Notes under the pieces: generated by a model
Seen by the model: only the letters and a program-made list of their open reading frames with translations
Databases searched by the model: none
Told to the model about the DNA's origin: nothing
Position numbers and translations under genes: made by a program
Shown: one piece after another, positions 1-64,000 of the stretch
How positions within the stretch are numbered: the first letter of the stretch is position 1
How the letters are laid out: each line of letters opens with the position of its first letter
From: Halosolutus halophilus
Lineage (GTDB): Archaea; Halobacteriota; Halobacteria; Halobacteriales; Natrialbaceae
Direction: 5' to 3'
DNA length: 64,000 nucleotides
NCBI RefSeq assembly: GCF_022869805.1
Contig: NZ_CP094974.1
Location: 3,038,001-3,102,000 of the forward strand

Positions 1-2
1 CT

Positions 3-191
3 GATCGACAGGAGGGACTCCTGATTGCGATCGTACTTGCGGAGTTCAACTACGAAACCGAGGATGTCGCTCCTGAACTCGCAAATCATGCCTGGCAGTT
101 GGTCAGCTATACATGTAATAACCGCTGTGCTCACCTGAATATACATAATGGACACCCAGATGACGTTTCACTACATACACATCCTACGTGA
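3..191 (+). pseudogene. Fragment of a small haloarchaeal protein (partial at window start)
   Basis: The frame is open from the window edge to a stop at 189-191. Its first ~35 residues (LLIAIVLAEFNYE, then ELANHAWQLV) resemble the peptide encoded at 6978-7140 (FAIALAELSYE, ELADYAWQL). After about base 115 the resemblance ends and the remaining residues look non-coding. It is either the 3' end of a gene truncated by the window or a decayed copy. No function is recognised. Confidence 0.35.
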
Positions 192-487
192 CAGTAGTCG
201 ATAATCCCAAAACCAACAAGAGCGTGAGTATGCAGGTCATCGAGGCACTGGCTATTACAGAGGCAGTCTCCCCGATGGAACTGGAACCTCCACTCTATGA
301 GATCGTTGAACCCAGTGCTCTCAATCGAATCTTCAGACCCGAGTCGCCGGACGATCTCCGAGTCACGTTTGACTATACCGACCACACTGTCGAGATTCAA
401 GGTGACGGACGGATTGCAGTCGATGGAACTGAGTACGTCCCAACCAGCGAAGACGAGTTCGACCACGGCGACAGGAGCACGCGATGA
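188..487 (+). CDS. HalOD1 output-domain protein
   Basis: This 99-residue protein has a GTG start. Residues ~16-80 (EALAITEAVSPMELEPPL, YEIVEPSALNRIF, VTFDYTDHTVEIQGDGRIAV) match the pattern of the Halobacterial output domain 1 (HalOD1). That domain occurs alone or at the C-terminus of haloarchaeal response regulators and is presumed to act as an output or interaction module. There is no receiver or sensor domain here. The stop overlaps the next start (ATGA), so the two are probably co-translated. The family call is firm; the function is inferred. Confidence 0.75.
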   Translation: MTVVDNPKTNKSVSMQVIEALAITEAVSPMELEPPLYEIVEPSALNRIFRPESPDDLRVTFDYTDHTVEIQGDGRIAVDGTEYVPTSEDEFDHGDRSTR

Positions 488-639
488 CACGAGTGAACCC
501 ACCGCCAGCCGAGCTCGGAGAGATCGAAGAAACGTACGAAGAGATCGAGCTCGACTCGCTCACGTTCGCGCTGATCAGCCATCCGGAAGACGGCTACGAA
601 TGGATCATGTCGGATTATACGCTCCCGATTGAGCAATAG
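484..639 (+). CDS. Small hypothetical protein (51 aa)
   Basis: The gene starts in an ATGA overlap with the HalOD1 gene and encodes 51 residues with an acidic middle (ELGEIEETYEEIELDSL) and a more hydrophobic end (FALISHPEDGYEWIMSDYTL). There is no signal peptide or membrane segment. The translational coupling and acidic haloarchaeal composition support a real gene. Its partner is the HalOD1 protein; no family is recognised. Confidence 0.5.
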   Translation: MTRVNPPPAELGEIEETYEEIELDSLTFALISHPEDGYEWIMSDYTLPIEQ

Positions 640-705
640 GGGTAGATACTCATATTATTTCGTCATTTGCGATCTGTGTTGTTCCAAATATCAATGATAG
701 AAGCG

Positions 706-3700
706 TTAGCTTCCGGTGGTCCCCGTATTCTCAAACAATTGTTCGAAAAGTCGTTGCTGGCCGAGTCTGAGGTGGCGGTTGACTGTTGGCTGGCTAACGC
801 TTAGCATCTTAGCGATATCCTCGCCAGTGCTCTCCCGGGGCCACTCGAAGAAACCCGAGAAATACGCGGTCCGGAGTACCTCCAGCTGGCGGTCTGTCAA
901 CGACTCTATCAGGGATTCTACTTGTTGCCGCTCGGCGCGGGGCCCCCGATGAACATCATGTCGGCCAACGAGTTCGACCGACGGGTATCGTTCTCGTAAC
1001 ATCTCGACGAACTCGCGGACATCGATCGTCATCGGGACGTCAACGACAACCTCCAGCCCTGCCTCGGTCGCGGTGATTGAGCGCAGGCGACCACCGTGGC
1101 GCACAAGACGAGAGGCGATCACCTCCCCCTCGACAGCGACTCCGAAGAGAGGGCGTCCGTTGGATTCGCCCACTAACCAGTGGTTAGTGACGATCAAGAG
1201 GTCATCAAGTACCTCCGCAGCGATAGCTGGATCCACATCAGCTGTGAAAAACAACCGCGTCTCGCCGTCGGTGATGGTAGCAAGTCCTTCATATTCGACG
1301 TGAGCACCCATCCCCTGGGCGACTTTCGCGAGAAAAGCGTCCGGACTGTCGAATTGGAGCGTGAGCTCGATGAAGTTATCAGCGTACAGTGCCTGCCGGG
1401 TCTCTATAGCGTTGATGGAATTTGCGATGTTTTCGCCAAGTTCTGCGAACACTGTCTGCTCTAGATCGCCAAACACATTCGGTTCGTCTGCATATACGGT
1501 GAGTACCCCGTAGAAGTACTCGTCGAAAGACAACGGTACGCTGACAACAGAGTGAAAGCTGTGAGCGAGCGCGCGCTTACGCCACGGTTCGGTTTTCAAC
1601 TCGTTGATAACGTTGGTCACGACAGTTGGTGCTTCCTCACGGGCGGTGGAGACGGCCGGTTCCATCCCTGTGTCGTGCTCGTCGAGTGTTACTGCATCGA
1701 GATATTTTTCACCAGTGCCAGCCCACGCCCGAGACATCAGTTCTGTTCCACTGACGTCGTAAGTGCCGATCCAAGCAAAGGCGATATCTTCCGCCTCAAC
1801 CAACCGCTCACAGACGTCCGTCTCGATCTTTTCTCGGCTATCCCTTCCGATAAGCGACTGGTCGATGCGTCGAATGATATTATTGATCTGCCTCTGCCGT
1901 CTGAGTCGGCGATTCTGATCCTCGAGCTCTGAGTCGCGTTTCCGGAGGTTTAGCTCGCTCTCAAGGCGATCAAACGCGGCCACTGTCGTCGCGACGAGCG
2001 TTTCAACCAGTCGTCGGATTTCGTCGTCGATCGTCGTCGACGAAGTAGCAACGATAAACACGCCGTGGTCGGCAATCGGTACCGCTATCCCGTCCGCAAT
2101 ATCCTCGCTGAAGAGTTCCGAATTGTCGAATACCGTCCCGGACCCAGTGACGAAGGCATTCCAGGGCGCCGAGTCGCGGGGGGCCGCGGCCGGCGCACCC
2201 TCGCAAAGCTCGACGAATTTGGGAGAGAACGCTGTCGGTTCGAGCTGGTTTGATTCGGTGTCGAGAAGATAGACGGATACTCCGGGGACGTTAAGCACAT
2301 CTTCGGCGGTCTCGACGACCACTTCGGCGATCTCTTCTTCAGTCTCCGTCCCAAGTAGTCCTCGCGTCGCCTCGTGTAGCGACTCGAGCGCCAGTTCTCG
2401 CTCCTTGTGTTCGGTGATATCCTGGATCGATCCACGGAGTCTTGTGACTTCGCCGTCTTCGAAAATGGGTTCGCCGATACTGTGTACCCATCGCTCATTA
2501 CCCTCTGCCGTTGCCAACCGGGTTTCGTGATCCCATCCCTCACCCGCCTCGAGTGCCTGTTCGAACGTCGACCACCGCTGTTCCCGATCGTCGGGGTGGA
2601 TGAACTCGAATAGTTCGTCCATCGCGAGTGCTTCGCCTTTCGAAACATCAGTCAGTTCGTAGATCTGATCGCTCAACTCCGGTGTATACGGCGGCCCGGT
2701 CGAGACATCGAGTTCCCACCCCGCGACTCCCGTCATGCGCTGGGCCTGCTGGAGCAGGTTCTTTGTCCGTTCGAGTTCCTCTTCACGCCGTTTTCGGTCG
2801 GTGATATCCACCAGTGCGCCACGATACTTGACGGTTTCATCGTCTTTCACGACGGGAACCCCAACTCCGCGAACCCACCGAAGGTCGCCGTTAGCTGTTA
2901 CGATACGCCGCTCGATATCGAACGGTTCGCCGTCCACCAGCAGGTCCGTGACGGCTCGGTCGACATCTTCACGGTCCTCAGGATGGACGAACTCGAGACC
3001 GCGCTCGATGGGAAACACCTCGTCCGTCGAGAGGTCGTGTAACCGATAGAGACCATCAGTCTGGGTCCCATCGTACGGAGGACCCTCTTGAATGTCGATT
3101 TCCCAACCGCCCACGTTCGCGAGATCTTCGGTTCGGTCGAGCAGGTTCTTTGTCCGCTTGAGTTCCTTCTCCCGCTGCTTGCGCTCCGTGATGTCTTGGA
3201 ACGCTCCGCGGATCGCGACGACTTCTCCTCTCTGAAAGATGGGATTTCCAATGGTCCGAGCCCACCGCTCGTTACCTTTGGCCGTCGTCACTCGGAGCTC
3301 CATATCGTAGGCTTCGCCGCGTTCGATCGCGTCGTCGATGGCATCACGGAGACGCTGCCAGTCTTCGGGATGGTAGAATTCGCTACCGTCCTCAAGATCG
3401 AAGTCGGCGTCGACCGACAGGTCGTGAATCCGGTAAACTTCGTCGGTCATAGTCACTTCCAAACGCTCATCTCCACTGACATCTATTTCCCAAGCACCAA
3501 CCTGCGCGAGTTTCTGGGACTGTTCGAGGAGGCGTTGGGTCCGTTGCAGTTCCCGCTCGTACGTGATCCGGTCAGTGATGTCGATAAGGACACTTTCGAT
3601 GGCCTTGACCGCTCCATCTTCGGCGTAGACGCCGCGCCCCTGTTCCTTGACCCATCGCCGCTCACCAGCGGCGGTCTCGATGGGATAGGTCAGATCGAAT

Positions 3701-6108
3701 GGCTCCTGATCATCCAACCGCTTCTGGACGTATTCCCAGATTTCTCCCGTCCGCTCAACCATGATGTCCTCTCCCCAGGTTACCTCCCCCGTCTCGAGGG
3801 CTGCCGGGTCGTAGCCAGTGATGTCACGAACGCCTTCACTGGCAAACTCGACCGGCCATTCGGGGGCATTTCGACAGCGATAGACAAACCCAGGAACGTT
3901 GCTGATCAATCGCGACAGCTGTCGCTCAGTTTCTTTGCGTTCGCTGATATCCCGGCCGATTCCAGCCAACACCGGGTTCCCATCGAGATCCTTGAGTGCG
4001 GTCGCAACGAACTCGTGTGGTATGTGCTCGCCGTCTTTCGTACGGAGTTCGGCTTCGAGGCGCGTGTCACCCGTCTCGAAGACATCTACGATCGCCTCGG
4101 CGATGCGATCCCGTGCGTGTTCGTCGAAGAAATCCTGGGCGTGCATTTTCGCGATCTCCTCGTCGGTGTATCCCGTCGCTTCCGAGAGGCTCTCGTTCCA
4201 CCGCTGTAAATGCCCGTCCTCGTCGAGAACGTAGAACACGTCGTCGATGGCGTCGAGTACGTTGTTGGTGTGTTCTTTGTACCGTTGCAACTCCTGTTCA
4301 CGCTCCTTGCGTTCGGAGATGTCGCGACTGATCGCCATGAAGCAGGGTGCGTCCTCAAGGTCGAGGTGAATTAGGTGGATCTCGATGGGGAATATCGAGC
4401 CGTCGCGACGCTGAAATCGGCCCTCGAACTTTCGCCTCTCGTCGACTGATATGTCATCGAGTAATGCCCGGACGTCGCTTTCGTCATATAGTTGGTCGTA
4501 CTCCCAGATCCCCGTGCCGACCAATTCGTCCTTGGTATATCCCAGTTCGTCGCAAACGCGTCGATTTATCGTCTCGATCGTTCCATCGGTATCAAGCACG
4601 CCGACCATGTCAGGGGAGTGCTCGAACCGCGCTTCGAGTCGTGTGTTCGTTGTTTCGAGTTGTCGCTCACGATCTTTGCGCTCACTGATGTCCGTAAATT
4701 CCTGTATGATGCCGATGACAGTTCCGTTGTCATCGTATATCGGCGCCGCCGAAAGGCTGACATCGATCAGGTCGCCGTCTTTTGTAAATCGTCGAGTTTC
4801 GATATCGGCCAGTGATTCGCCGTCCAGCAACCGTTTACGGAACTTCTCGAACTCATCGCTGCGGTCCTCCGGAACGAACGGAGGTGGATCACCGAGCATC
4901 TCGTCTTCGTCCCAGCCAAAGATATCCTCGGCTGCGGGATTCCACAGGTCCACGTTGCCATCAAGATCGGTTGCAACGAACGCCGTCGGCGACGCCTCAA
5001 TGATCGCACTGGACTGTTTGGTAAGTTCATGGAGATTCTGCTCTCGCTTCTTCTGGTCCGTGATATCGCGAGCGGAGACGACGACCGATACGACTTCTCC
5101 CGCCTCGTTCATGACGGAACGGAACGCTCCGCTCATCCAGTGACGATCACCGTCCGGCCCGTCCAGATCGACTTCGTATTGCACGTATTCACCGGTCGCG
5201 GCGCGATCGATCCACTTCTGGACGTCTTCCTCGGGTGTATCCTTCCACCAGGGTGTCGCCGGGAACGGATCCCCGACCACCGCATCGGGATCGACGTCGA
5301 CGTATTCGAAGTCTGCTTGGTTCACCCGTCGCAGCGTCCCGTCCGGTTCAAGCAACCCGAATAGCATCGTTGGATCGTCGAAGACGGTGTCGAGTTGCCG
5401 TTCGTTCCGTTTGAGTTCACGCTCGCGGGCCTTTCGTTCCGTGGCGTCGTCCTGAAAGCCGACGAAATGAGTTATCGTCCCATCGTCGTCCTTGATCGGC
5501 GCGACGTTCACCCGGTTCCAGAACTCCGTCCCGTCCTCACGGTAGTTGCGAAGTTCGACCGACGTCGATTCCTCACCATTGACGGCCTCACGCAACTGTG
5601 CAACCCGTTCCTCCCGGGTTTTCTCACCCTGGAGGAACCGACAATTGTTCCCGGCTGCAGCCTCGGGTGAATAGCCAGTTACCTGTTCGAATCCTTCGTT
5701 CGTGTATACGATCGGATTGTCTTCCAGAGAGGGATCCGTGATGGTAACACCCAGTGGTGCCGCCTCTATAGCGCGCTCTTTGAGGCAGCGGCCCCGTTTC
5801 TGTTCGCGCAGCGTGGCTGCCAGTTCTCCGATCGCACTAGATAGGCGGCCGATGACGTCGTCCCTGTCAGTCGCGAAATCGACCTCGTGCTCACCCGCCG
5901 TGAGTCGCTCGACCTTTTCCGTCAGACGTTCGAGTTCATTCCCAGAATCCCCTTGTGTAGCGAGTCCAAGGAATCCGATCAGGAGAGTCCCGATCGGAAG
6001 GCTACCGATGTGCTGTCCAGTCACGACACTCATTGTATCGCTTGTTACGCTGAGTAAGGGCGTTAACATGAGGATCACGAACCCGAGCCACGTATCGAAG
6101 GCCATCAT
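706..6108 (-). CDS. LOV/multi-PAS/GAF Bat-type transcriptional regulator
   Basis: A giant sensor-regulator. The open frame reaches 6246, but an AT-rich promoter-like stretch (6145-6178) lies inside that extension, so the Met at 6108 (about 1800 aa) is preferred. Positions below count from 6246. Two membrane helices (~48-65, 80-95) and a linker are followed by a LOV-type PAS (~157-272) with the flavin-binding GNNCRFLQG motif (Cys 202), NYREDGTEFWN and a late Gln (GFQ). Eight further PAS domains follow (to ~1280), then two GAF domains (~1285-1430, 1455-1620), a bacterio-opsin-activator domain (~1625-1765) and a C-terminal HTH_10 (~1780-1835, LTDRQLEVL ... SVSQPTVNRHL). No histidine kinase or receiver domain is present, so it should bind DNA itself as a one-component regulator. 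By family knowledge, Bat proteins tune retinal and light/oxygen responses; the target is unknown. Confidence 0.9.
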   Translation of the reverse strand: MMAFDTWLGFVILMLTPLLSVTSDTMSVVTGQHIGSLPIGTLLIGFLGLATQGDSGNELERLTEKVERLTAGEHEVDFATDRDDVIGRLSSAIGELAATLREQKRGRCLKERAIEAAPLGVTITDPSLEDNPIVYTNEGFEQVTGYSPEAAAGNNCRFLQGEKTREERVAQLREAVNGEESTSVELRNYREDGTEFWNRVNVAPIKDDDGTITHFVGFQDDATERKARERELKRNERQLDTVFDDPTMLFGLLEPDGTLRRVNQADFEYVDVDPDAVVGDPFPATPWWKDTPEEDVQKWIDRAATGEYVQYEVDLDGPDGDRHWMSGAFRSVMNEAGEVVSVVVSARDITDQKKREQNLHELTKQSSAIIEASPTAFVATDLDGNVDLWNPAAEDIFGWDEDEMLGDPPPFVPEDRSDEFEKFRKRLLDGESLADIETRRFTKDGDLIDVSLSAAPIYDDNGTVIGIIQEFTDISERKDRERQLETTNTRLEARFEHSPDMVGVLDTDGTIETINRRVCDELGYTKDELVGTGIWEYDQLYDESDVRALLDDISVDERRKFEGRFQRRDGSIFPIEIHLIHLDLEDAPCFMAISRDISERKEREQELQRYKEHTNNVLDAIDDVFYVLDEDGHLQRWNESLSEATGYTDEEIAKMHAQDFFDEHARDRIAEAIVDVFETGDTRLEAELRTKDGEHIPHEFVATALKDLDGNPVLAGIGRDISERKETERQLSRLISNVPGFVYRCRNAPEWPVEFASEGVRDITGYDPAALETGEVTWGEDIMVERTGEIWEYVQKRLDDQEPFDLTYPIETAAGERRWVKEQGRGVYAEDGAVKAIESVLIDITDRITYERELQRTQRLLEQSQKLAQVGAWEIDVSGDERLEVTMTDEVYRIHDLSVDADFDLEDGSEFYHPEDWQRLRDAIDDAIERGEAYDMELRVTTAKGNERWARTIGNPIFQRGEVVAIRGAFQDITERKQREKELKRTKNLLDRTEDLANVGGWEIDIQEGPPYDGTQTDGLYRLHDLSTDEVFPIERGLEFVHPEDREDVDRAVTDLLVDGEPFDIERRIVTANGDLRWVRGVGVPVVKDDETVKYRGALVDITDRKRREEELERTKNLLQQAQRMTGVAGWELDVSTGPPYTPELSDQIYELTDVSKGEALAMDELFEFIHPDDREQRWSTFEQALEAGEGWDHETRLATAEGNERWVHSIGEPIFEDGEVTRLRGSIQDITEHKERELALESLHEATRGLLGTETEEEIAEVVVETAEDVLNVPGVSVYLLDTESNQLEPTAFSPKFVELCEGAPAAAPRDSAPWNAFVTGSGTVFDNSELFSEDIADGIAVPIADHGVFIVATSSTTIDDEIRRLVETLVATTVAAFDRLESELNLRKRDSELEDQNRRLRRQRQINNIIRRIDQSLIGRDSREKIETDVCERLVEAEDIAFAWIGTYDVSGTELMSRAWAGTGEKYLDAVTLDEHDTGMEPAVSTAREEAPTVVTNVINELKTEPWRKRALAHSFHSVVSVPLSFDEYFYGVLTVYADEPNVFGDLEQTVFAELGENIANSINAIETRQALYADNFIELTLQFDSPDAFLAKVAQGMGAHVEYEGLATITDGETRLFFTADVDPAIAAEVLDDLLIVTNHWLVGESNGRPLFGVAVEGEVIASRLVRHGGRLRSITATEAGLEVVVDVPMTIDVREFVEMLRERYPSVELVGRHDVHRGPRAERQQVESLIESLTDRQLEVLRTAYFSGFFEWPRESTGEDIAKMLSVSQPTVNRHLRLGQQRLFEQLFENTGTTGS

Positions 6109-6465
6109 GGTAGCTATCTGCTGCAGGGGTGAAGAGTGATCGGATTTCAATTTAGTAGTTATTGTATGAAATAAATAATCGACACGATGGTGAACACTAT
6201 CACGAGATACAAGGGATACGGTCGGATTGGGTGACGACAGAAGCATCTATGAACAGTGAAAGGCCGATTGGTCCTTCAACACAAATTCAGATGACTCGTG
6301 GCCACCCACCCTCTTATTATCGTTGACTACAGGAGGTCAACATTGTAATCAGTATTTGAGTGTTGCCCAGCGGGACTCAACGTCCGAATCCTTGGTTTGG
6401 ACAGACTGCATGGTCTCAACGATCGATTCAACGATGCCGGCGACCGTCAATAACAATATCAAGAG
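6109..6465. other. Intergenic stretch upstream of the LOV-Bat gene
   Basis: No gene is seen. Bases 6145-6178 are AT-rich and, on the minus strand, contain TATA-like TATTTATTTCAT (6166-6177) and CTACTAAATTG (6148-6158), suitable as the promoter for the regulator starting at 6108. The rest has no clear structure. Confidence 0.4.
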
Positions 6466-6984
6466 TTAGATCCGATCGCTGGTGGCGTCGACTGTCGAGC
6501 GGATCTGCTCGATCGAGTCCTCGCCACGCTTGCGCGACCCTAACCGCAACGAGAGTCGCTCCGGCGTGATCTCGAAATCGTAGACGCTCATCACCTCGCC
6601 GGCGATCCCGTCGACGTCGATCGCCTCCAGAAGCCCGTCGACGTACTGGGCGGCCGGGATCTCGACGTCGGCCTCCCAGCGCGGCGTCGAGGCCGTGTCG
6701 ACGATCAGCTTCGCGGCGAGTTCACACTCGCGCTCGGTCGTGAGCCCGTTGATCGTCTCCGTACGACCTCGTACGTTCCCGTGATCTTGTAGTCGTACTC
6801 GATCTCGAAGGGCTGGCCGTCGGCGATCTCACCGCTCGACTGGGCCATAATCTCGCCGGTCGAGGTGGTTATCGTGTAGCCCCGGGGTGCTGATTGCGTT
6901 CGCCTGCTAATCCATTGCGGACTGTTTCGGTCTTTGGGACAATGTTCCTCTCCTCGAGGTCGACTCCCGTATGGATGACAGCGC
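6466..6984 (-). pseudogene. Decayed mobile-element gene, copy 1 (hypothetical)
   Basis: Reading the minus strand and allowing two frame changes (near the GGGG run at ~6881 and near 6765) gives one continuous protein of about 170 residues. It runs from HTGVDLEERNIVPKTETV through GYTITTSTGEIMAQSSGEI and IEYDYKITGTYEVV to ETINGLTTERECELAAKLIV and ends LSLRLGSRKRGEDSIEQI ... DATSDRI. The continuity across frames shows a once-functional gene. The last 135 bp (6474-6608) are about 91% identical to 13309-13443 beside the primase remnant, which ties it to a mobile element. Function not recognised. Confidence 0.6.
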
Positions 6985-7140
6985 CGGTTTGCGATCGCAC
7001 TGGCGGAGCTCAGCTACGAAATCGGGGTCATCGATTCCGAACTCGCTGACTACGCGTGGCAGTTGGCCGCCGATCGGCTCGTTGCGTGGGACGTCACGCC
7101 GAAAGACGCCATCGACGAACTGCCGATCGGAGAGGAGTAA
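6978..7140 (+). pseudogene. Truncated small protein remnant
   Basis: An open frame starting just after a stop codon and lacking a plausible start encodes FAIALAELSYEIGVIDSELA ... AWQLAADRLVAWDVTPKDAI ending IGEE. It resembles the fragment at the left edge of the window. It abuts the oppositely oriented decayed gene at 6466-6984, suggesting a deletion junction. Function unknown. Confidence 0.4.
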
Positions 7141-7267
7141 TAGGTTCTGTGAGAGTCCTTCTGAACAGACTAGATCCATAGGGCCACTACGAATTCTGTT
7201 AAGATAGTTTGGAATTGAAATTCAGTAGATAAATGCAACCTCAATAGGCTAATATGAACGCACAAGT

Positions 7268-8545
7268 ATGCCCTCTACCGATCGAAGTCGTATGCCTTCT
7301 CGCCGTCAGCTGTTAGCAGTCTGTGGTTCCTGTACAGGGATCGGTGTGCTCGGCGGATATACATACGGATCAGACTTGTGGCAAGATAACGATTGTAATC
7401 CGTCACCACTGGACAGCTCCCCAACTGACTGGCCTCTACCCAACTACGACGGAGCGAACACTCGTACAGCACTGCCAGAAAGCGCACCCGCCGACGGTCT
7501 CTCTGAACGATGGAGCATTACCCACCGGAATCCCGGACACCCCATCGTAGCTAACGGCTCCGTCTTTGTCGCATCGGATGTGAGTGCGCCGGATCAACTC
7601 CGCTCGTTCGACCTATTCACTGGTGAACAGCAGTGGACTCGACTTATCTCACCACCACCGGTTACGGTTCCACTCATGGTGGGCGGCGACCACCTCTTCC
7701 TGCCGCAAGACCGTGAGGATGACGAGTCCATTTCGAGGGCATTGACCACCGCCGACGGAAGTGAACTGTGGACCAGCGAAGTGAACAGCACCCACGTGAC
7801 GCCGTTACTCGATGTCGGTTTGCTCACCTTCCGAGAGGATTCAGACCTCGTTGCGGTCGATGCACGAACCGGCGAGGAATGTTGGCGAAGCGGTTTCGCG
7901 GATCGTCCGCGTTCGAGCGCCGTATACGGCAGTGAGACCGTCGTGGTAAACGTCGGCACGGACGGGAGCGTGATCGCTCTCGACGCAAAGACGGGCGACC
8001 GACGATGGGAAGCTGATATCTCCGACTATTTCCATCCAAACGAGGACGACATCAACGACGCGATTCGAGGCCATATCGTAGCTGGAGACGATCGGATTTT
8101 TGTCCATACGTTTGGTGGGTTGTTGATTGCGCTTGACGCGAATACCGGTGAGACTGATTGGGCGACGCCGGAGACTCATCCAGAAATGATCGGAAACGCC
8201 GCTCCTCCCGAACTCGAACCGGTTGCTTTCTCAGATGGGGCGTTACTGGTTATCGAATCGGATAGGGGTCGTCCGGCCATTCTACACGCTATTGATCCGA
8301 CGACTGGGGACAAACAGTGGACGTTCGAACCAGAAACAGACGAAGACATAGCTCTCGGTTCAGCGGCAGTGGCCGGAGAAATGGTATTTCTTCCCGTGGC
8401 GGATGAACTTCACCTCCTTGATCTTACAGGTGGTGATGTCCTCGAAACTCACGGCTTCGACGGCTATACTGAATCAGCGATTCTCGCTAATGGCATCTGT
8501 CTCGTGACGACGACTGAAGGCGTCGTTGCACTCGAAGAAGGATGA
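7268..8545 (+). CDS. Tat-exported PQQ-like beta-propeller protein
   Basis: This 425-residue protein starts with a Tat signal (SRRQLLAVCGSCTGIGVLGG); the Met at 7292 is an alternative start. Residues ~70-420 form repeated blades typical of PQQ/BamB-like propellers: FDLFTGEQQWTRLI, TTADGSELWTSEV, VDARTGEECWRSGF, LDAKTGDRRWEADI, LDANTGETDWATP, IDPTTGDKQWTFEP. About seven blades are visible, so the domain looks complete. It probably works outside the membrane as a scaffold or redox-related protein; no PQQ ligand is proven. It stands alone between decayed genes. Confidence 0.85.
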   Translation: MPSTDRSRMPSRRQLLAVCGSCTGIGVLGGYTYGSDLWQDNDCNPSPLDSSPTDWPLPNYDGANTRTALPESAPADGLSERWSITHRNPGHPIVANGSVFVASDVSAPDQLRSFDLFTGEQQWTRLISPPPVTVPLMVGGDHLFLPQDREDDESISRALTTADGSELWTSEVNSTHVTPLLDVGLLTFREDSDLVAVDARTGEECWRSGFADRPRSSAVYGSETVVVNVGTDGSVIALDAKTGDRRWEADISDYFHPNEDDINDAIRGHIVAGDDRIFVHTFGGLLIALDANTGETDWATPETHPEMIGNAAPPELEPVAFSDGALLVIESDRGRPAILHAIDPTTGDKQWTFEPETDEDIALGSAAVAGEMVFLPVADELHLLDLTGGDVLETHGFDGYTESAILANGICLVTTTEGVVALEEG

Positions 8546-8547
8546 TC

Positions 8548-8564
8548 GGCTTTGTTGAAAATCC
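8548..8564 (+). repeat. TIR-like motif GGCTTTGTTGAAA
   Basis: This motif lies immediately after the stop of the propeller gene. Variants occur at 10289, 12044 and, inverted, at 12553. It resembles insertion-sequence terminal repeats (IS6-family ends share the TGTTG core), but no transposase is adjacent. Confidence 0.35.
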
Positions 8565-8686
8565 GTTCTCCAGATCTGTTTTGTGTGAACACTCACTCAC
8601 TACAACGTGCATAGTTATCGCTGACAACTCAAGCGGTCCTTTGACTTCTAAGAAAACACTTACGTCCAGCCGATACTTTTGTCATT

Positions 8687-9151
8687 ATGTCTCAGTCACG
8701 GCGTACTATCCTACGCCGCGGTCTCTTACTCGGAAGTGTCGGCCTCGCAGGTTGCGTGACCGAGCAGGACGACAGGACGCCAACCACAACTGACGACGGG
8801 ACGCCAAACACAACCGACGACGGGACACCAAACACTACCGACGACGAGATGCCAACCGAGATTCAGTTCTGGCTTGAAGAGGTAACACTTTCCGAGTCGG
8901 AACAGGACTCTATCGAACCGATTGTCTTCAGCGACCTTTTGAGCAGGCAGAAAGAAATCGTACAAACAGCACTTGAGGAGGGTGAATACACGTCGGAGAT
9001 AGGAGAGGAATCCTCAGCACTAAAGAATCTGCGACAAAGTATATCAGCACGGACTGATGGTGGGTTGGAAGCGTATCTCAAACGAGGTGATACCTATTAT
9101 CGTATTGGGTTCGTATCCGGCGACCACATCATCGCCAATCCCGGCAACTAA
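8687..9151 (+). CDS. Tat lipoprotein, hypothetical
   Basis: The protein has 154 residues. The N-terminus SRRTILRRGLLLGSVGLAGC is a twin-arginine signal with a lipobox (LAGC, Cys 23), so it should be anchored outside the cell membrane. A Thr/Asp-rich linker follows (residues ~28-56) with the octapeptide TDDGTPNT repeated. The C-terminal ~95 residues (LEEVTLSESEQDSIEPIVFS ... KRGDTYYRIGFVSGDHI) belong to no family I recognise. The linker is typical of haloarchaeal surface lipoproteins. Confidence 0.75.
   Translation: MSQSRRTILRRGLLLGSVGLAGCVTEQDDRTPTTTDDGTPNTTDDGTPNTTDDEMPTEIQFWLEEVTLSESEQDSIEPIVFSDLLSRQKEIVQTALEEGEYTSEIGEESSALKNLRQSISARTDGGLEAYLKRGDTYYRIGFVSGDHIIANPGN
8768..8854 (+). repeat. 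In-gene tandem repeat encoding TDDGTPNT
   Basis: A 24-bp unit is repeated about 3.5 times (GACGACGGGACGCCAAACAC and variants) and encodes the Thr/Asp linker of the lipoprotein. Such repeats vary in copy number by slippage. Confidence 0.6.
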
Positions 9152-9282
9152 ATCCTCTGTACTGAACGTTTGACCGTCCAAGATTTACCCCCTCTACCGG
9201 ATGGAATTCCGAACCGGAACCACTCGTTCACTACAAATAATCCCTCCCTCGAAAGTCTCCCTTCGCCAACTCCAGAGTCAAC

Positions 9283-9570
9283 TCACTCCTCGCGATCGGA
9301 CAACTTCTCCGACAACCGATCCAGTTTCTCCCGAGCAGACTCACGGCGGTCTCGCGTTGCATCCGCTCGATACTCTATCGACACCACCTCGTCGTCCTCG
9401 AGCGTCACTGAAAGCACGCCACCGTCCGTTCGTGCGGGTTCGGGCAGTCGATCAACAGGGACGTCCACTTGCTCGATCACCTGCTCGTCCTCCTCGAGCA
9501 AGATCACGGCGATCTCACCGTCTTCGATCCGGTCAACAACGCCGGTGTAGGTCCCATCCATCGTTCTCAC
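9283..9570 (-). CDS. DUF3006 family protein
   Basis: A 95-residue soluble protein matching the DUF3006 pattern: GTYTGVVDRIEDGEIAVILL at the N-terminus, a central VPVDRLPEPARTDGGVLSV and a charged helical tail. The start is GTG 9570, overlapping the stop of the lamin-tail gene, or ATG 9561. DUF3006 proteins often sit beside exported hydrolase or lamin-tail proteins; here the neighbour is a broken lamin-tail lipoprotein in the same transcription unit. The role is unknown. Confidence 0.75.
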   Translation of the reverse strand: MRTMDGTYTGVVDRIEDGEIAVILLEEDEQVIEQVDVPVDRLPEPARTDGGVLSVTLEDDEVVSIEYRADATRDRRESAREKLDRLSEKLSDREE

Positions 9571-10232
9571 CCCATCACAGGCGCGACAGCTCCATCAATC
9601 CCACTGGCCACCCCACCTGCGACACGGGGACGTGATGCTAGTGCGTTCGTCTCGTCGTCGGATTCGGGCGTTTCCGCGAGGATATCCTCGGCATCCGTCG
9701 AGAACGACTCGCTCGTCTCCACTGCGATCGACGTACCATCGGTTCGTACCACAATATCGCCGTGGACTCCTCGAGATCGATATCACCGTAGGCGTGCTCG
9801 AGTACGACCTGATCGTTGGCGTCGACAAGTCGAACCACGTCGCCATCGCCCCGCCAGATATTCACATTGTACCCCCAGTACAGCTCGGTCTCTGTCGAGT
9901 CGCCTTCACCGGTCGTTATCCGTGCCGTCTCCCCGGGCTCGAGGACGAATTCGTCTGGGAACGAAAACGGTGAGAGGCCGCCATCGACCTGTCCGCCTTC
10001 CCGATCTCGGAGTTCGAACCCAGAGAGATCGACGGGCTCGTCGGCAGTGTTCTCGAGGACGATGTACTCCTCATCGGGCGAGACGTCTTTGACGTTCAGG
10101 TTGGCGACTTCGAGGGCGTCCCCAACCGCCTGCAGGTCGTCGATCGCGTCCTCGGAGCCCTCGGTGTCGCTCGCACACCCCCGCAAGAACGACGAGGAGC
10201 GTCACAAAGACTACGAGGAGCGCTCGGTTCAT
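9567..10232 (-). pseudogene. Lamin-tail-domain lipoprotein, two frameshifts
   Basis: The start at 10232 gives MNRALLVVFVTLLVVLAG. Removing one base from the five-G run (10178-10182) continues it as CASDTEGSEDAIDDLQ and creates a lipobox (LAGC). The middle is a lamin-tail domain (EYIVLENTADEPVDLSGFEL, VLEPGETARITTG, DGDVVRLVDANDQVV). A second shift near 9758-9765, where one base seems missing, joins DIDLEEST to GDIVVRTDGTSIAVE, and the frame closes at 9567. The repaired product is ~220 residues, secreted and lipid-anchored. Real decay and sequencing error in the G run are both possible. Confidence 0.65.
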
Positions 10233-10539
10233 ACACAGTTCATTTCAAGGAAGCCGCTTGCGTGTTCCGTCCGGTGGTATCGAAACTAGCTCTGTTGAAA
10301 CCCTCAGAGAGTGATAGGTTCATAACCCTCTGCGGTCAGTACAGGGACGATACATACCGCGATGGCTACCGACCCATCTGAAATCCATCAAAAACACGGT
10401 GCAAGACTTAGAGAATGTAGTCAGCAGTTCAGGCCATTTATTTCATACCGATTCAGATGACTTAATCGCGCAGTAGATTATAGATTGACCACCTGGGAAG
10501 ATATCAACCTATTTGTAGTCTACCGTTACATGCGTATGC
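10233..10539. other. Intergenic stretch with TIR-like motif
   Basis: No gene is seen. It carries GCTCTGTTGAAACCCTCAG at 10289-10307, repeated exactly at 12044-12062. An AT-rich tract (10470-10530) should hold the promoter of the lipoprotein gene at 10540. Confidence 0.4.
10289..10307 (+). repeat. TIR-like motif, copy 2
   Basis: The 19-mer GCTCTGTTGAAACCCTCAG is exactly repeated at 12044-12062. The sequences downstream of the two copies differ, as expected for solo ends or footprints of a mobile element. Confidence 0.4.
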
Positions 10540-10974
10540 ATGCCCCGTAGCCGTCGTTCATTTCTGATTGCTGGAAGCGTCGCTCTAACTGCCCTCTCGG
10601 GGTGTCAAAGTATCGGTCAGGGAGAACAGTCCCAAATCAGTCTGACGCTCCGCAATTACACGGACAACCCCCAACCACTGAAATTAGAGTTGCTTCGTGA
10701 AGACGAGCGAACACATTCCGAAGCAACGGTACTCAATCGAGACTACACGGTGCCAGCACCAGAAGACACCGACGATTCTGCGGGGGCTATCCACGAATCA
10801 GATGTCGTTCCAGAACGGCAGTATCTCGTCCGTGTACTCCTGAAAAACGGTAGATTCGAACGCTTTCACGCGCATTATTACCCTGCCGAATCGAACACAG
10901 AAGCGATCGAATTTGGCATCTACCGTGATGAGACGACAGCGAATTTGTTCGTCGATTTCCGCAGCCTTTCTTGA
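10540..10974 (+). CDS. Tat lipoprotein, hypothetical
   Basis: The protein has 144 residues. The N-terminus SRRSFLIAGSVALTALSGC is a Tat signal with a lipobox (LSGC, Cys 22). The mature part (ISLTLRNYTDNPQPLKLELL ... YLVRVLLKNGRFERFHAHYY ... IEFGIYRDETTANLFVDF) looks like a small beta-sandwich, a common style among haloarchaeal lipoproteins. It is transcribed alone. No family or substrate is recognised. Confidence 0.75.
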   Translation: MPRSRRSFLIAGSVALTALSGCQSIGQGEQSQISLTLRNYTDNPQPLKLELLREDERTHSEATVLNRDYTVPAPEDTDDSAGAIHESDVVPERQYLVRVLLKNGRFERFHAHYYPAESNTEAIEFGIYRDETTANLFVDFRSLS

Positions 10975-11168
10975 CTCATTGATGCCGCTCAGGAGATAGA
11001 CTGTATACAGCACACCGTCCTTGAGTGACATATTGTTGACTTGGATATCTATCATCACCCTGTACGTCCAAGGTTTCTCTGAGCAGGTTGGCGAGTTACA
11101 TGGACACTTCTCGCCACCACCTGCTCGTTCCTCATCTAGACAGTGCCCCGCTGGCATAATGAGACAAA

Positions 11169-11315
11169 CTAAACACGACCGATCGATAGGAGCACAAATC
11201 CAATGGCCATCGTAGCAACGGCGGCCACCAGGAACTGCAGAAGAATGATCACGTCCGCTGTGGTCTCCCCGTGCTTGCCGACGTCAATCTGGAGTTTCGG
11301 CGGGCGGTCACTCAT
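11169..11315 (-). CDS. Small membrane protein (48 aa)
   Basis: ATG 11315 to TAG 11169. The protein begins MSDRPPKLQIDVGKHGETTA and ends in one membrane helix (VIILLQFLVAAVATMAIGFV). It starts 3 bp after the stop of the 86-residue membrane protein on the same strand, so the two form an operon. Coding is supported by this spacing and by a coherent soluble-head/helix layout. Function unknown. Confidence 0.55.
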   Translation of the reverse strand: MSDRPPKLQIDVGKHGETTADVIILLQFLVAAVATMAIGFVLLSIGRV

Positions 11316-11318
11316 GAG

Positions 11319-11579
11319 CTACTCCACGTCGTACAGGATGTTGAGGAGATGGACAGCCAGTGCGAGCCCAACGGGGAGCAGAATATAGGGTCCGAACGCC
11401 AGGGCCGACTCTGCGGGATCAAACCAGCGCTCGACCATCGCCACGATCCATCCCAGTACCATCATCACCGCCAGCAGCGCGAGGGTGAACTGGATAGTCA
11501 TGATCGCGCCGAGGAGGGAGTCCTCGAACCGGCCGGCGTTGAACCGCAACTTGTCTTCTTTCATTTGATCTGTGGTCAT
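11319..11579 (-). CDS. Small two-helix membrane protein (86 aa)
   Basis: A charged N-terminus (MTTDQMKEDKLRFNAGRFED) is followed by two membrane helices (~23-50, LGAIMTIQFTLALLAVMMVL; ~60-84, YILLPVGLALAVHLLNILY). It forms a two-gene operon with the 48-residue membrane protein downstream. Such pairs could be small membrane complex subunits, but nothing specific is recognised. Confidence 0.6.
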   Translation of the reverse strand: MTTDQMKEDKLRFNAGRFEDSLLGAIMTIQFTLALLAVMMVLGWIVAMVERWFDPAESALAFGPYILLPVGLALAVHLLNILYDVE

Positions 11580-11677
11580 ACTGAATTCTTCTCACAAGTC
11601 ATCTAAAAACCTTGTCGTGAGTTACTGTTGACCACGAGGACAACCCTTAAGAATCGAGCCTGCGGCACGACAACTAT

Positions 11678-11998
11678 ATGACTGGCCCCCCACCCAGAAG
11701 TCCGGCCTCCGCCGTCCTCCAGGACGACGACATCGAACTCATCGAGAAAATGGAGGAGGAAGCCACCGACCGATGGGGAGAGGAGTGGTCGATCTCCATC
11801 CGTCGATGGGCGGACGGGGATGCGCAGATCATTGCCGAGCACGTCGCCGGCTTCGAGGATGGCTACCAGGTGAAGCATCGGTTGATGAAAGGGCCGGAGG
11901 GCGATCTCGGTCACGACGTCGTCCGGGTCAAGCAGCGGGAGATTGTCAGCCACGAGGTGCTCGAATACCCGGACGGTGTCGACGAAAAATCAGGATGA
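11678..11998 (+). CDS. Hypothetical soluble protein (106 aa)
   Basis: An acidic soluble protein with a helical start (IELIEKMEEEATDRWGEEWS) and a beta-rich centre (ISIRRWADGDAQIIAEHVAG ... GYQVKHRLMKGPEGDLGHDV). The composition is haloarchaeal. It lies divergently from the small membrane-protein operon, sharing a ~98 bp intergenic region. No family is recognised. Confidence 0.65.
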   Translation: MTGPPPRSPASAVLQDDDIELIEKMEEEATDRWGEEWSISIRRWADGDAQIIAEHVAGFEDGYQVKHRLMKGPEGDLGHDVVRVKQREIVSHEVLEYPDGVDEKSG

Positions 11999-12043
11999 GC
12001 GAGAGGAGCGCGGTGTCCCTCCGCTTCAACCTCACGCATGTTT

Positions 12044-12062
12044 GCTCTGTTGAAACCCTCAG
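12044..12062 (+). repeat. TIR-like motif, copy 3
   Basis: GCTCTGTTGAAACCCTCAG, an exact repeat of 10289-10307. An inverted relative (TTTCAACAAAGCC) lies at 12553-12565, so the 522 bp between them is bracketed like a small mobile unit. Confidence 0.4.
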
Positions 12063-12179
12063 CGGTTGCTATAAATAGCGTGCTGAATACAGCGCGCGAA
12101 TGTGGCACGGATTGAGAGCGATCCGGGAAGAGGAATGATCGGTGAGTACAGGAGGGGGAGTACACACCATTGGAACTGT

Positions 12180-12431
12180 TTAGGAGAGTCTCTTGACGAC
12201 GCGTTCGGCGACTTTTCCAGCGACCCACATCCCAACTAAAAATGCAGCAGCAAGGACTGTGATTCCTGCAGCAGAGGTAACAAACCAGTTGAGTTGAAGG
12301 AGATTGAGTATCCCTGCAAAAACCTCGTAAACGAAAAACGTAACGGGTAGACCGATTAAGAAGGCGGAACCGAAATAGACCACACTGGACATTACCAGCG
12401 AGCGACGGTTTTCCGTGCGATTTGATGTCAT
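12180..12431 (-). CDS. Small two-helix membrane protein (83 aa)
   Basis: The protein is 83 residues with a basic N-terminus (MTSNRTENRRSLVM) and two membrane helices (~15-40, YFGSAFLIGLPVTFFVYEVF; ~50-72, TSAAGITVLAAAFLVGMWVA), ending in a basic tail. It lies inside the interval bracketed by inverted TIR-like motifs (12044 and 12565), so it might be a passenger gene. A T-rich tract just upstream (12460-12475) fits a promoter. Function unknown. Confidence 0.55.
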   Translation of the reverse strand: MTSNRTENRRSLVMSSVVYFGSAFLIGLPVTFFVYEVFAGILNLLQLNWFVTSAAGITVLAAAFLVGMWVAGKVAERVVKRLS

Positions 12432-12552
12432 ATTATTATAGTTTCGACATGCATCACTATATGTTTTTTTTTAAGAAATTCTGTTAGTGACGTTCAGTTC
12501 GCAGCCCTCATTGACCGGCTGTTTCGCAGAGACACCTATCTGAAGAAGAGTA

Positions 12553-12565
12553 TTTCAACAAAGCC
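12553..12565 (-). repeat. TIR-like motif, inverted copy
   Basis: TTTCAACAAAGCC is the reverse complement of GGCTTTGTTGAAA (8548). It could close a unit opened at 12044 or at 8548. Confidence 0.35.
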
Positions 12566-12708
12566 AGCCAATCGTTTGAAAGCAGTTTCCACGCCGCGTT
12601 GTTATGCTACATTGAATGTAACACCCTTGTGGTACTTTGATTGGGGTCACAGTGGACAAGGATTTCGATAGATAATAACGAAAAATACTTTTATGTCAAC
12701 GATAAATT

Positions 12709-13170
12709 ATGATTGTGAACCGCAGAACGGCCCTTGTCTCGATCGGGGCAGTCGCATCGATAAGCGGTCTAGCCGGTTGTGCTGCCTTCAAAAGTCCTCA
12801 AGAATTCGCTTCGGAGGATCCTGAAGAATCCTCTCCGAAAGATATTACGACACTAGAACGGATAACAGTCGAAAACGAAGGCCATTCCGAGCGTCGCATC
12901 TCGATCGACGTCGTATATGAAGGATATACGGAATATACAACAGTAAGAACGATCGCAGGTAAGTCATCTGTGGTAATTACCGACGAGTGGCCAAAGAAGG
13001 ACGGTTCGTTTGTCGCGCTTTGCTACTCTATCACTGGCGATACGTACCACTTGTCGCCACTTAATACAACCAATTCAGAAGGGGCAGAAGTCGATGGATA
13101 TGAAATAGAATTTGTGCTTACTGAGGGAGGTGCCGTGACTGGAAACGCGACTTGGTTTCCGGACGACTAG
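12709..13170 (+). CDS. Tat lipoprotein, hypothetical
   Basis: The protein has 153 residues. It begins NRRTALVSIGAVASISGLAG with a lipobox Cys at 24 (LAGC), a twin-arginine lipoprotein signal. The mature domain (TTLERITVENEGHSERRISI, VVYEGYTEYTTVRTIAGKSS) looks like an immunoglobulin-like beta fold. The gene is AT-rich compared with its neighbours and has TATA-like TACTTTTATG at 12686-12695. It is monocistronic. No family is recognised. Confidence 0.75.
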   Translation: MIVNRRTALVSIGAVASISGLAGCAAFKSPQEFASEDPEESSPKDITTLERITVENEGHSERRISIDVVYEGYTEYTTVRTIAGKSSVVITDEWPKKDGSFVALCYSITGDTYHLSPLNTTNSEGAEVDGYEIEFVLTEGGAVTGNATWFPDD

Positions 13171-13300
13171 CAGTTGTTCCAATCGTGGTCTTGTTCTCCC
13201 CACTCAACGTATAACGGTTCGGTCACCCACTTCCCTTCCTCTGAGGAGCAGTTAATGATTTTTCTACGACACTGTCGAGCGCCAGTAAAAACGCAGGTAT

Positions 13301-13459
13301 CTATACGCGATCGCTGGTGGCGTCAACCGTCGAGCGGATCTGCTCGATCGAGTCCTCGGTGCGCTTGCGCGACCCCAACCGCAACGAGAGCAACTCCGGC
13401 GTGATCTCCAGATCGTAGACGCTCATCGCCTCGCCGGCGATCCCACCGACGTCGATCCG
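13301..13459 (-). pseudogene. 3' remnant of the decayed mobile-element gene, copy 2
   Basis: This encodes IDVGGIAGEAMSVYDLEITP ... RLGSRKRTEDSIEQIRSTV ... DRV, the C-terminal third of the protein also found at 6466-6984; 13309-13443 is about 91% identical to 6474-6608. It is fused at ~13460 to an unrelated primase/helicase remnant on the same strand, so a deletion removed the 5' part of this gene and the 3' part of the other. Confidence 0.6.
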
Positions 13460-15666
13460 AACGGACGTCGTTCGACTCGTCGAGGACGACCGAGACCCAC
13501 TCGCGGTTCCACTCATCGTCGTCGCGAACACTGGCCTCCAGTCGCGGGGGTTCGTGCATCGTCTTGCCGAACCGTCGTCCGTTTGCCCGCTCTTCAGCAC
13601 GGAAGATCGTCCGTGCCAGTGCTGGTGCGAGCGTGTGGGCGTCGGGGTTCTCGAAGTACCACTCGCGATCGGGCACCTCGTAGAGTGCGTCCTCGAGGGC
13701 GTCGCGCTCCTTGGCCGCGTCGCCCTGATAGTCGTCGTGCAGAGAGAGTTGGTTGAACGCTTCCCATGTCCTGACAGGCGCATCGATCTCGCGGAGGTAG
13801 GCACCGACGGCCAGGCGGATCCGATCGGTCGTAAGATCGTCCTGCTCGTAACTGGGTTCCTCGTCGACGACGTTGTTGTGCATTCGGAGTCCGGGCGCAT
13901 ACGCGAAGTTGTGCGTCGCGATCACGAGTGGCCAGTACTCGAGTTCGCCATCGGGGCCCTCGCGGTACTTGTCTCACTGGGAAATTGCCGTACACGGCCC
14001 ATCCTTGGTACAGGGGAGGGTCACGCCCTGATCGTTGTGCTCTTCGAGATACCGATGTGCCGCCGAGAATGGCATCCCCTTTCCCTCGCACTGCCGGTCG
14101 AGCCACTTGCTGGCGGGTTCACCATTAATCGAGATCTCGTCGTCGTGGTTACCGGCACAGACGGGACAGCCCCCGTGCCGACCAAGCAAAACGTGATACT
14201 GCCCGCCACGTTCTTCGGCGACGTCGACGGCCTCGTCACGAGCATCCTGCGTCTCGAGCAAATGGACGACCGGGCGGCCGCCGGTGATCTCGGTACGAGC
14301 ACCCCAGCGTGTCGACGCGATCGCGTAGGACTTACCCAGCGATGTCGGCGCATCGACGATCCGGTCGTCTTCGTTGCGGATCACCTCGAGGATTGTGTCG
14401 AAGAGCACTTCGCGAGCGGCGGCTGTCGACGGCCACTCGAGGCCACGTTTCTTTGCAAATCGACTGCGCTCAGCGGGTTCGAGTGCATCTAACTGACCGA
14501 TCGGGAGCGCCGACACTGCCCGTCCGTCGCCGTTACGGGAATCGTCAGTTGCTGGTTCGTATTTTGAGACCGGGAAACCAAGTTCGCGGAGATTTTCGAC
14601 TCCGCGCCACCAAGCGTCACCATCGACGGGGCGCGCGTTTGCGGGTCTGATCTCACCGGCGTCGATTGCGGCCATTGTGACCGGTCCACCGTAGCCGCCG
14701 AGATCGCCGGTGTCCTGCCAGCGGTTGTCGGTGACGATGTTTGCAGTCCCGCCATCGGAGAGCGAACTCCAAATCGGCCAGAATGCACGCTCGCCGTCGC
14801 TCGTTGTGGCGTCGTCGTTCCAGCGCTGGACGATCGTTCGTTCGGCCACATCTTGGGCGTCGAGGCGATCAATCGCGGCGAAGATATCGCGGATGTCGTC
14901 GGTGGTTTCGGTGCTCGACGTTGCCTCGGGCTCGTAGTCCTCGAGGTCATAGTCGTCGCGATCAATCGAAGCCTCGTCTCGGTTGCGATCATAACTCTGC
15001 TCGTTCGGCAGCTGATCGTTCGCGTCGAGCAAATTCTCGAGGACGTCTTCGTTCCACTCGCGAACCTCAGTGGGTGTCCCAGGGACGTGGAGCCCGGTCG
15101 CGACGCACACCCGCTTGCCGTCGTAGATCTCGATGCTGGGGAGGTCGTCGTTCGCGCCCCAGGAATCATCGTCGAGCCGCCACGAAGCTTGTTTGACATC
15201 GTCGGGGAATTCTCCCTTGTACTGGGCGTGGACACCCGCCTCCGACTGAGAGAGATCGGCGTAAGTGAGTCCGAAATGCTCGAGAATCGCAATGAATGCG
15301 GGGTGGACATCGCCGGTCTCTGGACAGCGGACATCGTCGCCGGCGACGTAGACGTATGGATCGTCCTCCTGTTGCAGGAACGCCCGTCCATCGAGGCGGG
15401 GGTCGACTTCGGCCATCGCGATGGTTTCGCCGTCGACGTAATGGTCGGTGTATCCCCATTTCCAGCGGGCATCACAATCACACTCCGCGGCAGTCTCGTG
15501 ACCCTCCTTGTCGCACTCGGCAGGTGCGTCTTCGTCACCCCACGGTGCGAATGGCTTCTTTTCGACGTGCCCCATCCACTGCTCGCGCTTGAGGAAGCTC
15601 AGGGCGCTCCGTGATGTACTGGTAGGTCCCGTCGAGCGCAGGCCCGTCGTAGGAACGCCCGCTCAT
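13460..15666 (-). pseudogene. Replication primase/helicase-like gene, frameshifted and truncated
   Basis: The gene starts at ATG 15666 (MSGRSYDGPALDGTYQYITE), in an ATGA overlap with the gene before it. One base is missing near 15590, after which the frame runs on as LKREQWMGHVEKKPFAPWGD. The N-terminal third (PYVYVAGDDVRCPETGDVHP, QSEAGVHAQYKGEFPDDV, PSIEIYDGKRVCVATGLHV) resembles archaeo-eukaryotic primase-polymerase modules of plasmid and virus replicases. A Walker A-like APTSLGKS is followed by a Cys motif (CPVCAGN), as in helicase parts. A TGA at 13974 breaks the frame; the reading resumes as DKYREGPDGELEYWPLVIAT in another frame and ends at a deletion junction near 13460. Non-functional remains of an element replicase. 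Confidence 0.65.
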
Positions 15667-15908
15667 GCCGACCCACCTCCAGAGAAGTGAATCCCACGAC
15701 GACAGGGACTGACCTCGCCGCCAGCGTTGACAGTGAGGCAGTCGAAGCACTTCGCTGAGTGCGGGTGGTCGTGGCTGTCGACACCCTCGTACTCGACGCG
15801 CTCAACCTCGGCGGCGTCGAACGTCCGCCCACAGAGCGTCGTGTACTGCAGCCCGGACTCGAGGTGACAACCGTAGCCGTCGTCGGCAATTAACAACCAG
15901 GTCGTCAC
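15663..15908 (-). CDS. Small Cys-containing element protein (81 aa)
   Basis: The protein begins MTTWLLIADDGYGCHLESG and has paired Cys/His positions (LCGRTF, HPHSAKCFDCLTV, CRRG) suggestive of a metal-binding fold. Its stop overlaps the start of the primase-like gene (ATGA), so the two formed an operon of a plasmid- or virus-derived element. It may be intact although its partner is not. No family is recognised. Confidence 0.5.
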   Translation of the reverse strand: MTTWLLIADDGYGCHLESGLQYTTLCGRTFDAAEVERVEYEGVDSHDHPHSAKCFDCLTVNAGGEVSPCRRGIHFSGGGSA

Positions 15909-15942
15909 GCGGGAACACCCCCGTTAGACCCGCTGAGAGAAT

Positions 15943-16029
15943 GGGCTTTGAACCTCGGGTTCGGATTACTGGGAAAACGACGACCTCCAAAAGTACCGAT
16001 ACCTGAAGGTAGAAGCTTTGAACCTGGGG
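15943..16029 (+). repeat. Paired direct repeat next to the attachment site
   Basis: GCTTTGAACCTSGGG occurs at 15945-15959 and again at 16015-16029, immediately outside the tRNA-derived repeat (16032). The position suggests integrase-binding arms or older att footprints; this is inference. Confidence 0.35.
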
Positions 16030-16031
16030 AT

Positions 16032-16061
16032 TTAAGCCGGTGGAGGGATGGTTGAACCCTC
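16032..16061 (+). repeat. Left attachment site (truncated tRNA-Thr copy)
   Basis: A 30-nt copy of the tRNA 3' end (TTAAGCCGGTGGAGGGAT, then GG, then TTGAACCCTC). It matches 19264-19291 apart from the extra GG. The integrase gene begins ~100 bp inside. Confidence 0.8.
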
Positions 16062-16158
16062 ACGCTCCGGTACGCTGTACCGTCGCTACCGCGTGTACGC
16101 AGACGACCCTCTGCCGGGGCAGACACCGGCTCCGCCTCTGTGTGACCGTACACAGACT

Positions 16159-17166
16159 ATGGAACTGAAATCGACACCACCGCACGACGCGAAGACCCGC
16201 TACCTGAAAAAGAAGCAGACCTACGTCTCGGACAAGACCTACTACAACTACGACACCGCCCTCAAACGGTTCCTCGAATACCTTGACGAGCGCAGCATCA
16301 CCGATATGCGGGATGTGGACAGCGACGAGATTGTTCGGTTCGAGGAGTGGCGTCTGGAGGACGTGAAACCGATCACCTGCCGGAACGATATGCGGACGGT
16401 CAAGAACTTCATCCAGTTCTGCGAGACCATACAGGCCGTCCCCGTCGGTCTCCACGAACTCGTCGTCCCCACTAAGGTCTCCGAAGGCGAGGAGATATGC
16501 GACGACGTTCTCACGCGGGAAGAGGCGACAGAAATCCTCGAACACCTCGGGAAGTACGACTATGCCAGCACCCGGCACGTCGTTCTCCTGCTCCTCTGGA
16601 AGTGCGGGATGCGACTCAGCGGTCTTCGGGCGCTCGACGTGGAGGACTTTGATGAAGGTCGTCCTGCCGTCGAGATTCGCCATCGGCCCGAGACCGGAAC
16701 ACCCCTCAAGCGGAAGGGGCACAGCGAGCGGGACGTCCTCATCACTCCCGAGACTGCCGAAGTCGTTCGGGACTACATCGACACCAAGCGCCCTGACGTG
16801 GAGGACGACCACGGACGCCGTCCCCTCATCGCCACCAATCACGGGCGAGCGAGTCGGACAGCCATCACCAAACACGTCTATGTCGCCACCAAGCCGTGCT
16901 TCTACAACGGCGGGAACTGCCCGTTTGACCGGGAACCCGAGACTTGCGAAGCCACTTACTGGGCCAACGCCTCGAAGTGTCCCGGCTCGGTCAGCCCGCA
17001 CGCGCTACGTCGGGGCTACGTCACAGCGGCGCGGAACGCAGGACAACCCAAGGACGTGACCGGGGAGCGAGTCAATATGAGTGGGAAGGTACTGGACAAG
17101 CACTACGACAAGGGGACGAACGCGGAGAAGGCCGAGCGGCGGCGAGACTACGTCAAAGACATTTAG
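16159..17166 (+). CDS. Tyrosine-type site-specific integrase
   Basis: The frame is open from 16048, but that start lies inside the attachment repeat, so ATG 16159 (MELKSTPPHDAKTRYLKKKQ, 335 aa) is chosen. The N-terminal SAM-like core-binding domain (~10-105) precedes the catalytic domain (~115-330). Catalytic residues seen: Arg 152 (CGMRLSGLRAL), Lys 186 (KRKG), His 281 and Arg 284 (SPHALRRG), and Tyr 316 preceded by His (LDKHYDKG). A four-Cys insert (Cys 247, 254, 263, 274) probably binds zinc. All key residues are present, so it should be active and recombine the tRNA-Thr site. Confidence 0.9.
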   Translation: MELKSTPPHDAKTRYLKKKQTYVSDKTYYNYDTALKRFLEYLDERSITDMRDVDSDEIVRFEEWRLEDVKPITCRNDMRTVKNFIQFCETIQAVPVGLHELVVPTKVSEGEEICDDVLTREEATEILEHLGKYDYASTRHVVLLLLWKCGMRLSGLRALDVEDFDEGRPAVEIRHRPETGTPLKRKGHSERDVLITPETAEVVRDYIDTKRPDVEDDHGRRPLIATNHGRASRTAITKHVYVATKPCFYNGGNCPFDREPETCEATYWANASKCPGSVSPHALRRGYVTAARNAGQPKDVTGERVNMSGKVLDKHYDKGTNAEKAERRRDYVKDI

Positions 17167-17233
17167 ACCAATCTCTCTTTTTCAGTGTTAAGAACAGGTA
17201 AGCCACTACTTGGTTCAGTACTAATCGTGCCAA

Positions 17234-17713
17234 TCAGTCCTGCGCGTTGAAGGTTTCCTCAACGACCAGTTCATCTTCCTGATTGAGTAGACGTATCGTC
17301 TCTTCCCCATCCTCAAGCACCAGTTCAGGGAGGTCTGCGTTCCGATAGTAGGTTGGGGGGTCGGACTCGGCAACGCTGTCTCCCGCTCCCTGACTGACGA
17401 CAGCGACCGTGCTTCGAGGTTCGAGGGTTAAGCCCCCTGAGAACGTGTATTCGTAGCCCGAACTGTAGGTAAGTGTATAACCACTAATGTACTGACTCTC
17501 TTCAGAACTGTTCTTTATAAGAACTCGTTCGCGTACTGATTCTGCTGTGTCACCTTCCTGTTCTGCGAATCTAATCTGGAAGTCAGATTTATCGTCAGTG
17601 GGTGACTGAGACCTTGTATTGTTCTCTTCAACACCAGTAGCAGTGTTCAAACACCCGACGAGGGGAGCGGAGAGAGCGATTCCGGTTGTAGCGAGTACTC
17701 TGCGTCGTTTCAT
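17234..17713 (-). CDS. Lamin-tail-domain Tat lipoprotein of the integrative element
   Basis: The protein has 159 residues. It begins KRRRVLATTGIALSAPLVGC, a Tat-like signal with a lipobox (LVGC, Cys 21). The mature part carries a lamin-tail beta-sandwich: RERVLIKNSSEESQYISGYT, LTLEPRSTVAVVSQG, DGEETIRLLNQEDELVVEET. It points toward the integrase on the opposite strand and is probably a cargo gene. A related lamin-tail lipoprotein, now broken, lies at 9567-10232. Possible roles are cell-surface binding or nuclease-associated scaffolding; neither is shown. Confidence 0.75.
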   Translation of the reverse strand: MKRRRVLATTGIALSAPLVGCLNTATGVEENNTRSQSPTDDKSDFQIRFAEQEGDTAESVRERVLIKNSSEESQYISGYTLTYSSGYEYTFSGGLTLEPRSTVAVVSQGAGDSVAESDPPTYYRNADLPELVLEDGEETIRLLNQEDELVVEETFNAQD

Positions 17714-18159
17714 ACTCCATCTTTGTAGGTGACTGGTATATGCTTTCTACAAGGTAAACCAGTTCTTTGCCCTATCTTGATTTGCTCATTACGTAGGGAT
17801 ACTTCTCATCAGGCACGTCCGGCCCTCTCCGCAATACTTCGTAGGCAAAGGACTGCGCTCGACCAAGCCGAACCCCGCAGGAACGGAGGGCAGTTGTTAC
17901 ACCACTCTGGAAGGAGCCTTCCGGATCCACGTTACTCGCCTCGCGACGTTGGGTTATTTTCCGGGCGCGTAAGGAACTCCCGGACGCTGTGAGGGGCGGG
18001 AAGGCGCTCCTCGTCCGGTGAGGTGGTGTCTGGTTCGGTGTATTAATGCTGGACTCTGATTGCCTCCATCGGCAGAGTTATATCGGCTGGCGCAGTCGGG
18101 AGGGGGGGACGACCAAGGGGACTGTGCCGAGCGGCGCATCCCGGTATCCCCGGATTATT
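17714..18159. other. Intergenic stretch inside the integrative element
   Basis: No convincing gene is seen. It contains an inverted copy of the ~20 bp motif (17865-17886) and, near its end, TTATATCG (18076-18083) as a possible TATA box for the gene starting at 18160. Confidence 0.4.
17865..17886 (-). repeat. GTTCCYGCRGGRTTCGGCT motif, copy 1
   Basis: Minus-strand copy (GTTCCTGCGGGGTTCGGCT) matching 18961-18979 in 16 of 19 positions. Together with 18873 and 18959 it flanks the 18160-18843 gene. The motifs may be iterons or integrase/regulator sites. Confidence 0.5.
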
Positions 18160-18843
18160 ATGTCCATAGCGACCACAGACACAGCGACGCATCTCGTCAA
18201 GGTAGACACTCACAGAGAGACTAAAATCGGCTACGAGGACTGGCCGGAGGCAAACGACTACTACGAAGCCGACTTTCTCTATCTCCGCAAGGGGGCTTAC
18301 TGGGAGTATCAGGACGAGGTGGACGCCGGGAAGCGAAACGGGCCGAAGTGGTACAACGGCTCCTACTACACCTACGTCGAGAACCGGAATCTCATCGAAC
18401 ACTACGCCGCCTGCCTCGAACTAAGCCAGATTCAGCGGGAACGCGCTGTCTCCTTCTTTCTCTCTCAAGACCTCCGCAAGTGGGGTATCGACAAGCGGTT
18501 CGTCGCGTGGGCGATCTGTACGTATATCGTACACTCTGACAAGGGGGACGTCCGGCAGACCCATCCGGCCTGCAAGGAGGAAACCACTGAGAGAGCGTTC
18601 AGGGAACTGGCAGATGGACTTAGTCTGACTGAACGCCAGCGACACCGGCTCTACGGGAAGGTGCAGAACCGGTTTGTGCGAAGCCGGTGGGGGGAGGGGT
18701 ATATAAACCGTTCAGTATTATCTATGGCGGAGCAGGAGGACAAAGAGGAACCTGTAGTGGGGACGTTCGCACCGCCCGACTACGATTCTGACGACATCCC
18801 CATTGAGAAGCCGACCGGATACCCGATTCGGGCCGTCCCCTGA
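18160..18843 (+). CDS. Conserved element protein, helical, function unknown
   Basis: The frame is open from 18046, but ATG 18160 (MSIATTDTATHLVKVDTHRE, 227 aa) gives a better N-terminus. Seen: GYEDWPEANDYYEADFLYLR, YWEYQDEVDAGKRNGPKWYN, then a helical domain (LIEHYAACLELSQIQRERAV, SFFLSQDLRKWGIDKRFVAW, LADGLSLTERQRHRLYGKV) and an acidic tail. The helical core recalls the cyclin-like fold of TFB-type proteins, so DNA binding or replication control is possible but unproven. It is the only large non-integrase, non-secreted gene of the element and is flanked by three copies of a repeat motif. Confidence 0.65.
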   Translation: MSIATTDTATHLVKVDTHRETKIGYEDWPEANDYYEADFLYLRKGAYWEYQDEVDAGKRNGPKWYNGSYYTYVENRNLIEHYAACLELSQIQRERAVSFFLSQDLRKWGIDKRFVAWAICTYIVHSDKGDVRQTHPACKEETTERAFRELADGLSLTERQRHRLYGKVQNRFVRSRWGEGYINRSVLSMAEQEDKEEPVVGTFAPPDYDSDDIPIEKPTGYPIRAVP

Positions 18844-19266
18844 GTACCGGAGAGCCCTATCGGGGAGTCGGCGCGTTCCCGCAGGCTTGGCTACTCCCGA
18901 CTACGAACCGCCCCCATAGGAGATACCTGACGGTTATTCACGGTTCAGTAGAGTGGCGGCGTTCCCGCAGGATTCGGCTCACCGCAGTCAGCGTCCGTTA
19001 ATAGCACTACCTGATAGCGAGAGTGTCCGTTCTGACGTTTGATTTGACCGAGTTGGGACGCGGCCTTCTCGCTGTTCACTGACTTCCTTTTCTGAAACCG
19101 CATGACGTCGGCGCACCGTGTCCGTCAAGGAATCAAATGTTACCGGCAAGGGGCGCGAGTGAGACCTACTCAAATGTCTCCGGTAGTGGCTACCTTGAGA
19201 GGAAGATTCAAGACTGACCGCTCCTAACTGCTGTTTACGGTCATTAACGAGGCGAAGCTGAAGTTA
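18844..19266. other. Non-coding right end of the integrative element
   Basis: No convincing gene is seen. Two direct copies of the ~20 bp motif lie at 18873-18892 and 18959-18979, after the element gene. The remainder up to the tRNA is moderately AT-rich with short inverted segments. It is a candidate origin or regulatory region. Confidence 0.4.
18873..18979 (+). repeat. GCGTTCCCGCAGG motif, copies 2 and 3
   Basis: GCGTTCCCGCAGG occurs exactly at 18873-18885 and 18959-18971, followed by CTTGGCT and ATTCGGCT. A related inverted copy lies at 17865-17886. The spacing is ~86 bp. Confidence 0.5.
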
Positions 19267-19291
19267 AGCCGGTGGAGGGATTTGAACCCTC
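19264..19291 (+). repeat. Right attachment site (overlaps tRNA-Thr 3' end)
   Basis: TTAAGCCGGTGGAGGGAT followed by TTGAACCCTC, shared with 16032-16061. It covers the acceptor and T-arm of the tRNA, so integration leaves the tRNA intact. Confidence 0.8.
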
Positions 19292-19340
19292 GACCTAATC
19301 CTTACGAAGGATTCGCTCTGCCAGTCTGAGCTACACCGGC
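19267..19340 (-). tRNA. tRNA-Thr (anticodon CGT)
   Basis: The minus strand folds as a complete cloverleaf: acceptor GCCGGTG/CACCGGC, D-arm GCTC...GAGC-type, anticodon stem AATCC/GGATT around loop TTCGTAA (anticodon CGT, reading ACG) and T-arm GAGGG TTCAAAT CCCTC. The discriminator is T and no CCA is encoded. It is the integration target of the element on its 3' side. Confidence 0.92.
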
Positions 19341-19418
19341 ACGATCGTGCGATCTGCGCACTTCAACGTAGGACCGATCGCAGCCATAAGGGTTGCGAAT
19401 CGGACCGATCGTGTGACG

Positions 19419-20408
19419 CTATTGCGTGGACCGTTCCAGGCGGACGTCCAGACAGACGTTCACCTCGTGGGGTGCGTACGAGCGGACGAGTCGCCGGTTC
19501 TCGACGGTAATCTCGTACTCGGGACGAGCGGCCGCGCGGATCGCGCGTTCGCCCGGGCCGAACGGATCGTCCTCGTGCTGGATGTCGTAGTAGTGGAGCA
19601 CGCACTCCTCGCCCGCGAGTCGAACGGCGGTGTCGAGGAACTCGTCGGCGCTGTGTGGCAGGTTCATCACGAGCCGCGTCGCCCAGTCCTCGTACTCCCC
19701 GGCGACCTCGCGGACGTCGCCGTGGATGGCCGTGACCCGGTCGTCGACGCCGTTCCGGCGCGCGTTCTCGCGGAGGTACTCGATCGCGACCTCGTTGATG
19801 TCCACGCCGACGCACCCCGCACCCCGTTTCGCGAACGGGACGACGAACGGGCCGACGCCGGCGAACATGTCGAACGCCCGATCGGCCGCCGTCACCTGTT
19901 CGGCGACGCGGTGGCGTTCGGTCGCCAGCCGGGGCGAGAAGTACACCGCGTCGAGGTCCAGCGCGAACTCGCAGCCGTACTCCCGGTGGACCGTCTCGGT
20001 CCCCTCGCCCGCGAGGACCTCCCAGTCGCGGACCCGCGTCTCGCCTTTCACCTTCGATCGCTTGTTGACGACCGTCTCGACCGGCAGATCCGAGTCGACG
20101 ATCGCCTGGGCGATCTCGAGGGCGCGTTCCTGCGCGTCCTCGTCGAGCAGGACCACGTCGCCGAGGCGTTCGTAAGACGGGTCGAACCCCAGCAGATCAG
20201 CCGGCATCGTCTGCGTCTCGCGTTCGGGAACCTCCCGGGAGACGACCGCGAACTCCGCCGGTACCGCGTCGGGATCGGAAACGGGGATGTAGAGCGTCCC
20301 CTCCTCGACGGCAATCTCGTAGTCGTCGTCGATCAGGTCCGCGTCGGCGAGTCGCGATCGCGTCGCTTCGCCCTCTTCGCGCGCGACGCGGACGCACGGC
20401 ACCTCCAT
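19419..20408 (-). CDS. trm5: tRNA (guanine-37-N1)-methyltransferase, Trm5 family
   Basis: This 329-residue enzyme transfers methyl from S-adenosylmethionine to G37 next to the anticodon, preventing frameshifting. An N-terminal D1/D2 region (VPCVRVAREEGEATRSRL, DLPVETVVNKRSKVKGETR) precedes the class I methyltransferase: SAM motif FDMFAGVGPFVVPFAKRG (~190-206), acidic VDINEVAIEYL and the catalytic NLPHSADEF, followed by CVLHYYDIQ. Length and motifs are normal for archaeal Trm5. It is monocistronic next to the tRNA-Thr gene and just outside the mobile element. Confidence 0.92.
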   Translation of the reverse strand: MEVPCVRVAREEGEATRSRLADADLIDDDYEIAVEEGTLYIPVSDPDAVPAEFAVVSREVPERETQTMPADLLGFDPSYERLGDVVLLDEDAQERALEIAQAIVDSDLPVETVVNKRSKVKGETRVRDWEVLAGEGTETVHREYGCEFALDLDAVYFSPRLATERHRVAEQVTAADRAFDMFAGVGPFVVPFAKRGAGCVGVDINEVAIEYLRENARRNGVDDRVTAIHGDVREVAGEYEDWATRLVMNLPHSADEFLDTAVRLAGEECVLHYYDIQHEDDPFGPGERAIRAAARPEYEITVENRRLVRSYAPHEVNVCLDVRLERSTQ

Positions 20409-20567
20409 ACCCGGAGTCGGAGACGGGACGCCGTAATATTGACGCTTCGCCGCCCGGAACGATCGGCCGGCAACACTTCGGGGCCCGGTCCGCCGGCCGT
20501 CGCTGGCCGGATCGATGCATCGTTTCGTGAACAGTTTTCAGGGACCCGCCACTACGTGGGCAGTAGC

Positions 20568-21089
20568 ATGGCCGATCGAACGGAGCTGACGACCGTCGAG
20601 ACGGTCCACGAAGAGCGATCGTGGCTGTTCACGGTCTTGGATCGACACGGGAACCAGGACGAGGTCGTCCTCGTCCCCTGCGAGGACGGTGTCGAGCATA
20701 GCTCGACAAGCAGTCAGCGCGGTTCCCGCGCTGACGACAGCGTGGAACCGTGTTCCACGAGCAGTCGGCCTGCGGCCGACGACGGCGTCGAGGCGTGGAT
20801 CAACCGCTGTACGCACGAGGCCCAGCGGCTGGACACCGGCCGCGGCGTCGCGATGCGCGACTGCCAGATCATCTGTCCGAAACACGGCTCGATGTTCGAC
20901 GCGTGTTCGGGCTACTGCGACAACGGCGAGGCCGCCGACACGACCCTTCCCTCGATCGAGATTGCGATCGAGGACGGCACCGTCTACCTCACCGACGACG
21001 AGGTGTCGTTCGCCCACGCGGGCGGGATCGGTGCGAACGACGAGGACGATGACGACGGGCCCGCCTCGACCTCGCACCTCTCCTTCTAG
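20568..21089 (+). CDS. Rieske [2Fe-2S] protein with palindromic in-frame insert
   Basis: ATG 20568 gives 173 residues. Rieske ligands are visible as C-T-H (INRCTHEAQRL) and C-P-K-H (IICPKHGSMFD), with the usual SGYC segment after them, so it binds one 2Fe-2S cluster and is a soluble ferredoxin-type electron carrier (no membrane helix). Between EDGVE and AWINRCTH lies a Ser/Arg/Asp-rich stretch of 32 residues that normal family members would not need. Removing it restores a smooth CEDGVEAWINRCTHEAQ. It is encoded by a run of palindromes (see the repeat entry). A long non-coding frame upstream is ignored. Confidence 0.88.
   Translation: MADRTELTTVETVHEERSWLFTVLDRHGNQDEVVLVPCEDGVEHSSTSSQRGSRADDSVEPCSTSSRPAADDGVEAWINRCTHEAQRLDTGRGVAMRDCQIICPKHGSMFDACSGYCDNGEAADTTLPSIEIAIEDGTVYLTDDEVSFAHAGGIGANDEDDDDGPASTSHLSF
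20685..20780 (+). repeat. 96-bp insert of four perfect palindromes inside the Rieske gene
   Basis: Four consecutive hairpins: 20691-20707 (GTCGAGC-ATA-GCTCGAC), 20713-20735 (GTCAGCGCGG-TTC-CCGCGCTGAC), 20742-20758 (GTGGAAC-CGT-GTTCCAC) and 20764-20780 (GTCGGCC-TGC-GGCCGAC). The 12-mer GACGGYGTCGAG occurs at 20685-20696 and again at 20781-20792, so 96 bp (32 codons) appear inserted with a target-like duplication. The reading frame is kept. Confidence 0.85.
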
Positions 21090-21152
21090 CCCTCGATCGG
21101 ATCGGCAGCGGGCGTAGCTGGAACTATACCTTCGGCGTACCTGGGCCGACGT

Positions 21153-21545
21153 ATGGACCGTCAGCGCGTCACGAGCGGCACCGAGTGGGAATCGAGCGTG
21201 GGCTACTCCCGGGCCGTCCGCGCCGGGTCGCAGATCCACGTCTCGGGCACGACGGCGACCGACGAGAACGGCGACGTCGTGGGAGTCGGTGATCCCCACG
21301 CACAGACCGTTCGGGCGCTCGAGATCATCGAAGACGCGCTCGCGGAGGCTGGCGCGTCGATCGAGGACGTGGTTCGCACCCGCATCTACGTGACCGACAT
21401 CGACGACTGGGGGGCGATCGGCGAGGCCCACGGCGAGTTCTTCGGGGACGTTCGTCCGGCGGCGAGTATGGTCGAGGTGCAGCGATTGATCGATCCGGAC
21501 CACTTAGTCGAGATCGAAGCGGTCGCGATCGTCGGCGACGACTGA
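21153..21545 (+). CDS. RidA family (YjgF/UK114) enamine/imine deaminase
   Basis: The protein has 130 residues, the typical RidA length. Seen: YSRAVRAGSQIHVSGTTATD, HAQTVRALEIIEDALAEAGA, EDVVRTRIYVTDIDDW, RPAASMVEVQRLIDPDHLVE, IEAVAIV. The conserved Arg of the VRTRIYV strand and the late Glu (VEIEAVA) that bind substrate are present. RidA proteins hydrolyse reactive enamines/imines from PLP enzymes such as threonine dehydratase. It is soluble and cytoplasmic, transcribed alone behind the Rieske gene. Confidence 0.9.
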   Translation: MDRQRVTSGTEWESSVGYSRAVRAGSQIHVSGTTATDENGDVVGVGDPHAQTVRALEIIEDALAEAGASIEDVVRTRIYVTDIDDWGAIGEAHGEFFGDVRPAASMVEVQRLIDPDHLVEIEAVAIVGDD

Positions 21546-21654
21546 GTTCCCGCGATCTCGAACCTCGATCGTGACTGTCCGGACCTCGGACCCGTCAGCC
21601 GGGCGTGGACAACCGTTATTTCGGCTGTGAGCCACTTGTCTAGAGAAACACATC

Positions 21655-22077
21655 ATGAGCACCGAAGCCAACAAAACGCTCGCCCGCCGCATGCAGGAAG
21701 ACGTCTGGAACGAGGGGGACGTGGACGCGATCGACGATCTCCTCGCGGAGGACTTCGTCCAGCACTCCCCGTGGGAGCCGTCGGAGTTGCACGGCCGGGA
21801 GGCGTTCAAACAGCAGATCGGGGACTTCCACGCCGCGTTCCCCGATCTGCACGGAACGATCGACGACGTCGTCGCCGAGGGGGACACGGTCGCGAACCGG
21901 TTCACCATGCGCGCGACCCACCAGGGCGAGTTCATGGGCGTCGAGCCGACGGGAAACGAGGTCGAACTCGTCGGTACCATCTTCGCCCGCGTCGAGGACG
22001 GCAAGATCGCCGAGCGGTGGGTCGTCGACCACGTACTCGGGTTTCTCGAACAACTCGGGACGGTATCCGAGCGGTAG
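21655..22077 (+). CDS. SnoaL-like ester cyclase-family protein
   Basis: The protein has 140 residues with the NTF2-like SnoaL pattern: MQEDVWNEGDVDAIDDLLAE, DFVQHSPW, FHAAFPDLHGTIDDVVAEGD, RFTMRATHQGEFMGVEPTGN, EDGKIAERWVVDHVLGFLEQ. The His and Asp positions expected in the pocket are present. The family includes polyketide cyclases, but archaeal members have no established substrate. It is monocistronic. Confidence 0.85.
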   Translation: MSTEANKTLARRMQEDVWNEGDVDAIDDLLAEDFVQHSPWEPSELHGREAFKQQIGDFHAAFPDLHGTIDDVVAEGDTVANRFTMRATHQGEFMGVEPTGNEVELVGTIFARVEDGKIAERWVVDHVLGFLEQLGTVSER

Positions 22078-22129
22078 CGGCGCTGTTCGACTCGAAAGGT
22101 TATAGCGAGGGTGCCGACTAGCGACGGCC

Positions 22130-22912
22130 ATGCTCACGTTCATCGGTCTCGGCCTCTACGACGAACGATCGATCACCGTCGAGGGCCAGGAAGCCCTTCG
22201 GAACGCCGACCGCGCGTACGCCGAGTTCTACACCAGCAAACTGATCGGCACGTCGGTCGACGACCTCGAGGACTACCACGACGTGACGATCGAGGTCCGG
22301 GATCGCGCCGGCGTCGAACAGCACCCCGACGACGTTCTCGACGCGGCCGAAACGGAGGACGTGGCCTTTCTGACGGCCGGCGACACGATGATTTCGACGA
22401 CCCACGTCGACCTTCGACTCCGGGCCCACGAGCGGGGCATCGACACGCGCGTGATCCACGGCGTGACGGCCCAGACGGCGACCAGTTCACTGACCGGACT
22501 CCAGAACTACCGCTTCGGGACGGCCACCACGCTACCGTTCCCCTACGCACACGGGGCCGACGGCCTCCCAGCGAGCGTGACGAACACGATCGACGAGAAT
22601 CGGGCCGACGGGCTTCACACGGTCGTCTACCTGGATATAAAAGCCGATCGCGAGGACCGCGAAGAGTACATGACCGCCGACGTCGGGGCCGAGCTACTTG
22701 CCGCGGAGTACCCCGACCTCGTCGGCGTCGTCGTCGCCCGCGCGGGCAGCCCCGAACCGCTGGTCGAGGCCGGGACGATGACAGACCTCGCCGATCGCGA
22801 GTTCGGCGATCCGCTCCACCTGCTCGTGATCCCGGGCGAGTGTCACCTGCTGGAGGCCGACGCGCTCGTCGAACTCGCCGGTGCCGACCGGGACGCCCTC
22901 GACGTGGTCTGA
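22130..22912 (+). CDS. dphB: Diphthine synthase
   Basis: This 260-residue SAM-dependent tetrapyrrole-methylase-fold enzyme methylates the 3-amino-3-carboxypropyl group on the diphthamide His of elongation factor 2. Motifs: MLTFIGLGLYDERSITVEG at the N-terminus, FLTAGDTMISTTHVDLRLRA, VIHGVTAQTATSSLTGLQNY, FGTATTLPFPY, VVVARAGSP, LLVIPGECHLLEADALVE. Length and motif order match the archaeal family. TATA-like GTTATAGC lies at 22097-22104, ~30 bp upstream, as for a leaderless transcript. Confidence 0.95.
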   Translation: MLTFIGLGLYDERSITVEGQEALRNADRAYAEFYTSKLIGTSVDDLEDYHDVTIEVRDRAGVEQHPDDVLDAAETEDVAFLTAGDTMISTTHVDLRLRAHERGIDTRVIHGVTAQTATSSLTGLQNYRFGTATTLPFPYAHGADGLPASVTNTIDENRADGLHTVVYLDIKADREDREEYMTADVGAELLAAEYPDLVGVVVARAGSPEPLVEAGTMTDLADREFGDPLHLLVIPGECHLLEADALVELAGADRDALDVV

Positions 22913-22927
22913 TCCGCGGCGGGACTG

Positions 22928-23998
22928 CTAGTGAGAAAGGAACTCCTCGAGACGGGCCATGAAATCCCCGGGCACCTCGACGTGTGGCGTGTGGCCGGTG
23001 TTGCCGAAGACGACTTCCTCGTACGCCCCGCCGCGATCGGCGTACTCCTCGAGGACCGCACGGGTCTGGTCGACCATCGGCTGTGGCGGGAAGACGTCCT
23101 CGCCGGGCCAGCCGGGGAGTTGCCCCATCCGGCCGAGCGTCCCGAGATCGAACATGGATTCGTTCGAGACGATCTGGTCGGAGTCGCCGCGAATCCAGCG
23201 GACGGCCGGTTTTTCGTCCTCGTCGATGTCCGTGATCTCGTCGAGCGTGCAGTACTTCGGCGAGACGGCGTTGTTCACCCCGGTATCGCCCGGCGCGACG
23301 CCCGGCCAGTGCTCGCTCTCGATCGCCGACCCCGGGTAGTTCTTCTCGCCGATGACCGTATCGAGCATCCCGGTCAGGTACGACTCCTCGCGATCGGGGT
23401 CGAACTCGTGGGTCGGATCGACGTAGTAGGTCCGCAGGATCTTCCGCGGCGAGGCCTCTCCGGACGGGTCGCGATCGCGCTCCGCGAGCGCCGAGACGAA
23501 CTCGTCGTTGCCGATGCCGCCCCCCGACCCGGCGTAGTCGTCGAAACACGGCGTCCCCTCGACGTCTTTCGTCCCGCCGAACCCGTACGGCGAGACGGGG
23601 TTGACGAGCACGAGCGCGTCGACGGCCTCGGGGAAGTCGATCGCGTACCGCATCGCGACGCCACCCCCGTTCGACCAGCCGACGAGCGTCACCGACTCGT
23701 CGATCCTGAGGTCGGTGAGAAACGCCCGGAGATCGCCGGCGAAGTCGCCGAGACCGTTCGTCGCGTCGACCGGCTTCGTCTCCGAATCGCCGTACCCTCG
23801 CATATCGGGCGCAATCGCGCGGTAGGACTCGGGCAGGTCGACGAGCGTGTCCTCGAAGAACCGCGACGAGGAGACGTTCCCGTGCAAGAAGACGACAGGT
23901 GCCCCGTCCGAATCGCCCGCCTCGAGGACGTGCGTCTCGAGCCGATCGGTCTCGACGACGCGGGAGTCGACGCCGGCACAGGTGTCGTCTCGAGTCAT
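22928..23998 (-). CDS. Alpha/beta hydrolase
   Basis: The frame opens at 24076, but Met 23998 (MTRDDTCAGVDSRVVETDRL, 356 aa) is the more likely start. The oxyanion segment VVFLHGNVSSSRFFED, nucleophile elbow GWSNGGG (Ser), acid RGDSDQIVS and catalytic His (GNTGHTPHVE) form a complete triad. A large cap insertion (~160-270) suggests a bulky substrate. Likely an esterase or related hydrolase in the cytoplasm. It converges with dphB. Confidence 0.85.
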   Translation of the reverse strand: MTRDDTCAGVDSRVVETDRLETHVLEAGDSDGAPVVFLHGNVSSSRFFEDTLVDLPESYRAIAPDMRGYGDSETKPVDATNGLGDFAGDLRAFLTDLRIDESVTLVGWSNGGGVAMRYAIDFPEAVDALVLVNPVSPYGFGGTKDVEGTPCFDDYAGSGGGIGNDEFVSALAERDRDPSGEASPRKILRTYYVDPTHEFDPDREESYLTGMLDTVIGEKNYPGSAIESEHWPGVAPGDTGVNNAVSPKYCTLDEITDIDEDEKPAVRWIRGDSDQIVSNESMFDLGTLGRMGQLPGWPGEDVFPPQPMVDQTRAVLEEYADRGGAYEEVVFGNTGHTPHVEVPGDFMARLEEFLSH

Positions 23999-24078
23999 GT
24001 GTGGGGGTATTACGGCGACCGGGATAGCTGTCGTGGTGCGTATCAGTTCGAGTATTCGAGCGGAGATCCCGCTCAACT

Positions 24079-24522
24079 TCAGGAAAATAGCCGTTTGAGT
24101 CTGGCGAACAGCCCGTTCGATCGATCGCCGCCACGGTTCGACGATGGTGATACCTCGACCGGATCGGCGGCGACGGAGTCAGTATCTTGGTCCGCGTCGG
24201 CGGTTCCCGCGGCCGCGTCGGCGGCTTCTCTGAGCGCCCGGTCGATAAGCCCTTCGGCGTCGTTGACGGCCTCTTTTACTGTCCCCTCGACGAGCGGTTT
24301 TCCCTCGAATCGGTCCCGCGTCACCGCGGTGTCGGCGGCGATGATGACGGCGTCGGCCGCCGCGATTGCCTCGCACGCGAGTTCGTTCTCCTGGCCCATG
24401 GCGCCTTGCACCTCGACGTCGATCTCGTGATCGTTCGCCGCTGCAACCCGTTCCAGGGACTCCGCTGCCATCTGACAGTGTGCGATCCCTGTCGGACAGG
24501 ACGTGACTGCGACGAACTTCAT
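24079..24522 (-). CDS. ptfB: PTS fructose-specific EIIB component
   Basis: Met 24522 (MKFVAVTSCPTGIAHCQMAA) gives 147 residues. The phosphocysteine is Cys 9 in SCPTGIAHC, the EIIB-fructose signature. The domain occupies ~1-100 (GQENELACEAIAAADAVIIA, DTAVTRDRFEGKPL) and is followed by a disordered acidic tail. It accepts phosphate from PtfA and passes it to fructose entering through PtfC. Last gene of glpR-pfkB-ptfC-ptfA-ptsH-ptfB. Confidence 0.93.
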   Translation of the reverse strand: MKFVAVTSCPTGIAHCQMAAESLERVAAANDHEIDVEVQGAMGQENELACEAIAAADAVIIAADTAVTRDRFEGKPLVEGTVKEAVNDAEGLIDRALREAADAAAGTADADQDTDSVAADPVEVSPSSNRGGDRSNGLFARLKRLFS

Positions 24523-24637
24523 ATGGTATCGCTCCGCTACGTACTCACGAACCGTAGTCTTCGTGGTCACGTCGGTCGCTCGTTCGGCCCTCGGATCGAC
24601 CCCGGCTGGATCCGGCAGCTCGTCCGCCGACGTGGTC

Positions 24638-24910
24638 TCAGGTTGCGGATTCCGCTTCGGGGGTCGAGAGGACCTCCTCGAGCGCGTCGAGCGCAGCTTC
24701 GGCGTCGTCCCCCTCGGCGACGATTCGAACGTCGGCGCCGCTCGCGACCCCGAGGCTCGTGACGGCGAGCACGCTCGCCACGTCCACCGCCTCGCCGTCG
24801 ACGGGCGCGACCTGCACGTCCGCGTCGAACTGGGTCACGGTCTCGACGAACTTCGCAGCCGGGCGCGCGTGGAGTCCGTCCGCCGGACCCACGGTGACGA
24901 TCCGCTCCAT
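24638..24910 (-). CDS. ptsH: HPr phosphocarrier protein
   Basis: ATG 24910 gives 90 residues and overlaps the ptfA stop (TGATG). The phosphorylatable His sits in DGLHARPAAKFVETV (His 14). VASVLAVTSLGVASGADVRI follows, and DALEEVLS ends the fold. HPr carries phosphate from Enzyme I to EIIA. No ptsI (Enzyme I) follows here, although in Haloferax it is clustered with these genes, so it must lie elsewhere or be lost. Confidence 0.92.
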   Translation of the reverse strand: MERIVTVGPADGLHARPAAKFVETVTQFDADVQVAPVDGEAVDVASVLAVTSLGVASGADVRIVAEGDDAEAALDALEEVLSTPEAESAT

Positions 24911-25368
24911 CACGTGATCGCCTCCACGAGGGTGTTCCGGACCTCCGCGGAAGACGCCGCGTCGTGCAGATCCGCACGCACCTCGTCGTGCATGAGCGCA
25001 CGCGAAAGCGAACTGAGCACCGAGAGGTGGTCGTCGGTGCCGTCGGACGGGGCGAGCAGCATGAACAGCAGCCTCGCTGGTTCTCCGTCCATCGCGTCGA
25101 CGTCGACGCCCTCGTTCGAGCGAGCGAACACGATCGTCGGCTGGCCAACGGCATCGGTCTTCGCGTGGAACAGACCGATCCCCTTTCCGATCCCGGCCGT
25201 CGACTCCGCTTCGCGGGCGAGCACCGCCTCGAGAGCGGCGCTGCGATCCGTTACCCGATCGGCCTCGACGGCGCGATCGAGGAGGTACTCGATACACGCG
25301 TCCTTGCTGGTCGGCGGTTCCTGGAGCGTGAGTAATTCCGGCACGAGTACGGCGTCGATATCGTCCAT
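24910..25368 (-). CDS. ptfA: PTS fructose-specific EIIA component
   Basis: ATG 25368 (MDDIDAVLVPELLTLQEPPT) gives 152 residues. The active His lies in GIGLFHAKTD, with the preceding AREAESTAGIGKGIG typical of EIIA-fructose/mannitol, then VFARSNEGVDVDAMDGEPAR and LFMLLAPSDGTDDHLSVLSS. It shuttles phosphate from HPr to PtfB. The TGATG overlap with ptsH shows translational coupling. Fructose specificity is inferred from pfkB and ptfC beside it. Confidence 0.93.
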   Translation of the reverse strand: MDDIDAVLVPELLTLQEPPTSKDACIEYLLDRAVEADRVTDRSAALEAVLAREAESTAGIGKGIGLFHAKTDAVGQPTIVFARSNEGVDVDAMDGEPARLLFMLLAPSDGTDDHLSVLSSLSRALMHDEVRADLHDAASSAEVRNTLVEAIT

Positions 25369-25397
25369 GAACGTAGTATAACGTTGGTAAGGTTTAG

Positions 25398-26510
25398 TTA
25401 GTCGCTCTTCCGTACGGTCTCGGTTGCGGCCGTGTTCTCGTCGTAGGCGGGTTTGAGGAACGTCACTATCGCGGCCGTGAGGGCCGTCCCGAGGGCGACA
25501 CACGCCAGAAACAGGGTCCAGTTGTTCGCGAGAAATACGACGAGGACGCCGCCGTGGGGCGCGGGCATCCTGACCCCGAGCCACATCGCGGTGGCGGCTG
25601 CGGTCGCGCTCCCGATCACGATGCTCGGGACGACCCGAACGGGATCGGCAGTGGCGTAGGGGAGCACGCCCTCGGTGACGAACGACAGTCCCATCGGAAC
25701 GGCGGCCCTGGCGGTTTCGGAGCGGTCCTCGGGGTACTTGTGCGGAGCGACGACGTTCGACAGGGCGAGTCCGAGCGGCGGCACCATCCCAGCGATCATC
25801 ACCGCCGCCATCGGCGCGTATATCTGATGGGGGATCAGCGTCACACCGAAGACGTACGCGATCTTGTTGACGGGACCGCCGCTATCGATGGCCATCATCG
25901 CGCCCAGGATGGCACCGAGCGCTATCGCCTCGAAACCCACTACGTTTCGGGAGAAGGCGATGAGCCGCTCGTTCGCGAGTGCGAGCGGTGGCGCGAGCAG
26001 AAAGAGGACGACGGGTGCGCACAGACCGGTCACGACGACGGGGAGCAGGAGAACGGGAACGAGCGGTTCGACGGCGCCCGGCAGGTTGAGGCCGGCGAGA
26101 CGGGCGGCGGCCGCTCCCGCGAGCAGACCGACACCGATCGCTCCGAGATAGCCCGCCCCCGTCTGTCCCGTCTCGATTCCGACGATTCGTCCCGCTTGCT
26201 CCACGACCGCCCCCTGCTGGACGAGCGCGGTGAGGACGAACCCCGGCGCGAGACCCGGTCGGTCGGCAATCCCGTAGGCGACGTACGCGCCTAGCACGGG
26301 GGCCACGAACGCGAGTCCCACGCGGCCGATTTCGGCGAGGAACCACGCGAGGGTTCCCGGCTGCTCGAGCGCACCCTCCCCGCCGACCGTGTGGGCCGCG
26401 GCCAAGAAGACGCCGCCGATGGTGACGAAAGGGATCATGAAACTCACGCCGGTCATGAGGTCTCGCCGAACCGACGCGAGGTGGGCGGAGAACGCAGTCG
26501 TGACGGTCAT
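25398..26510 (-). CDS. ptfC: PTS fructose-specific EIIC permease
   Basis: This 370-residue membrane protein has about ten helices: LMTGVSFMIPFVTIGGVFLA, FVAPVLGAYVAYGIADRPGL, YLGAIGVGLLAGAAAARLAG and others. The EIIC-fructose signature is visible as AIDSGGPVNKIAYVFG (~210-225) and SFVTEGVLPYATADPVR (~285). It moves fructose across the membrane while PtfB phosphorylates it at C1. Between pfkB and ptfA, all genes in one direction. Confidence 0.93.
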   Translation of the reverse strand: MTVTTAFSAHLASVRRDLMTGVSFMIPFVTIGGVFLAAAHTVGGEGALEQPGTLAWFLAEIGRVGLAFVAPVLGAYVAYGIADRPGLAPGFVLTALVQQGAVVEQAGRIVGIETGQTGAGYLGAIGVGLLAGAAAARLAGLNLPGAVEPLVPVLLLPVVVTGLCAPVVLFLLAPPLALANERLIAFSRNVVGFEAIALGAILGAMMAIDSGGPVNKIAYVFGVTLIPHQIYAPMAAVMIAGMVPPLGLALSNVVAPHKYPEDRSETARAAVPMGLSFVTEGVLPYATADPVRVVPSIVIGSATAAATAMWLGVRMPAPHGGVLVVFLANNWTLFLACVALGTALTAAIVTFLKPAYDENTAATETVRKSD

Positions 26511-26528
26511 GGCTTCTCTGGCACCGGG

Positions 26529-27437
26529 TTACTTCGTGAAGAGGGGAACGTCAGTTGAGGCCGAGCGGAGGCCGGACATCTCGGGGACGGTCGTCCCTGG
26601 TACCGAAACGACCTCGGCGGCGACGGTCACGCCCATGCGGAGGGCGGCGGTTCCGGACTGACCCCGAACGAACGTCGAGAGAACGCCCGCGAGCAGGGCG
26701 TCGCCCGCGCCGACGGTGTCGACGACCTCGACGTTCCGCGAGTCCGCCCGATAGATCCCGTCGGGGGAGGCCAGCAACGCGCCGTCGTCGCCCAGCGACG
26801 CGACGACGTGCTCGAATCCTCCCTCGCGGAGCGATCGGGCCGCCTCTATACACTCCTCGACGGTGTGTACGGGCATTCCCGTCGCCGTCCCGAGTTCGCG
26901 ACGGTTGGGCTTACAGGCGAAGTACTCGCTTCGAAGCCCCTTCAGCAGGTCCCCTTGGACGTCCACGACGGTCCGCCACGAACCGGCGCTGGCGATGCGA
27001 TCGATCGTCGCCGGACCCAGGTTCGGCGGAAGACTTCCCGCGACGACCACCATCTCGGGGTCGTGCTCGCGGACCTTCGTGACGACCTCGCGGACGGTTT
27101 CCTTCCTAACGTTGTGGCCCGACTGATTGATCTTGTACTCTTCGTCGTCGGTGAGAATCGTCGTGTTGAGGCGCGTACACCCGCCCATCTCGACGAAGTC
27201 GCTCGGAATCTTCTGACGGGCGAGTTGCTCCTCAATGTAGGTACCCAGAAATCCCCCCGTGAGGCCAGTCGCCACCGTCTCGACGCCGAGGCCGTAGAGG
27301 TACTTCGAGACGTTAATGCCCTTCCCGCCGGGATCGTACTGCGACATGCTCGCCCGCTTGACCACGTCAGAATCGAGGTCCCCCTCGACTGTGATCGTGT
27401 GATCTACGGCGGGATTGAGCGTGACAGTGAGGATCAC
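26529..27437 (-). CDS. pfkB: 1-phosphofructokinase
   Basis: This 302-residue ribokinase-family enzyme phosphorylates fructose 1-phosphate to fructose 1,6-bisphosphate with ATP. The N-terminus ILTVTLNPAVDHTI, glycine motif YDPGGKGINVSKYL, substrate region CTRLNTTILTDDEEYKI, VAGSLPPNLG and the catalytic DTVGAGDALLAGVL (Asp ~252) are all present. The start overlaps the glpR stop (ATGA). It completes the PTS route for fructose breakdown. Confidence 0.95.
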   Translation of the reverse strand: MILTVTLNPAVDHTITVEGDLDSDVVKRASMSQYDPGGKGINVSKYLYGLGVETVATGLTGGFLGTYIEEQLARQKIPSDFVEMGGCTRLNTTILTDDEEYKINQSGHNVRKETVREVVTKVREHDPEMVVVAGSLPPNLGPATIDRIASAGSWRTVVDVQGDLLKGLRSEYFACKPNRRELGTATGMPVHTVEECIEAARSLREGGFEHVVASLGDDGALLASPDGIYRADSRNVEVVDTVGAGDALLAGVLSTFVRGQSGTAALRMGVTVAAEVVSVPGTTVPEMSGLRSASTDVPLFTK

Positions 27438-28195
27438 CCGACCACCCCGTCGACGACGTCGACGCCGGCAGCCTCGAACGGTTCGCGCTGCTCGGGGGAC
27501 AGTATCGCGTCGGTCACGAACACGTCGATCGCCTCGAGGTCGGCGAAGTGAACGAAACTCCGCCGGCCGAGTTTGGATCCGTCCGAGACGAGGACGACCC
27601 GCTGGGACTTCTCCACCATCAACGACTTCATCCGCGCTTCGTCCTCGTTCGGCGTCGTCAGCCCCGCATCGGGGTGGATGGCGTTCGTTCCGAGAAAGAC
27701 GGTGTCGAAATTCGTCCGCTCGAGGAACTGCTCGCCGGTGGGCCCGACGAGCGCCCAGGTCTGCTCGCGGAGCGTTCCGCCGGTGAGCTTCACGTCGCCG
27801 CGTTCGCCCAGTTCCATCGCGATGAGCGGCGAATTCGTCGCGGCGATGAACTCGATATCGGGGGCTGCCTTGGCGACTTCGATCGTCGTCGTGCCGGAGT
27901 CGAAGAAGACGACCTGCCCCTCGCGAATTTCCTCGGCCGCACGTTCCCCGATGGCGCGTTTCGCCTCGAGGTTCTGTACCTGTTTCTGACTGTACGTTCG
28001 TTCTTCGGCGACGCTCGACGTCGGGAGGGCTCCGCCGTGGGAGCGCTCGATCAGTCCGTCGGACTCGAGGTCCTGTAGATCGCGGCGGATCGTCGCCTCG
28101 GAGACGCCGAGTTCCTCGGCGAGTTCGGTAACGGTCCGTCCGTTCTCTTCCGAGACGACCTCGACGATCTCACGCTTCCGTTGTTTGGGTAGCAT
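27434..28195 (-). CDS. glpR: DeoR-family regulator GlpR
   Basis: The protein has 253 residues. The DeoR winged HTH (~1-57: KQRKREIVEVVSEENGRTVT, ELAEELGVSEATIRRDLQDL) is followed by a sugar-phosphate sensor domain (FFDSGTTTIEVAKAAPDIEF, LTGGTLREQTWALVGPTGEQ, VVLVSDGSKLGRRSFVHFAD). In haloarchaea GlpR represses fructose and glucose kinase genes; the overlap with pfkB supports local autoregulated control. The effector is probably a fructose phosphate. Confidence 0.93.
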   Translation of the reverse strand: MLPKQRKREIVEVVSEENGRTVTELAEELGVSEATIRRDLQDLESDGLIERSHGGALPTSSVAEERTYSQKQVQNLEAKRAIGERAAEEIREGQVVFFDSGTTTIEVAKAAPDIEFIAATNSPLIAMELGERGDVKLTGGTLREQTWALVGPTGEQFLERTNFDTVFLGTNAIHPDAGLTTPNEDEARMKSLMVEKSQRVVLVSDGSKLGRRSFVHFADLEAIDVFVTDAILSPEQREPFEAAGVDVVDGVVG

Positions 28196-28248
28196 AACTC
28201 GAGCAGGGGGAGGGTATTCGCTGGTCTAGGAGTTTCGTTCCCGTGACC

Positions 28249-28446
28249 TTATGTGTTTTTGATCATTTCTGACCGACTCTGCCTGCTGGAGAGGACCGCG
28301 AGAGCGAACGTGACGACCGCGCCGACCCCGGCGACGATCGCACCGCCGTAGCTCCCCTGCAGGTAGTTGTACGTCGCGATCAGGACGAGCGCGACTCCGA
28401 GGGCCAGCGGGGCGAACTCCGCGACCGTCTCCGTGTCGACTGTCAT
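28249..28446 (-). CDS. Small two-helix membrane protein (65 aa)
   Basis: Met 28446 is preferred over 28449. Two membrane helices (APLALGVALVLIATYNYLQG; GAIVAGVGAVVTFALAVLSS) and a basic tail are visible. It starts in an overlap with the stop of the ABC ATPase gene, so it belongs to the transporter operon. It may be an accessory subunit. No family name is recognised. Confidence 0.65.
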   Translation of the reverse strand: MTVDTETVAEFAPLALGVALVLIATYNYLQGSYGGAIVAGVGAVVTFALAVLSSRQSRSEMIKNT

Positions 28447-29573
28447 CACGCGAGTTGCTCTTCGCTTTCCGCTTTGCTCCCGTGCTCGGACTCGAACGTG
28501 AGCGACTCGCCGGATTCGGAGTCGAAGTAGTGAAGCGAGCGGCGATCGAACTCGATGCTGACGCGGTCGTCGACCTCGACCGGCCCGCCCGGCTCGATCG
28601 ATGCTTTCATCGTCTTGCCGTTTCCCAGTCCGAGTTCGAGGACGGTCTTTTCCCCCTGCGGTTCGACGACGTTGACCGTCGCCGGTAGTCCGTCCGGTCG
28701 CAGGGTCACGTCCTCGGGGCGGACCCCGAGGACGACGTCGTCACCGATCGAGTCCTCGAACGCCCAGTGGTACTCGTCGGGCACCTCGTGTTGGAACGAG
28801 TCGAGGTCGACCGCGAGTCCGTCCTCACGGCGTCGAACCGTTCCTTCGAGGAAGTTCATGCTCGGCGAGCCCAGGAAGTCCGCGACGAACAGGTTCCGCG
28901 GGTTGGAGTAGACGAACGTCGGCGGGCCGACCTGCTGTATCTGTCCGCCGTTCATGACGGCGATCTGGTCGCCGAGCGTCATCGCCTCGACCTGGTCGTG
29001 GGTGACGTACACCGTCGTCGTCGAGAGTTTGTCGTGGAGTTTGTTCAACTCGGCGCGCATCTGGACGCGGAGCTTCGCGTCGAGGTTCGACAGCGGTTCG
29101 TCCATCAGGAAGACGTCCGGTTTGCGGACGATCGCGCGGCCGAGCGCGACCCGCTGTTGCTGCCCGCCGGAGAGTTCGGCCGGCTTGCGATCCAGCAGGT
29201 CGTCGATCTGGAGCAAGTTCGCGGCCTCGTCAACGCGCTCTTCGATCGTCTTGTCGTCGACGCCCTGCTGTTCCAACCCGAAACGCATGTTCCCGCGAAC
29301 CGTCTTGTGCGGGTAGAGCGCGTAGTTCTGGAACACCATGGCGATGTCGCGCTCGTACGCGCGCCGGTCGTTGACGACGTCGTCGCCGATTTCGATCGTA
29401 CCGTCACTCGCACGCTCGAGGCCGGCGATCAGCCGCAGCGTCGTGGTCTTGCCACAGCCCGACGGACCCACCAGCACAGTGAAACTCTCGTCGGGAATCT
29501 CGAGCGAGACGCCGTCGACGGCGACGATGTCGTCGAACCGTTTTACCAGGTCGTCGAGTCGCACTTCAGCCAT
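28446..29573 (-). CDS. Sugar ABC transporter ATPase (MalK/UgpC type)
   Basis: The protein has 375 residues. Walker A GPSGCGKTTTLRLIAG (~36-43), Q-loop MVFQNYALYPHKTVRGN, signature LSGGQQQRVALGRA (~135), Walker B VFLMDEPLSNLDA and the H-loop VYVTHDQVEAMTLGD are all intact. The C-terminal ~240-375 is the TOBE/OB regulatory region (VVLGVRPEDVTLRPDG). It powers uptake with the two permeases upstream in the operon. The CUT1 class handles oligosaccharides or hexoses; the substrate is not determined. Confidence 0.93.
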   Translation of the reverse strand: MAEVRLDDLVKRFDDIVAVDGVSLEIPDESFTVLVGPSGCGKTTTLRLIAGLERASDGTIEIGDDVVNDRRAYERDIAMVFQNYALYPHKTVRGNMRFGLEQQGVDDKTIEERVDEAANLLQIDDLLDRKPAELSGGQQQRVALGRAIVRKPDVFLMDEPLSNLDAKLRVQMRAELNKLHDKLSTTTVYVTHDQVEAMTLGDQIAVMNGGQIQQVGPPTFVYSNPRNLFVADFLGSPSMNFLEGTVRRREDGLAVDLDSFQHEVPDEYHWAFEDSIGDDVVLGVRPEDVTLRPDGLPATVNVVEPQGEKTVLELGLGNGKTMKASIEPGGPVEVDDRVSIEFDRRSLHYFDSESGESLTFESEHGSKAESEEQLA

Positions 29574-29621
29574 CTATACCACCGCCGGTAACCGTATGTC
29601 GTAATTCCATTGGTTTCGAAC

Positions 29622-30542
29622 TCATTCTTTCACCGCCCCCTGCGTGAGGCCGCTCACGATGTACCGCTGGAAGAACAGCCCGAACAGGATGCCGGGCAGC
29701 GCGGCGATCATGCCGCCAGCGGCTAGGTGCGACCAGTCGACGAAATCGTCGGCGACAAACAGAGATACGGCGATCGGTAGCGTCTGCGACGCTTCGCTCC
29801 GGGTGAGCACCAGCGCGAAGATAAACTCGTTCCACGAGAAGATGAATGCGAGAATCGCCGTGGCGGCGATTCCGGGCTTGGCAACGGGAAGGACGATTTT
29901 CACGAACGCCTCCCAGGTGGAACAGCCGTCAACCTTCGCCTGTTCATCGAGCGACCGCGGCACCCCGTCGAAGTAGTTCTTCATGATCCAGACCGCGAAC
30001 GGCAGGTTGAAGAACGTGTACGTCAGGATGAGCGCCACCCGAGTGTCGGTGAGATTGCCGGTCAGCCCGCCGATCAGCGGCGGACTCGACATTATTTGGA
30101 AGAACGGAACGATCAGCGCGATCGGCGGAATCATCCGCGCCGCCACGATCGAAAGCAGCAGCGCCTTGTTCCCCAGGAAGTTGTGTCGGGAGAACGTGTA
30201 TCCGGTCATCGTACCTAGCGTGACGCAGATAACGGTCGTCGTCGACGCGACGATCAGGCTGTTGATCGTGTACGCCTCGAACGGCCGATTCCGGAAGATG
30301 TCGATGTAGTTCTGTGCCGTCGGCTCCTGCGGAACGAAGGTGATCGGGATCGTGAGAACCTCGCTCTGGGTCTTCAGGCTGGTGATAAAGATATAGTAGA
30401 TCGGGAACCAGATGACGATCACGTACAGGAGTAGCAACCCGTACGCGAGCAGGCGTTCTCTGACGACACTCGGCCACACGTCGTCCGTGTTGAGACCGAC
30501 ACGTGCGGCGACTCTGTTGAAGCGGGAATCTTTCGTGCTCAT
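29622..30542 (-). CDS. Sugar ABC transporter permease (MalG type)
   Basis: This 306-residue inner-membrane permease has six helices. LLLYVIVIWFPIYYIFITSL begins the transmembrane part. The EAA loop is visible as EQAKVDGCSTWEAFVKIVLP (~205-224) and contacts the ATPase. The start overlaps the stop of the other permease (ATGA). Pairs with it as a heterodimer. Confidence 0.92.
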   Translation of the reverse strand: MSTKDSRFNRVAARVGLNTDDVWPSVVRERLLAYGLLLLYVIVIWFPIYYIFITSLKTQSEVLTIPITFVPQEPTAQNYIDIFRNRPFEAYTINSLIVASTTTVICVTLGTMTGYTFSRHNFLGNKALLLSIVAARMIPPIALIVPFFQIMSSPPLIGGLTGNLTDTRVALILTYTFFNLPFAVWIMKNYFDGVPRSLDEQAKVDGCSTWEAFVKIVLPVAKPGIAATAILAFIFSWNEFIFALVLTRSEASQTLPIAVSLFVADDFVDWSHLAAGGMIAALPGILFGLFFQRYIVSGLTQGAVKE

Positions 30543-31468
30543 GAATCGTAGGGTGTCCCTCCGAAGATCGAGTAGAGGATCGCCACGATGGCGAACGTGA
30601 CCGCCAGCATGATGACGCCCAGCGCGGCGCCCTCACCGGTTCGCTGGAACTCCATGGAGGTGCGGTAGAGCCAGGACGCCCACACCTCGGTGGACTTCCC
30701 GGGACCGCCCTTCGTCATCACCCACACCAGATCGAGTGCCCTGATGTCGAAGATGATGCGGATCGTCAGCGCGACCAGGATCGACGGCTTCAGGAACGGA
30801 TACGTGACGTTCCGGAAGCGAGACCAGCGGCTTGCCCCGTCCACCTCGGCGGCGTCGTACAGTTGCTCCGGGACGTTCTGAAGGCCCGCAAGCAGGATGA
30901 TTACGATGAACGGCGTGAATACCCAGATGTCGGCGATTATCAGCGTCATCATCGCGAGCGTTCCGTCCGAGAGAAACGCGATCTTCTCCGAGATCAGGCC
31001 CGTCTGGACGAGTAAACCGTTTATCGCGCCGTTTTTCGCTTCGAACATCCAGCGCCACATGAGTCCGCTCATCACGTAGGGGAGGATCCACGGGACGATC
31101 ACGGCTGTCCGGAACCATCCTCGTCCTTTGAGGTCCTTGTTGAGCAGGAGCGCGATGCCGAGACCGAGCAGGAACGAAAACGTGACGCTGCAGCCGACGT
31201 AAATGATGGTGTTCTTGGTGAACGCGATGAAACTCGGGTTCAAGACGCCCAGCGTTCCGCTGGGATCGAGTAGCAGCCGTTTGAAGTTCCGAAGGCCGAC
31301 GAACTCCGTCTCTCGCGTAAGCGGATTCATCCAGAACAGACTCGACCACAGGAGTCTGACCGTCGGATAGACGATGATCGCGGCGATCCAGATCAGCGTG
31401 GGACCGACCGTCAATGGAACGAACAACCGGTCGAGCGTTCGTCGTAGCGACTTCTCTGTCGTTTCCAT
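30539..31468 (-). CDS. Sugar ABC transporter permease (MalF/UgpA type)
   Basis: The protein has 309 residues and six helices (LTVGPTLIWIAAIIVYPTVR; VTFSFLLGLGIALLLNKDL; FTPFIVIILLAGLQNVPEQL). The EAA motif is YDAAEVDGASRWSRFRNVTY (~206-225). It follows the binding-protein gene by ~42 bp and overlaps the second permease. The substrate is inferred only as a sugar. Confidence 0.92.
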   Translation of the reverse strand: METTEKSLRRTLDRLFVPLTVGPTLIWIAAIIVYPTVRLLWSSLFWMNPLTRETEFVGLRNFKRLLLDPSGTLGVLNPSFIAFTKNTIIYVGCSVTFSFLLGLGIALLLNKDLKGRGWFRTAVIVPWILPYVMSGLMWRWMFEAKNGAINGLLVQTGLISEKIAFLSDGTLAMMTLIIADIWVFTPFIVIILLAGLQNVPEQLYDAAEVDGASRWSRFRNVTYPFLKPSILVALTIRIIFDIRALDLVWVMTKGGPGKSTEVWASWLYRTSMEFQRTGEGAALGVIMLAVTFAIVAILYSIFGGTPYDS

Positions 31469-31510
31469 AATATTTGTGTTCCTCTGGCAGGGATAGTCGT
31501 CGGCCGTACC

Positions 31511-32779
31511 TTACAGGAGTCCGATGTCCTGGTAGAGGCGAGTGACGTTTGCCTCCGCATCCTCCAGTGCCGTCTGTGGATCTTTCTCGCCGAGCAAGGC
31601 CGGGGTGATCTGCTCGTCAATGTAGTCGTCGACCTGGGGTTGCTGAATGTAGGTCTCGCTCGCCGCGTGTTCGAGGTTGTACTTCATGTCCTCGAGGAGC
31701 CAGGACGGGTACTCGTCCTGAATCTCGTCGTCCTCGTAGACATCGGGGACAACGCAGGGGTTGCCCTCGACGAGCATGTTGTTCTTGCAGGATTCACGTG
31801 TCGTCATGAACTCGGCGAACTTCTGGGCCGCGGCCTTTCTCTCCGAGAACGCCGAGATGCTGATCCCGTTGGTGTCCTGGAAGGTGGCGCGACCGCCCGG
31901 TCCCTCCGGGGGTTTCGCGCTTCCGACCCGCTCTTCGCCCCACTCGTCGATCGCGCGCGAACCCAGCGGCGTCCACGATTCGACGGTCGCGAACTCGCCG
32001 GCGATGAACGCGTCGCCGACGGGACCCTCGCCCATGCTCGAGATGCCGTCCGGGATGATTCCCTCGTCACGAAGGTCAGTGATGAACTCCATGGCCTGCT
32101 GGCCCGCGTCGCCCGCGAAGATCGGTTCGTTGTCGTCGTTGAACAGCGACCCACCGGCCTGGTAGATCAACTGCTTGAACGTGAACACGGACTTGTCGGC
32201 CCACGTGAACCCGAACCCGGCGCGGCTGCCGTCGCTCAGGTCCGGTCCCATCTCCAGGACCTCGTCCCAGGTGTCCGGCGGGGTGTCCACGACGTCCTTG
32301 TCGTAGAGGAACGACCCCCACTTCCCGAACTCCGGCGCCATGTACGGGTCCCCGTCGAAGGTGACGAGGTCAACGAGGCTGTCCGGGAACTTGTCCATGT
32401 GGTCGTCCGAGAGGTCGAGCGGCTCGAGCCAGCCGGCGTTGACGAAGTCGGCGAGCCACCAGGTCGGCCCGTTGAACGCGTCGACCTTCGGACTCTGGCT
32501 GTTGAAGATCGTCGTCAGGCTGGTTTTCAGGTTCGCCCAGGGCACCTCGTTGACGTTGACGGTGATACCGGTTTCGTCCTGAAAGCGCCCGATGTTGGCT
32601 TCGGTCCCCGGATCGAACTCGAGGCTTCCCGCGTTGTAGAACGTGATCTCGTCGGCCATCTCGCCGTCATTAGCTTCCGAATCGTCGCCCAGACAGCCCG
32701 TGATTCCCACGATACCGGTGGCGCTTAGCGCCCCTGTCGTCTTCATGACCGTTCGCCGCGAGTGCCGTTTGGATGGCAT
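31511..32779 (-). CDS. Sugar-binding lipoprotein of ABC transporter
   Basis: Met 32779 (MPSKRHSRRTVMKTTGALSA) starts a Tat signal with lipobox ITGC; the upstream extension to 32836 would run through the TATA box. The mature part is a family 1 solute-binding protein of the CUT1 class: ITFYNAGSLEFDPGTEANIG, VPWANLKTSLTTIFNSQSPK, FGKWGSFLYDKDVVDTPPDT, WDEVLEMGPDL, FAEFMTTRESCKNNMLVEG. It is anchored outside the membrane and delivers sugar to the permeases. First gene of the operon. Confidence 0.92.
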   Translation of the reverse strand: MPSKRHSRRTVMKTTGALSATGIVGITGCLGDDSEANDGEMADEITFYNAGSLEFDPGTEANIGRFQDETGITVNVNEVPWANLKTSLTTIFNSQSPKVDAFNGPTWWLADFVNAGWLEPLDLSDDHMDKFPDSLVDLVTFDGDPYMAPEFGKWGSFLYDKDVVDTPPDTWDEVLEMGPDLSDGSRAGFGFTWADKSVFTFKQLIYQAGGSLFNDDNEPIFAGDAGQQAMEFITDLRDEGIIPDGISSMGEGPVGDAFIAGEFATVESWTPLGSRAIDEWGEERVGSAKPPEGPGGRATFQDTNGISISAFSERKAAAQKFAEFMTTRESCKNNMLVEGNPCVVPDVYEDDEIQDEYPSWLLEDMKYNLEHAASETYIQQPQVDDYIDEQITPALLGEKDPQTALEDAEANVTRLYQDIGLL

Positions 32780-33082
32780 ACCATCACACATTCCAAGAGG
32801 TAGTAATAAAACTTGCGTAATTTCAATCATATTCACTCAATAGTAGGAAAAATAAAAATAGTGGTGATCGATTTTAAGTCCACGATCGATTATCTACGAT
32901 CGAGCGTCCCCGTTGCGGGGATCGCTATTCAGTTCTGATTGTCGCTCGCAGGGCGATTTACGGGCCAGACGGGGACGAAAAGACGACTCGATACGCCGTT
33001 CGGTTCACGCAGCGAGCGCGTCTCCCCCGTGGAGCGTGTTCAACACAAATAATCACGAGCAGTCAGATATGAACAGACCGCG
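32780..33082. other. Intergenic region between leuB and the sugar ABC operon
   Basis: No gene is seen. On the minus strand the AT-rich part (32800-32880) holds the operon promoter; the part near leuB has no clear structure. Confidence 0.5.
32804..32811 (-). promoter_or_regulatory. TATA box of the sugar ABC operon
   Basis: TTTTATTA on the minus strand lies 25-32 bp before ATG 32779, fitting a leaderless haloarchaeal transcript and deciding that start. Confidence 0.6.
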
Positions 33083-34063
33083 TTACAGCCGATCGATGAT
33101 CGCGTTCGTCACGTCGCTGGTCGAGGCGTCGCCGCCGAGGTCGGGCGTCCACGGTCCCTCTGCGAGCGTGGTTTCGACGGCCGCCTGGACGGCCTCGCTC
33201 TCCGCCTCGTGGCCGAGGTAGTCGAGCATCATCGCGGCGGAGATGATCTTCGCGGCCGGGTTCGCGACCTCGTCGCCGGCGATGTCCGGAGCGGTGCCGT
33301 GGACGGGTTCGAACAGGGCCCGATCGGGGCCGACGTTGGCGCTCGGCAACAGGCCGAGTCCGCCGACGAGACCGGCGGCGAGGTCCGAGAGCACGTCGCC
33401 CGCGAGGTTCGGGCAGACGACGACGTCGAACTGTGCCGGGTCGAGACAGACGTGCGTCGCGAACGCGTCCATCAGCACCTCGTCGGTCTCGACGCCGCGC
33501 TCCTCGGCCACCTCGGCGACGGTGTCGCGGAAGAGGCCGTCCGTCTCGCGCATCACGTTCGCCTTGTGGGCGATCGTGAACCCGTCGTGCTCGCTGTCCT
33601 CGACGTAGTCGCAGGCGAACTCGGCGAGTCGCCGGGACGCGGACTGCGTCGTGACCCGCGTCAGCGTCGCGACGTCTTCGGTGAGTCGATCCTCGTGTCC
33701 CGCGTAGACGCCCTCGGTGTTCTCCCGGAGGAAGACCAGGTCCGTTTCGGGGCGGACGGCGTCGATCCCCGGGTACGCCTTCGCGGGCCGGACGTTGACG
33801 AACGAGTCGACCGCCTCGCGGAGCGGGAGGATCACGTCCGCGGCCGTCTCGCCGGCCGCGCCGAACAACGTCGCGTCGGCCGACGCCGCGAGGTCGTAGG
33901 TTTCCTGGGGAAGTGCCTCGCCCGTCTCGGCTTTCACCGCGTCGCCGGCCTCGGCCTCGACGAACTCGAAGTCGACGTCGAGCGACTCGAGAACCTCGAC
34001 CGCGGCGGGTGTCACTTCCTGTCCGATCCCGTCGCCCGGAATGACGGCGATTTCGTGAGTCAT
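33083..34063 (-). CDS. leuB: 3-isopropylmalate dehydrogenase
   Basis: This 326-residue NAD-dependent beta-decarboxylating dehydrogenase converts 3-isopropylmalate to 2-oxoisocaproate in leucine synthesis. Motifs: [62 protein letters not shown], and the signature [20 protein letters not shown] followed by [18 protein letters not shown]. Isocitrate or tartrate dehydrogenases are close relatives; the leu/ilv context favours LeuB. It is separated from leuD by the oppositely oriented CBS gene. Confidence 0.9.
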
Positions 34064-34215
34064 ACCTTACCTCGATGCGGCGCTGAAAAGAGCATATCGA
34101 TACCGTCATCGATCGACGGCGCGGTTCCGGAACTCGCGTCCGGGGTCGATCGCCAGTACTATCAGAGATACGAGTATTCCATACCTCAATATAGCCGACA
34201 CCCGTAGCGAGTCCC

Positions 34216-34596
34216 GTGAATTCGAACACCAGAACCCGCGTCGACGAGGTCATGTCGACGCCGCTCGAGACGATAGCGAAGGGAGCACCGGTCCAGGAAG
34301 CCGCCCAGCGGATGCGCGACAACGACATCAGCGCGCTGGTCGTCACGACCGATCCGCCGTCGATCGTCACCAGCACCGACGTCCTCGCGGTCGCCGCCGA
34401 CGGACGCGATCCCGAGGCGGTCCAGGTTGCCGACGTGATGACGGAGTCGGTCGAGACCGTGCCGCCGGACATCTACCTGGAGGAGGTCGCCGCGATGATG
34501 ACCAGTTTCGGAATCAAACACCTCCCCGTCGTCTCGACCGACGACGAGTACGTCGGGATGATCTCCTCGACCGACGTCACCGCACAGCTCTCCTGA
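34216..34596 (+). CDS. Two-CBS-domain protein
   Basis: GTG 34216 gives 126 residues with a CBS pair: VDEVMSTPLETIAKGAPVQE ... DISALVVTTD, then VADVMTESVETVPPDIYLEE ... IKHLPVVSTDDEYVGMISST. CBS pairs bind adenosine nucleotides such as AMP or SAM as regulatory ligands. There is no fused enzyme domain. It converges with leuD and may sense energy state; the target is unknown. Confidence 0.88.
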   Translation: MNSNTRTRVDEVMSTPLETIAKGAPVQEAAQRMRDNDISALVVTTDPPSIVTSTDVLAVAADGRDPEAVQVADVMTESVETVPPDIYLEEVAAMMTSFGIKHLPVVSTDDEYVGMISSTDVTAQLS

Positions 34597-34653
34597 CGGA
34601 TCGAAAAACCGAGTCCCCGGTGCGGAACGCTCCCGCTCCGCTTCGGGACGGTC

Positions 34654-35295
34654 CTACTCCGCTTCGGGGATCGCCGCGTCCTCGACGTAGGGCAATGCTT
34701 CGGCCTTCTTTCGGACCGCGCCCGCGTTGGACTTCATCAGCGCCGTCGTGTCCCAGACGCCCTCGACGAGCGCCTTGCGCTGGGCGTCGTCGACGGTGAC
34801 GTCGATCGTCTCGCCGTCGTAGGTGACGGTCTCGGCCTCGACGTCGATCTCGAGTTCCTCGTCGGGGTTCTCGTCGACCCAGTCCTGTAGGTCCTGGATC
34901 GTCTCGCTGTCGGCGGTCACCGTCGGAATGCCGAGTGCCAGGCAGTTGCCCGCGAAGATTTCGGCGAAACTCTCGCCGATGATCGCGTCGATCCCCCAGC
35001 GCATCAGCGCCTGTGGGGCGTGCTCGCGCGAGGAGCCACAGCCGAAGTTGCTGTTGACGACCATCACCGAGGAGTCCTGGAAGCGGGCCTCGTTGAACGG
35101 GTGGTCTTTCTGATCGTCGTTCTCGTCGAACCGCAGATCGAAGAACGCGAACTCGCCCAGTCCGTCGAAGGTGACGACCTTCATGAACCGCGCGGGGATG
35201 ATCTGGTCGGTGTCGATGTCGTTGCCGCGGATCGGGACGCCCGAGCCGGAAACGTAGTCGACTTCCGGAATCTCGACTTCGTCAGTGTCGGTCAT
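34654..35295 (-). CDS. leuD: 3-isopropylmalate dehydratase small subunit
   Basis: ATG 35295 gives 213 residues and overlaps the leuC stop (ATGA). Motifs [37 protein letters not shown] and [16 protein letters not shown] are the swivelling-domain signature of the aconitase family. With LeuC it isomerises 2- to 3-isopropylmalate. Last gene of the ilv-leu operon. Confidence 0.94.
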
Positions 35296-36713
35296 AGGGT
35301 GGTCACCTCCTTCAGATCGCGCACGTCGGAGACTTCCCCGGTGATCGCCGCCGCGGCGACCATCCGCGGGTTCATCAGGACGGTTCGGCCGTCCTTCGAG
35401 CCCTGGCGGCCGACGAAGTTCCGGTTCGAGGAGGAGGCACAGGCCTCGTCGCCCTCGAGCTGGTCCTCGTTCATCCCCAGACACATCGAACAGCCGGCGT
35501 TTCGCCACTCGAAGCCGGCCTCCTCGAAGACGTCCTTCAGGCCCTCCTCCTCGGCGGCGTGTTGGACGCGCTGGCTGCCGGGTACGACCATCGCGCGGAC
35601 GTCGTCGTGGACCTCCCGACCCTTCACGATCCGGGCGGCACGCCGCAGGTCGGGCAGACGGGCGTTCGTACAGGAACCGAGGAAGGCCACGTCGATGTCG
35701 TAGCCCTCCATCGTCTCGCCGGGGTCGACGCGCATGTGCTCCTGGGCGCGTCGGGCGGTGTCCTGCTTGTCCGCGGGCAGATCCTCGGGTGCCGGGATCG
35801 GGTCGGAGATACCGATCCCCTGGCCCGGAGTCGTCCCCCACGTGACGACCGGCTCGAGTTCGTCGGCGTCGATCGTCACGACGTCGTCGTAGTCCGCATC
35901 CTCGTCCGACCGTATCGACTCCCAGTAGGGCTTCAGTTCCTCGAACTTCTCGGGGTGTTCCTGGAAGTAGTCGGTCTCCGCGAGCCACTCGTAGGTGGTC
36001 TCGTCGGGGTTGACGTAGCCCGCGCGGGCGCCGCCCTCGATCGACATGTTGCAGATCGACATCCGGCCTTCCATGCCGAGGGACTCGATCGCTTCGCCGG
36101 CGTACTCGTAGACGTAGCCGACGCCGCCCTCCGTACCGAGCCGGCGGATGATCTCGAGAATGACGTCTTTCGCTTCGACGCCCTCGCCGAGTTCGCCGTC
36201 GACCCGGATCTTGCGGACCTGCTGTTTCTCCATGGCGACGGTGCCCGTCGCGAGCACGTCCCGGATCTGGGAAGTCCCGATCCCGAACGCGAGCGCGCCG
36301 AACGCGCCGTGGGTCGAGGTGTGCGAGTCGCCGCAGACGATCGTCTTGCCCGGCTGCGTGATGCCCTGCTCCGGGCCGATGACGTGGACGATCCCCTGAT
36401 CGCCCGTCGTCGGGTCCGAGAAGTCGATGCCCGCGTCGCGGACGTTCTCCTCGAGTTCGGCCATCATCTCCTCGGCGGCGTCCTCCTCGTAGGGCCGGGA
36501 CTGATCGGCCGTCGGCACGATGTGGTCGACCGTCGCGTGGGTCAGTTCGGGGAAAGCGACCTCGAGGTCGCGCTCGCGGAGCATCCCGAACGCCTGCGGG
36601 CTGGTCACCTCGTGGATGAGGTGGAGTCCGACGAACAGTTGGTCCTGTCCGGTCGGCAGGGTCGTGACTTTGTGGCGATCCCACACCTTGTCGTACAGCG
36701 TTCCCTCGCTCAT
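35292..36713 (-). CDS. leuC: 3-isopropylmalate dehydratase large subunit
   Basis: This 473-residue aconitase-family protein has 4Fe-4S ligands visible as [16 protein letters not shown] and [10 protein letters not shown] (the C-x2-C pair plus the earlier Cys). Other motifs: [40 protein letters not shown]. The normal bacterial/archaeal length is kept. It is coupled by ATGA overlaps to the small orf before it and to leuD after it. Confidence 0.95.
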
Positions 36714-36982
36714 TCCTCGTCCTCTACGAGTTCCTTCCCGCGTTCGAAGACGCGGTTCGCGTCGTCGGCGTCCTTCGGCGGCGTGTGACTGACGTCTTCC
36801 ATCGTGTCCGCCTCGCCTGGTTCGTCGTCTGTGTGCCCGTTCGGATCGGTTGCAGCCGGTTTGCCCCCGTCAGCCGCGACGACGGTCGGTCCGCGGCTGA
36901 ACAGGCGGCCGGCCGTCTCCCCGGTGTAGGGATTGGTGTGGCTGACCGATCGCATCTTGTCCGTGGTATCGTTCTCGCTCAT
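36710..36982 (-). CDS. Conserved small hydrophilic protein between ilvC and leuC
   Basis: The protein has 90 residues, very acidic and probably disordered. Two similar segments ([20 protein letters not shown] and [20 protein letters not shown]) form an internal duplication: VSHT, then a short stretch, then RLFSRG or RVFERG. It starts 21 bp after ilvC and overlaps leuC (ATGA), so it is made with the leucine enzymes. It may bind or stabilise LeuCD; that is only inferred. Confidence 0.75.
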
Positions 36983-37003
36983 GGGTGAATCTGCAGTCGT
37001 GGT

Positions 37004-38062
37004 TCAGTCGTCCGCCTGCACCTGGACGGACTCGTCTTCGTCCTCGGTTTCGCTCTCATCCTCTGCCCACGCGAACAGTTCGCGCAGTCGCGCGCCGACC
37101 TGCTCGATCTCGTGGTTCTTCTCGGCCTCCCGAAGCTGATTGTAGCTCGGTCGGCCGGCCTGGTTCTCGAGGATCCACTCGCGCGTGAACTCGCCGTTCT
37201 GGATCTCCTCGAGCGTCTCCTCCATGTTCTCGCGGACGGTCTCGTCGACGATCCGATCGCCGCGGCTCAGGCCACCGTACTCCGCGGTGTCGGAGACGGA
37301 ATCCCACATCTCCGCGTGGCCACCTTCGTACATCAGGTCGACGATCAGCTTCAGTTCGTTCAGGCACTCGAAGTAGGCGATCTCGGGCGAATAGCCCGCG
37401 TCCACGAGCGTCTCGTAGCCGTGCTTGACCAGCGAGGTGACCCCGCCACACAGCACCGCCTGCTCGCCGAAGAGGTCGGACTCGACTTCCTCCCGGAACG
37501 TCGTCTCGATGACGCCCGCACGGGTACAGCCGATCGCCTTCGCGTACGCGAGGGCGCGTTCCTGCGCGTCGCCCGTCGTGTCCCGGTACGTCGCCAACAG
37601 GCCGGGCGTTCCCTCGTTGTTCTCGAAGTTGCGGCGGACGAGGTGACCCGGGCTCTTGGGCGCGACCATCGTCACGTCGACGTCCTCGGGTGGCTGGATC
37701 TGGTTGTAGTGGATGTTCAGGCCGTGGGCGAACTGCAGCGTGTCACCCGCGTCGAGGTTCGGCTCGATCGCGTTCTCGTAGACGGCCGGCTGGACGGTGT
37801 CGGGAACGAGCACGGAGACGTAGCTGGCCCGTTCGACGGCCTCCGCCGGCGTCGCGACCGTCAGTCCGTCTTCTTCCGCGGCCGATCGCGAGGACGATCC
37901 CTCGCGCAGGCCGACGACCACGTCGACCCCGCTCTCGTGGAGATTCAGCGCGTGGGCGTGGCCCTGGCTGCCGTAGCCGAGCACGGCCACGGTGTCGTCG
38001 TCGAGCGTCGATACGTCCGCGTCGTCGTCGTAGTAGATGTCGGTAGTGAACTCGTCAGTCAT
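37004..38062 (-). CDS. ilvC: Ketol-acid reductoisomerase
   Basis: Met 38062 ([20 protein letters not shown]) gives 352 residues and overlaps the ilvN stop. The Rossmann motif [20 protein letters not shown], the cofactor loop [15 protein letters not shown] (Ser/Arg-rich, typical for NADPH), [13 protein letters not shown] and the C-terminal [17 protein letters not shown] metal site are present. Class I KARI, converting acetolactate to dihydroxy-isovalerate. Confidence 0.95.
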
Positions 38063-38720
38063 CGTCTGCTGTGTAGGTTTGGTCCGGCTGGTTCGCCGCT
38101 TCGGCGGCCGATTCGGTCGCACTCACGGGTGCCGCGGTATCGTCGGTGCCGCGGGCGAGTGCCGTCGTCCCGGTCCGGGAGATCTCGCGGATCCCGAACT
38201 GGCTGAACGTCTCGATCGCGGCCTCGATCTTCTGGCGGGCCCCCGTGATCTCGAAGGTCGCCGTCTCGGGGCTCGAGTCGACGGTGTTGGCGTCGTACAT
38301 GTCCGCGACGGCGTTGACCTGAGCGGGGTTCTCGGCGTCGACCTTCACCAGCGCCAGTTCCCGGCGCATCGCGTCGGGCGCGAGTTCGCGCACGGAGATG
38401 ACCGGCACCAGTTTGCGCAGTTGCTTCTTGACCTGTTCGATGCCGGGGTCGGGTTCCTCGACCACCAGGGTGATCCGGGCCCGGTCCTCGTCCGCGGTCG
38501 GCCCGACGGTGAGGCTCTCGATGTTGAACTGCCGTCTCGAGAACAGTCCCGAGACTTCCGCGAGGACGCCCGGTTCGTGTTCGACGAGCGCCGAGATCAC
38601 GGTCCGTCGCGGCTCGTGGATCGCCTCGACTTCGGGGTCGATGCGGATCCCCTGCTTGTTCCGCCGGCCCGCGGGGGTCGGTCGCTCCTCCGGGGCCGGT
38701 CCCTCCAATCCGCGCTTCAT
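38055..38720 (-). CDS. ilvN: Acetolactate synthase regulatory subunit
   Basis: ATG 38720 gives 221 residues and overlaps the ilvB stop (ATGA). An N-terminal haloarchaeal extension (1-37) precedes the ACT domain ([38 protein letters not shown]) and the second ACT-like domain ([40 protein letters not shown]). It binds valine and activates IlvB. The acidic C-terminal tail (~190-221) is unusual in length. Confidence 0.94.
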
Positions 38721-40531
38721 AGCTGCTCCTCCGTCAGTGCGAACTGACCGTTGTCGCCGCCGCTCGGCACCATCGGGTAGACGTTCGCCTGCGGATCGAT
38801 GTGGACGTCGATCACCGACGGCCCGTCGTAGGCGATCGCCTCCTCGATCGTCTCGGCGACGTCGTCGTAGTCGTCGATTCGGAAGCCCTGCGCGCCGAAG
38901 GCCTCGGCGAGTTTGTCGAACTCCGGCATCCAGCCGTAGTCCGACGCGGCGTGACGGCCCTCGAAGAAGGCGTCCTGCCACTGCCGGACCATGCCGATGT
39001 ACTCGTTGTTGAGCACGGCGACGGTGATGTCCAGGTTCTCGCGAACGGCCACCGAGAGACCCTGCAGCGTCATCAGGAACGAGCCGTCGCCGTCGACGCA
39101 GACGACCTCCTGGTCGTCGTCGGCAGCGAGGCGGGCCCCGATCGCGGCGGGCAGTCCGTACCCCATCGTCCCGAGTCCGTGACTCGAGACCCACGTCCGG
39201 GGTTCGGTGAACGTCCAGTACTGGCAGGCCCACATCTGGTGTTGCCCGACGCCGGTGGTGACGATCGCCCGATCGCTCGTCGCCTCGTCCAAGGCCTCGA
39301 CGACGAACTCCGGCTGGACGGGTTCGTCCTCCGGCGCGTCGTAGGCCATCGAGTAGTCGGACTTCCACTGCTGGCACTGGGCGCGCCACTTCTTCGCCTG
39401 TGGCGAGGCGTCGACCGCCGCGGCCAGTTGCTCGACGACGGTTTCCGCGTCGCCGACCAGCGGGTAGTCCGCGTGGATGTTCTTCGAGATTTCGGCGGGG
39501 TCGATGTCGACGTGGATCAGTTCCGCGTCGGGCGCGAAGGTTTCGATGCCGCCGGTCAGCCGATCGTCGAACCGGGTCCCGATCCCGATCAGGGTGTCAC
39601 AGTGGGTGATCGCCATGTTGGCGTAGCCCGTGCCGTGCATCCCCGCCATCTCGAGGGACAGTTCGTGGTCCTCGGGGAACGCGCCGAGGCCGGGCATCGT
39701 GGTGATGACCGGAATCTCGTGCTCCGTGGCGAACTCGCGGCAGGCCTCGCTGGCCTCGCCCTTGATGACGCCCCCGCCCAGGAGCATGACCGGGCGACTC
39801 GAGTTCTCGATCCGTTCGGCCGCGGCGTCGACGAGTTCCTCGTCGGCCCGCTCCTGGACTTCGTAGGTGTCGGGCACCCGGGGGTCGTCGGGTTCGCGAT
39901 CGGTGTCGGACTTGGTGACGTCTTTCGGCAGGTCGACCAGGGTCGGCCCCGGCCGGCCCTCGCGGGCGAGGGCGAACGCCTCGCTGACGTCGCTCCCGAC
40001 CCGATCGGGGTCGGCCGCGAAGGTGTTGTCCTTCGTGATCGGAGTCGTGACGCCGGTGGTGTCGGTCTCCTGGAAGGCGTCGTTGCCGACGAACTCCGTC
40101 GGGACCTGGCCCGTCAACGCGATCATCGGATCGGAGTCCATGTCGGCGTCGGCGATGCCGGTAACCAGGTTCGTCGCGCCCGGGCCCGACGTCGCGAGAC
40201 AGACGCCCGGGTCACCGGAGACGATGCCGAAGGCGTCGGCCGCGTGGGCCGCACCCTGCTCGTGGGCCATCGTCACGTGAGTGATATCGGAGTCGTACAG
40301 CGCGTCGTAGACGGGCATGATCGCCCCGCCCTGAACGCCGAAAGCGTACTCGACGCCCGCGTTCTCGAGCGCGCGGACGACCGACTCGGCACCGTTGGTG
40401 ACGGGACCGGTCGTCTCAGCGTCGGAGACGTCGTCCGTCTCCGGCGACGCGCTGTCGGTGATTTCGGCATCTTCGAGCTGTTCGTCGTCCTGTTCCTCGG
40501 TCGGCGTGATCGATGCTGCGCGTTCGCTCAT
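38717..40531 (-). CDS. ilvB: Acetolactate synthase catalytic subunit
   Basis: This 604-residue ThDP enzyme condenses pyruvate to acetolactate (or with 2-oxobutyrate). A ~42-residue acidic leader precedes the Pyr domain with catalytic Glu 91 (MAHEQGAAHAADAFG). The middle domain follows (RPVMLLGGGVIKGEASEACR), then the PP domain with the ThDP/Mg motif VDGDGSFLMTLQGLSVAVRE ... NNEYIGMVRQWQ. First gene of the operon, with a ~120-nt leader carrying an inverted repeat. Confidence 0.95.
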   Translation of the reverse strand: MSERAASITPTEEQDDEQLEDAEITDSASPETDDVSDAETTGPVTNGAESVVRALENAGVEYAFGVQGGAIMPVYDALYDSDITHVTMAHEQGAAHAADAFGIVSGDPGVCLATSGPGATNLVTGIADADMDSDPMIALTGQVPTEFVGNDAFQETDTTGVTTPITKDNTFAADPDRVGSDVSEAFALAREGRPGPTLVDLPKDVTKSDTDREPDDPRVPDTYEVQERADEELVDAAAERIENSSRPVMLLGGGVIKGEASEACREFATEHEIPVITTMPGLGAFPEDHELSLEMAGMHGTGYANMAITHCDTLIGIGTRFDDRLTGGIETFAPDAELIHVDIDPAEISKNIHADYPLVGDAETVVEQLAAAVDASPQAKKWRAQCQQWKSDYSMAYDAPEDEPVQPEFVVEALDEATSDRAIVTTGVGQHQMWACQYWTFTEPRTWVSSHGLGTMGYGLPAAIGARLAADDDQEVVCVDGDGSFLMTLQGLSVAVRENLDITVAVLNNEYIGMVRQWQDAFFEGRHAASDYGWMPEFDKLAEAFGAQGFRIDDYDDVAETIEEAIAYDGPSVIDVHIDPQANVYPMVPSGGDNGQFALTEEQL

Positions 40532-40860
40532 CGAGTATCTCCCGCCGTCGTGGGGCGAGTCGTGGATCTGGGTGTATGGTACGGTGTCATCTGGTAGATT
40601 GCTGGTCGCTGTGGGGTCGGTGCGAGTACGGATCGGTGGCTAGTGTGATGAGGGGCGCTTACGCCCCTACAATACGAATAAGAGCGAGCGCGCTGCTGTC
40701 GACCGTGCGAGCCGACACTGACGCGCGGAACCTCATTATCGTCCACATACGTGACTCGATGGACATAACTGTTGCGAGTCAGCAGCGGTCGGGGCCGCGT
40801 CGATCCGTTCGCGTGCGATAGCCGGTGCTCGCGACCGGTGGCAAACAGGGGGGACATCCG
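40532..40860. other. ilvB leader and promoter region
   Basis: No gene is seen. It holds the ilvB promoter and an 18-bp inverted repeat. The remainder up to leuA shows no structure. Confidence 0.5.
40651..40682 (-). promoter_or_regulatory. Inverted repeat and TATA-like box in ilvB leader
   Basis: AGGGGCG-CTTA-CGCCCCT (40651-40668) is a perfect 7-bp stem. On the minus strand it follows directly after TATA-like CTTATTCGTATTGT (40669-40682), so it would overlap the transcription start, 120 bp before ilvB. It could be an operator or the 5' hairpin of the mRNA. Confidence 0.5.
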
Positions 40861-42094
40861 TTAGACGCGCACCTCCTCTTGCTCCTGCTGACGTTCGACG
40901 TCAGCCTCTTCGGCGAAGCGTTCCAGATCGTCGACCGTGATCCGACGCTTCTCCGCACCGTAGTCCTTGACCCGACGGGTGACCGCCCGTACCTGCTCGT
41001 CGGTGGGCGAAAAGCCCAGTTCGTGCAGACGTTCCCGGACGGAGTGGGTGCCGGTGTGTTTCCCCATTACCAGTCGGCGCTCGGCGCCGACCATCTCGGG
41101 GGTCATCACGCCCGGCTCGAAGGTGTCGGAGTTCTCGATGACACCGGCGGCGTGGATCCCGCTCTCGTGGGAGAAGGCGTTGGCACCGACGACGGGTTTG
41201 TTGCCCGGCGTCTCCATGCCGCTTTTCTCCTCCACGACGTTCGAGAGTTCGGTGATCCGTGTCGTGTCGATCCCCGTGTCGGTCTGGTAGAGCGACTCGA
41301 CGGCCATCACGAACTCCTCGTAGGCGGCGTTCCCGGCCCGTTCGCCGATCGAGTTGACCGAGACCTGCGCCTGATCCGCCCCCGCTTCGATGCCGGCGAG
41401 CGCGTTCGCGGTGGCCAGACCGAAGTCGTCGTGGGTGTGGACGTCGATCCGCGCGTCGGTGTGGGCGCGGACCTTCTCGATCATGGCCTTGAACCGCGTC
41501 GGGGTGGCGACGCCACACGTGTCGGGAACGTTGATCCAGTCGACGCCCGCCTCGGTGACCGCCTCGATCACGTCGATCAGGAACTGCTCGTCGGTTCGCG
41601 TCGCGTCCATCGGCGAGAACATACAGGTCGTTCCCGTCTCCGTGACGCGTTCGACCGATTCGACTGCGCGCTGTACGACCTCGTCTCGCGTGGCGTGCAT
41701 CGAATCCTCGATCTGGACGTCGCTGGTGCTGACGAACGTGTGCACCATTTCGACGCCGGAATCGAGCGCCGCGTCGATGTCCTTGTCGACGACGCGGGCT
41801 AACCCGCAGGTGGTCGTCGACGTCGAGGAAGCGATGTCACGAACGGCCTCGAACTCCGCGTCGGAGTTGACGGGGAACCCGGCCTCGATGACGTGGGTTC
41901 CCATGTCGTCCAGGATCGAGGCGATCTGCCGTTTGTCGTCGTACGAGAACGAAGTTCCGGGCGACTGTTCACCGTCCCGGAGGGTGGTGTCGAAGACACG
42001 TGCTGACTCAATTTCGTCAGTGGAATCTAACGTGCCCTGGAAGAACTCGACCCCCCTGACTGGTGTCAGAGGACGGGTTGTCTTGTGAAGACAT
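40861..42094 (-). CDS. leuA: 2-isopropylmalate synthase (start separated by a frameshift)
   Basis: The enzyme body is complete: RVFDTTLRDGEQSPGTSFSY, HVIEAGFPVNSDAEFEAVRD, the metal-binding HTHDDFGLATANALAG, SVNSIGERAGNAAYEEFVMA and GKHTG; it lacks the C-terminal leucine-feedback domain, as many archaeal ~400-residue forms do. Citramalate synthase is the alternative. The body frame has no ATG, GTG or TTG between the TATA box (42121-42129) and residue ~40. The only well-placed ATG (42094, MSSQDNPSSDTSQG) is in another frame and would join the body if the six-G run (42051-42056) had five G. The frame itself stays open to 42174, upstream of the promoter. Confidence 0.85.
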
Positions 42095-42598
42095 TGTATC
42101 AGAACTCGACGGGAGATGGAGTATATAAAACTGACGCTGCTCCGGCCGACAGACAGTGCGAATCGATGACACACTTTACCGATCGGAACGGAAAACCGCA
42201 GGACATCAACGCCCTGATACAGACCCCAACATCCTATTACAATACTAGAGGCGACGATCGAGAACGCACGCCGATGCGAGTCGATCGCGATACTATCGGC
42301 CCCGATCGGCGCGTACGAATCGATCGATCGATCGCGCGCGCCTCGCCGGTGGACGTTCGGTCATCGATCGAGGTACTGACGCCGACTGTGTTCGAAATCG
42401 ATTCGATATCGGTTCCAGCGGCGACCATCTGTCCAGATACAGTGGTTCGGAGTGGAGGGGACGTCGGCGTCGATCGAGTCCGTTCGATAGTCGTCCGGTT
42501 CGTCACCCGATCGGACGACTGTCCTCCCTGACTCACCGGCTACCCGATTCGATCGGTCGGCGACTCCACCTGACTCACCAGTTCCCTCGATCGGACGG
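42095..42598. other. Intergenic region between leuA and the Lrp-TRASH gene
   Basis: Apart from the leuA promoter nothing is supported. The stretch is rich in CGATCG-type tetramers and has weak open frames on both strands without homology-like composition. Confidence 0.4.
42121..42130 (-). promoter_or_regulatory. leuA TATA box
   Basis: TTTTATATAC on the minus strand, 27-36 bp before ATG 42094. Strong match to the haloarchaeal TATA element and spacing of a leaderless transcript. Confidence 0.7.
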
Positions 42599-43192
42599 CT
42601 ACTCCAGGGCCTCCTGGTGGGACTCGTACTCCGTCAGGTACCGGTCCTCGCAGGAGGGACAGCAAAACGTCTTGATCTCGCCGTCGACGGTCGCCGTCAC
42701 GCCCCCGTCGGCCACCTGCTGACCGCAAACGACGCACTCGAGCGAGAAATCGGTCGCCGAGACGCCGGTGAGTCGATCCGATCGGGTGAGCAGCGTGACG
42801 TCGTAGCCGGACAGCGTCTTCAGGTCCAACCCCGATTCGAGCCACGATCGCACGTTGGCGTCGGGCAGCGTCGCGTGGACGATCACGCGCCCGTCCATCC
42901 CCTCGAAGACGTGGTCGACGCCGTCGAGGTCGGCAACCGCCGCGTAGACGTCGTCGACGGCCCCCGGTTTCGCGTCCAGTTCGGCGAGCACTGCCACGTC
43001 GCGTCGGAGTTTCGCCCGATCGACGTCGACGGTGAATCCCCGGATGATTCCCTGTTCCTCGAGGCGGGCGATCCGATCGGAAACCGCCGGCGGCGTCAGG
43101 TCGACGTGGTCGGCGATCTCGCTGTACGGCCGCCGGGCGTCTTCGGTCAGCAACTGGAGGATCTCGAGATCGGTGTCGTCGAGGTCGCGCAT
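42599..43192 (-). CDS. Lrp/AsnC regulator with C-terminal TRASH metal domain
   Basis: Met 43192 (MRDLDDTDLEILQLLTEDAR) gives 197 residues. An AsnC-type winged HTH (~5-55: YSEIADHVDLTPPAVSDRIA) is followed by a RAM-like domain (~65-140) and a TRASH domain with C-x2-C and C-C-x2-C ligands (ECVVCGQQVADGG, KTFCCPSCEDRYL). The architecture matches VNG1179C-type copper-responsive regulators of Halobacterium, so it probably senses Cu or a similar metal. No transporter gene lies beside it; the divergent neighbour is a flavin-binding protein. Confidence 0.9.
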   Translation of the reverse strand: MRDLDDTDLEILQLLTEDARRPYSEIADHVDLTPPAVSDRIARLEEQGIIRGFTVDVDRAKLRRDVAVLAELDAKPGAVDDVYAAVADLDGVDHVFEGMDGRVIVHATLPDANVRSWLESGLDLKTLSGYDVTLLTRSDRLTGVSATDFSLECVVCGQQVADGGVTATVDGEIKTFCCPSCEDRYLTEYESHQEALE

Positions 43193-43340
43193 AGAATGGC
43201 TACGGACGGGATCGTAATCAGTGTCCGCCTCGCGGAGACACTGAAACGGAGTAGACGGCGCGCCGATTCGGGACGCATCGAGTTCCGAATCGATCGGAAT
43301 CGTCCGCCGATTTAATAGGATTTCACGTGAATTGTTACCT

Positions 43341-43790
43341 ATGTCCATGGACGAAGTGCGGGAATCGAGTCCCGATTCCATGACCGACGACCAGATACGA
43401 GCGTTCCTGATGGAACAGGGCGTCGGGATACTCGGACTCGCCGACGAGGCGGTACCGTATCTCGTCCCGATGTCGTTCGGGTACGACGGGAATTCGACGC
43501 TCTACTTCGTGTTCTTGCTGTTCGGGACGGAAAGCCGCAAGGAACAATTGAGCGAACGGAGTCGACAGGCCCGCTTTCTCGTGTACAGTGCCGAGTCTGC
43601 ACACGAGTGGCGGAGCGCGAGCCTCGTCGGTCGCATCGACGCAGTACCCGACGACGAGTGGGAATCCCTGCAGGACGCCATGGGAAACGCGTGGCATCCT
43701 GACGTGTTCAGCGCTGCCAATCCGATGCGAGGGGTCGAGGGCTATCGGTTCCGGATCGACGAGTGGACCGGCATCCAGAACACGGGGTAG
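43341..43790 (+). CDS. Pyridoxamine 5'-phosphate oxidase-like FMN-binding protein
   Basis: ATG 43341 gives 149 residues. The split-barrel pattern is visible: IRAFLMEQGVGILGLADEAV, PYLVPMSFGYDGNSTLYFVF, KEQLSERSRQARFLVYSAES, EWRSASLVGRIDAVPDDEW, YRFRIDEWTGIQN. Family members bind FMN or F420/heme; the substrate is not known. It is divergent from the Lrp-TRASH gene with ~150 bp between starts, so shared control is possible. Confidence 0.88.
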   Translation: MSMDEVRESSPDSMTDDQIRAFLMEQGVGILGLADEAVPYLVPMSFGYDGNSTLYFVFLLFGTESRKEQLSERSRQARFLVYSAESAHEWRSASLVGRIDAVPDDEWESLQDAMGNAWHPDVFSAANPMRGVEGYRFRIDEWTGIQNTG

Positions 43791-43922
43791 CGTCGGTCAG
43801 TGCTCGCCACGGAAACGCGATCGGGGGATCCGCTGCCCTCCGTTCGACGGGACGGAACTCACGGATTCGGCCGTGAGCGGGGTCAAAGAATTTTACCCGT
43901 CCTCGTGGTAGGGAGCCAGGCG

Positions 43923-44378
43923 ATGACAACAGACGAAGTCACCGACCTGTTGACGGAGGCGTACATCGACGAACTCGAGACCGTGATGAACTACCTCACG
44001 AACGCGATCGTGCTCGACGGCGTCCACGCCGAGGAGGTCAAAGAGAGTCTCGACGCGGACGTCGAGGAGGAACTCGAACACGCGCGACTGCTCGGAAACC
44101 GGTTGAAGCAACTCGACCAGTCGCCGCCGGGTTCGGAGTCGTTCGAGGCCCGCCAGTCGAGTCTGCAACCCCCCGCGGATACGACGGACGTCCAGTCGGT
44201 CATCGACGGCGTCCTCGAGGCCGAAAACGACGCGACGGAAACCTACCGATCGCTCCTGGAGGCCGCCCGCGAGGCGAACGACCCCGTCACCGAGGACGTC
44301 GCCGTCACCATCCTCGCAGACGAGGAGGCCCACCACACGGAGTTCCGCGGGTTCAAGAAGGAGTTCCCGCAGGACTAG
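43923..44378 (+). CDS. Ferritin-like diiron-domain protein
   Basis: Met 43923 (MTTDEVTDLLTEAYIDELET) gives 151 residues. It is a four-helix protein with ferritin-like metal ligands: AYIDELETVMNYL (first Glu), ADVEEELEHARLLGNRL (E-x2-H), EAENDATETYRSLLEA and ILADEEAHHTEFRGF (E-x2-H). This resembles bacterioferritin/DPS-related proteins of haloarchaea, suggesting iron handling or oxidant defence. It is monocistronic. Confidence 0.85.
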   Translation: MTTDEVTDLLTEAYIDELETVMNYLTNAIVLDGVHAEEVKESLDADVEEELEHARLLGNRLKQLDQSPPGSESFEARQSSLQPPADTTDVQSVIDGVLEAENDATETYRSLLEAAREANDPVTEDVAVTILADEEAHHTEFRGFKKEFPQD

Positions 44379-44463
44379 CGTCGGCTGTTGCAGGACCAGC
44401 GTCGACTGTTGGACGATCCGCGCGAGGCGAACGTTTTTCTCGTCGTGGTTCGACCGGATCCAC

Positions 44464-44754
44464 ATGAGCGATTTCGACCTCGACCTGCGGGCCGTCGAGG
44501 AACACATCGACGAGGAACTCGAGCTCGAGGGGCAACTCGTCCTCGGCGTCCTCGACGGGTCGACGCCAGCCGATGAGTGGCTCGAAGCGATCGCAAACGG
44601 GAACGTCCTCGTCCTCTGCGTCGAGGGCGACGTCAACGAACTGGCCTCCGGGTTCGCCCGCGACGTCAAGGAATCGGGCGGGAATCTCGTCCACTTCCGC
44701 GGATTCCTGATCGTGACGCCGCCGGGCGTGGACGTGAGTACCGATCGGCTCTAG
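44464..44754 (+). CDS. DUF5779 family protein
   Basis: This 96-residue haloarchaeal protein follows the DUF5779 pattern: MSDFDLDLRAVEEHIDEELE, QLVLGVLDGSTPADEWLEAI, NVLVLCVEGDVNELASGFAR, GNLVHFRGFLIVTPPGVDV. It looks like a compact alpha/beta domain without a signal or helix in the membrane. The role is unknown. Confidence 0.8.
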   Translation: MSDFDLDLRAVEEHIDEELELEGQLVLGVLDGSTPADEWLEAIANGNVLVLCVEGDVNELASGFARDVKESGGNLVHFRGFLIVTPPGVDVSTDRL

Positions 44755-44938
44755 AGCGTCACTCGAACCGATCGTGTCTCGGACGCGAACAGTGGCGAAA
44801 CGGTCCGTAGTAGCGAGAGGGGCCGAAGACGTGCGAGACGAAGACGCGCCGGGCGAAATCGCGTGGGACGAAGAGGCACGGGGCACCGGTATCGAACGAA
44901 CGCAACCCCTATTCCCCGTTCCGCTCTGTCTCTGCGTA

Positions 44939-45376
44939 ATGAGTCACCGAACGTTCGACGACGTGACCGTCGGCGACACCATCGATTGCGGAACGAACGC
45001 AGTCGCGCGCGAGGAGATCACGTCGTTCGCCGAGGAGTACGACCCGCTGGCGATCCACGTCGACGCTGACGCCGCCGCAAAATCACCGTTCGGCGGTCTG
45101 ATCGCAAGCGGGATCCACACCTTCGGACTCACCCAGCCCCTCGTCGTCGACCACTTCTACGGCGACTCGGACCTGATCGCCGCGGGCCACATCGAGGACC
45201 TGCGGTTCCCCGCCCCGGTCCGGCCGGGCGATACCATTCACGTCTCGCTCGAGGTCGAAGACAAGCGCGCGTCGGCGAACGACGACGGACGCGGCATCGT
45301 CACCACGCGGCGGACCGCGACGGTGGCTGACGAACTCGTCCTCTCGTTGCGGAATCACACCATCTGGCAGCGGTGA
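44939..45376 (+). CDS. MaoC-like hot-dog dehydratase
   Basis: Met 44939 (MSHRTFDDVTVGDTIDCGTN) gives 145 residues. The single hot-dog fold carries the MaoC catalytic segment EEYDPLAIHVDADAAAKSPF (Asp and His) and GGLIASGIHTFGLTQPLVVD. The family hydrates enoyl-CoA. Upstream in-frame codons back to 44774 are not typical and are excluded. It is monocistronic; the physiological acyl-CoA is unknown. Confidence 0.9.
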   Translation: MSHRTFDDVTVGDTIDCGTNAVAREEITSFAEEYDPLAIHVDADAAAKSPFGGLIASGIHTFGLTQPLVVDHFYGDSDLIAAGHIEDLRFPAPVRPGDTIHVSLEVEDKRASANDDGRGIVTTRRTATVADELVLSLRNHTIWQR

Positions 45377-45410
45377 TCGGCAGGACTCGCCAGCCGGCGT
45401 CACCTCCCTC

Positions 45411-46097
45411 TCAGTCGGACCGGAACGTCAGGAAGTGCCCGTCCGGATCGCGAACCACGATCATCTCGTCCAGTTCTCGATCGATCGATCGGACCCGATC
45501 GCGGACCGCGTCGAGTGCCGCGCCCGGGTCGTCGCTCTCGAACCCCAGATCGACGTGGACGCCGCCGCGCGCGTCGGCGATCCCGAGGTGTGGTTCCCAG
45601 AGTTCGAGCGCCATCGGTCCCTGCAGTCGGACGCGCTTGCGGTCGTCGCCCTCGTCGACCGTCTCGAACCCGAGATCCTCGTAGAACGATCGAGACTGAT
45701 CGAGGTCCTCGACCTCGAGGACGACCTCGAAGATCCCGTCGATACCCGGCCCCTCGACGTCCTGCTGGCCGAGTTCGACGCAGTTGCCGTCCGGATCGTA
45801 CAGGTACAGCGATCGGGCGGGGCCGAACCGGGCTTCCTCGAGGTCGTAGTCCTCGCCCAGGCGGTCCCACCAGTCGTCGTACTCGGCGTCGGGGATCGAG
45901 AACGCGAAGTGGGTGTGGAGCCCGCCACGCGGCACCTCCTCGGGGCGCCGGAGCACGAGGTCGGTCTCGCCGGTCTCGAGCGCGAGTTCCCTGGCGCGGT
46001 CCTCGCGGACGGCGAGTCCCAGCGTCTCCTCGTAGAAGGTGCGCGAACGATCGAGGTATTTGGCCTCGAGTGCCAGCCAGGAAAGCCCCGTTAGCAT
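45411..46097 (-). CDS. VOC (glyoxalase/dioxygenase) family protein, two modules
   Basis: The protein has 228 residues with two vicinal-oxygen-chelate modules: ~1-115 (WLALEAKYLDRSRTFYEETL, GLHTHFAFSIPDAEYDDWWD, YLYDPDGNCVELGQQ) and ~120-228 (IFEVVLEVEDLDQSRSFYED, GGVHVDLGFESDDPGAALDA, VVRDPDGHFLTFRS). His and Glu/Asp metal ligands occur in each half. Similar proteins include catechol 2,3-dioxygenase-like enzymes; the substrate is unclear. Confidence 0.88.
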   Translation of the reverse strand: MLTGLSWLALEAKYLDRSRTFYEETLGLAVREDRARELALETGETDLVLRRPEEVPRGGLHTHFAFSIPDAEYDDWWDRLGEDYDLEEARFGPARSLYLYDPDGNCVELGQQDVEGPGIDGIFEVVLEVEDLDQSRSFYEDLGFETVDEGDDRKRVRLQGPMALELWEPHLGIADARGGVHVDLGFESDDPGAALDAVRDRVRSIDRELDEMIVVRDPDGHFLTFRSD

Positions 46098-46243
46098 GAG
46101 TCCAGGTACTCGAGGGAGGAATAAAGAATCGTCGGCGGCGTTCCCGATCGAGCGCCGAGAGCGGCCGATTCGACGGTTGGACGAACATTCGACGGATGGA
46201 CGCGAAGCGATAGATACGGACGCGATCCACCTTCAACTGGTCC

Positions 46244-46513
46244 ATGAGAATCCCACTACCAACGAACAGACTCGTCGCGCTCACGCTCGCCGGCGCGGTG
46301 CTGACCGGCGCCGTCGCGCTCGTGCTGGCGGCACCCGGACTCGGAGTCGTCGACGATTCGCTGACCGACGGGACGGGTCCGACGTCGATCGCGGACGACG
46401 CGCCGACCCCGAACGAGGACTTCACGCCCGCAGTCGATACCCAGGGAGGTGAGGAACGCGAAGACGACGAGTACGAAGAACACGAGGAACACGAAGAACG
46501 GGAGGACGACTAG
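46244..46513 (+). CDS. Membrane-anchored acidic protein in apbE operon
   Basis: The protein is 89 residues with an N-terminal helix (RLVALTLAGAVLTGAVALVL) that acts as a signal or anchor, then an acidic exported part ending in a Glu/His repeat (DDEYEEHEEHEEREDD). apbE starts 2 bp later. No flavinylation motif is visible, so it is not an obvious ApbE target; the tail may bind metal. Confidence 0.7.
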   Translation: MRIPLPTNRLVALTLAGAVLTGAVALVLAAPGLGVVDDSLTDGTGPTSIADDAPTPNEDFTPAVDTQGGEEREDDEYEEHEEHEEREDD

Positions 46514-46515
46514 CC

Positions 46516-47385
46516 ATGAGTCTGGCCGACACCATTACTACCGCACGCACGCGGCTCGGCGACGCTCGCCGGAATTTTCGGTGCTGTGACACTGACTTCG
46601 CGGTCCGGACGACCGGCTACCGCGCCGACGTCGCGGCCGATCGCGCTCGAGGAACCGCGCTGTCGCTCGAGGCCGAACTCGACGCGTTCGATTCCGAGAG
46701 CGCGGTCGCGCGTCTCAACCGAACGGGACGCGTCGAGAACGAACACGTCGCCCGCCTGGTTCGGCGCGGCCTCGAGTACGTCGAGCGTACCCACGGCGTC
46801 TTCGACGTCCGCCATGGCGCAGTCGAACACGACCTGAAGGCGTACCTCCGCGGGGACCGGGAGACGCTTTCGACGACGTTCGACACCGGTTCAGTGCGCG
46901 TCGATGGCGACCGCGTCGTCACCGAGACGAAACTCGACCTGAACGGCCTCGCGAAAGGGTATATCGTCGACCGGGCAGCCGCCGCCGCGGCGGGCCCGGG
47001 CCGGAGCGGCTTCGTCAGCGGTGGCGGCGACGTGTCGCCGCCGACCGGCCCGATCGCCGTCGAGAGTCCGTACGGCGACGCGCGCCCGCTCAAAGTCCTC
47101 GAGACCGACTGGAGCGTCGCCACGTCCGGCGGCTACCGTCGCCGGCGCGACGGCGTCGACCACGTCTACGATCCGACGACGAACAGGGTCGGCTCCCGAC
47201 ACGAGACGGTCACCGTGGTCGCGAACCGTGACTGTATGGAGGCCGATGCGATCGCGACGACGCTCGCCGCAATGTCGCTATCGGACGCGCTCGAACTCGC
47301 CGAGGGATGGCCAGACCTCGAGGCGTTCGTGGTTCACCGCGGCGTCTTTCGGACGACGGAGGGGTTCGACGACCATGTCGTATAA
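46516..47385 (+). CDS. apbE: FAD:protein FMN transferase
   Basis: This 289-residue ApbE-family protein covalently attaches FMN to Thr/Ser of redox proteins. Motifs: ESAVARLNRTGRVENEHVAR, GVFDVRHGAVEHDLKAYLRG, ETKLDLNGLAKGYIVDRAAA (FAD/Mg site), GFVSGGGDVSP, TSGGYRRRRDGVDHVYDPTT, EADAIATTLAAMSLSDALEL. No lipobox precedes it. It overlaps the TSP3-repeat gene downstream and belongs to a four-gene redox operon. Confidence 0.92.
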   Translation: MSLADTITTARTRLGDARRNFRCCDTDFAVRTTGYRADVAADRARGTALSLEAELDAFDSESAVARLNRTGRVENEHVARLVRRGLEYVERTHGVFDVRHGAVEHDLKAYLRGDRETLSTTFDTGSVRVDGDRVVTETKLDLNGLAKGYIVDRAAAAAAGPGRSGFVSGGGDVSPPTGPIAVESPYGDARPLKVLETDWSVATSGGYRRRRDGVDHVYDPTTNRVGSRHETVTVVANRDCMEADAIATTLAAMSLSDALELAEGWPDLEAFVVHRGVFRTTEGFDDHVV

Positions 47386-47656
47386 GCAATCCGTCGCGAT
47401 CGTCGCGATCGCGTTCTTCGTCATCACGGTCCCGGTCACGTGGGGAATCGCAGACGTCCGCGAGTCGCAGGCGGTCGAACGAGAGAAAGCGGATCTCGTC
47501 GACACGACGGTGCCGACGAGACAGGCTCCGAACGATTACGACGGCGACGAAATCCGTGACGACGCGGATCGGTGCCCGACGCGTCCGGAGACGACGAACG
47601 GCTTCCAGGACGGCGACGGTTGCCCGGACGTCGTCGCGACGACGGGGGCCTCGTGA
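47375..47656 (+). CDS. Membrane-anchored calcium-repeat (TSP3-like) protein
   Basis: ATG 47375 gives 93 residues and overlaps the apbE end. An N-terminal helix (SVAIVAIAFFVITVPVTWGI) is followed by an exported Asp-rich repeat: DYDGDEIRDDADRCPTRPET and GFQDGDGCPD, the thrombospondin type 3 calcium pattern. It may serve as an extracellular link in the redox operon. Its stop overlaps the next ATG (TGATG). Confidence 0.78.
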   Translation: MSYKQSVAIVAIAFFVITVPVTWGIADVRESQAVEREKADLVDTTVPTRQAPNDYDGDEIRDDADRCPTRPETTNGFQDGDGCPDVVATTGAS

Positions 47657-48201
47657 TGGACGTCATCTGGTATCTCGATCGCGCGGCGGCGCTCGTCGCC
47701 TATCCCGCCCTGTATCTGGCCGTCCTGACCGGGATCCTCTATAGCGCGCGGTCGTTCGGACCCCTCCACAGAATCGCCCGACGGACCCACATCGAGATTT
47801 CGGTGTTCGCCATGCTCACGACACTGCTTCACGGCGTTCTCGGCGTCCTCGATACCTGGTTCATCGTCTCCGGTTCGACACCCCAGCCCGCGTACTCGAC
47901 GACCTACCTGCTCGCCGGCGTCGTGGTCGGCGTCGGGGCGCTCCAGTTGCTCGTCGTCGCGGTTCTGGGCTTTCTCGACGCGCGACGGTTCGACCGGCCC
48001 TGGGGGCCGCAGGTCGTCCACGCGTTCGCCTACGGCGGCTTCGGGTTCGCCACGATCCACGCCGCCGCCGTCGGGACCGACGTCGCGGGGCTGATCCGAC
48101 CGGTCTTCGGGCCGGCGATCGCGTTCCTCGTCTACGTCCTGCTGTTGCGCTTCCTGGCGGACAGCGAACTGCTGTCGACGGCGGCCACGGCGGATCGGTA
48201 A
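47656..48201 (+). CDS. Ferric-reductase-like transmembrane protein
   Basis: ATG 47656 gives 181 residues with five or six helices (AAALVAYPALYLAVLTGILY, TTYLLAGVVVGVGALQLLVV). His residues at RRTHIEISVFAMLTTLLHGV and VVHAFAYGGFGFATIHAAAV are arranged as in heme-binding YedZ/MsrQ and ferric reductase cores. It is coupled to the TSP3 gene. With ApbE it suggests a membrane electron-transfer chain; no NAD(P)H-binding domain is present. Confidence 0.82.
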   Translation: MDVIWYLDRAAALVAYPALYLAVLTGILYSARSFGPLHRIARRTHIEISVFAMLTTLLHGVLGVLDTWFIVSGSTPQPAYSTTYLLAGVVVGVGALQLLVVAVLGFLDARRFDRPWGPQVVHAFAYGGFGFATIHAAAVGTDVAGLIRPVFGPAIAFLVYVLLLRFLADSELLSTAATADR

Positions 48202-48202
48202 C

Positions 48203-48742
48203 TCAGTAGCTATCCCACAGGTCGAACAGTCGGTCGACGACCCGATCGGTGAACGACTTCCGGTGGACGGTGTACAGGTACTGCACGCGTTCCGGGTCGT
48301 ACAACTCGTATGCGACGGTGCGCCCCCGTCGCTCCTTCGTCACGAGGTCTGCGTCCTCGAGTTTCGAGAGGTGCCACGACACCGTCGAGGGCGACCTGTC
48401 GAGTCGCTCGCTCAGTTCGGCGGTCGACAGCGCTCCCTCGACGGCGAGGTGGGCGACGATCCGGCGGGCGTACTCCCGACGCAGCGCGTTCATCACGGCC
48501 TGATCGGCCTCGTCGAACGTCTCCGCCGGATAATACCGGGTGTACTTCCCGTCGTCCGACTCCTCGAGAAGGGCCCGGTTTTCCAGCCATCGGAGGTGAT
48601 ACTGAAGCGTCCCCTGGGCGTACTCGAGGTCGTCGAGGAGGGCACGAAAGTGAATACCCGGGTTCGCGCGGACGTGCTGGTAGATCGTCCGCCGAGATCG
48701 TAGTTCCAGCGCCGACTCCTCGTCCGAATCGGAGTCCGTCAT
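48203..48742 (-). CDS. Double winged-helix transcriptional regulator
   Basis: Met 48742 (MTDSDSDEESALELRSRRTI) gives 179 residues. Two wHTH modules are visible: ~16-72 (QHVRANPGIHFRALLDDLEY, AQGTLQYHLRWLENRALLEE) and ~84-150 (RIVAHLAVEGALSTAELSER, SPSTVSWHLSKLEDADLVTK). This is the haloarchaeal ArsR/MarR-like pattern. It starts 2 bp after the small membrane protein gene upstream, forming a two-gene operon common in haloarchaea. The longer open frame to 49564 is rejected. Confidence 0.88.
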   Translation of the reverse strand: MTDSDSDEESALELRSRRTIYQHVRANPGIHFRALLDDLEYAQGTLQYHLRWLENRALLEESDDGKYTRYYPAETFDEADQAVMNALRREYARRIVAHLAVEGALSTAELSERLDRSPSTVSWHLSKLEDADLVTKERRGRTVAYELYDPERVQYLYTVHRKSFTDRVVDRLFDLWDSY

Positions 48743-48744
48743 GG

Positions 48745-49074
48745 TCAGTTCCGGGCCAGCGCGACGAAGAATGCGAGCAGTCCCGCGAGGATGAGCAGGG
48801 CCGCACCGTGTTCCAGCAACTCGACGGTCCGAAACGTGAAGTACGGAAGCAGATAGTACTCGAGAAAGACGATCAGTCCGTAGAGCGCGAACATGAGGTA
48901 GCCGACGGTGACGACGAACATTCGCCGGTCGCGTTCCCGTCGCCACGCCAGAAAACTGAGCGCGGCTAGCGTCGACCCGAGAAGGAAAATACCGAGACTG
49001 ACGTACTGCTCGAGTTGCTGGGCGAGCGTCAGTGCAACGGCCATCGCGGCGACCCCCGAAACTGGTGTTGCCAT
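48745..49074 (-). CDS. DUF7521-like membrane protein
   Basis: This 109-residue protein has three helices (YVSLGIFLLGSTLAALSFLA, MFVVTVGYLMFALYGLIVFL, LLEHGAALLILAGLLAFFVA). It precedes the double wHTH gene by 2 bp. Such a membrane-protein/wHTH pair is frequent in haloarchaea and may sense a membrane signal. The DUF name is from memory and not certain. Confidence 0.75.
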   Translation of the reverse strand: MATPVSGVAAMAVALTLAQQLEQYVSLGIFLLGSTLAALSFLAWRRERDRRMFVVTVGYLMFALYGLIVFLEYYLLPYFTFRTVELLEHGAALLILAGLLAFFVALARN

Positions 49075-49294
49075 TCGGTATGGATCGATCGACGGTTCGA
49101 TCGGGAAAAAGGATTGTCGTCCGATCGTCGAATCGCGCTGCTGGCCCGTCGCTCGCGTCCGTTCTCGAGGGGGCAGTCGTCGCCACGGTTCGATTACCGC
49201 GACGACGGCATCGGACCGATCGATTCCGGCCGATCGTCCGACGCCCGAATCCGTCCAGCAGGATTTTATGAGAACGGCATCCGTACTCCCCGAT

Positions 49295-49978
49295 ATGGCA
49301 TTTCGCGTCGACGAGCGCGCGACGGATTTCAGGGAGATCGACCGATTCGACGGCGGCGTGGGCTGGATCGCCCATCCGGACGAGCAGATGCAACGGGCGA
49401 GTCACGCCCTCGAGATCGACGGCGAGGTCTGGGTCCTCGATCCCGTCGACGCCGAGGGCCTCGACGACCTCTTCGCCGAGTTCGGCGACGTAGCCGGCGT
49501 CGTCGTCATGCTCGATCGGCACAAGCGCGACGCCGCCGCGATCGCCGATCGATACGGCGTCCACGTCTATCTACCCGACTTCTTCGAGGGCGTCGCCGAG
49601 GACCTCGACGCGCCGATCGTTCGCTTCGAGGACGAACTCGCGGACACCGGCCTCGAGGCACGAACGGTCGTCGACAACCGGTTCTGGCAGGAGGTGTCGC
49701 TCTACAACCCGGACGACGGGACGCTCGTCGTCCCCGAGTCCGTCGGGACGGTCGACTACTTCCTCGCGGGTGGCGAACGACTGGGCGTCCACCCGATGCG
49801 ACGGGTCGTCCCCCCGCGAGACGTGCTGGGGGACCTCGATCCCGAACGGGTGCTCGTCGCTCACGGGGCCGGCGTGATGGACGACGCGGCGGCCGCTCTC
49901 GAGGACGCCCTCGGCGGCTCCCGGAAACGGACGCCGCGGCTCTACGCCGAGGTCGGGTGGAACATGCTGCCGTTCTAG
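49295..49978 (+). CDS. Conserved haloarchaeal hypothetical, possibly MBL-like
   Basis: ATG 49295 (MAFRVDERATDFREIDRFDG) gives 227 residues; ATG 49268 is possible. Seen: WIAHPDEQMQRASHALEIDG, LDPVDAEGLDDLFAEFGDVA, VVVMLDRHKRDAAAIADRYG, VSLYNPDDGTLVVPESVGTV, PERVLVAHGAGVMDDAAAAL. The alternating alpha/beta pattern and LDRHKRDA resemble metallo-beta-lactamase-like folds without the HxHxDH motif, so hydrolase activity is doubtful. It is monocistronic. Confidence 0.75.
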   Translation: MAFRVDERATDFREIDRFDGGVGWIAHPDEQMQRASHALEIDGEVWVLDPVDAEGLDDLFAEFGDVAGVVVMLDRHKRDAAAIADRYGVHVYLPDFFEGVAEDLDAPIVRFEDELADTGLEARTVVDNRFWQEVSLYNPDDGTLVVPESVGTVDYFLAGGERLGVHPMRRVVPPRDVLGDLDPERVLVAHGAGVMDDAAAALEDALGGSRKRTPRLYAEVGWNMLPF

Positions 49979-49984
49979 CGGTCG

Positions 49985-50033
49985 CTCGCAGTATCCCGAT
50001 GGTACTCGCAGTATCCCGATGGTACTCGCAGTA
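49985..50033 (+). repeat. Tandem 20-bp repeat downstream of 49295-49978
   Basis: CTCGCAGTATCCCGATGGTA occurs exactly at 49985-50004 and 50005-50024, a third partial copy (CTCGCAGTA) at 50025-50033 and a diverged one at 50050. It lies in the spacer after a stop codon. Confidence 0.75.
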
Positions 50034-50155
50034 GCCGCAACGAGTGCGCGCTCGCAGTATCCAACAGGTACACCCCCGCCGATCGGCAGGCGCGGTGACT
50101 GCCGAAGGGCAGGCGCGGGGAATACACCTAACTGCGCGCCGCCCGTGTACCCCGT

Positions 50156-50605
50156 GTGGTCTACGTCACGCGTGCCCTCGTCGACGTGCTACTCGATCTG
50201 GCCAGCGGCGCCGATCCCGATCGGGTGACGACCGGCGTCTCCGTGACGCCCGCCGGCAAACTCGAGGGCGACGATGCCGCCGCGATCCCGGCCGAGACGC
50301 CGGTGTTCACCGACTTCTACCTTCCCGATCCCGGCAACGCCGTCAACGCCGTCTTCGGCGTCGACCTCACGACGCCCGCGCGCCAGACCCAGGGGCAGTT
50401 CGTCTCTCACCCCCTCAGGGAACTCGAGGTGACGAAACGGGACGATCTCGCGGAAGTGATCTTCGTCGCCGTCCCGCCGTGGCAGATCGACGAGCGATCG
50501 TTCGCCGCGTTCGATCGATCCGGCGATCGCCAGCCCCTCGAGATCATCGAGGCCACCGCGCCGGACCGATCGCTGTCGGACGTCGGGTGGAAAGCAGGGA
50601 AGTGA
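50156..50605 (+). CDS. Conserved hypothetical protein (149 aa)
   Basis: GTG 50156 gives MVYVTRALVDVLLDLASGAD. It is soluble with no signal. Further segments: VTTGVSVTPAGKLEGDDAAA, TPVFTDFYLPDPGNAVNAVF, VDLTTPARQTQGQFVSHPLR, VIFVAVPPWQIDERSFAAFD. It looks like a compact mixed domain; no family is recognised. The start is uncertain since there is no nearby ATG. Confidence 0.7.
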   Translation: MVYVTRALVDVLLDLASGADPDRVTTGVSVTPAGKLEGDDAAAIPAETPVFTDFYLPDPGNAVNAVFGVDLTTPARQTQGQFVSHPLRELEVTKRDDLAEVIFVAVPPWQIDERSFAAFDRSGDRQPLEIIEATAPDRSLSDVGWKAGK

Positions 50606-50747
50606 CTTCCCCTCCTCGCTTCAGACGGTTACTCCGCGAGGCAGGAGGCTCGACTTCGAATTGTGATGACGCCGACTGGACCGGTCGACACCACCGAATC
50701 GGAAAAATCGAGCAGTCGGGCGTCCGGGCGATCGGCGACCGGTAGCC

Positions 50748-50873
50748 TCAGTCACCGGTCGGCATCGGCCCGTCTCCGCTTCCGATGATGTGATCGATGA
50801 TGCTTCGGTTCGAGTCGTCGCGATCGTCCTCCGAGTCGTCCGTGGGGGTCGGGAAGTCCGGCACGTGGGGCAT
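50748..50873 (-). CDS. Very small acidic protein (41 aa)
   Basis: ATG 50873 to TGA 50748 encodes MPHVPDFPTPTDDSEDDRDD followed by SNRSIIDHIIGSGDGPMPTG. The acidic start and amphipathic SIIDHII segment look coherent, but length alone cannot prove coding. It is placed between two unrelated genes and has no partner. Confidence 0.4.
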   Translation of the reverse strand: MPHVPDFPTPTDDSEDDRDDSNRSIIDHIIGSGDGPMPTGD

Positions 50874-51009
50874 GGATCTCGACCTCCGTTCGGTGCTAGA
50901 TCGCTCGACGCCCAAAAACGTCCGGCCGGCGGCAGGCGAGTGGCGACCGACTCGCGCGTGACAGCGGACCGCGGGCAGCGATCGGCGGACGACGGACGGC
51001 GGTCAGTGG

Positions 51010-51219
51010 TCAGTCGAGATAGCCGAGTCCCTGAAGCTGTTCGGCGATCTCCTCGAACTCGGCTTCCGTCAACTGCCCCTCCTTCTGGTGCTGGATGACG
51101 ATACTGCGCAGGAGAAAGCGAACGAGGTCGCTCGTGCTCTGAAAACTCGTCCCCTCGATCGTCTCGTCGACCCGATCGGCGAGTTCCTTCGGGATCGACA
51201 CCGTCGTGTATTCGGTCAT
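51010..51219 (-). CDS. Ribbon-helix-helix DNA-binding protein
   Basis: Met 51219 (MTEYTTVSIPKELADRVDET) gives 69 residues. The beta strand TTVSIPKEL and helices ADRVDETIEGTSFQSTSDLV and RFLLRSIVIQH match the CopG/MetJ ribbon-helix-helix pattern of haloarchaea. It binds DNA as a dimer and is probably a regulator; the regulon is unknown. It is divergent from the DUF5789 gene, sharing ~120 bp. Confidence 0.85.
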   Translation of the reverse strand: MTEYTTVSIPKELADRVDETIEGTSFQSTSDLVRFLLRSIVIQHQKEGQLTEAEFEEIAEQLQGLGYLD

Positions 51220-51340
51220 ACTCGATACTCCATCGCGGACGTCAAAGGCGTGTCGCCGCGGCCCGACGGTGGGCCTCACGCGAACCGGGACGCGAATCGT
51301 CTCCGTAGCGGTTTTTATACCTCCCTGACTAGCGATACGT

Positions 51341-51670
51341 ATGGGAGTCCGGCCACCATCGAGTGGAGACGACGACGAACCCGAGAGCATCGAGTTCGGT
51401 ATCGCCGCCGTCGACGTTCGTCTGAAAGACGCTGATCTCGCGTTTCCGGCGACGAAAGACGACGTCGCTGCGGAACTCGGTCACGAGCGCATCCCCTACG
51501 ACGTCCACGGCAACGACGTCCCCCTGGGCGAAATGCTCGCGGAAGTCGACGTCGAGGAGTTCCGCTCCCGACAGGAACTGCTGAACGCCCTGCACGATCC
51601 CTTCGAGGAGTACCGGCGACGACACTCCGGCGGCGTCGTCCAGCAGGTCCGATCGCTTCTGCCCTTTTGA
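51341..51670 (+). CDS. DUF5789 family protein
   Basis: This 109-residue haloarchaeal protein carries the DUF5789 pattern: IAAVDVRLKDADLAFPATKD, DVAAELGHERIPYDVHGNDV, PLGEMLAEVDVEEFRSRQEL, LNALHDPFEEYRRRHSGGVV. It is soluble and acidic, of unknown role. TATA-like TTTTTATACC (51311-51320) sits ~25 bp upstream. Confidence 0.82.
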   Translation: MGVRPPSSGDDDEPESIEFGIAAVDVRLKDADLAFPATKDDVAAELGHERIPYDVHGNDVPLGEMLAEVDVEEFRSRQELLNALHDPFEEYRRRHSGGVVQQVRSLLPF

Positions 51671-51707
51671 CCGGTTCTCGTCTCGGTTCGCGGGACTCGG
51701 GTACGGG

Positions 51708-52730
51708 CTAGTCGTCGTCCCTGTCCCTGTCTCTGTCCCGGGAATCGCGCGCGATCTGTTCGAGTCGGCGGCGCTGTTCGCGGTGTAACGTGACGAGCAT
51801 GTCCGAGAGGACGCCGAACATGATCAACTGGACCCCGAGCAGGATCGCGGCCGCGGAGACGAGCGCCATGATCTCGTGGCCCTGCTGGTACTGGATCCAC
51901 TGCCAGAGGACGTACCCCGCGATCACGCCGCCCGAGAGGATGCCGGCGGTGCCGAGGCTCCCGAAGTAAAACAGCGGGTTGTTCGTCTTGGCGAGCGTGT
52001 ACAGCGCCAGGATGATCGTCCCGCCGTCCGTGATCGGGTGGAGGTTCGTCTCGGACTCGTCGGGACGGGCGCTGTAACTGATCGGCACGACGGTCGTGTC
52101 GATCCCGTGTTTCACGCACTCGACGGCGAGTTCCGTCTCGATCGTGAACCCGTCCGAGTCGAGTGAGAGGCGTTCGAACGAGTCGACGGTAAACGCCCGG
52201 TAGCCCGAGAGGATGTCCTCGTAGCTGGCTCCGTGGATGAATCGGAACGCCCTGTTGATCAGCCGGTTCCCGAACCCGTTCAACGCGCGCATCGCGTCGT
52301 CGTCCATGTCGGCGAACCGGTTGCCGATCACGTGATCGTAGCCTCGCGAGAGCGGTTCGACCATCCGGTCGGCGTCGGCGGGGTCGTATGTCCCGTCCCC
52401 GTCGACCATCAACACGTAGGGGACGGTGACGTACTCGAGGGCCTCCCGGACGGCCTGTCCCTTCCCGTCGCCCGACTGGACGACGACGTCGGCACCGCGA
52501 TCGCGTGCGATCGCCTGCGTCTCGTCGTCCGAACCGCCGTCGACGACCACCACGTTCGTGTAGCCCTGCTCGCGGAAGCCGTCGATCACGTCACCGATCG
52601 TCGCCGCCTCGTCGAGCGTCGGAATCAGGACACAGACCTCGTCGGTCGAGATCTCGCGTGTCTCGTCGGTCATCGCGAGGACCTCCTGCGTTCGGTCGAC
52701 CGGGTCCACGCGTGCCCCGTCATGCTCCAT
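51708..52730 (-). CDS. aglJ: Dolichyl-phosphate hexosyltransferase, AglJ type
   Basis: The frame starts at ATG 52730; Met 52673 (MTDETREISTDEVCVLIPTL) is an alternative. The protein has 321-340 residues. GT2 domain: VCVLIPTLDEAATIGDVIDG, VVVVDGGSDDETQAIARDRG, LMVDGDGTYDPADADRMVEP (DxD-like), GNRFADMDDDAMRALNGFGN and YRAFTVDSFERL. The C-terminal half has two helices (LSGGVIAGYVLWQWIQYQQG; IMALVSAAAILLGVQLIMFG). By homology to Haloferax AglJ it loads the first sugar onto dolichol phosphate for S-layer N-glycosylation. aglM and aglF lie next to it. Confidence 0.88.
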   Translation of the reverse strand: MEHDGARVDPVDRTQEVLAMTDETREISTDEVCVLIPTLDEAATIGDVIDGFREQGYTNVVVVDGGSDDETQAIARDRGADVVVQSGDGKGQAVREALEYVTVPYVLMVDGDGTYDPADADRMVEPLSRGYDHVIGNRFADMDDDAMRALNGFGNRLINRAFRFIHGASYEDILSGYRAFTVDSFERLSLDSDGFTIETELAVECVKHGIDTTVVPISYSARPDESETNLHPITDGGTIILALYTLAKTNNPLFYFGSLGTAGILSGGVIAGYVLWQWIQYQQGHEIMALVSAAAILLGVQLIMFGVLSDMLVTLHREQRRRLEQIARDSRDRDRDRDDD

Positions 52731-52808
52731 TGGGTGCCATTCTCGCGGCGGAGCGCAAAAGGATACTGATAGACGAATCGATCGTTTATAACGGAGCCGG
52801 CATCGCGA

Positions 52809-54104
52809 TCACCAGGTCAGCCCCTCGTAGACCGCGAGATCGTCCGCGTCGACGTCGATCCGGCGACCGTCGACGACGACCCGCCGGCGCATGCCCGCGA
52901 ACGAGAGGTCGTCGAACTCGGGCCAGTCCGTCGCGACGACCGCCCCGTCCGCCGCCTCGAGCGCCGCCTCGGCCGAGTCCGCGTAGTCGACGTCGAGAGC
53001 CGGGTACTGCTCCCGGACGTTCGCCATCGCCGCGGGATCGTACGCGACGACGTCCGCACCGCGATCCGCGAGTCGATCGATCACGTCGAGCGCGCGAGAT
53101 TTCCGGATGTCGTCCGTCCCCGGTTTGAACGAGAGTCCCAGGACGGCGATCCTGGCCCCGTCGAGAGCGACGTGCTCCGCGAGGAGGGCGACGAGTCGCC
53201 GCGGCTGCTCGTCGTTGACGGCCACGACCGCGTCGAGCAGTTCGGGATCGTACCCCTGCTCGCGCGCCCCTGCACGAAGCGCGTCGACGTCCTTCGGGAA
53301 GCACGAACCGCCCCAGCCGAGGCCCGATCGGAGGAACCGGTCCGAGATCCGATCGTCGAGTCCGACGGCGTCGAGCACCTCGTAGGCGTCCGCGCCGTAC
53401 TCCTTCGCGACGTTGCCGAGTTCGTTCACCAGCGACACCTTGGCGGCGAGGAAGGCGTTGTTCGCGTACTTGATCAGTTCGGCCTCGCGAACGTCGGTCT
53501 CGACGAGGGTCGTTTCGGGACGGTCGAGAATCGGCGCGTACAGTTCCCGGAGCGTCGCGGCGGTCGCATCGGTCCTCGCGCCGACGACGACCTTGTCCGG
53601 TTCGAGGAAGTCCTCGACGGCGGTTCCCATCCTGAGGAACTCGGGGTTCATCGCGAGGTGCAGGTCCTCGTCGACGCGCTTGCCCGATCGGTCCTCGAGG
53701 ATCGGCCCGACGACGTCTTCGGTCGTCCCCGGGAGGACGGTGCTCTTGACGACGACGAGGTGGTCGTCGTCCTTTCGGGCGAGCGCGTCGCCGAGAGATT
53801 CCGCGCCAGCCCGCATGATCGCCAGATCGAGGCTGCCGTCCTCGGCCTGTGGCGTCGGCAGACAGAGCATCGTGAGGTCGGTGTCGACGACGGCTCCGTA
53901 GTCGGTCGTCGCCCGGAGGCGGCTCCCGGCGTGCTCGGCGATCAGGTCCTGCAGGCCGGCCTCGTGGATCGGTGCCTCGCCCGCGTTGATTCGATCGACG
54001 ATCTCCTCGTCGATCTCGACGTTGACGACGTCGTGGCCACGGTCCGCGAGACAGGCGGCGACGGTCGTTCCGACGTACCCGCTGCCGACGATCGAGACGT
54101 GCAT
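52809..54104 (-). CDS. aglM: UDP-glucose 6-dehydrogenase
   Basis: Met 54104 (MHVSIVGSGYVGTTVAACLA) gives 431 residues. Rossmann NAD motif GSGYVG, TMLCLPTPQAEDGSLDL, VVVKSTVLPGTTEDVVGPIL, NPEFLRMGTAVEDFLEPDKV, substrate-binding AELIKYANNAFLAAKVSLVN, the catalytic Cys in GLGWGGSCFPKDVDAL and C-terminal LGLSFKPGTDDIRKSRALDV. It oxidises UDP-glucose to UDP-glucuronate for the N-glycan, as in Haloferax AglM. Confidence 0.93.
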   Translation of the reverse strand: MHVSIVGSGYVGTTVAACLADRGHDVVNVEIDEEIVDRINAGEAPIHEAGLQDLIAEHAGSRLRATTDYGAVVDTDLTMLCLPTPQAEDGSLDLAIMRAGAESLGDALARKDDDHLVVVKSTVLPGTTEDVVGPILEDRSGKRVDEDLHLAMNPEFLRMGTAVEDFLEPDKVVVGARTDATAATLRELYAPILDRPETTLVETDVREAELIKYANNAFLAAKVSLVNELGNVAKEYGADAYEVLDAVGLDDRISDRFLRSGLGWGGSCFPKDVDALRAGAREQGYDPELLDAVVAVNDEQPRRLVALLAEHVALDGARIAVLGLSFKPGTDDIRKSRALDVIDRLADRGADVVAYDPAAMANVREQYPALDVDYADSAEAALEAADGAVVATDWPEFDDLSFAGMRRRVVVDGRRIDVDADDLAVYEGLTW

Positions 54105-54239
54105 ACGCTGTGAGATGAGGTGTAGTCGGTAGTGGTTTTTGGGTTCCGACCGGAGCGGCCCCGTCATCAAAAACGACGATCGGAGCGACTCCCGATTACC
54201 GAGAACGGCGAACTGGACGTACGGGTCCACCGGGAACGG

Positions 54240-54974
54240 CTACCGTTCGGTAACGGGTGGCGCGGCTTCCCGGAGTCGTTCTTCCGCTTTCTCGCGATCG
54301 GCTGGGTACCCGACGTCGATCCGCCAGCCGTCCATCCGGATCGCGTCGATCGTCCGGCCCGACTGGACGAGCAGATCGATCGCGTCGGGGAGTTCGTACT
54401 CGCCGCGATCGGACGGCTGGACGAGGTGACAGGCGTGGAAGATGGCTGGTGTGAAGGTGTAGAAGCCAGTCATGACGAGATTGGAGGGCGGGTCGTCCGG
54501 CTTTTCGACGACTTCGACGATCTCGCCGTACTCGTTGGTGTCGCAGACGCCGTAGCGGGAGGCCTCCTCGTAGGGCACTTCCTCGACGAGGAACGCGGCG
54601 TCCGCGCGCTCTTCCCTCTGACGGTTGATCACGTCGCCGAGGTTCCCGCGGAAGATATTATCCCCCAGCATCAGCACGAAGTCGTGATCGACGTGTGGCT
54701 CGGCCTGGAGAATGGCGTGGGCCAGACCCAGCTGTTCGCGCTGGTGGGCGTAGGTGATCGGGACGCCCTCGTACTCGTCGCCGTAGCGCTCGATGATCCG
54801 TTCTTTCTGGTAGCCCACGACGACGACGAACTCGGTGACGCCGATCTCGCGGAGGTTGTCGAAGACGTCCTCGACGAGCGGTTTGCCGTCGACTTCGACG
54901 AGGGCCTTCGGCTTGTCTTCGGTGAGCGGCCGGAGGCGGGTTCCTTTCCCCGCGGCCAGCACGACTGCTTGCAT
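54240..54974 (-). CDS. aglF: Sugar-1-phosphate nucleotidyltransferase, AglF type (copy 1)
   Basis: The protein has 244 residues. The nucleotidyltransferase signature MQAVVLAAGKGTRLRPLTED is followed by KPLVEDVFDNL, FVLMLGDNIFRGNLG (metal Asp), VEEVPYEEASRYGVCDTNEY, VEKPDDPPSNLVMTGFYTFT and ELPDAIDLLVQSGRTIDAIR. It makes UDP-glucose (or dTDP-glucose) for aglM. Lacks the C-terminal beta-helix of longer enzymes. A near-identical copy lies at 60557-61288. Confidence 0.9.
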   Translation of the reverse strand: MQAVVLAAGKGTRLRPLTEDKPKALVEVDGKPLVEDVFDNLREIGVTEFVVVVGYQKERIIERYGDEYEGVPITYAHQREQLGLAHAILQAEPHVDHDFVLMLGDNIFRGNLGDVINRQREERADAAFLVEEVPYEEASRYGVCDTNEYGEIVEVVEKPDDPPSNLVMTGFYTFTPAIFHACHLVQPSDRGEYELPDAIDLLVQSGRTIDAIRMDGWRIDVGYPADREKAEERLREAAPPVTER

Positions 54975-55192
54975 ACGCGTACTGACGGCGGGAGCGGAAT
55001 TGGCTTTCCGATGATTTTCATAGCCGGAAAACAGTTCGGAGAACTGCCACCAGATCGCGCCCCCGGAACGGATTCCCGATCGGAACCGCGCAGTGAACGA
55101 TCCGGGCCCGAAATCGCATCGTCCGGAAACCGTTCCCGTTCCGTTGGCTACACGATCAGAAGACCTTTTTCGACGACGGATAACCGAACCGT

Positions 55193-56155
55193 ATGGATCT
55201 AACGGACGCCCGTATTCTCGTCACCGGTGGTGCGGGATTCATCGGGTCCCAGCTATCCGATCGCCTCCTCGCCGACGGCAACGAGGTCGTCGTCGTCGAC
55301 GACTTCTCGAACGGCCGCGAGGAGTGGGTTCCCGCCGGCGCCGAGGTACTCGAAGCCGATCTGACCAACCGCGACGCCGTGACCGACGCGATCGACGCCG
55401 ATCTCGATCTCGTCTTCCACCTCGCCGCCCGGAAGGATCCGAACGACGACGATCCGCGCGGTCAGTTCGACGAGAACACGACGATGACGCACCTCCTGCT
55501 CGAGGCGTGTCGTGACGCGGGCGTCGAGGGGTTCGCGTTCGCGTCGTCCTCGACGGTGTACGGCGAAGCGCCGCGACCGACGCCCGAAGACTTCGCCCCG
55601 CTCGAACCGATCAGCGTCTACGGGGCGAGCAAACTCGGCGAGGAGGGACTGGTCTCGACCTACGCACACTCCCACGGACTCACCGCGTGGACGTTCCGCT
55701 TCGCGAACGTCGTGGGCCCGCGCCTTCGCGGGGCCGTCATCCCCGACTTCCTCGAAAAATTGCGGGCGAATCCGGAGTCACTCACGATCCTCGGCGACGG
55801 CCGACAGGAGAAGTCCTACCTCCACGTCGACGACTGCGTCGACGCGATGTGCCACGTCGTCGACCGCGCCGGGGCCGACGACGTGGAGTCGGACGGCGGG
55901 GCGACGTACACGTACAATCTCGGGACCCGAACGACGACGTCCGTCGATCGGATCGCCGACATCGTCAGCGACGTCCTCGACCTGGATCCCGACTACGAGT
56001 ATACCGGCGGGGATCGCGGCTGGACCGGGGACGTCCCGCGGATGCGACTCTCGATCGAGAAACTCGCGGCGATCGGCTGGACGCCGAACCTCGAGAGCGA
56101 CGACGCCGTGCGACGGGCGGCCGAGGAACTGGCCGACGAAATCGACGAGGCGTGA
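55193..56155 (+). CDS. NAD-dependent sugar epimerase/dehydratase
   Basis: The protein has 320 residues. Extended SDR: ARILVTGGAGFIGSQLSDRL (NAD), VFHLAARKDPNDDDPRGQF, FASSSTVYGEAPRPTPEDFA (Ser), SVYGASKLGEEGLVSTYAHS (Tyr-x3-Lys) and FRFANVVGPRLRGAVIPDFL. Related to GalE-type UDP-sugar 4-epimerases. TATA-like CCTTTTTC sits just upstream. Divergent from aglF; the exact sugar is undetermined. Confidence 0.87.
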   Translation: MDLTDARILVTGGAGFIGSQLSDRLLADGNEVVVVDDFSNGREEWVPAGAEVLEADLTNRDAVTDAIDADLDLVFHLAARKDPNDDDPRGQFDENTTMTHLLLEACRDAGVEGFAFASSSTVYGEAPRPTPEDFAPLEPISVYGASKLGEEGLVSTYAHSHGLTAWTFRFANVVGPRLRGAVIPDFLEKLRANPESLTILGDGRQEKSYLHVDDCVDAMCHVVDRAGADDVESDGGATYTYNLGTRTTTSVDRIADIVSDVLDLDPDYEYTGGDRGWTGDVPRMRLSIEKLAAIGWTPNLESDDAVRRAAEELADEIDEA

Positions 56156-56233
56156 CAGGGTCGGGCGGGTTCGGCGCGGACCGATCGGACTGATCTAGAA
56201 TCCTTTTTACTCGACTGCCGAAAGAACCTCCGT

Positions 56234-57157
56234 ATGCAGGACCAGCGCGTTCTCGTCACGGGCGGTGCGGGATTCATCGGATCGAATCTCGCGAACCACC
56301 TCGCGACGGACAACGACGTAATCGTGATCGACGACTGCTATCTCGGGACCCCGGAGAACCTCGTCGACGACGTCGAATTCGCCGAGCGAAGCGTTCTGGA
56401 GGACGACCTCCCGACCGACGTGGACGCCGTGTTTCACCTCGCGGCGCTCTCCTCGTACGCGATGCACGAGGACGATCCCCGGAAAGGGGCCCGCGTCAAC
56501 GTCGAAGGGTTCGTCAACGTCGTCGAGCAGGCCCGACAGGACGGCTGTGATACCGTCGTCTACGCGTCGACGTCGTCGATCTACGGGAACCGGACCGAAC
56601 CCTCGCCGGAGTCGATGGACGTCGAGGCCCACACCGGCTACGAGGCCTCCAAACTCGCCCGCGAGCGCTACGGGGAGTACTTCGCGAACCACTACGGGAT
56701 GGCGATGGCCGGACTCCGCTTCTTTTCGGTGTATCAGGGCTACGACGGGGCAGAGGAACACAAAGGAGAGTACGCCAACGTGATCGCCCAGTTCGCCGAC
56801 GACATCGCCAACGGCGAGTCGCCGACGCTCTACGGCGATGGGACGCAGACGAGGGACTTCACGCACGTGTCCGATATCGTCCGCGGCCTCGAGTTGGCCG
56901 CCGACCACGAACTCGCCGGCGTCTACAATCTGGGGACGGGCGAGGCGTACGACTTCGATACGGTCGTCGAACTGCTCAACGAGGAACTCGGAACGGACGT
57001 AGAGCCCGAGTACGTCGAGAACCCGATTCCCGAGTCGGTATACGTCCACGATACCTGTGCTGACGCCTCGAAGATCCGCGAGGAAACCGGCTGGGAGCCC
57101 CAGATCGACTTCGAGGAGGGGATTCGACGAGTCTGTGCGCAGTATACGGCCGATTGA
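56234..57157 (+). CDS. NAD-dependent sugar epimerase/dehydratase
   Basis: The protein has 307 residues. RVLVTGGAGFIGSNLANHLA, VFHLAALSSYAMHEDDPRKG, VVYASTSSIYGNRTEPSPES, TGYEASKLARERYGEYFANH (Tyr-x3-Lys), LRFFSVYQGYDGAEEHKGEY and RDFTHVSDIVRGLELAADHE. This resembles UDP-glucuronate/UDP-glucose 4-epimerases. It follows the other epimerase by 78 bp with its own TATA-like CCTTTTTAC (56202-56210). Probably supplies a glycan precursor. Confidence 0.87.
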   Translation: MQDQRVLVTGGAGFIGSNLANHLATDNDVIVIDDCYLGTPENLVDDVEFAERSVLEDDLPTDVDAVFHLAALSSYAMHEDDPRKGARVNVEGFVNVVEQARQDGCDTVVYASTSSIYGNRTEPSPESMDVEAHTGYEASKLARERYGEYFANHYGMAMAGLRFFSVYQGYDGAEEHKGEYANVIAQFADDIANGESPTLYGDGTQTRDFTHVSDIVRGLELAADHELAGVYNLGTGEAYDFDTVVELLNEELGTDVEPEYVENPIPESVYVHDTCADASKIREETGWEPQIDFEEGIRRVCAQYTAD

Positions 57158-57503
57158 AGTGAGTCATCGCCGACCGAGGCGACTCATCGGCGCGTGTCGA
57201 GAGTTGTTGTAGAAGATGTATCGATAGCTGCGGAACGTTATCGATAGTGGCTGCGGACGCAGCGTTGCCGTGGGAACACTCTTCGTATCGAGTATGCAGA
57301 ACCTGTGTGTTCCGTCGCGATCGGTCCCAGCGCCCATCGCGTTTCGGATCGATCAGGGACTCCGCTTCCGCGTCATTCCCCGTCAAGGGCCCCTCTCCCG
57401 ACCTCCGCAGTGCGCCGCTCGGGCGCGTTCGAATCGGAGGGCACGCGGCGGTGGTCTGTAAGTAGCACATTATTATGGGACAGTCAGTGCTCCGGGCTGG
57501 TAC
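57158..57503. other. Intergenic region before the YegP-repeat gene
   Basis: No gene is seen. GACTCATCGGCG-like segments are repeated near 57169-57195, and the promoter of the next gene lies at the right end. Confidence 0.4.
57469..57477 (+). promoter_or_regulatory. TATA-like box of the YegP-repeat gene
   Basis: ATTATTATG, 27-35 bp before the GTG 57504/ATG 57507 start and the only AT-rich patch in the region. Confidence 0.45.
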
Positions 57504-60314
57504 GTGATGGCTTTCGCGCGTTCCGTACACCGACACCTGCGGCGACTCACCGAACGCGCGGTCGGTGCGCCGGACTCGACGTACGACTGTATCGCACCCT
57601 GTCTGGGCAGCGACGCACCGCGGGATTCTGCGGTCATCGCCGCCCGCGATCGGGCCCGCCAGGAGTTCACGCACCGTCTTCAGCCCGGGAGCGGCACACG
57701 GTGTCTGAGCCTACTTCTCGGCGGGCTTGGGTTGGCGTCGATCGGGATTCTCTCCTCGGGCTGGGTGGGGCAGAGTACGGGGATGGATACCGAAGTGGTC
57801 GTCATCCTGGCCGGGATCCTGATCGTCCTGAGCCTCCTCGCGTTCGCGCTCGGCCTGGCCGCGAAACGGAAATTCGTCGTCGCCGACGGAGGCGCGACCG
57901 TGACACCAGCGTTCCCGACCGGAGACACCCCGGAGAGCGCCCAGATCGCGGTGGTACAGGACGCAACCGGCGACTGGACGTGGTCCGTCCTGCATCTGGA
58001 GACCCGCGCGGAAAGCACGGACCGGGCCACGACGCGAGCGGCGGCAACGGAGCAGATCGAGCGGTTGCAGGCCACGATCGGCTCTGCCGGCCTGCTGGAG
58101 GTGTCCGAGTCGGCGTTCCGGCTGGCCGCCGATCGTGACGGGGCCTGGCGGTGGACGCTGGTACGCGCCGACGGCAGTCGCGTCAGCGCCGCCACCCGCG
58201 AGTTCGACGGCCGCGACGACGCCGAGACCGCGGTGAGTTTCCTGAAAGAGCACGGGCCCGACGCCGATCTGATCGACGTCGAGGGCGGCGCGTTCACGCT
58301 CGCCGAGCACCGCGAGCGGTGGCACTGGCAGCTGGTCGACGACGAGCGAACCCCGCTCGCCGAGAGCGAAACCGGCTACGCGGGCCAGGAGGAAGCCGAC
58401 GCTGCCGCCGAGACGTTCGCGGACCGGTTCGCCCAGGCGGAGGTGCTCGACGTCGACCACGTCGGTGTCGAACTGCACGAGCGGGGTGACGGCTGGGCGT
58501 GGCGGATCGTCGACGACGCGGACACCGTCGTCGCCGACTCGATCGGCACGTTCGACACCCGCCGGGATGCCGAGAGCGCCGCGAACGCCGTGCTTCCGGC
58601 GCTGGAATCGGTTGCGGTCATCGTCTCCGGCGAGCCGACCTTCGAGCGGTACCGGTCCGGCGGGGAGTGGCACTGGCGGCTCGTCGACGAGACCGATCAC
58701 GTCATCGCCCGATCGGCTGCCGGGACGCCGGAGCGCGGCGGCACGGACCGGGCCATCGAGCGGTTCGGGGAGACCGCCCGCGACGCGGCGGTCGTCGAAA
58801 TCGAGGCCGCGGAGTACGAGGTCTACCCCGCGTCCGAGACCGCCGAGGACCGGACCGCACCGGCGGCTGGGACCGACAGTCGATCCGCGGCCGTCGCGGA
58901 CGGTGCGGGCACGCCGGTCCCCGAAACGGCCGCGGAGACGACCGACGCCGAGTCGGGCTGGCACTGGCGACTCGTGACCGACGACCGCGAGGTCGTCGCC
59001 GCGAGTTCCGACCCCTACGCCGACGCCGAGTCGGCCAGCGCGGCGATCGAGCGGGTTCGCGAGCAGGCCCGCGACGCCGAGTTCATCGAGTTCGAGAACG
59101 CGGCGTTTCGCGTCTACGAGAGCGACGCCGGCGAGTGGCGCTGGCGGCTGCTCGACGAGGACGGGACCGTACTCGCCGACAGCGGCGCGGAACACGCCTC
59201 GCGAGGCGACGCCGCGGAGGCGATGCTGACGCTAAAAGAGCAGGCCCCCGACGCGGACGTACTGGAGATCGAGACCGCGGCGTTCGAACTGTTCGTCACC
59301 GCGGACGACGAGTGGGGCTGGCGGCTGATCGACGGCACCGGTCGACTCGTCGCCAAGGATCCAGCCACGCATCCGACCCGGGAGGCCGCCCGCGGCGCGA
59401 TGATCCGTCTGCTCGACCATCTCGAGTCGGACGTTCGCACGATGGACCGACCGATTTTCCAGGTCTCTGGAGCCGACGACTGGCACTGGCGATTCGTCCT
59501 CCCGACGGGCGAAACCGTCGCGGTCGCCGCCACCACCGATCCGACCCGGGACGCCCTCGTCGAGAACCTGTCGGCCGTCCGCGAGACCGCGGCCACTGCC
59601 GGCGACGCGTCGATCGACGACGTCGCGATCCAGCTCTACGACAGCGGCGACTGGCACTGGCGGCTGCTCGACCGCGACCGCGAGGAACTCGCCGACGGAA
59701 CGGGATCGTATCCCGATCGCGAGGCGGCGCTGGAGGCGGTCGAGACGCTCACGTCCCACGCCGACGAGGCACCGATCTTCACGATCGAGGACGCGGCGAT
59801 CCGTCTCGACGACGGCGACGGGTGGAGCTGGGACCTCGTCGATCGCGACCGCGAGGTGATCGCCAGTGCGGCCACCGCCGTCGACACCAAGAGGGAACTC
59901 GTGGCGGACATCGCCGACGTCCGTCGGCTCGCACCGCTGGCCGAACCGGTGGAGTTCGGTGTCGCGTCGTTCGACCTCGTTGCGACCGAGGACGATCGCT
60001 GGCGGTGGCAACTTCGCGACGAAGACGGACGGGTCGTCGCGATCGGCTCGGATCGCTACGACTCGAAGGAGACCGCTCGCGACGCGGTCTCGGAGGTCCG
60101 TCGGCTGATCGACCGGGCGAGCGTCCTCGCGATCGACAGCGCCGCCTTCGAACTGCACGCGGACGACGACGAGTGGGTGTGGCGGCTGGTCGACGAATAC
60201 GACTCGACGATGGTCGAGAGCACGCAGACCTACGCGACGCGCACTGCTGCTCGGGAGGCGATCGCCGATCTGAAAGCCCACGTGCCCGACGGCGAGATCA
60301 CGGTCGACGAGTGA
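57504..60314 (+). CDS. Membrane-anchored tandem YegP/DUF1508-repeat protein
   Basis: The protein has 936 residues (GTG 57504 or ATG 57507). A cytoplasmic-looking head (1-60) is followed by two membrane helices (~66-86, LSLLLGGLGLASIGILSS; ~98-120, VVVILAGILIVLSLLAFALG). From ~145 to the end come about 13 tandem units of ~58 residues, each with a W-x-W core and a helix: DGAWRWTLVRADGSRVSAAT, GGEWHWRLVDETDHVIARSA, AGEWRWRLLDEDGTVLADSG, SGDWHWRLLDRDREELADGT, DDEWVWRLVDEYDS. The unit matches the YegP/HVO_2922 (DUF1508) fold, which normally occurs as one or two copies in a small protein. An acidic linker (~445-490) splits repeat 5. Function unknown; surface or scaffold role is inferred. Confidence 0.85.
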   Translation: MMAFARSVHRHLRRLTERAVGAPDSTYDCIAPCLGSDAPRDSAVIAARDRARQEFTHRLQPGSGTRCLSLLLGGLGLASIGILSSGWVGQSTGMDTEVVVILAGILIVLSLLAFALGLAAKRKFVVADGGATVTPAFPTGDTPESAQIAVVQDATGDWTWSVLHLETRAESTDRATTRAAATEQIERLQATIGSAGLLEVSESAFRLAADRDGAWRWTLVRADGSRVSAATREFDGRDDAETAVSFLKEHGPDADLIDVEGGAFTLAEHRERWHWQLVDDERTPLAESETGYAGQEEADAAAETFADRFAQAEVLDVDHVGVELHERGDGWAWRIVDDADTVVADSIGTFDTRRDAESAANAVLPALESVAVIVSGEPTFERYRSGGEWHWRLVDETDHVIARSAAGTPERGGTDRAIERFGETARDAAVVEIEAAEYEVYPASETAEDRTAPAAGTDSRSAAVADGAGTPVPETAAETTDAESGWHWRLVTDDREVVAASSDPYADAESASAAIERVREQARDAEFIEFENAAFRVYESDAGEWRWRLLDEDGTVLADSGAEHASRGDAAEAMLTLKEQAPDADVLEIETAAFELFVTADDEWGWRLIDGTGRLVAKDPATHPTREAARGAMIRLLDHLESDVRTMDRPIFQVSGADDWHWRFVLPTGETVAVAATTDPTRDALVENLSAVRETAATAGDASIDDVAIQLYDSGDWHWRLLDRDREELADGTGSYPDREAALEAVETLTSHADEAPIFTIEDAAIRLDDGDGWSWDLVDRDREVIASAATAVDTKRELVADIADVRRLAPLAEPVEFGVASFDLVATEDDRWRWQLRDEDGRVVAIGSDRYDSKETARDAVSEVRRLIDRASVLAIDSAAFELHADDDEWVWRLVDEYDSTMVESTQTYATRTAAREAIADLKAHVPDGEITVDE

Positions 60315-60516
60315 TCGCGACGCCGACCGCAGCGAGGATTCCGGACGCGATCAGCGCACGGTAGCTGGATCCCGCGTCGCGGTCCGGTACCGCACTCTGG
60401 CGGTACGGTATCCGACACGACTCGCCAGCGGTTCTCACGCTCGTTCGCGTGGGTTCGTGGCGAGAAGAGATGTGACACTGGCCATCGATCGAAGTCGCGC
60501 GTCCCCCGGACCAGGA

Positions 60517-60551
60517 TCAGAACCAGGACCCAGACCAGAACCAGAAGCGAC
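60517..60551 (+). repeat. ACCAGR short tandem repeats
   Basis: Imperfect hexamer repeats (ACCAGGATCAGAACCAGGAC and onward) between the YegP-repeat gene and the end of the second aglF copy. Confidence 0.5.
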
Positions 60552-60556
60552 GGGCC

Positions 60557-61288
60557 TCACTCCGTCTGAACGGTAACGGGTTCCGCCAACCGCTCTTCGG
60601 CCCGATCGCGGTCCTCCGGGTACCCGACGTCGATCCGCCAGCCGTCCATCCGGATCGCGTCGATCGTCCGGCCCGACTGGATGAGCAGATCGATCGCATC
60701 CGGGAGTTCGTACTCGCCGCGATCGGACGGCTGGACGAGGTGACAGGCGTGGAAGATGGCTGGTGTGAAGGTGTAGAAGCCAGTCATGACGAGATTGGTG
60801 GGGGGATCGTCGGGTTTCTCCATCACCTCGACGATCTCTCCGTACTCGTTAGTGTCGCAGACGCCGTAGCGGGAGGCCTCCTCGTAGGGCACTTCCTCGA
60901 CGAGGAACGCGGCGTCGGCGCGCTCTTCCCGCTGACGGTTGATCACGTCGCCGAGGTTCGCACGGAAGACGTTGTCCCCGAGCATGAGCATGAAGTCGTC
61001 GTCGATGTGGGGTTCGGCCTGGAGGATCGCGTGTGCGAGGCCGAGTTGCTCGCGCTGGTGGGCGTAGGTGATCGGGACGCCCGCGTACTCGTCGCCGTAG
61101 CGCTCGATGATCCGTTCTTTCTGGTAGCCCACGACGACGACGAACTCTGTCGCACCGATCTCGATGAGGTTGTCGAAGACGTCCTCTATGAGGGGTTTCT
61201 CGTCGACTTCGACGAGGACCTTCGGCTTGTCTTCGGTGAGCGGCCGGAGGCGGGTTCCCTTTCCGGCTGCTAAAACGACTGCTTGCAT
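60557..61288 (-). CDS. aglF: Sugar-1-phosphate nucleotidyltransferase, AglF type (copy 2)
   Basis: The protein has 243 residues and differs from the copy at 54240-54974 at about 18 positions in the first 235 (for example KVLVEVDEKP against KALVEVDGKP), then at the C-terminus. All motifs are kept (AGKGTRLRP, LMLGDNVFRANLG, VEKP-equivalent MEKPDDPP). The DNA is also highly similar over most of its length. It supplies the same or an alternative NDP-sugar. It is monocistronic. Confidence 0.9.
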   Translation of the reverse strand: MQAVVLAAGKGTRLRPLTEDKPKVLVEVDEKPLIEDVFDNLIEIGATEFVVVVGYQKERIIERYGDEYAGVPITYAHQREQLGLAHAILQAEPHIDDDFMLMLGDNVFRANLGDVINRQREERADAAFLVEEVPYEEASRYGVCDTNEYGEIVEVMEKPDDPPTNLVMTGFYTFTPAIFHACHLVQPSDRGEYELPDAIDLLIQSGRTIDAIRMDGWRIDVGYPEDRDRAEERLAEPVTVQTE

Positions 61289-61658
61289 GTGCCGAATTGT
61301 TCTGATGGGGTGATATATACTTTGTGAGCGGACGCGTCGTTCCAGCCGCCGGCGAACGAGTGACGGGCAGCTAAGTCGGCGATTCGCGGCACTATTCGTA
61401 GAAGAACGGCGTCTCCACGCCAGTGAGGGTTCGTTGTCGGCGCGAGTATCCGTCTATTGGTGCCACTGGCCCCGTTCGTCTTTGTTGGCATCCCTTGGAC
61501 AGTGATCGCACGACGAGCGTCTCACTGAAGTTACTGTGCAAGCATCGGGAGACCTACGGACAGGTTCCGGGCGACTGTGCACCGGAAACGCAGTGAGATT
61601 GCGAGCAAAGTCAGTATATACGTGGGAATTCCTTGAATGGGATTTTCTTTGAGTGGAA
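61289..61658. other. Intergenic region between aglF copy 2 and sulfatase gene
   Basis: No convincing gene is seen. The aglF promoter (GTATATATC-like on the minus strand, 61311-61319) lies at the left end. GC is lower than in the flanking genes. Confidence 0.4.
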
Positions 61659-62639
61659 TTATCGATATCCGAGGTCACGAAGGTGTTCTTTGATATCCGT
61701 CCCGGTGGTCGAATTGACCTCGATATCGGGTTCGCGCGTGTGTTCATTGCGTGCTGTCGTCTCTACCCAAGGGACTTTCCGGACGACCGGATGCGGGAAC
61801 CCTTCGGGGTGGCCGTAGGCTTTCCACTCGCCGAACGCTTCGCCATGATCGGAGGTGATAACGACCTTCTCGGCGTCGATGTTCTCTAGAAGTTCCGCTA
61901 CGTCGTCGAGCACCCATCGGAGCGTTTCCACGTACGCCTCGTACACCTCGTCGGTGGACCCGCGGCCTTCCTCGAGGATTTCGTAGCCACGGTCCTCGAG
62001 ATCGGTGGCTTCCCGCCCCTCGCGGTACGCGGTGCCGACGTACGGGAGGTGTGGCTGAGTGTAGTGCGCGATAATACGGTTGGCGTCGCCGTTTCGCCCG
62101 ACCTCGATGGCGTGATCAGTCATCGGTCCGGGGAGCACCGATCCGTACGTTTCGTCGTGGTTCGTCTCCCACACCTCTATGTGAGAGTTGAGTGCGGATT
62201 CATCGACCGTCGACCACGACGAGAAATCGACAGGGATCGTGTTGTTTGCTGGTGGGTATCTCCCACGCTTCAGCACGGCACCACTAAAGCCGTTCCCTGA
62301 GATGTATGTCGTATTTCCGATCTCGTCGCGCCACGATTCCGTGAACGTGTTCGCCATCCACTCGGCGGACTGGCTGCCGACCGACCAGACGCTGTTCACT
62401 TCCTCAATGAAGTCGTATTCGTCGGCCACCTCACGGAGCGCGTCCACACGGCACGCGTCGAGGATGATCAGGAGGTCCCAGTCTGACCTGTAGACGTTTT
62501 TTCCGAACGGCCAGCGAGACGTTACGGCGTACCAGATGGTGAGATAGAGCGTGAATACGACGTAGAGGAGCGCACGTTTCGGGCGCTCGCGGATGTGCTC
62601 ACGCATCTCCGAGAGCCATGCACCGAGATTGGTCTCCAT
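61659..62639 (-). CDS. Alkaline phosphatase/sulfatase-superfamily membrane protein
   Basis: Met 62639 (METNLGAWLSEMREHIRERP) gives 326 residues; a frame to 62663 also exists. One helix (ALLYVVFTLYLTIWYAVTS) anchors it. Alkaline phosphatase-superfamily marks: WDLLIILDACRVDALREVAD (metal Asp), QPHLPYVGTAYREGREATDL, and VVITSDHGEAFGEWKAYGHP (metal Asp-His). It is shorter than classical sulfatases and lacks the Cys/Ser-x-Pro-x-Arg site, so the reaction may be a phospho- or sulfo-transfer to surface glycan. Confidence 0.85.
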   Translation of the reverse strand: METNLGAWLSEMREHIRERPKRALLYVVFTLYLTIWYAVTSRWPFGKNVYRSDWDLLIILDACRVDALREVADEYDFIEEVNSVWSVGSQSAEWMANTFTESWRDEIGNTTYISGNGFSGAVLKRGRYPPANNTIPVDFSSWSTVDESALNSHIEVWETNHDETYGSVLPGPMTDHAIEVGRNGDANRIIAHYTQPHLPYVGTAYREGREATDLEDRGYEILEEGRGSTDEVYEAYVETLRWVLDDVAELLENIDAEKVVITSDHGEAFGEWKAYGHPEGFPHPVVRKVPWVETTARNEHTREPDIEVNSTTGTDIKEHLRDLGYR

Positions 62640-62698
62640 CACATCCCCGTAGCCAACACCCAAATAAGTAGACGATGATATTCCTCTCGACAGTTGAC

Positions 62699-64000
62699 TT
62701 AAAGGTATCCCAGCTCTTCGAGTTTCGACTCGACGGCGGCGTCAACGTCCGCTGTCTTCCCATCGGCTCTCATGTCTCCGATATCCCTCGTGAACAGTCC
62801 GGTGGCGTCCGCCGGGATGAGGTCCGGGTCGCCCTTGTGTTCTAGGACGTATTCGCCACCGTTACGTTCGTAGTGGCGCGCCACACCGAGCGAATTCCAG
62901 ACGTACTTTGACGCGCCGTCGTCGAGGTATACGCATCGGGACATGCGGTTCCAGTAGTCAAAGTCCTCATGGTCACTCGGAGGATGTGCGACGCCGAGGC
63001 CGGCGACTTCTGCGGTGAGTGGCTGGCGTTTCTCGAACTCGGTCTCAGTAGCGATTGCCGTGACGAGGTTCCCGAGGTCCAAGTGGGATATCGGCTTGGA
63101 TTCGTCCACGGAGAGGTCAGCATTGATGACGGTGAGCGGCACGTGCAGAAGTGTTTCCGCCATGTCCGGCGTAACGTGACCGAATCGCCGCCCACCGGTT
63201 TCATCATCGAGTTGTTCGCCGTGGTCGGCCGTGACGACAACAGCCGTGTCGTCGTCGACCCGCTTGCAGAACTCGGCGACCCGTCGAGTAGTGTACTCCA
63301 CGGCAGCAGCGTAGAGGTCTCGATAGGAAGCGATGTCTTCCTCGTGTTCGTCGAACGTGCCGTCCATGTTCATCGCCAACGCATCGATGTCCGGACTGCG
63401 GTTGCGGTGTTCCTTCGCAATCAGCGACTGATCGTAGCCGCGGACGTTCGTCAGCGGCCCGTGGGCGTCCATAATGTTCACGAACACGAACATCGGCTGC
63501 TCTGACTCGTCCAGTACGCGGCGTGTACGCGACAGGATTCGCTTGCAGCCGTCGTCGAAGGGCTTCACCACTGGGAGTTTCTGGAACAGGTTCTCCGTCT
63601 GGGATGCGACCCCATTTGCTAAGCTTTTCACGGGGTGGTCGTGTTGAACACACAACTTGAGAAATTCAATGTAGCGAGTCCAGTCCTCGGTCGAAGACTT
63701 GTGCCAGAACTTCGATGGCGACAGGCCCTCGGTGTAAGGCATCGAGGATTCGACGTGATAAAAGTCGTCGAAGAGTTTGTCGAAACCGAATACCGGGCTC
63801 GCGTATGGGTTCGCGCTCACGCCGACGAACCGGAAGCCCTCGAGATCCGAGAGGAACGTGTCCTCGCGATCGAGATCGCTGAACGCCGGCGTGGCGGAGT
63901 GGAACCCGTGTTCGTGGGGTAAGACGCCCGTGAACATACTCGCGTGGCTCGGAACGCTCCACGTACTCGCTGTCCGGCACTCTTCGAAGGAGTGGGACGC
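62699..64000 (-). CDS. Sulfatase-family protein (partial, 5' end beyond window)
   Basis: The frame is open across the window edge, so the start is missing; Met 63937 is internal. At the edge SHSFEECRTASTWSVPSHAS and MFTGVLPHEHGFHSATP give the sulfatase active-site region, with Ser in place of Cys (S-V-P-S-H rather than C-x-P-S-R). Further marks: FVFVNIMDAHGPLTNVRGYD, AVVVTADHGEQLDDETGGRR, HVPLTVINADL. At least 434 residues. It may modify surface polysaccharide. It starts upstream of the other sulfatase-like gene on the same strand. Confidence 0.87.
   Translation of the reverse strand, partial: ASHSFEECRTASTWSVPSHASMFTGVLPHEHGFHSATPAFSDLDREDTFLSDLEGFRFVGVSANPYASPVFGFDKLFDDFYHVESSMPYTEGLSPSKFWHKSSTEDWTRYIEFLKLCVQHDHPVKSLANGVASQTENLFQKLPVVKPFDDGCKRILSRTRRVLDESEQPMFVFVNIMDAHGPLTNVRGYDQSLIAKEHRNRSPDIDALAMNMDGTFDEHEEDIASYRDLYAAAVEYTTRRVAEFCKRVDDDTAVVVTADHGEQLDDETGGRRFGHVTPDMAETLLHVPLTVINADLSVDESKPISHLDLGNLVTAIATETEFEKRQPLTAEVAGLGVAHPPSDHEDFDYWNRMSRCVYLDDGASKYVWNSLGVARHYERNGGEYVLEHKGDPDLIPADATGLFTRDIGDMRADGKTADVDAAVESKLEELGYL

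Follow-up and report, generated by a model that had tools for sequence, protein, structure and literature searches.

A derived haloarchaeal membrane protein with thirteen DUF1508/YegP-like units encoded in a glycosylation cluster of Halosolutus halophilus

The window (the whole stretch of 64,000 nucleotides of Halosolutus halophilus DNA that was analysed) contains a gene for a membrane protein with 13 DUF1508/YegP-like units (Table 1). This gene is the derived copy B within an old family of haloarchaeal proteins, which carry an array of 13 units on a DUF7139 membrane domain; the array is predicted to be cytoplasmic. In the reading that we favour, to which we give slightly less than an even chance, the protein would be a membrane-tethered, two-armed scaffold or spacer whose length is fixed, and unit 7 would be its docking position. 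The number of tandem repeats usually changes fast; notable in this family are the constant number of 13 units, the conservation of the central one and the existence of two genomic addresses.

Table 1. Positions of the array gene, its parts and the neighbouring genes in the window
Feature	Position	Strand	Remarks
aglJ, S-layer glycoprotein N-glycosyltransferase	51708..52730	-	
aglM, UDP-glucose 6-dehydrogenase	52809..54230	-	homology begins at ORF residue 43
aglF, second copy	54240..54974	-	profile match
NAD-dependent sugar epimerase/dehydratase	55193..56155	+	
NAD-dependent sugar epimerase/dehydratase	56234..57157	+	immediately upstream of array gene
TATA-like element TTATTA	57470..57475	+	37 nt 5' of copy B ATG
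Copy B array gene	57507..60311	+	935-aa protein, ATG start (most likely); stop codon 60312-60314
N-terminal segment MAFARSVHRHLRRLTERAVGAPDS	57507..57578	+	aligned counterpart of copy A N-terminus MSFKTDLHQDLFRLYERYVGEPDS
First membrane helix	57696..57767	+	predicted helix 64-87; counterpart of DUF7139 TM3
Second membrane helix	57789..57869	+	predicted helix 95-121, core followed by positive KRK; counterpart of TM4
Array of 13 DUF1508/YegP-like units	57936..60311	+	W-x-W, unit profile, AlphaFold2
Variable insert in unit 6, between strands 1 and 2	58830..58952	+	residues 442-482, pLDDT about 30
Unit 7, exact array middle (6+1+6)	59094..59267	+	top conservation in copies A, B and between families
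aglF, UTP-glucose-1-phosphate uridylyltransferase	60557..61288	-	convergent with array gene

Array gene, membrane helices and predicted fold

The initial annotation had taken 57504-60314 as the open frame of the gene. The frame, which is on the forward strand and uninterrupted over 936 codons, was retained, whereas the start was moved: translation most likely begins at the ATG at 57507 and not at the GTG at 57504, because this ATG opens the N-terminus common to the paralogue in the host genome (copy A) and sits 37 nt past the TATA-like TTATTA. A TATA-like element of similar kind and spacing was found 5' of most relatives (51 of 66 loci with a loose pattern). Coding on the opposite strand was ruled out, as stops break the frame.

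Both hydrophobic helices of the window protein are N-terminal of the array, with hydrophobic cores at residues 66-84 and 97-115, in agreement with the two membrane helices annotated earlier. In the alignment with copy A the DUF7139 helices TM1-TM2, which are expected after MAFARSVHRHLRRLTERAVGAPDS, were absent, and a Pfam profile search gave no match of DUF7139 (PF23600) to the window protein at E up to 1.

The units start at residues 144, 201, 260, 317, 375, 475, 530, 589, 647, 704, 761, 819 and 877 (ATG numbering), and 13 W-x-W motifs are located at residues 158, 215, 273, 331, 389, 486, 545, 604, 660, 717, 774, 833 and 891. Their spacing is 56-59 residues with a single gap of 97 residues, which is due to the insert of ~39 residues in unit 6; in 2000 shuffles of the protein W-x-W occurred 0.7 times on average and 4 times at most. 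The protein matched Pfam DUF1508 (PF07411) with E=4.6e-70 and 231.7 bits, well over the curated cut-off of 22, and NCBIfam HVO_2922 (NF041908) with E=3.7e-72 and 238.3 bits (cut-off 90) in 11 separate stretches; the solved structure closest in sequence to the array was HVO_2922 (6q2z). A Pfam match to FtsQ/DivIB (28 bits), of which no separate stretch passed, and a match to tryptophan-tRNA ligase were judged to be by-products of the repeats.

An AlphaFold2 model of the window protein was calculated from an alignment of 39 sequences (mean pLDDT 80; most units 85-97; dip at units 6-8). According to DSSP assignment of this model, each of the 13 units is predicted to consist of strand-strand-strand-helix-strand, with small strand-assignment lapses in units 6-8; this succession is the core of the YegP-like fold (PMC2954219). 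The AlphaFold2 model of a copy A protein gave the same picture with four long N-terminal helices added, and its confidence also dipped at units 6-8 (pTM of the two models 0.62 and 0.51). This drop in both models would fit two arms with a hinge. Foldseek searches with the window model returned YegP, SO3888 and HVO_2922 at probability 1.00 (2k8e, 2k49, 6q2z), and the about 13 YegP/DUF1508 repeats with a W-x-W every ~58 residues that had been read from the sequence were recovered by profile search and structure prediction as 13 units with a repeated YegP fold. Further Foldseek matches to beta-propellers and toxins were discarded (low probability, huge rmsd).

Two-unit proteins were superposed on the array model with a TM-score of 0.42 and an rmsd of 13.5 Å, one HVO_2922 unit with a TM-score of 0.72. 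Because the two-unit proteins superpose poorly while the single unit fits, adjacent units, though YegP-like, may well be arranged differently from those of the YegP pseudo-dimer. The odd unit number does not fit complete pairing of units, and a unit pair as evolutionary building block was rejected, since similarity between units of the same parity showed no excess (0.219 vs 0.232). The structure matches have very large rmsd, and rigid arms are what the models would suggest for the array. Every unit of the array resembles the small HVO_2922/YegP/UPF0339 proteins (PF07411, NF041908; 6q2z, 2k8e, 2k49, 3bid) in sequence and predicted fold; these proteins, unlike the array protein, consist of one unit or two and lack membrane helices.

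Distribution, unit number and relatives of the array

Copy A (G000:C1:2913782-2916379, L002/P0002) consists of DUF7139 (PF23600, a four-helix membrane domain, E=1.1e-42) and the DUF1508 array. It shares the 13 units and their order with the window protein, is 57% identical to it over residues 67-935, and has a related N-terminus and a similar TATA-like element; it differs in having four helices and a full DUF7139 and in being located between CoA genes, whereas the window protein has two helices and is encoded beside aglF.

A survey of 392 genomes of the order included 96 of the same family, 74 of which had a long-array match at or below 1e-100; the long array was absent from the other 22 and is therefore dispensable. 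In further haloarchaeal families arrays were found within open frames of 930-1100 aa. No long array from outside the order was among the matches listed for a phylum-wide sample, and a viral scan returned short DUF1508 matches only. DUF7139 was detected in 372 of the 392 genomes, the best matches being ~300-aa open frames without array; the domain is mostly found in membrane proteins of ~300 aa that have no DUF1508 units (L033-L062; host C1:2859247-2859696), with about three DUF7139 matches per genome in Natrialbaceae. Copy B on a plasmid of Natrialba magadii is recorded as 'DUF1508 domain-containing protein'. The suggestion that the architecture is exceptional was thus given up: 13-unit arrays are common in haloarchaea, DUF7139 is already in Pfam and copy B already in records. 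The architecture is not rare, is covered piecewise by Pfam and belongs to a widespread, unstudied family, for which the taxonomic and neighbourhood survey yielded 13-unit arrays in several families and two recurrent gene addresses. Literature searches on the function of HVO_2922 or YegP yielded structure citations and expression lists only, and nothing was found on DUF7139. DUF1508/YegP has solved structures, and the large, conserved membrane form, with its recurrent position in genomes, offers a handle on the family.

For unit counts, a unit profile was built from the array family and run on the ORFs of relatives. Exactly 13 units were counted in all 75 distinct complete long-array ORFs, from several haloarchaeal families, and the count holds down to about 35% identity. 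Apart from a five-unit type found mostly in Halorubrum (L111-L125), other counts came from contig ends and from two genes that are broken (L095, L110); L097 was at the detection limit, with 13 units in one scan and 12 in the other. In the Halorubrum-type proteins, too, DUF1508 units follow a DUF7139 membrane domain, but there are only five of them, and these proteins are not linked to the genes for pantoate kinase (PoK) or 4-phosphopantoate-beta-alanine ligase (PPS); in L112 the membrane domain is separated from the units by a segment with weak matches to coiled-coil models.

Each unit of the window protein was most similar to the unit of the same number in relatives (13 of 13 units). Because unit k matches unit k in all relatives and the count is constant, the array was most likely put together once, before the families split, and would have been frozen since. 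Between families, mean pairwise identity was 0.67 for unit 7 and 0.36-0.54 for the other units; within copy B unit 7 reached 0.74, and within Natrialbaceae copy A 0.90. Unit 7 was also closest of all units to free-standing HVO_2922 (best NF041908 stretch). The invariant 13, the frozen order and the highest conservation in the central unit point to an assembly defined by length or symmetry.

The Anabaena protein Cis12 (All3315, 7b5h chain AD) resembles the arrays in its DUF1508-like repeats and its membrane-contacting extension. Cis12 residues 961-1161 matched the array with a profile E=2.8e-5 and, as a 201-residue piece, Pfam DUF1508 with E=1.2e-7; Foldseek gave probabilities of 0.99 and 0.90 for chain 7b5h AD. 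Cis12 is a baseplate protein of a phage-tail-like contractile injection system and has no predicted membrane helix; its extension (residues 610-1,100) forms a wide connector to the thylakoid membrane (PMC8894136); YegP is not mentioned in the text of that paper (PMC8894136). The DUF1508/YegP-like repeats of Cis12 overlap this membrane-connector extension. Another baseplate protein, Alg12 (9wsz/7aeb), gave a weak DUF1508-like match (E about 0.6). In contrast to Cis12, the haloarchaeal arrays had no recognised injection-system genes beside them, and those neighbours that were identified were CoA, tRNA-ligase, Agl and other housekeeping genes. The match places YegP-like repeats in a connector protein, which does not make the haloarchaeal protein one; it suggests that two very different settings make the same structural use of the module.

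Proposed role of the array

In the favoured reading, the array would act as a fixed-length, two-armed scaffold or spacer held at the cytoplasmic membrane. Twelve units would form two arms of six, and unit 7, in which the ancestral HVO_2922-like sequence is retained, would be the likely docking site of a partner, which is conjecture. Copy B, having shed two helices and been re-housed by aglF, may position a sugar-nucleotide or N-glycosylation partner at the membrane, equally a conjecture. Given how unequal the units are, binding sites that are all alike and set in a row fit less well than a scaffold or spacer; a filament on the outer surface fits least, because of the topology.

It is possible, though rather doubtful, that the number of repeats is itself what matters: the cytoplasmic arm, fixed at 13 units (6+1+6) across haloarchaea, would be a ruler or clamp that sets the distance between a partner and the membrane, built from the kind of module found in Cis12. 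If this were true, the odd number 13 would be a functional requirement, for example if no other number of units allowed the superstructure to close or to be balanced.

A multivalent array, with a small-molecule site in every unit (for a nucleotide, a CoA precursor or a sugar nucleotide, for example) and the protein as a membrane-bound store or sensor, is unlikely. W-x-W is present in nearly all units across 24 copy A proteins, and the enzymes encoded near copy A and copy B synthesise CoA precursors and UDP-sugars, respectively, but the tryptophans may be mere core residues, conservation between families is very uneven (0.36-0.54 against 0.67 for unit 7), and no ligand of any DUF1508 protein was found in the literature searched. 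The repeated binding module considered in the initial annotation is weakened by the same finding, as the units are not equivalent and unit 7 is far more conserved.

Genomic setting and topology of the two copies

Copy A is located between PoK and PPS on the same strand, often at distances of 50-500 bp. This order was found in nearly all Natrialbaceae, in Halorubellus (Halorubellaceae), in Salinarchaeum (Natronoarchaeaceae) and in two further families, with AspS and TyrS genes farther out. Such a position would suit a protein that regulates or anchors CoA synthesis by bringing PoK and PPS to the membrane, copy B having taken a related task; we hold this to be improbable, since PoK and PPS are adjacent, with a gap of 42-152 bp, in ten relatives without array, the array is found away from PoK/PPS in L105, L106 and L161-L165, and copy A is preceded by its own TATA-like element. 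As most of the array-less genomes checked keep PoK and PPS adjacent, CoA synthesis is independent of the array, and copy A is a clean insert into, or loss from, the PoK/PPS gene pair. In other array-less genomes the PoK-PPS distance was larger or the genes were unlinked. The idea of copy A as an operon member was weakened by its own TATA-like element and its clean absence elsewhere.

The window copy is located inside a glycosylation cluster, as annotated at the outset; the cluster contains aglJ, aglM and aglF, the last in two copies. This setting holds for the derived copy B and not for the ancestral copy A, which is found among CoA-synthesis genes. Both aglF genes of the window exceed the AglF equivalog cut-off, and they flank the epimerases and the array gene. 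Two sulfatase/alkaline-phosphatase-like genes (61659-62663 and 62699-63937) lie beside the cluster. Copy B was close to aglF in four lineages including that of the window: aglF was convergent at 79 bp in Halopiger goleimassiliensis and at 171 bp in the genome G128, and in the Halobiforma lineage its distance was 2.9-4.4 kb. A genome of the same genus has kept aglJ, both epimerases and copy B, and aglF only as a short remnant (L148 13794-13919, downstream of copy B; 69% over 42 aa), the gene being seemingly lost. No aglF was found beside copy B in L109, L149, L152, L154 and L156. Most economically, the duplicate would have landed beside aglF and the linkage was later lost in places; the linkage could reflect inherited position rather than function.

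The tree grouped all second copies (12 including the window gene) in a single clade with SH-aLRT 100, which lay inside the copy A sequences of Natrialbaceae; copy B thus most likely arose from one duplication, followed by patchy loss. All copy B proteins checked lacked two or three DUF7139 helices, and some of them (L107, L149) showed no more than one clear helix. The dN/dS ratio was 0.39 between the window copy B and its same-genus orthologue, 0.34 for a second copy B pair and 0.24 for a copy A pair; copy B evolves faster than copy A, yet is under purifying selection. The faster evolution (0.39 vs 0.24), the loss of two membrane helices and the patchy presence (11 of the 96 same-family genomes) could also be those of a decaying duplicate held by drift, whose place in the glycosylation cluster would be meaningless. 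We judge this to be distinctly unlikely, as purifying selection continues, stops are absent, and the 13 units, most W-x-W motifs and the TATA-like element are all retained.

Topology was predicted from hydropathy and charge. In the window protein both outer helix flanks carry a charge of +2 and the loop -2, and the TM2-TM3 loop of copy A has a net charge of about +3. Positive charge flanks the helices on the N-terminal and array sides, so the positive-inside rule predicts a cytoplasmic N-terminus and a cytoplasmic array in both copies. The envelope role considered earlier is disfavoured by this prediction, in which charge distribution and helix number place the array and both ends inside. An array outside the membrane that binds or organises the S-layer or glycans, as the neighbouring aglJ, aglM and aglF might suggest for the window copy, is very improbable given these positive charges, including those of the copy A loop, the single N-x-S/T sequon in the window protein and the position of the ancestral copy away from glycosylation genes. 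The host genome further encodes a 210-aa protein with one C-terminal HVO_2922-like unit (FEVYQDRAGEWRWRLVHWNGNILADSGEGYTSR; L168 1489-2121, reverse strand), a possible free partner of the array.
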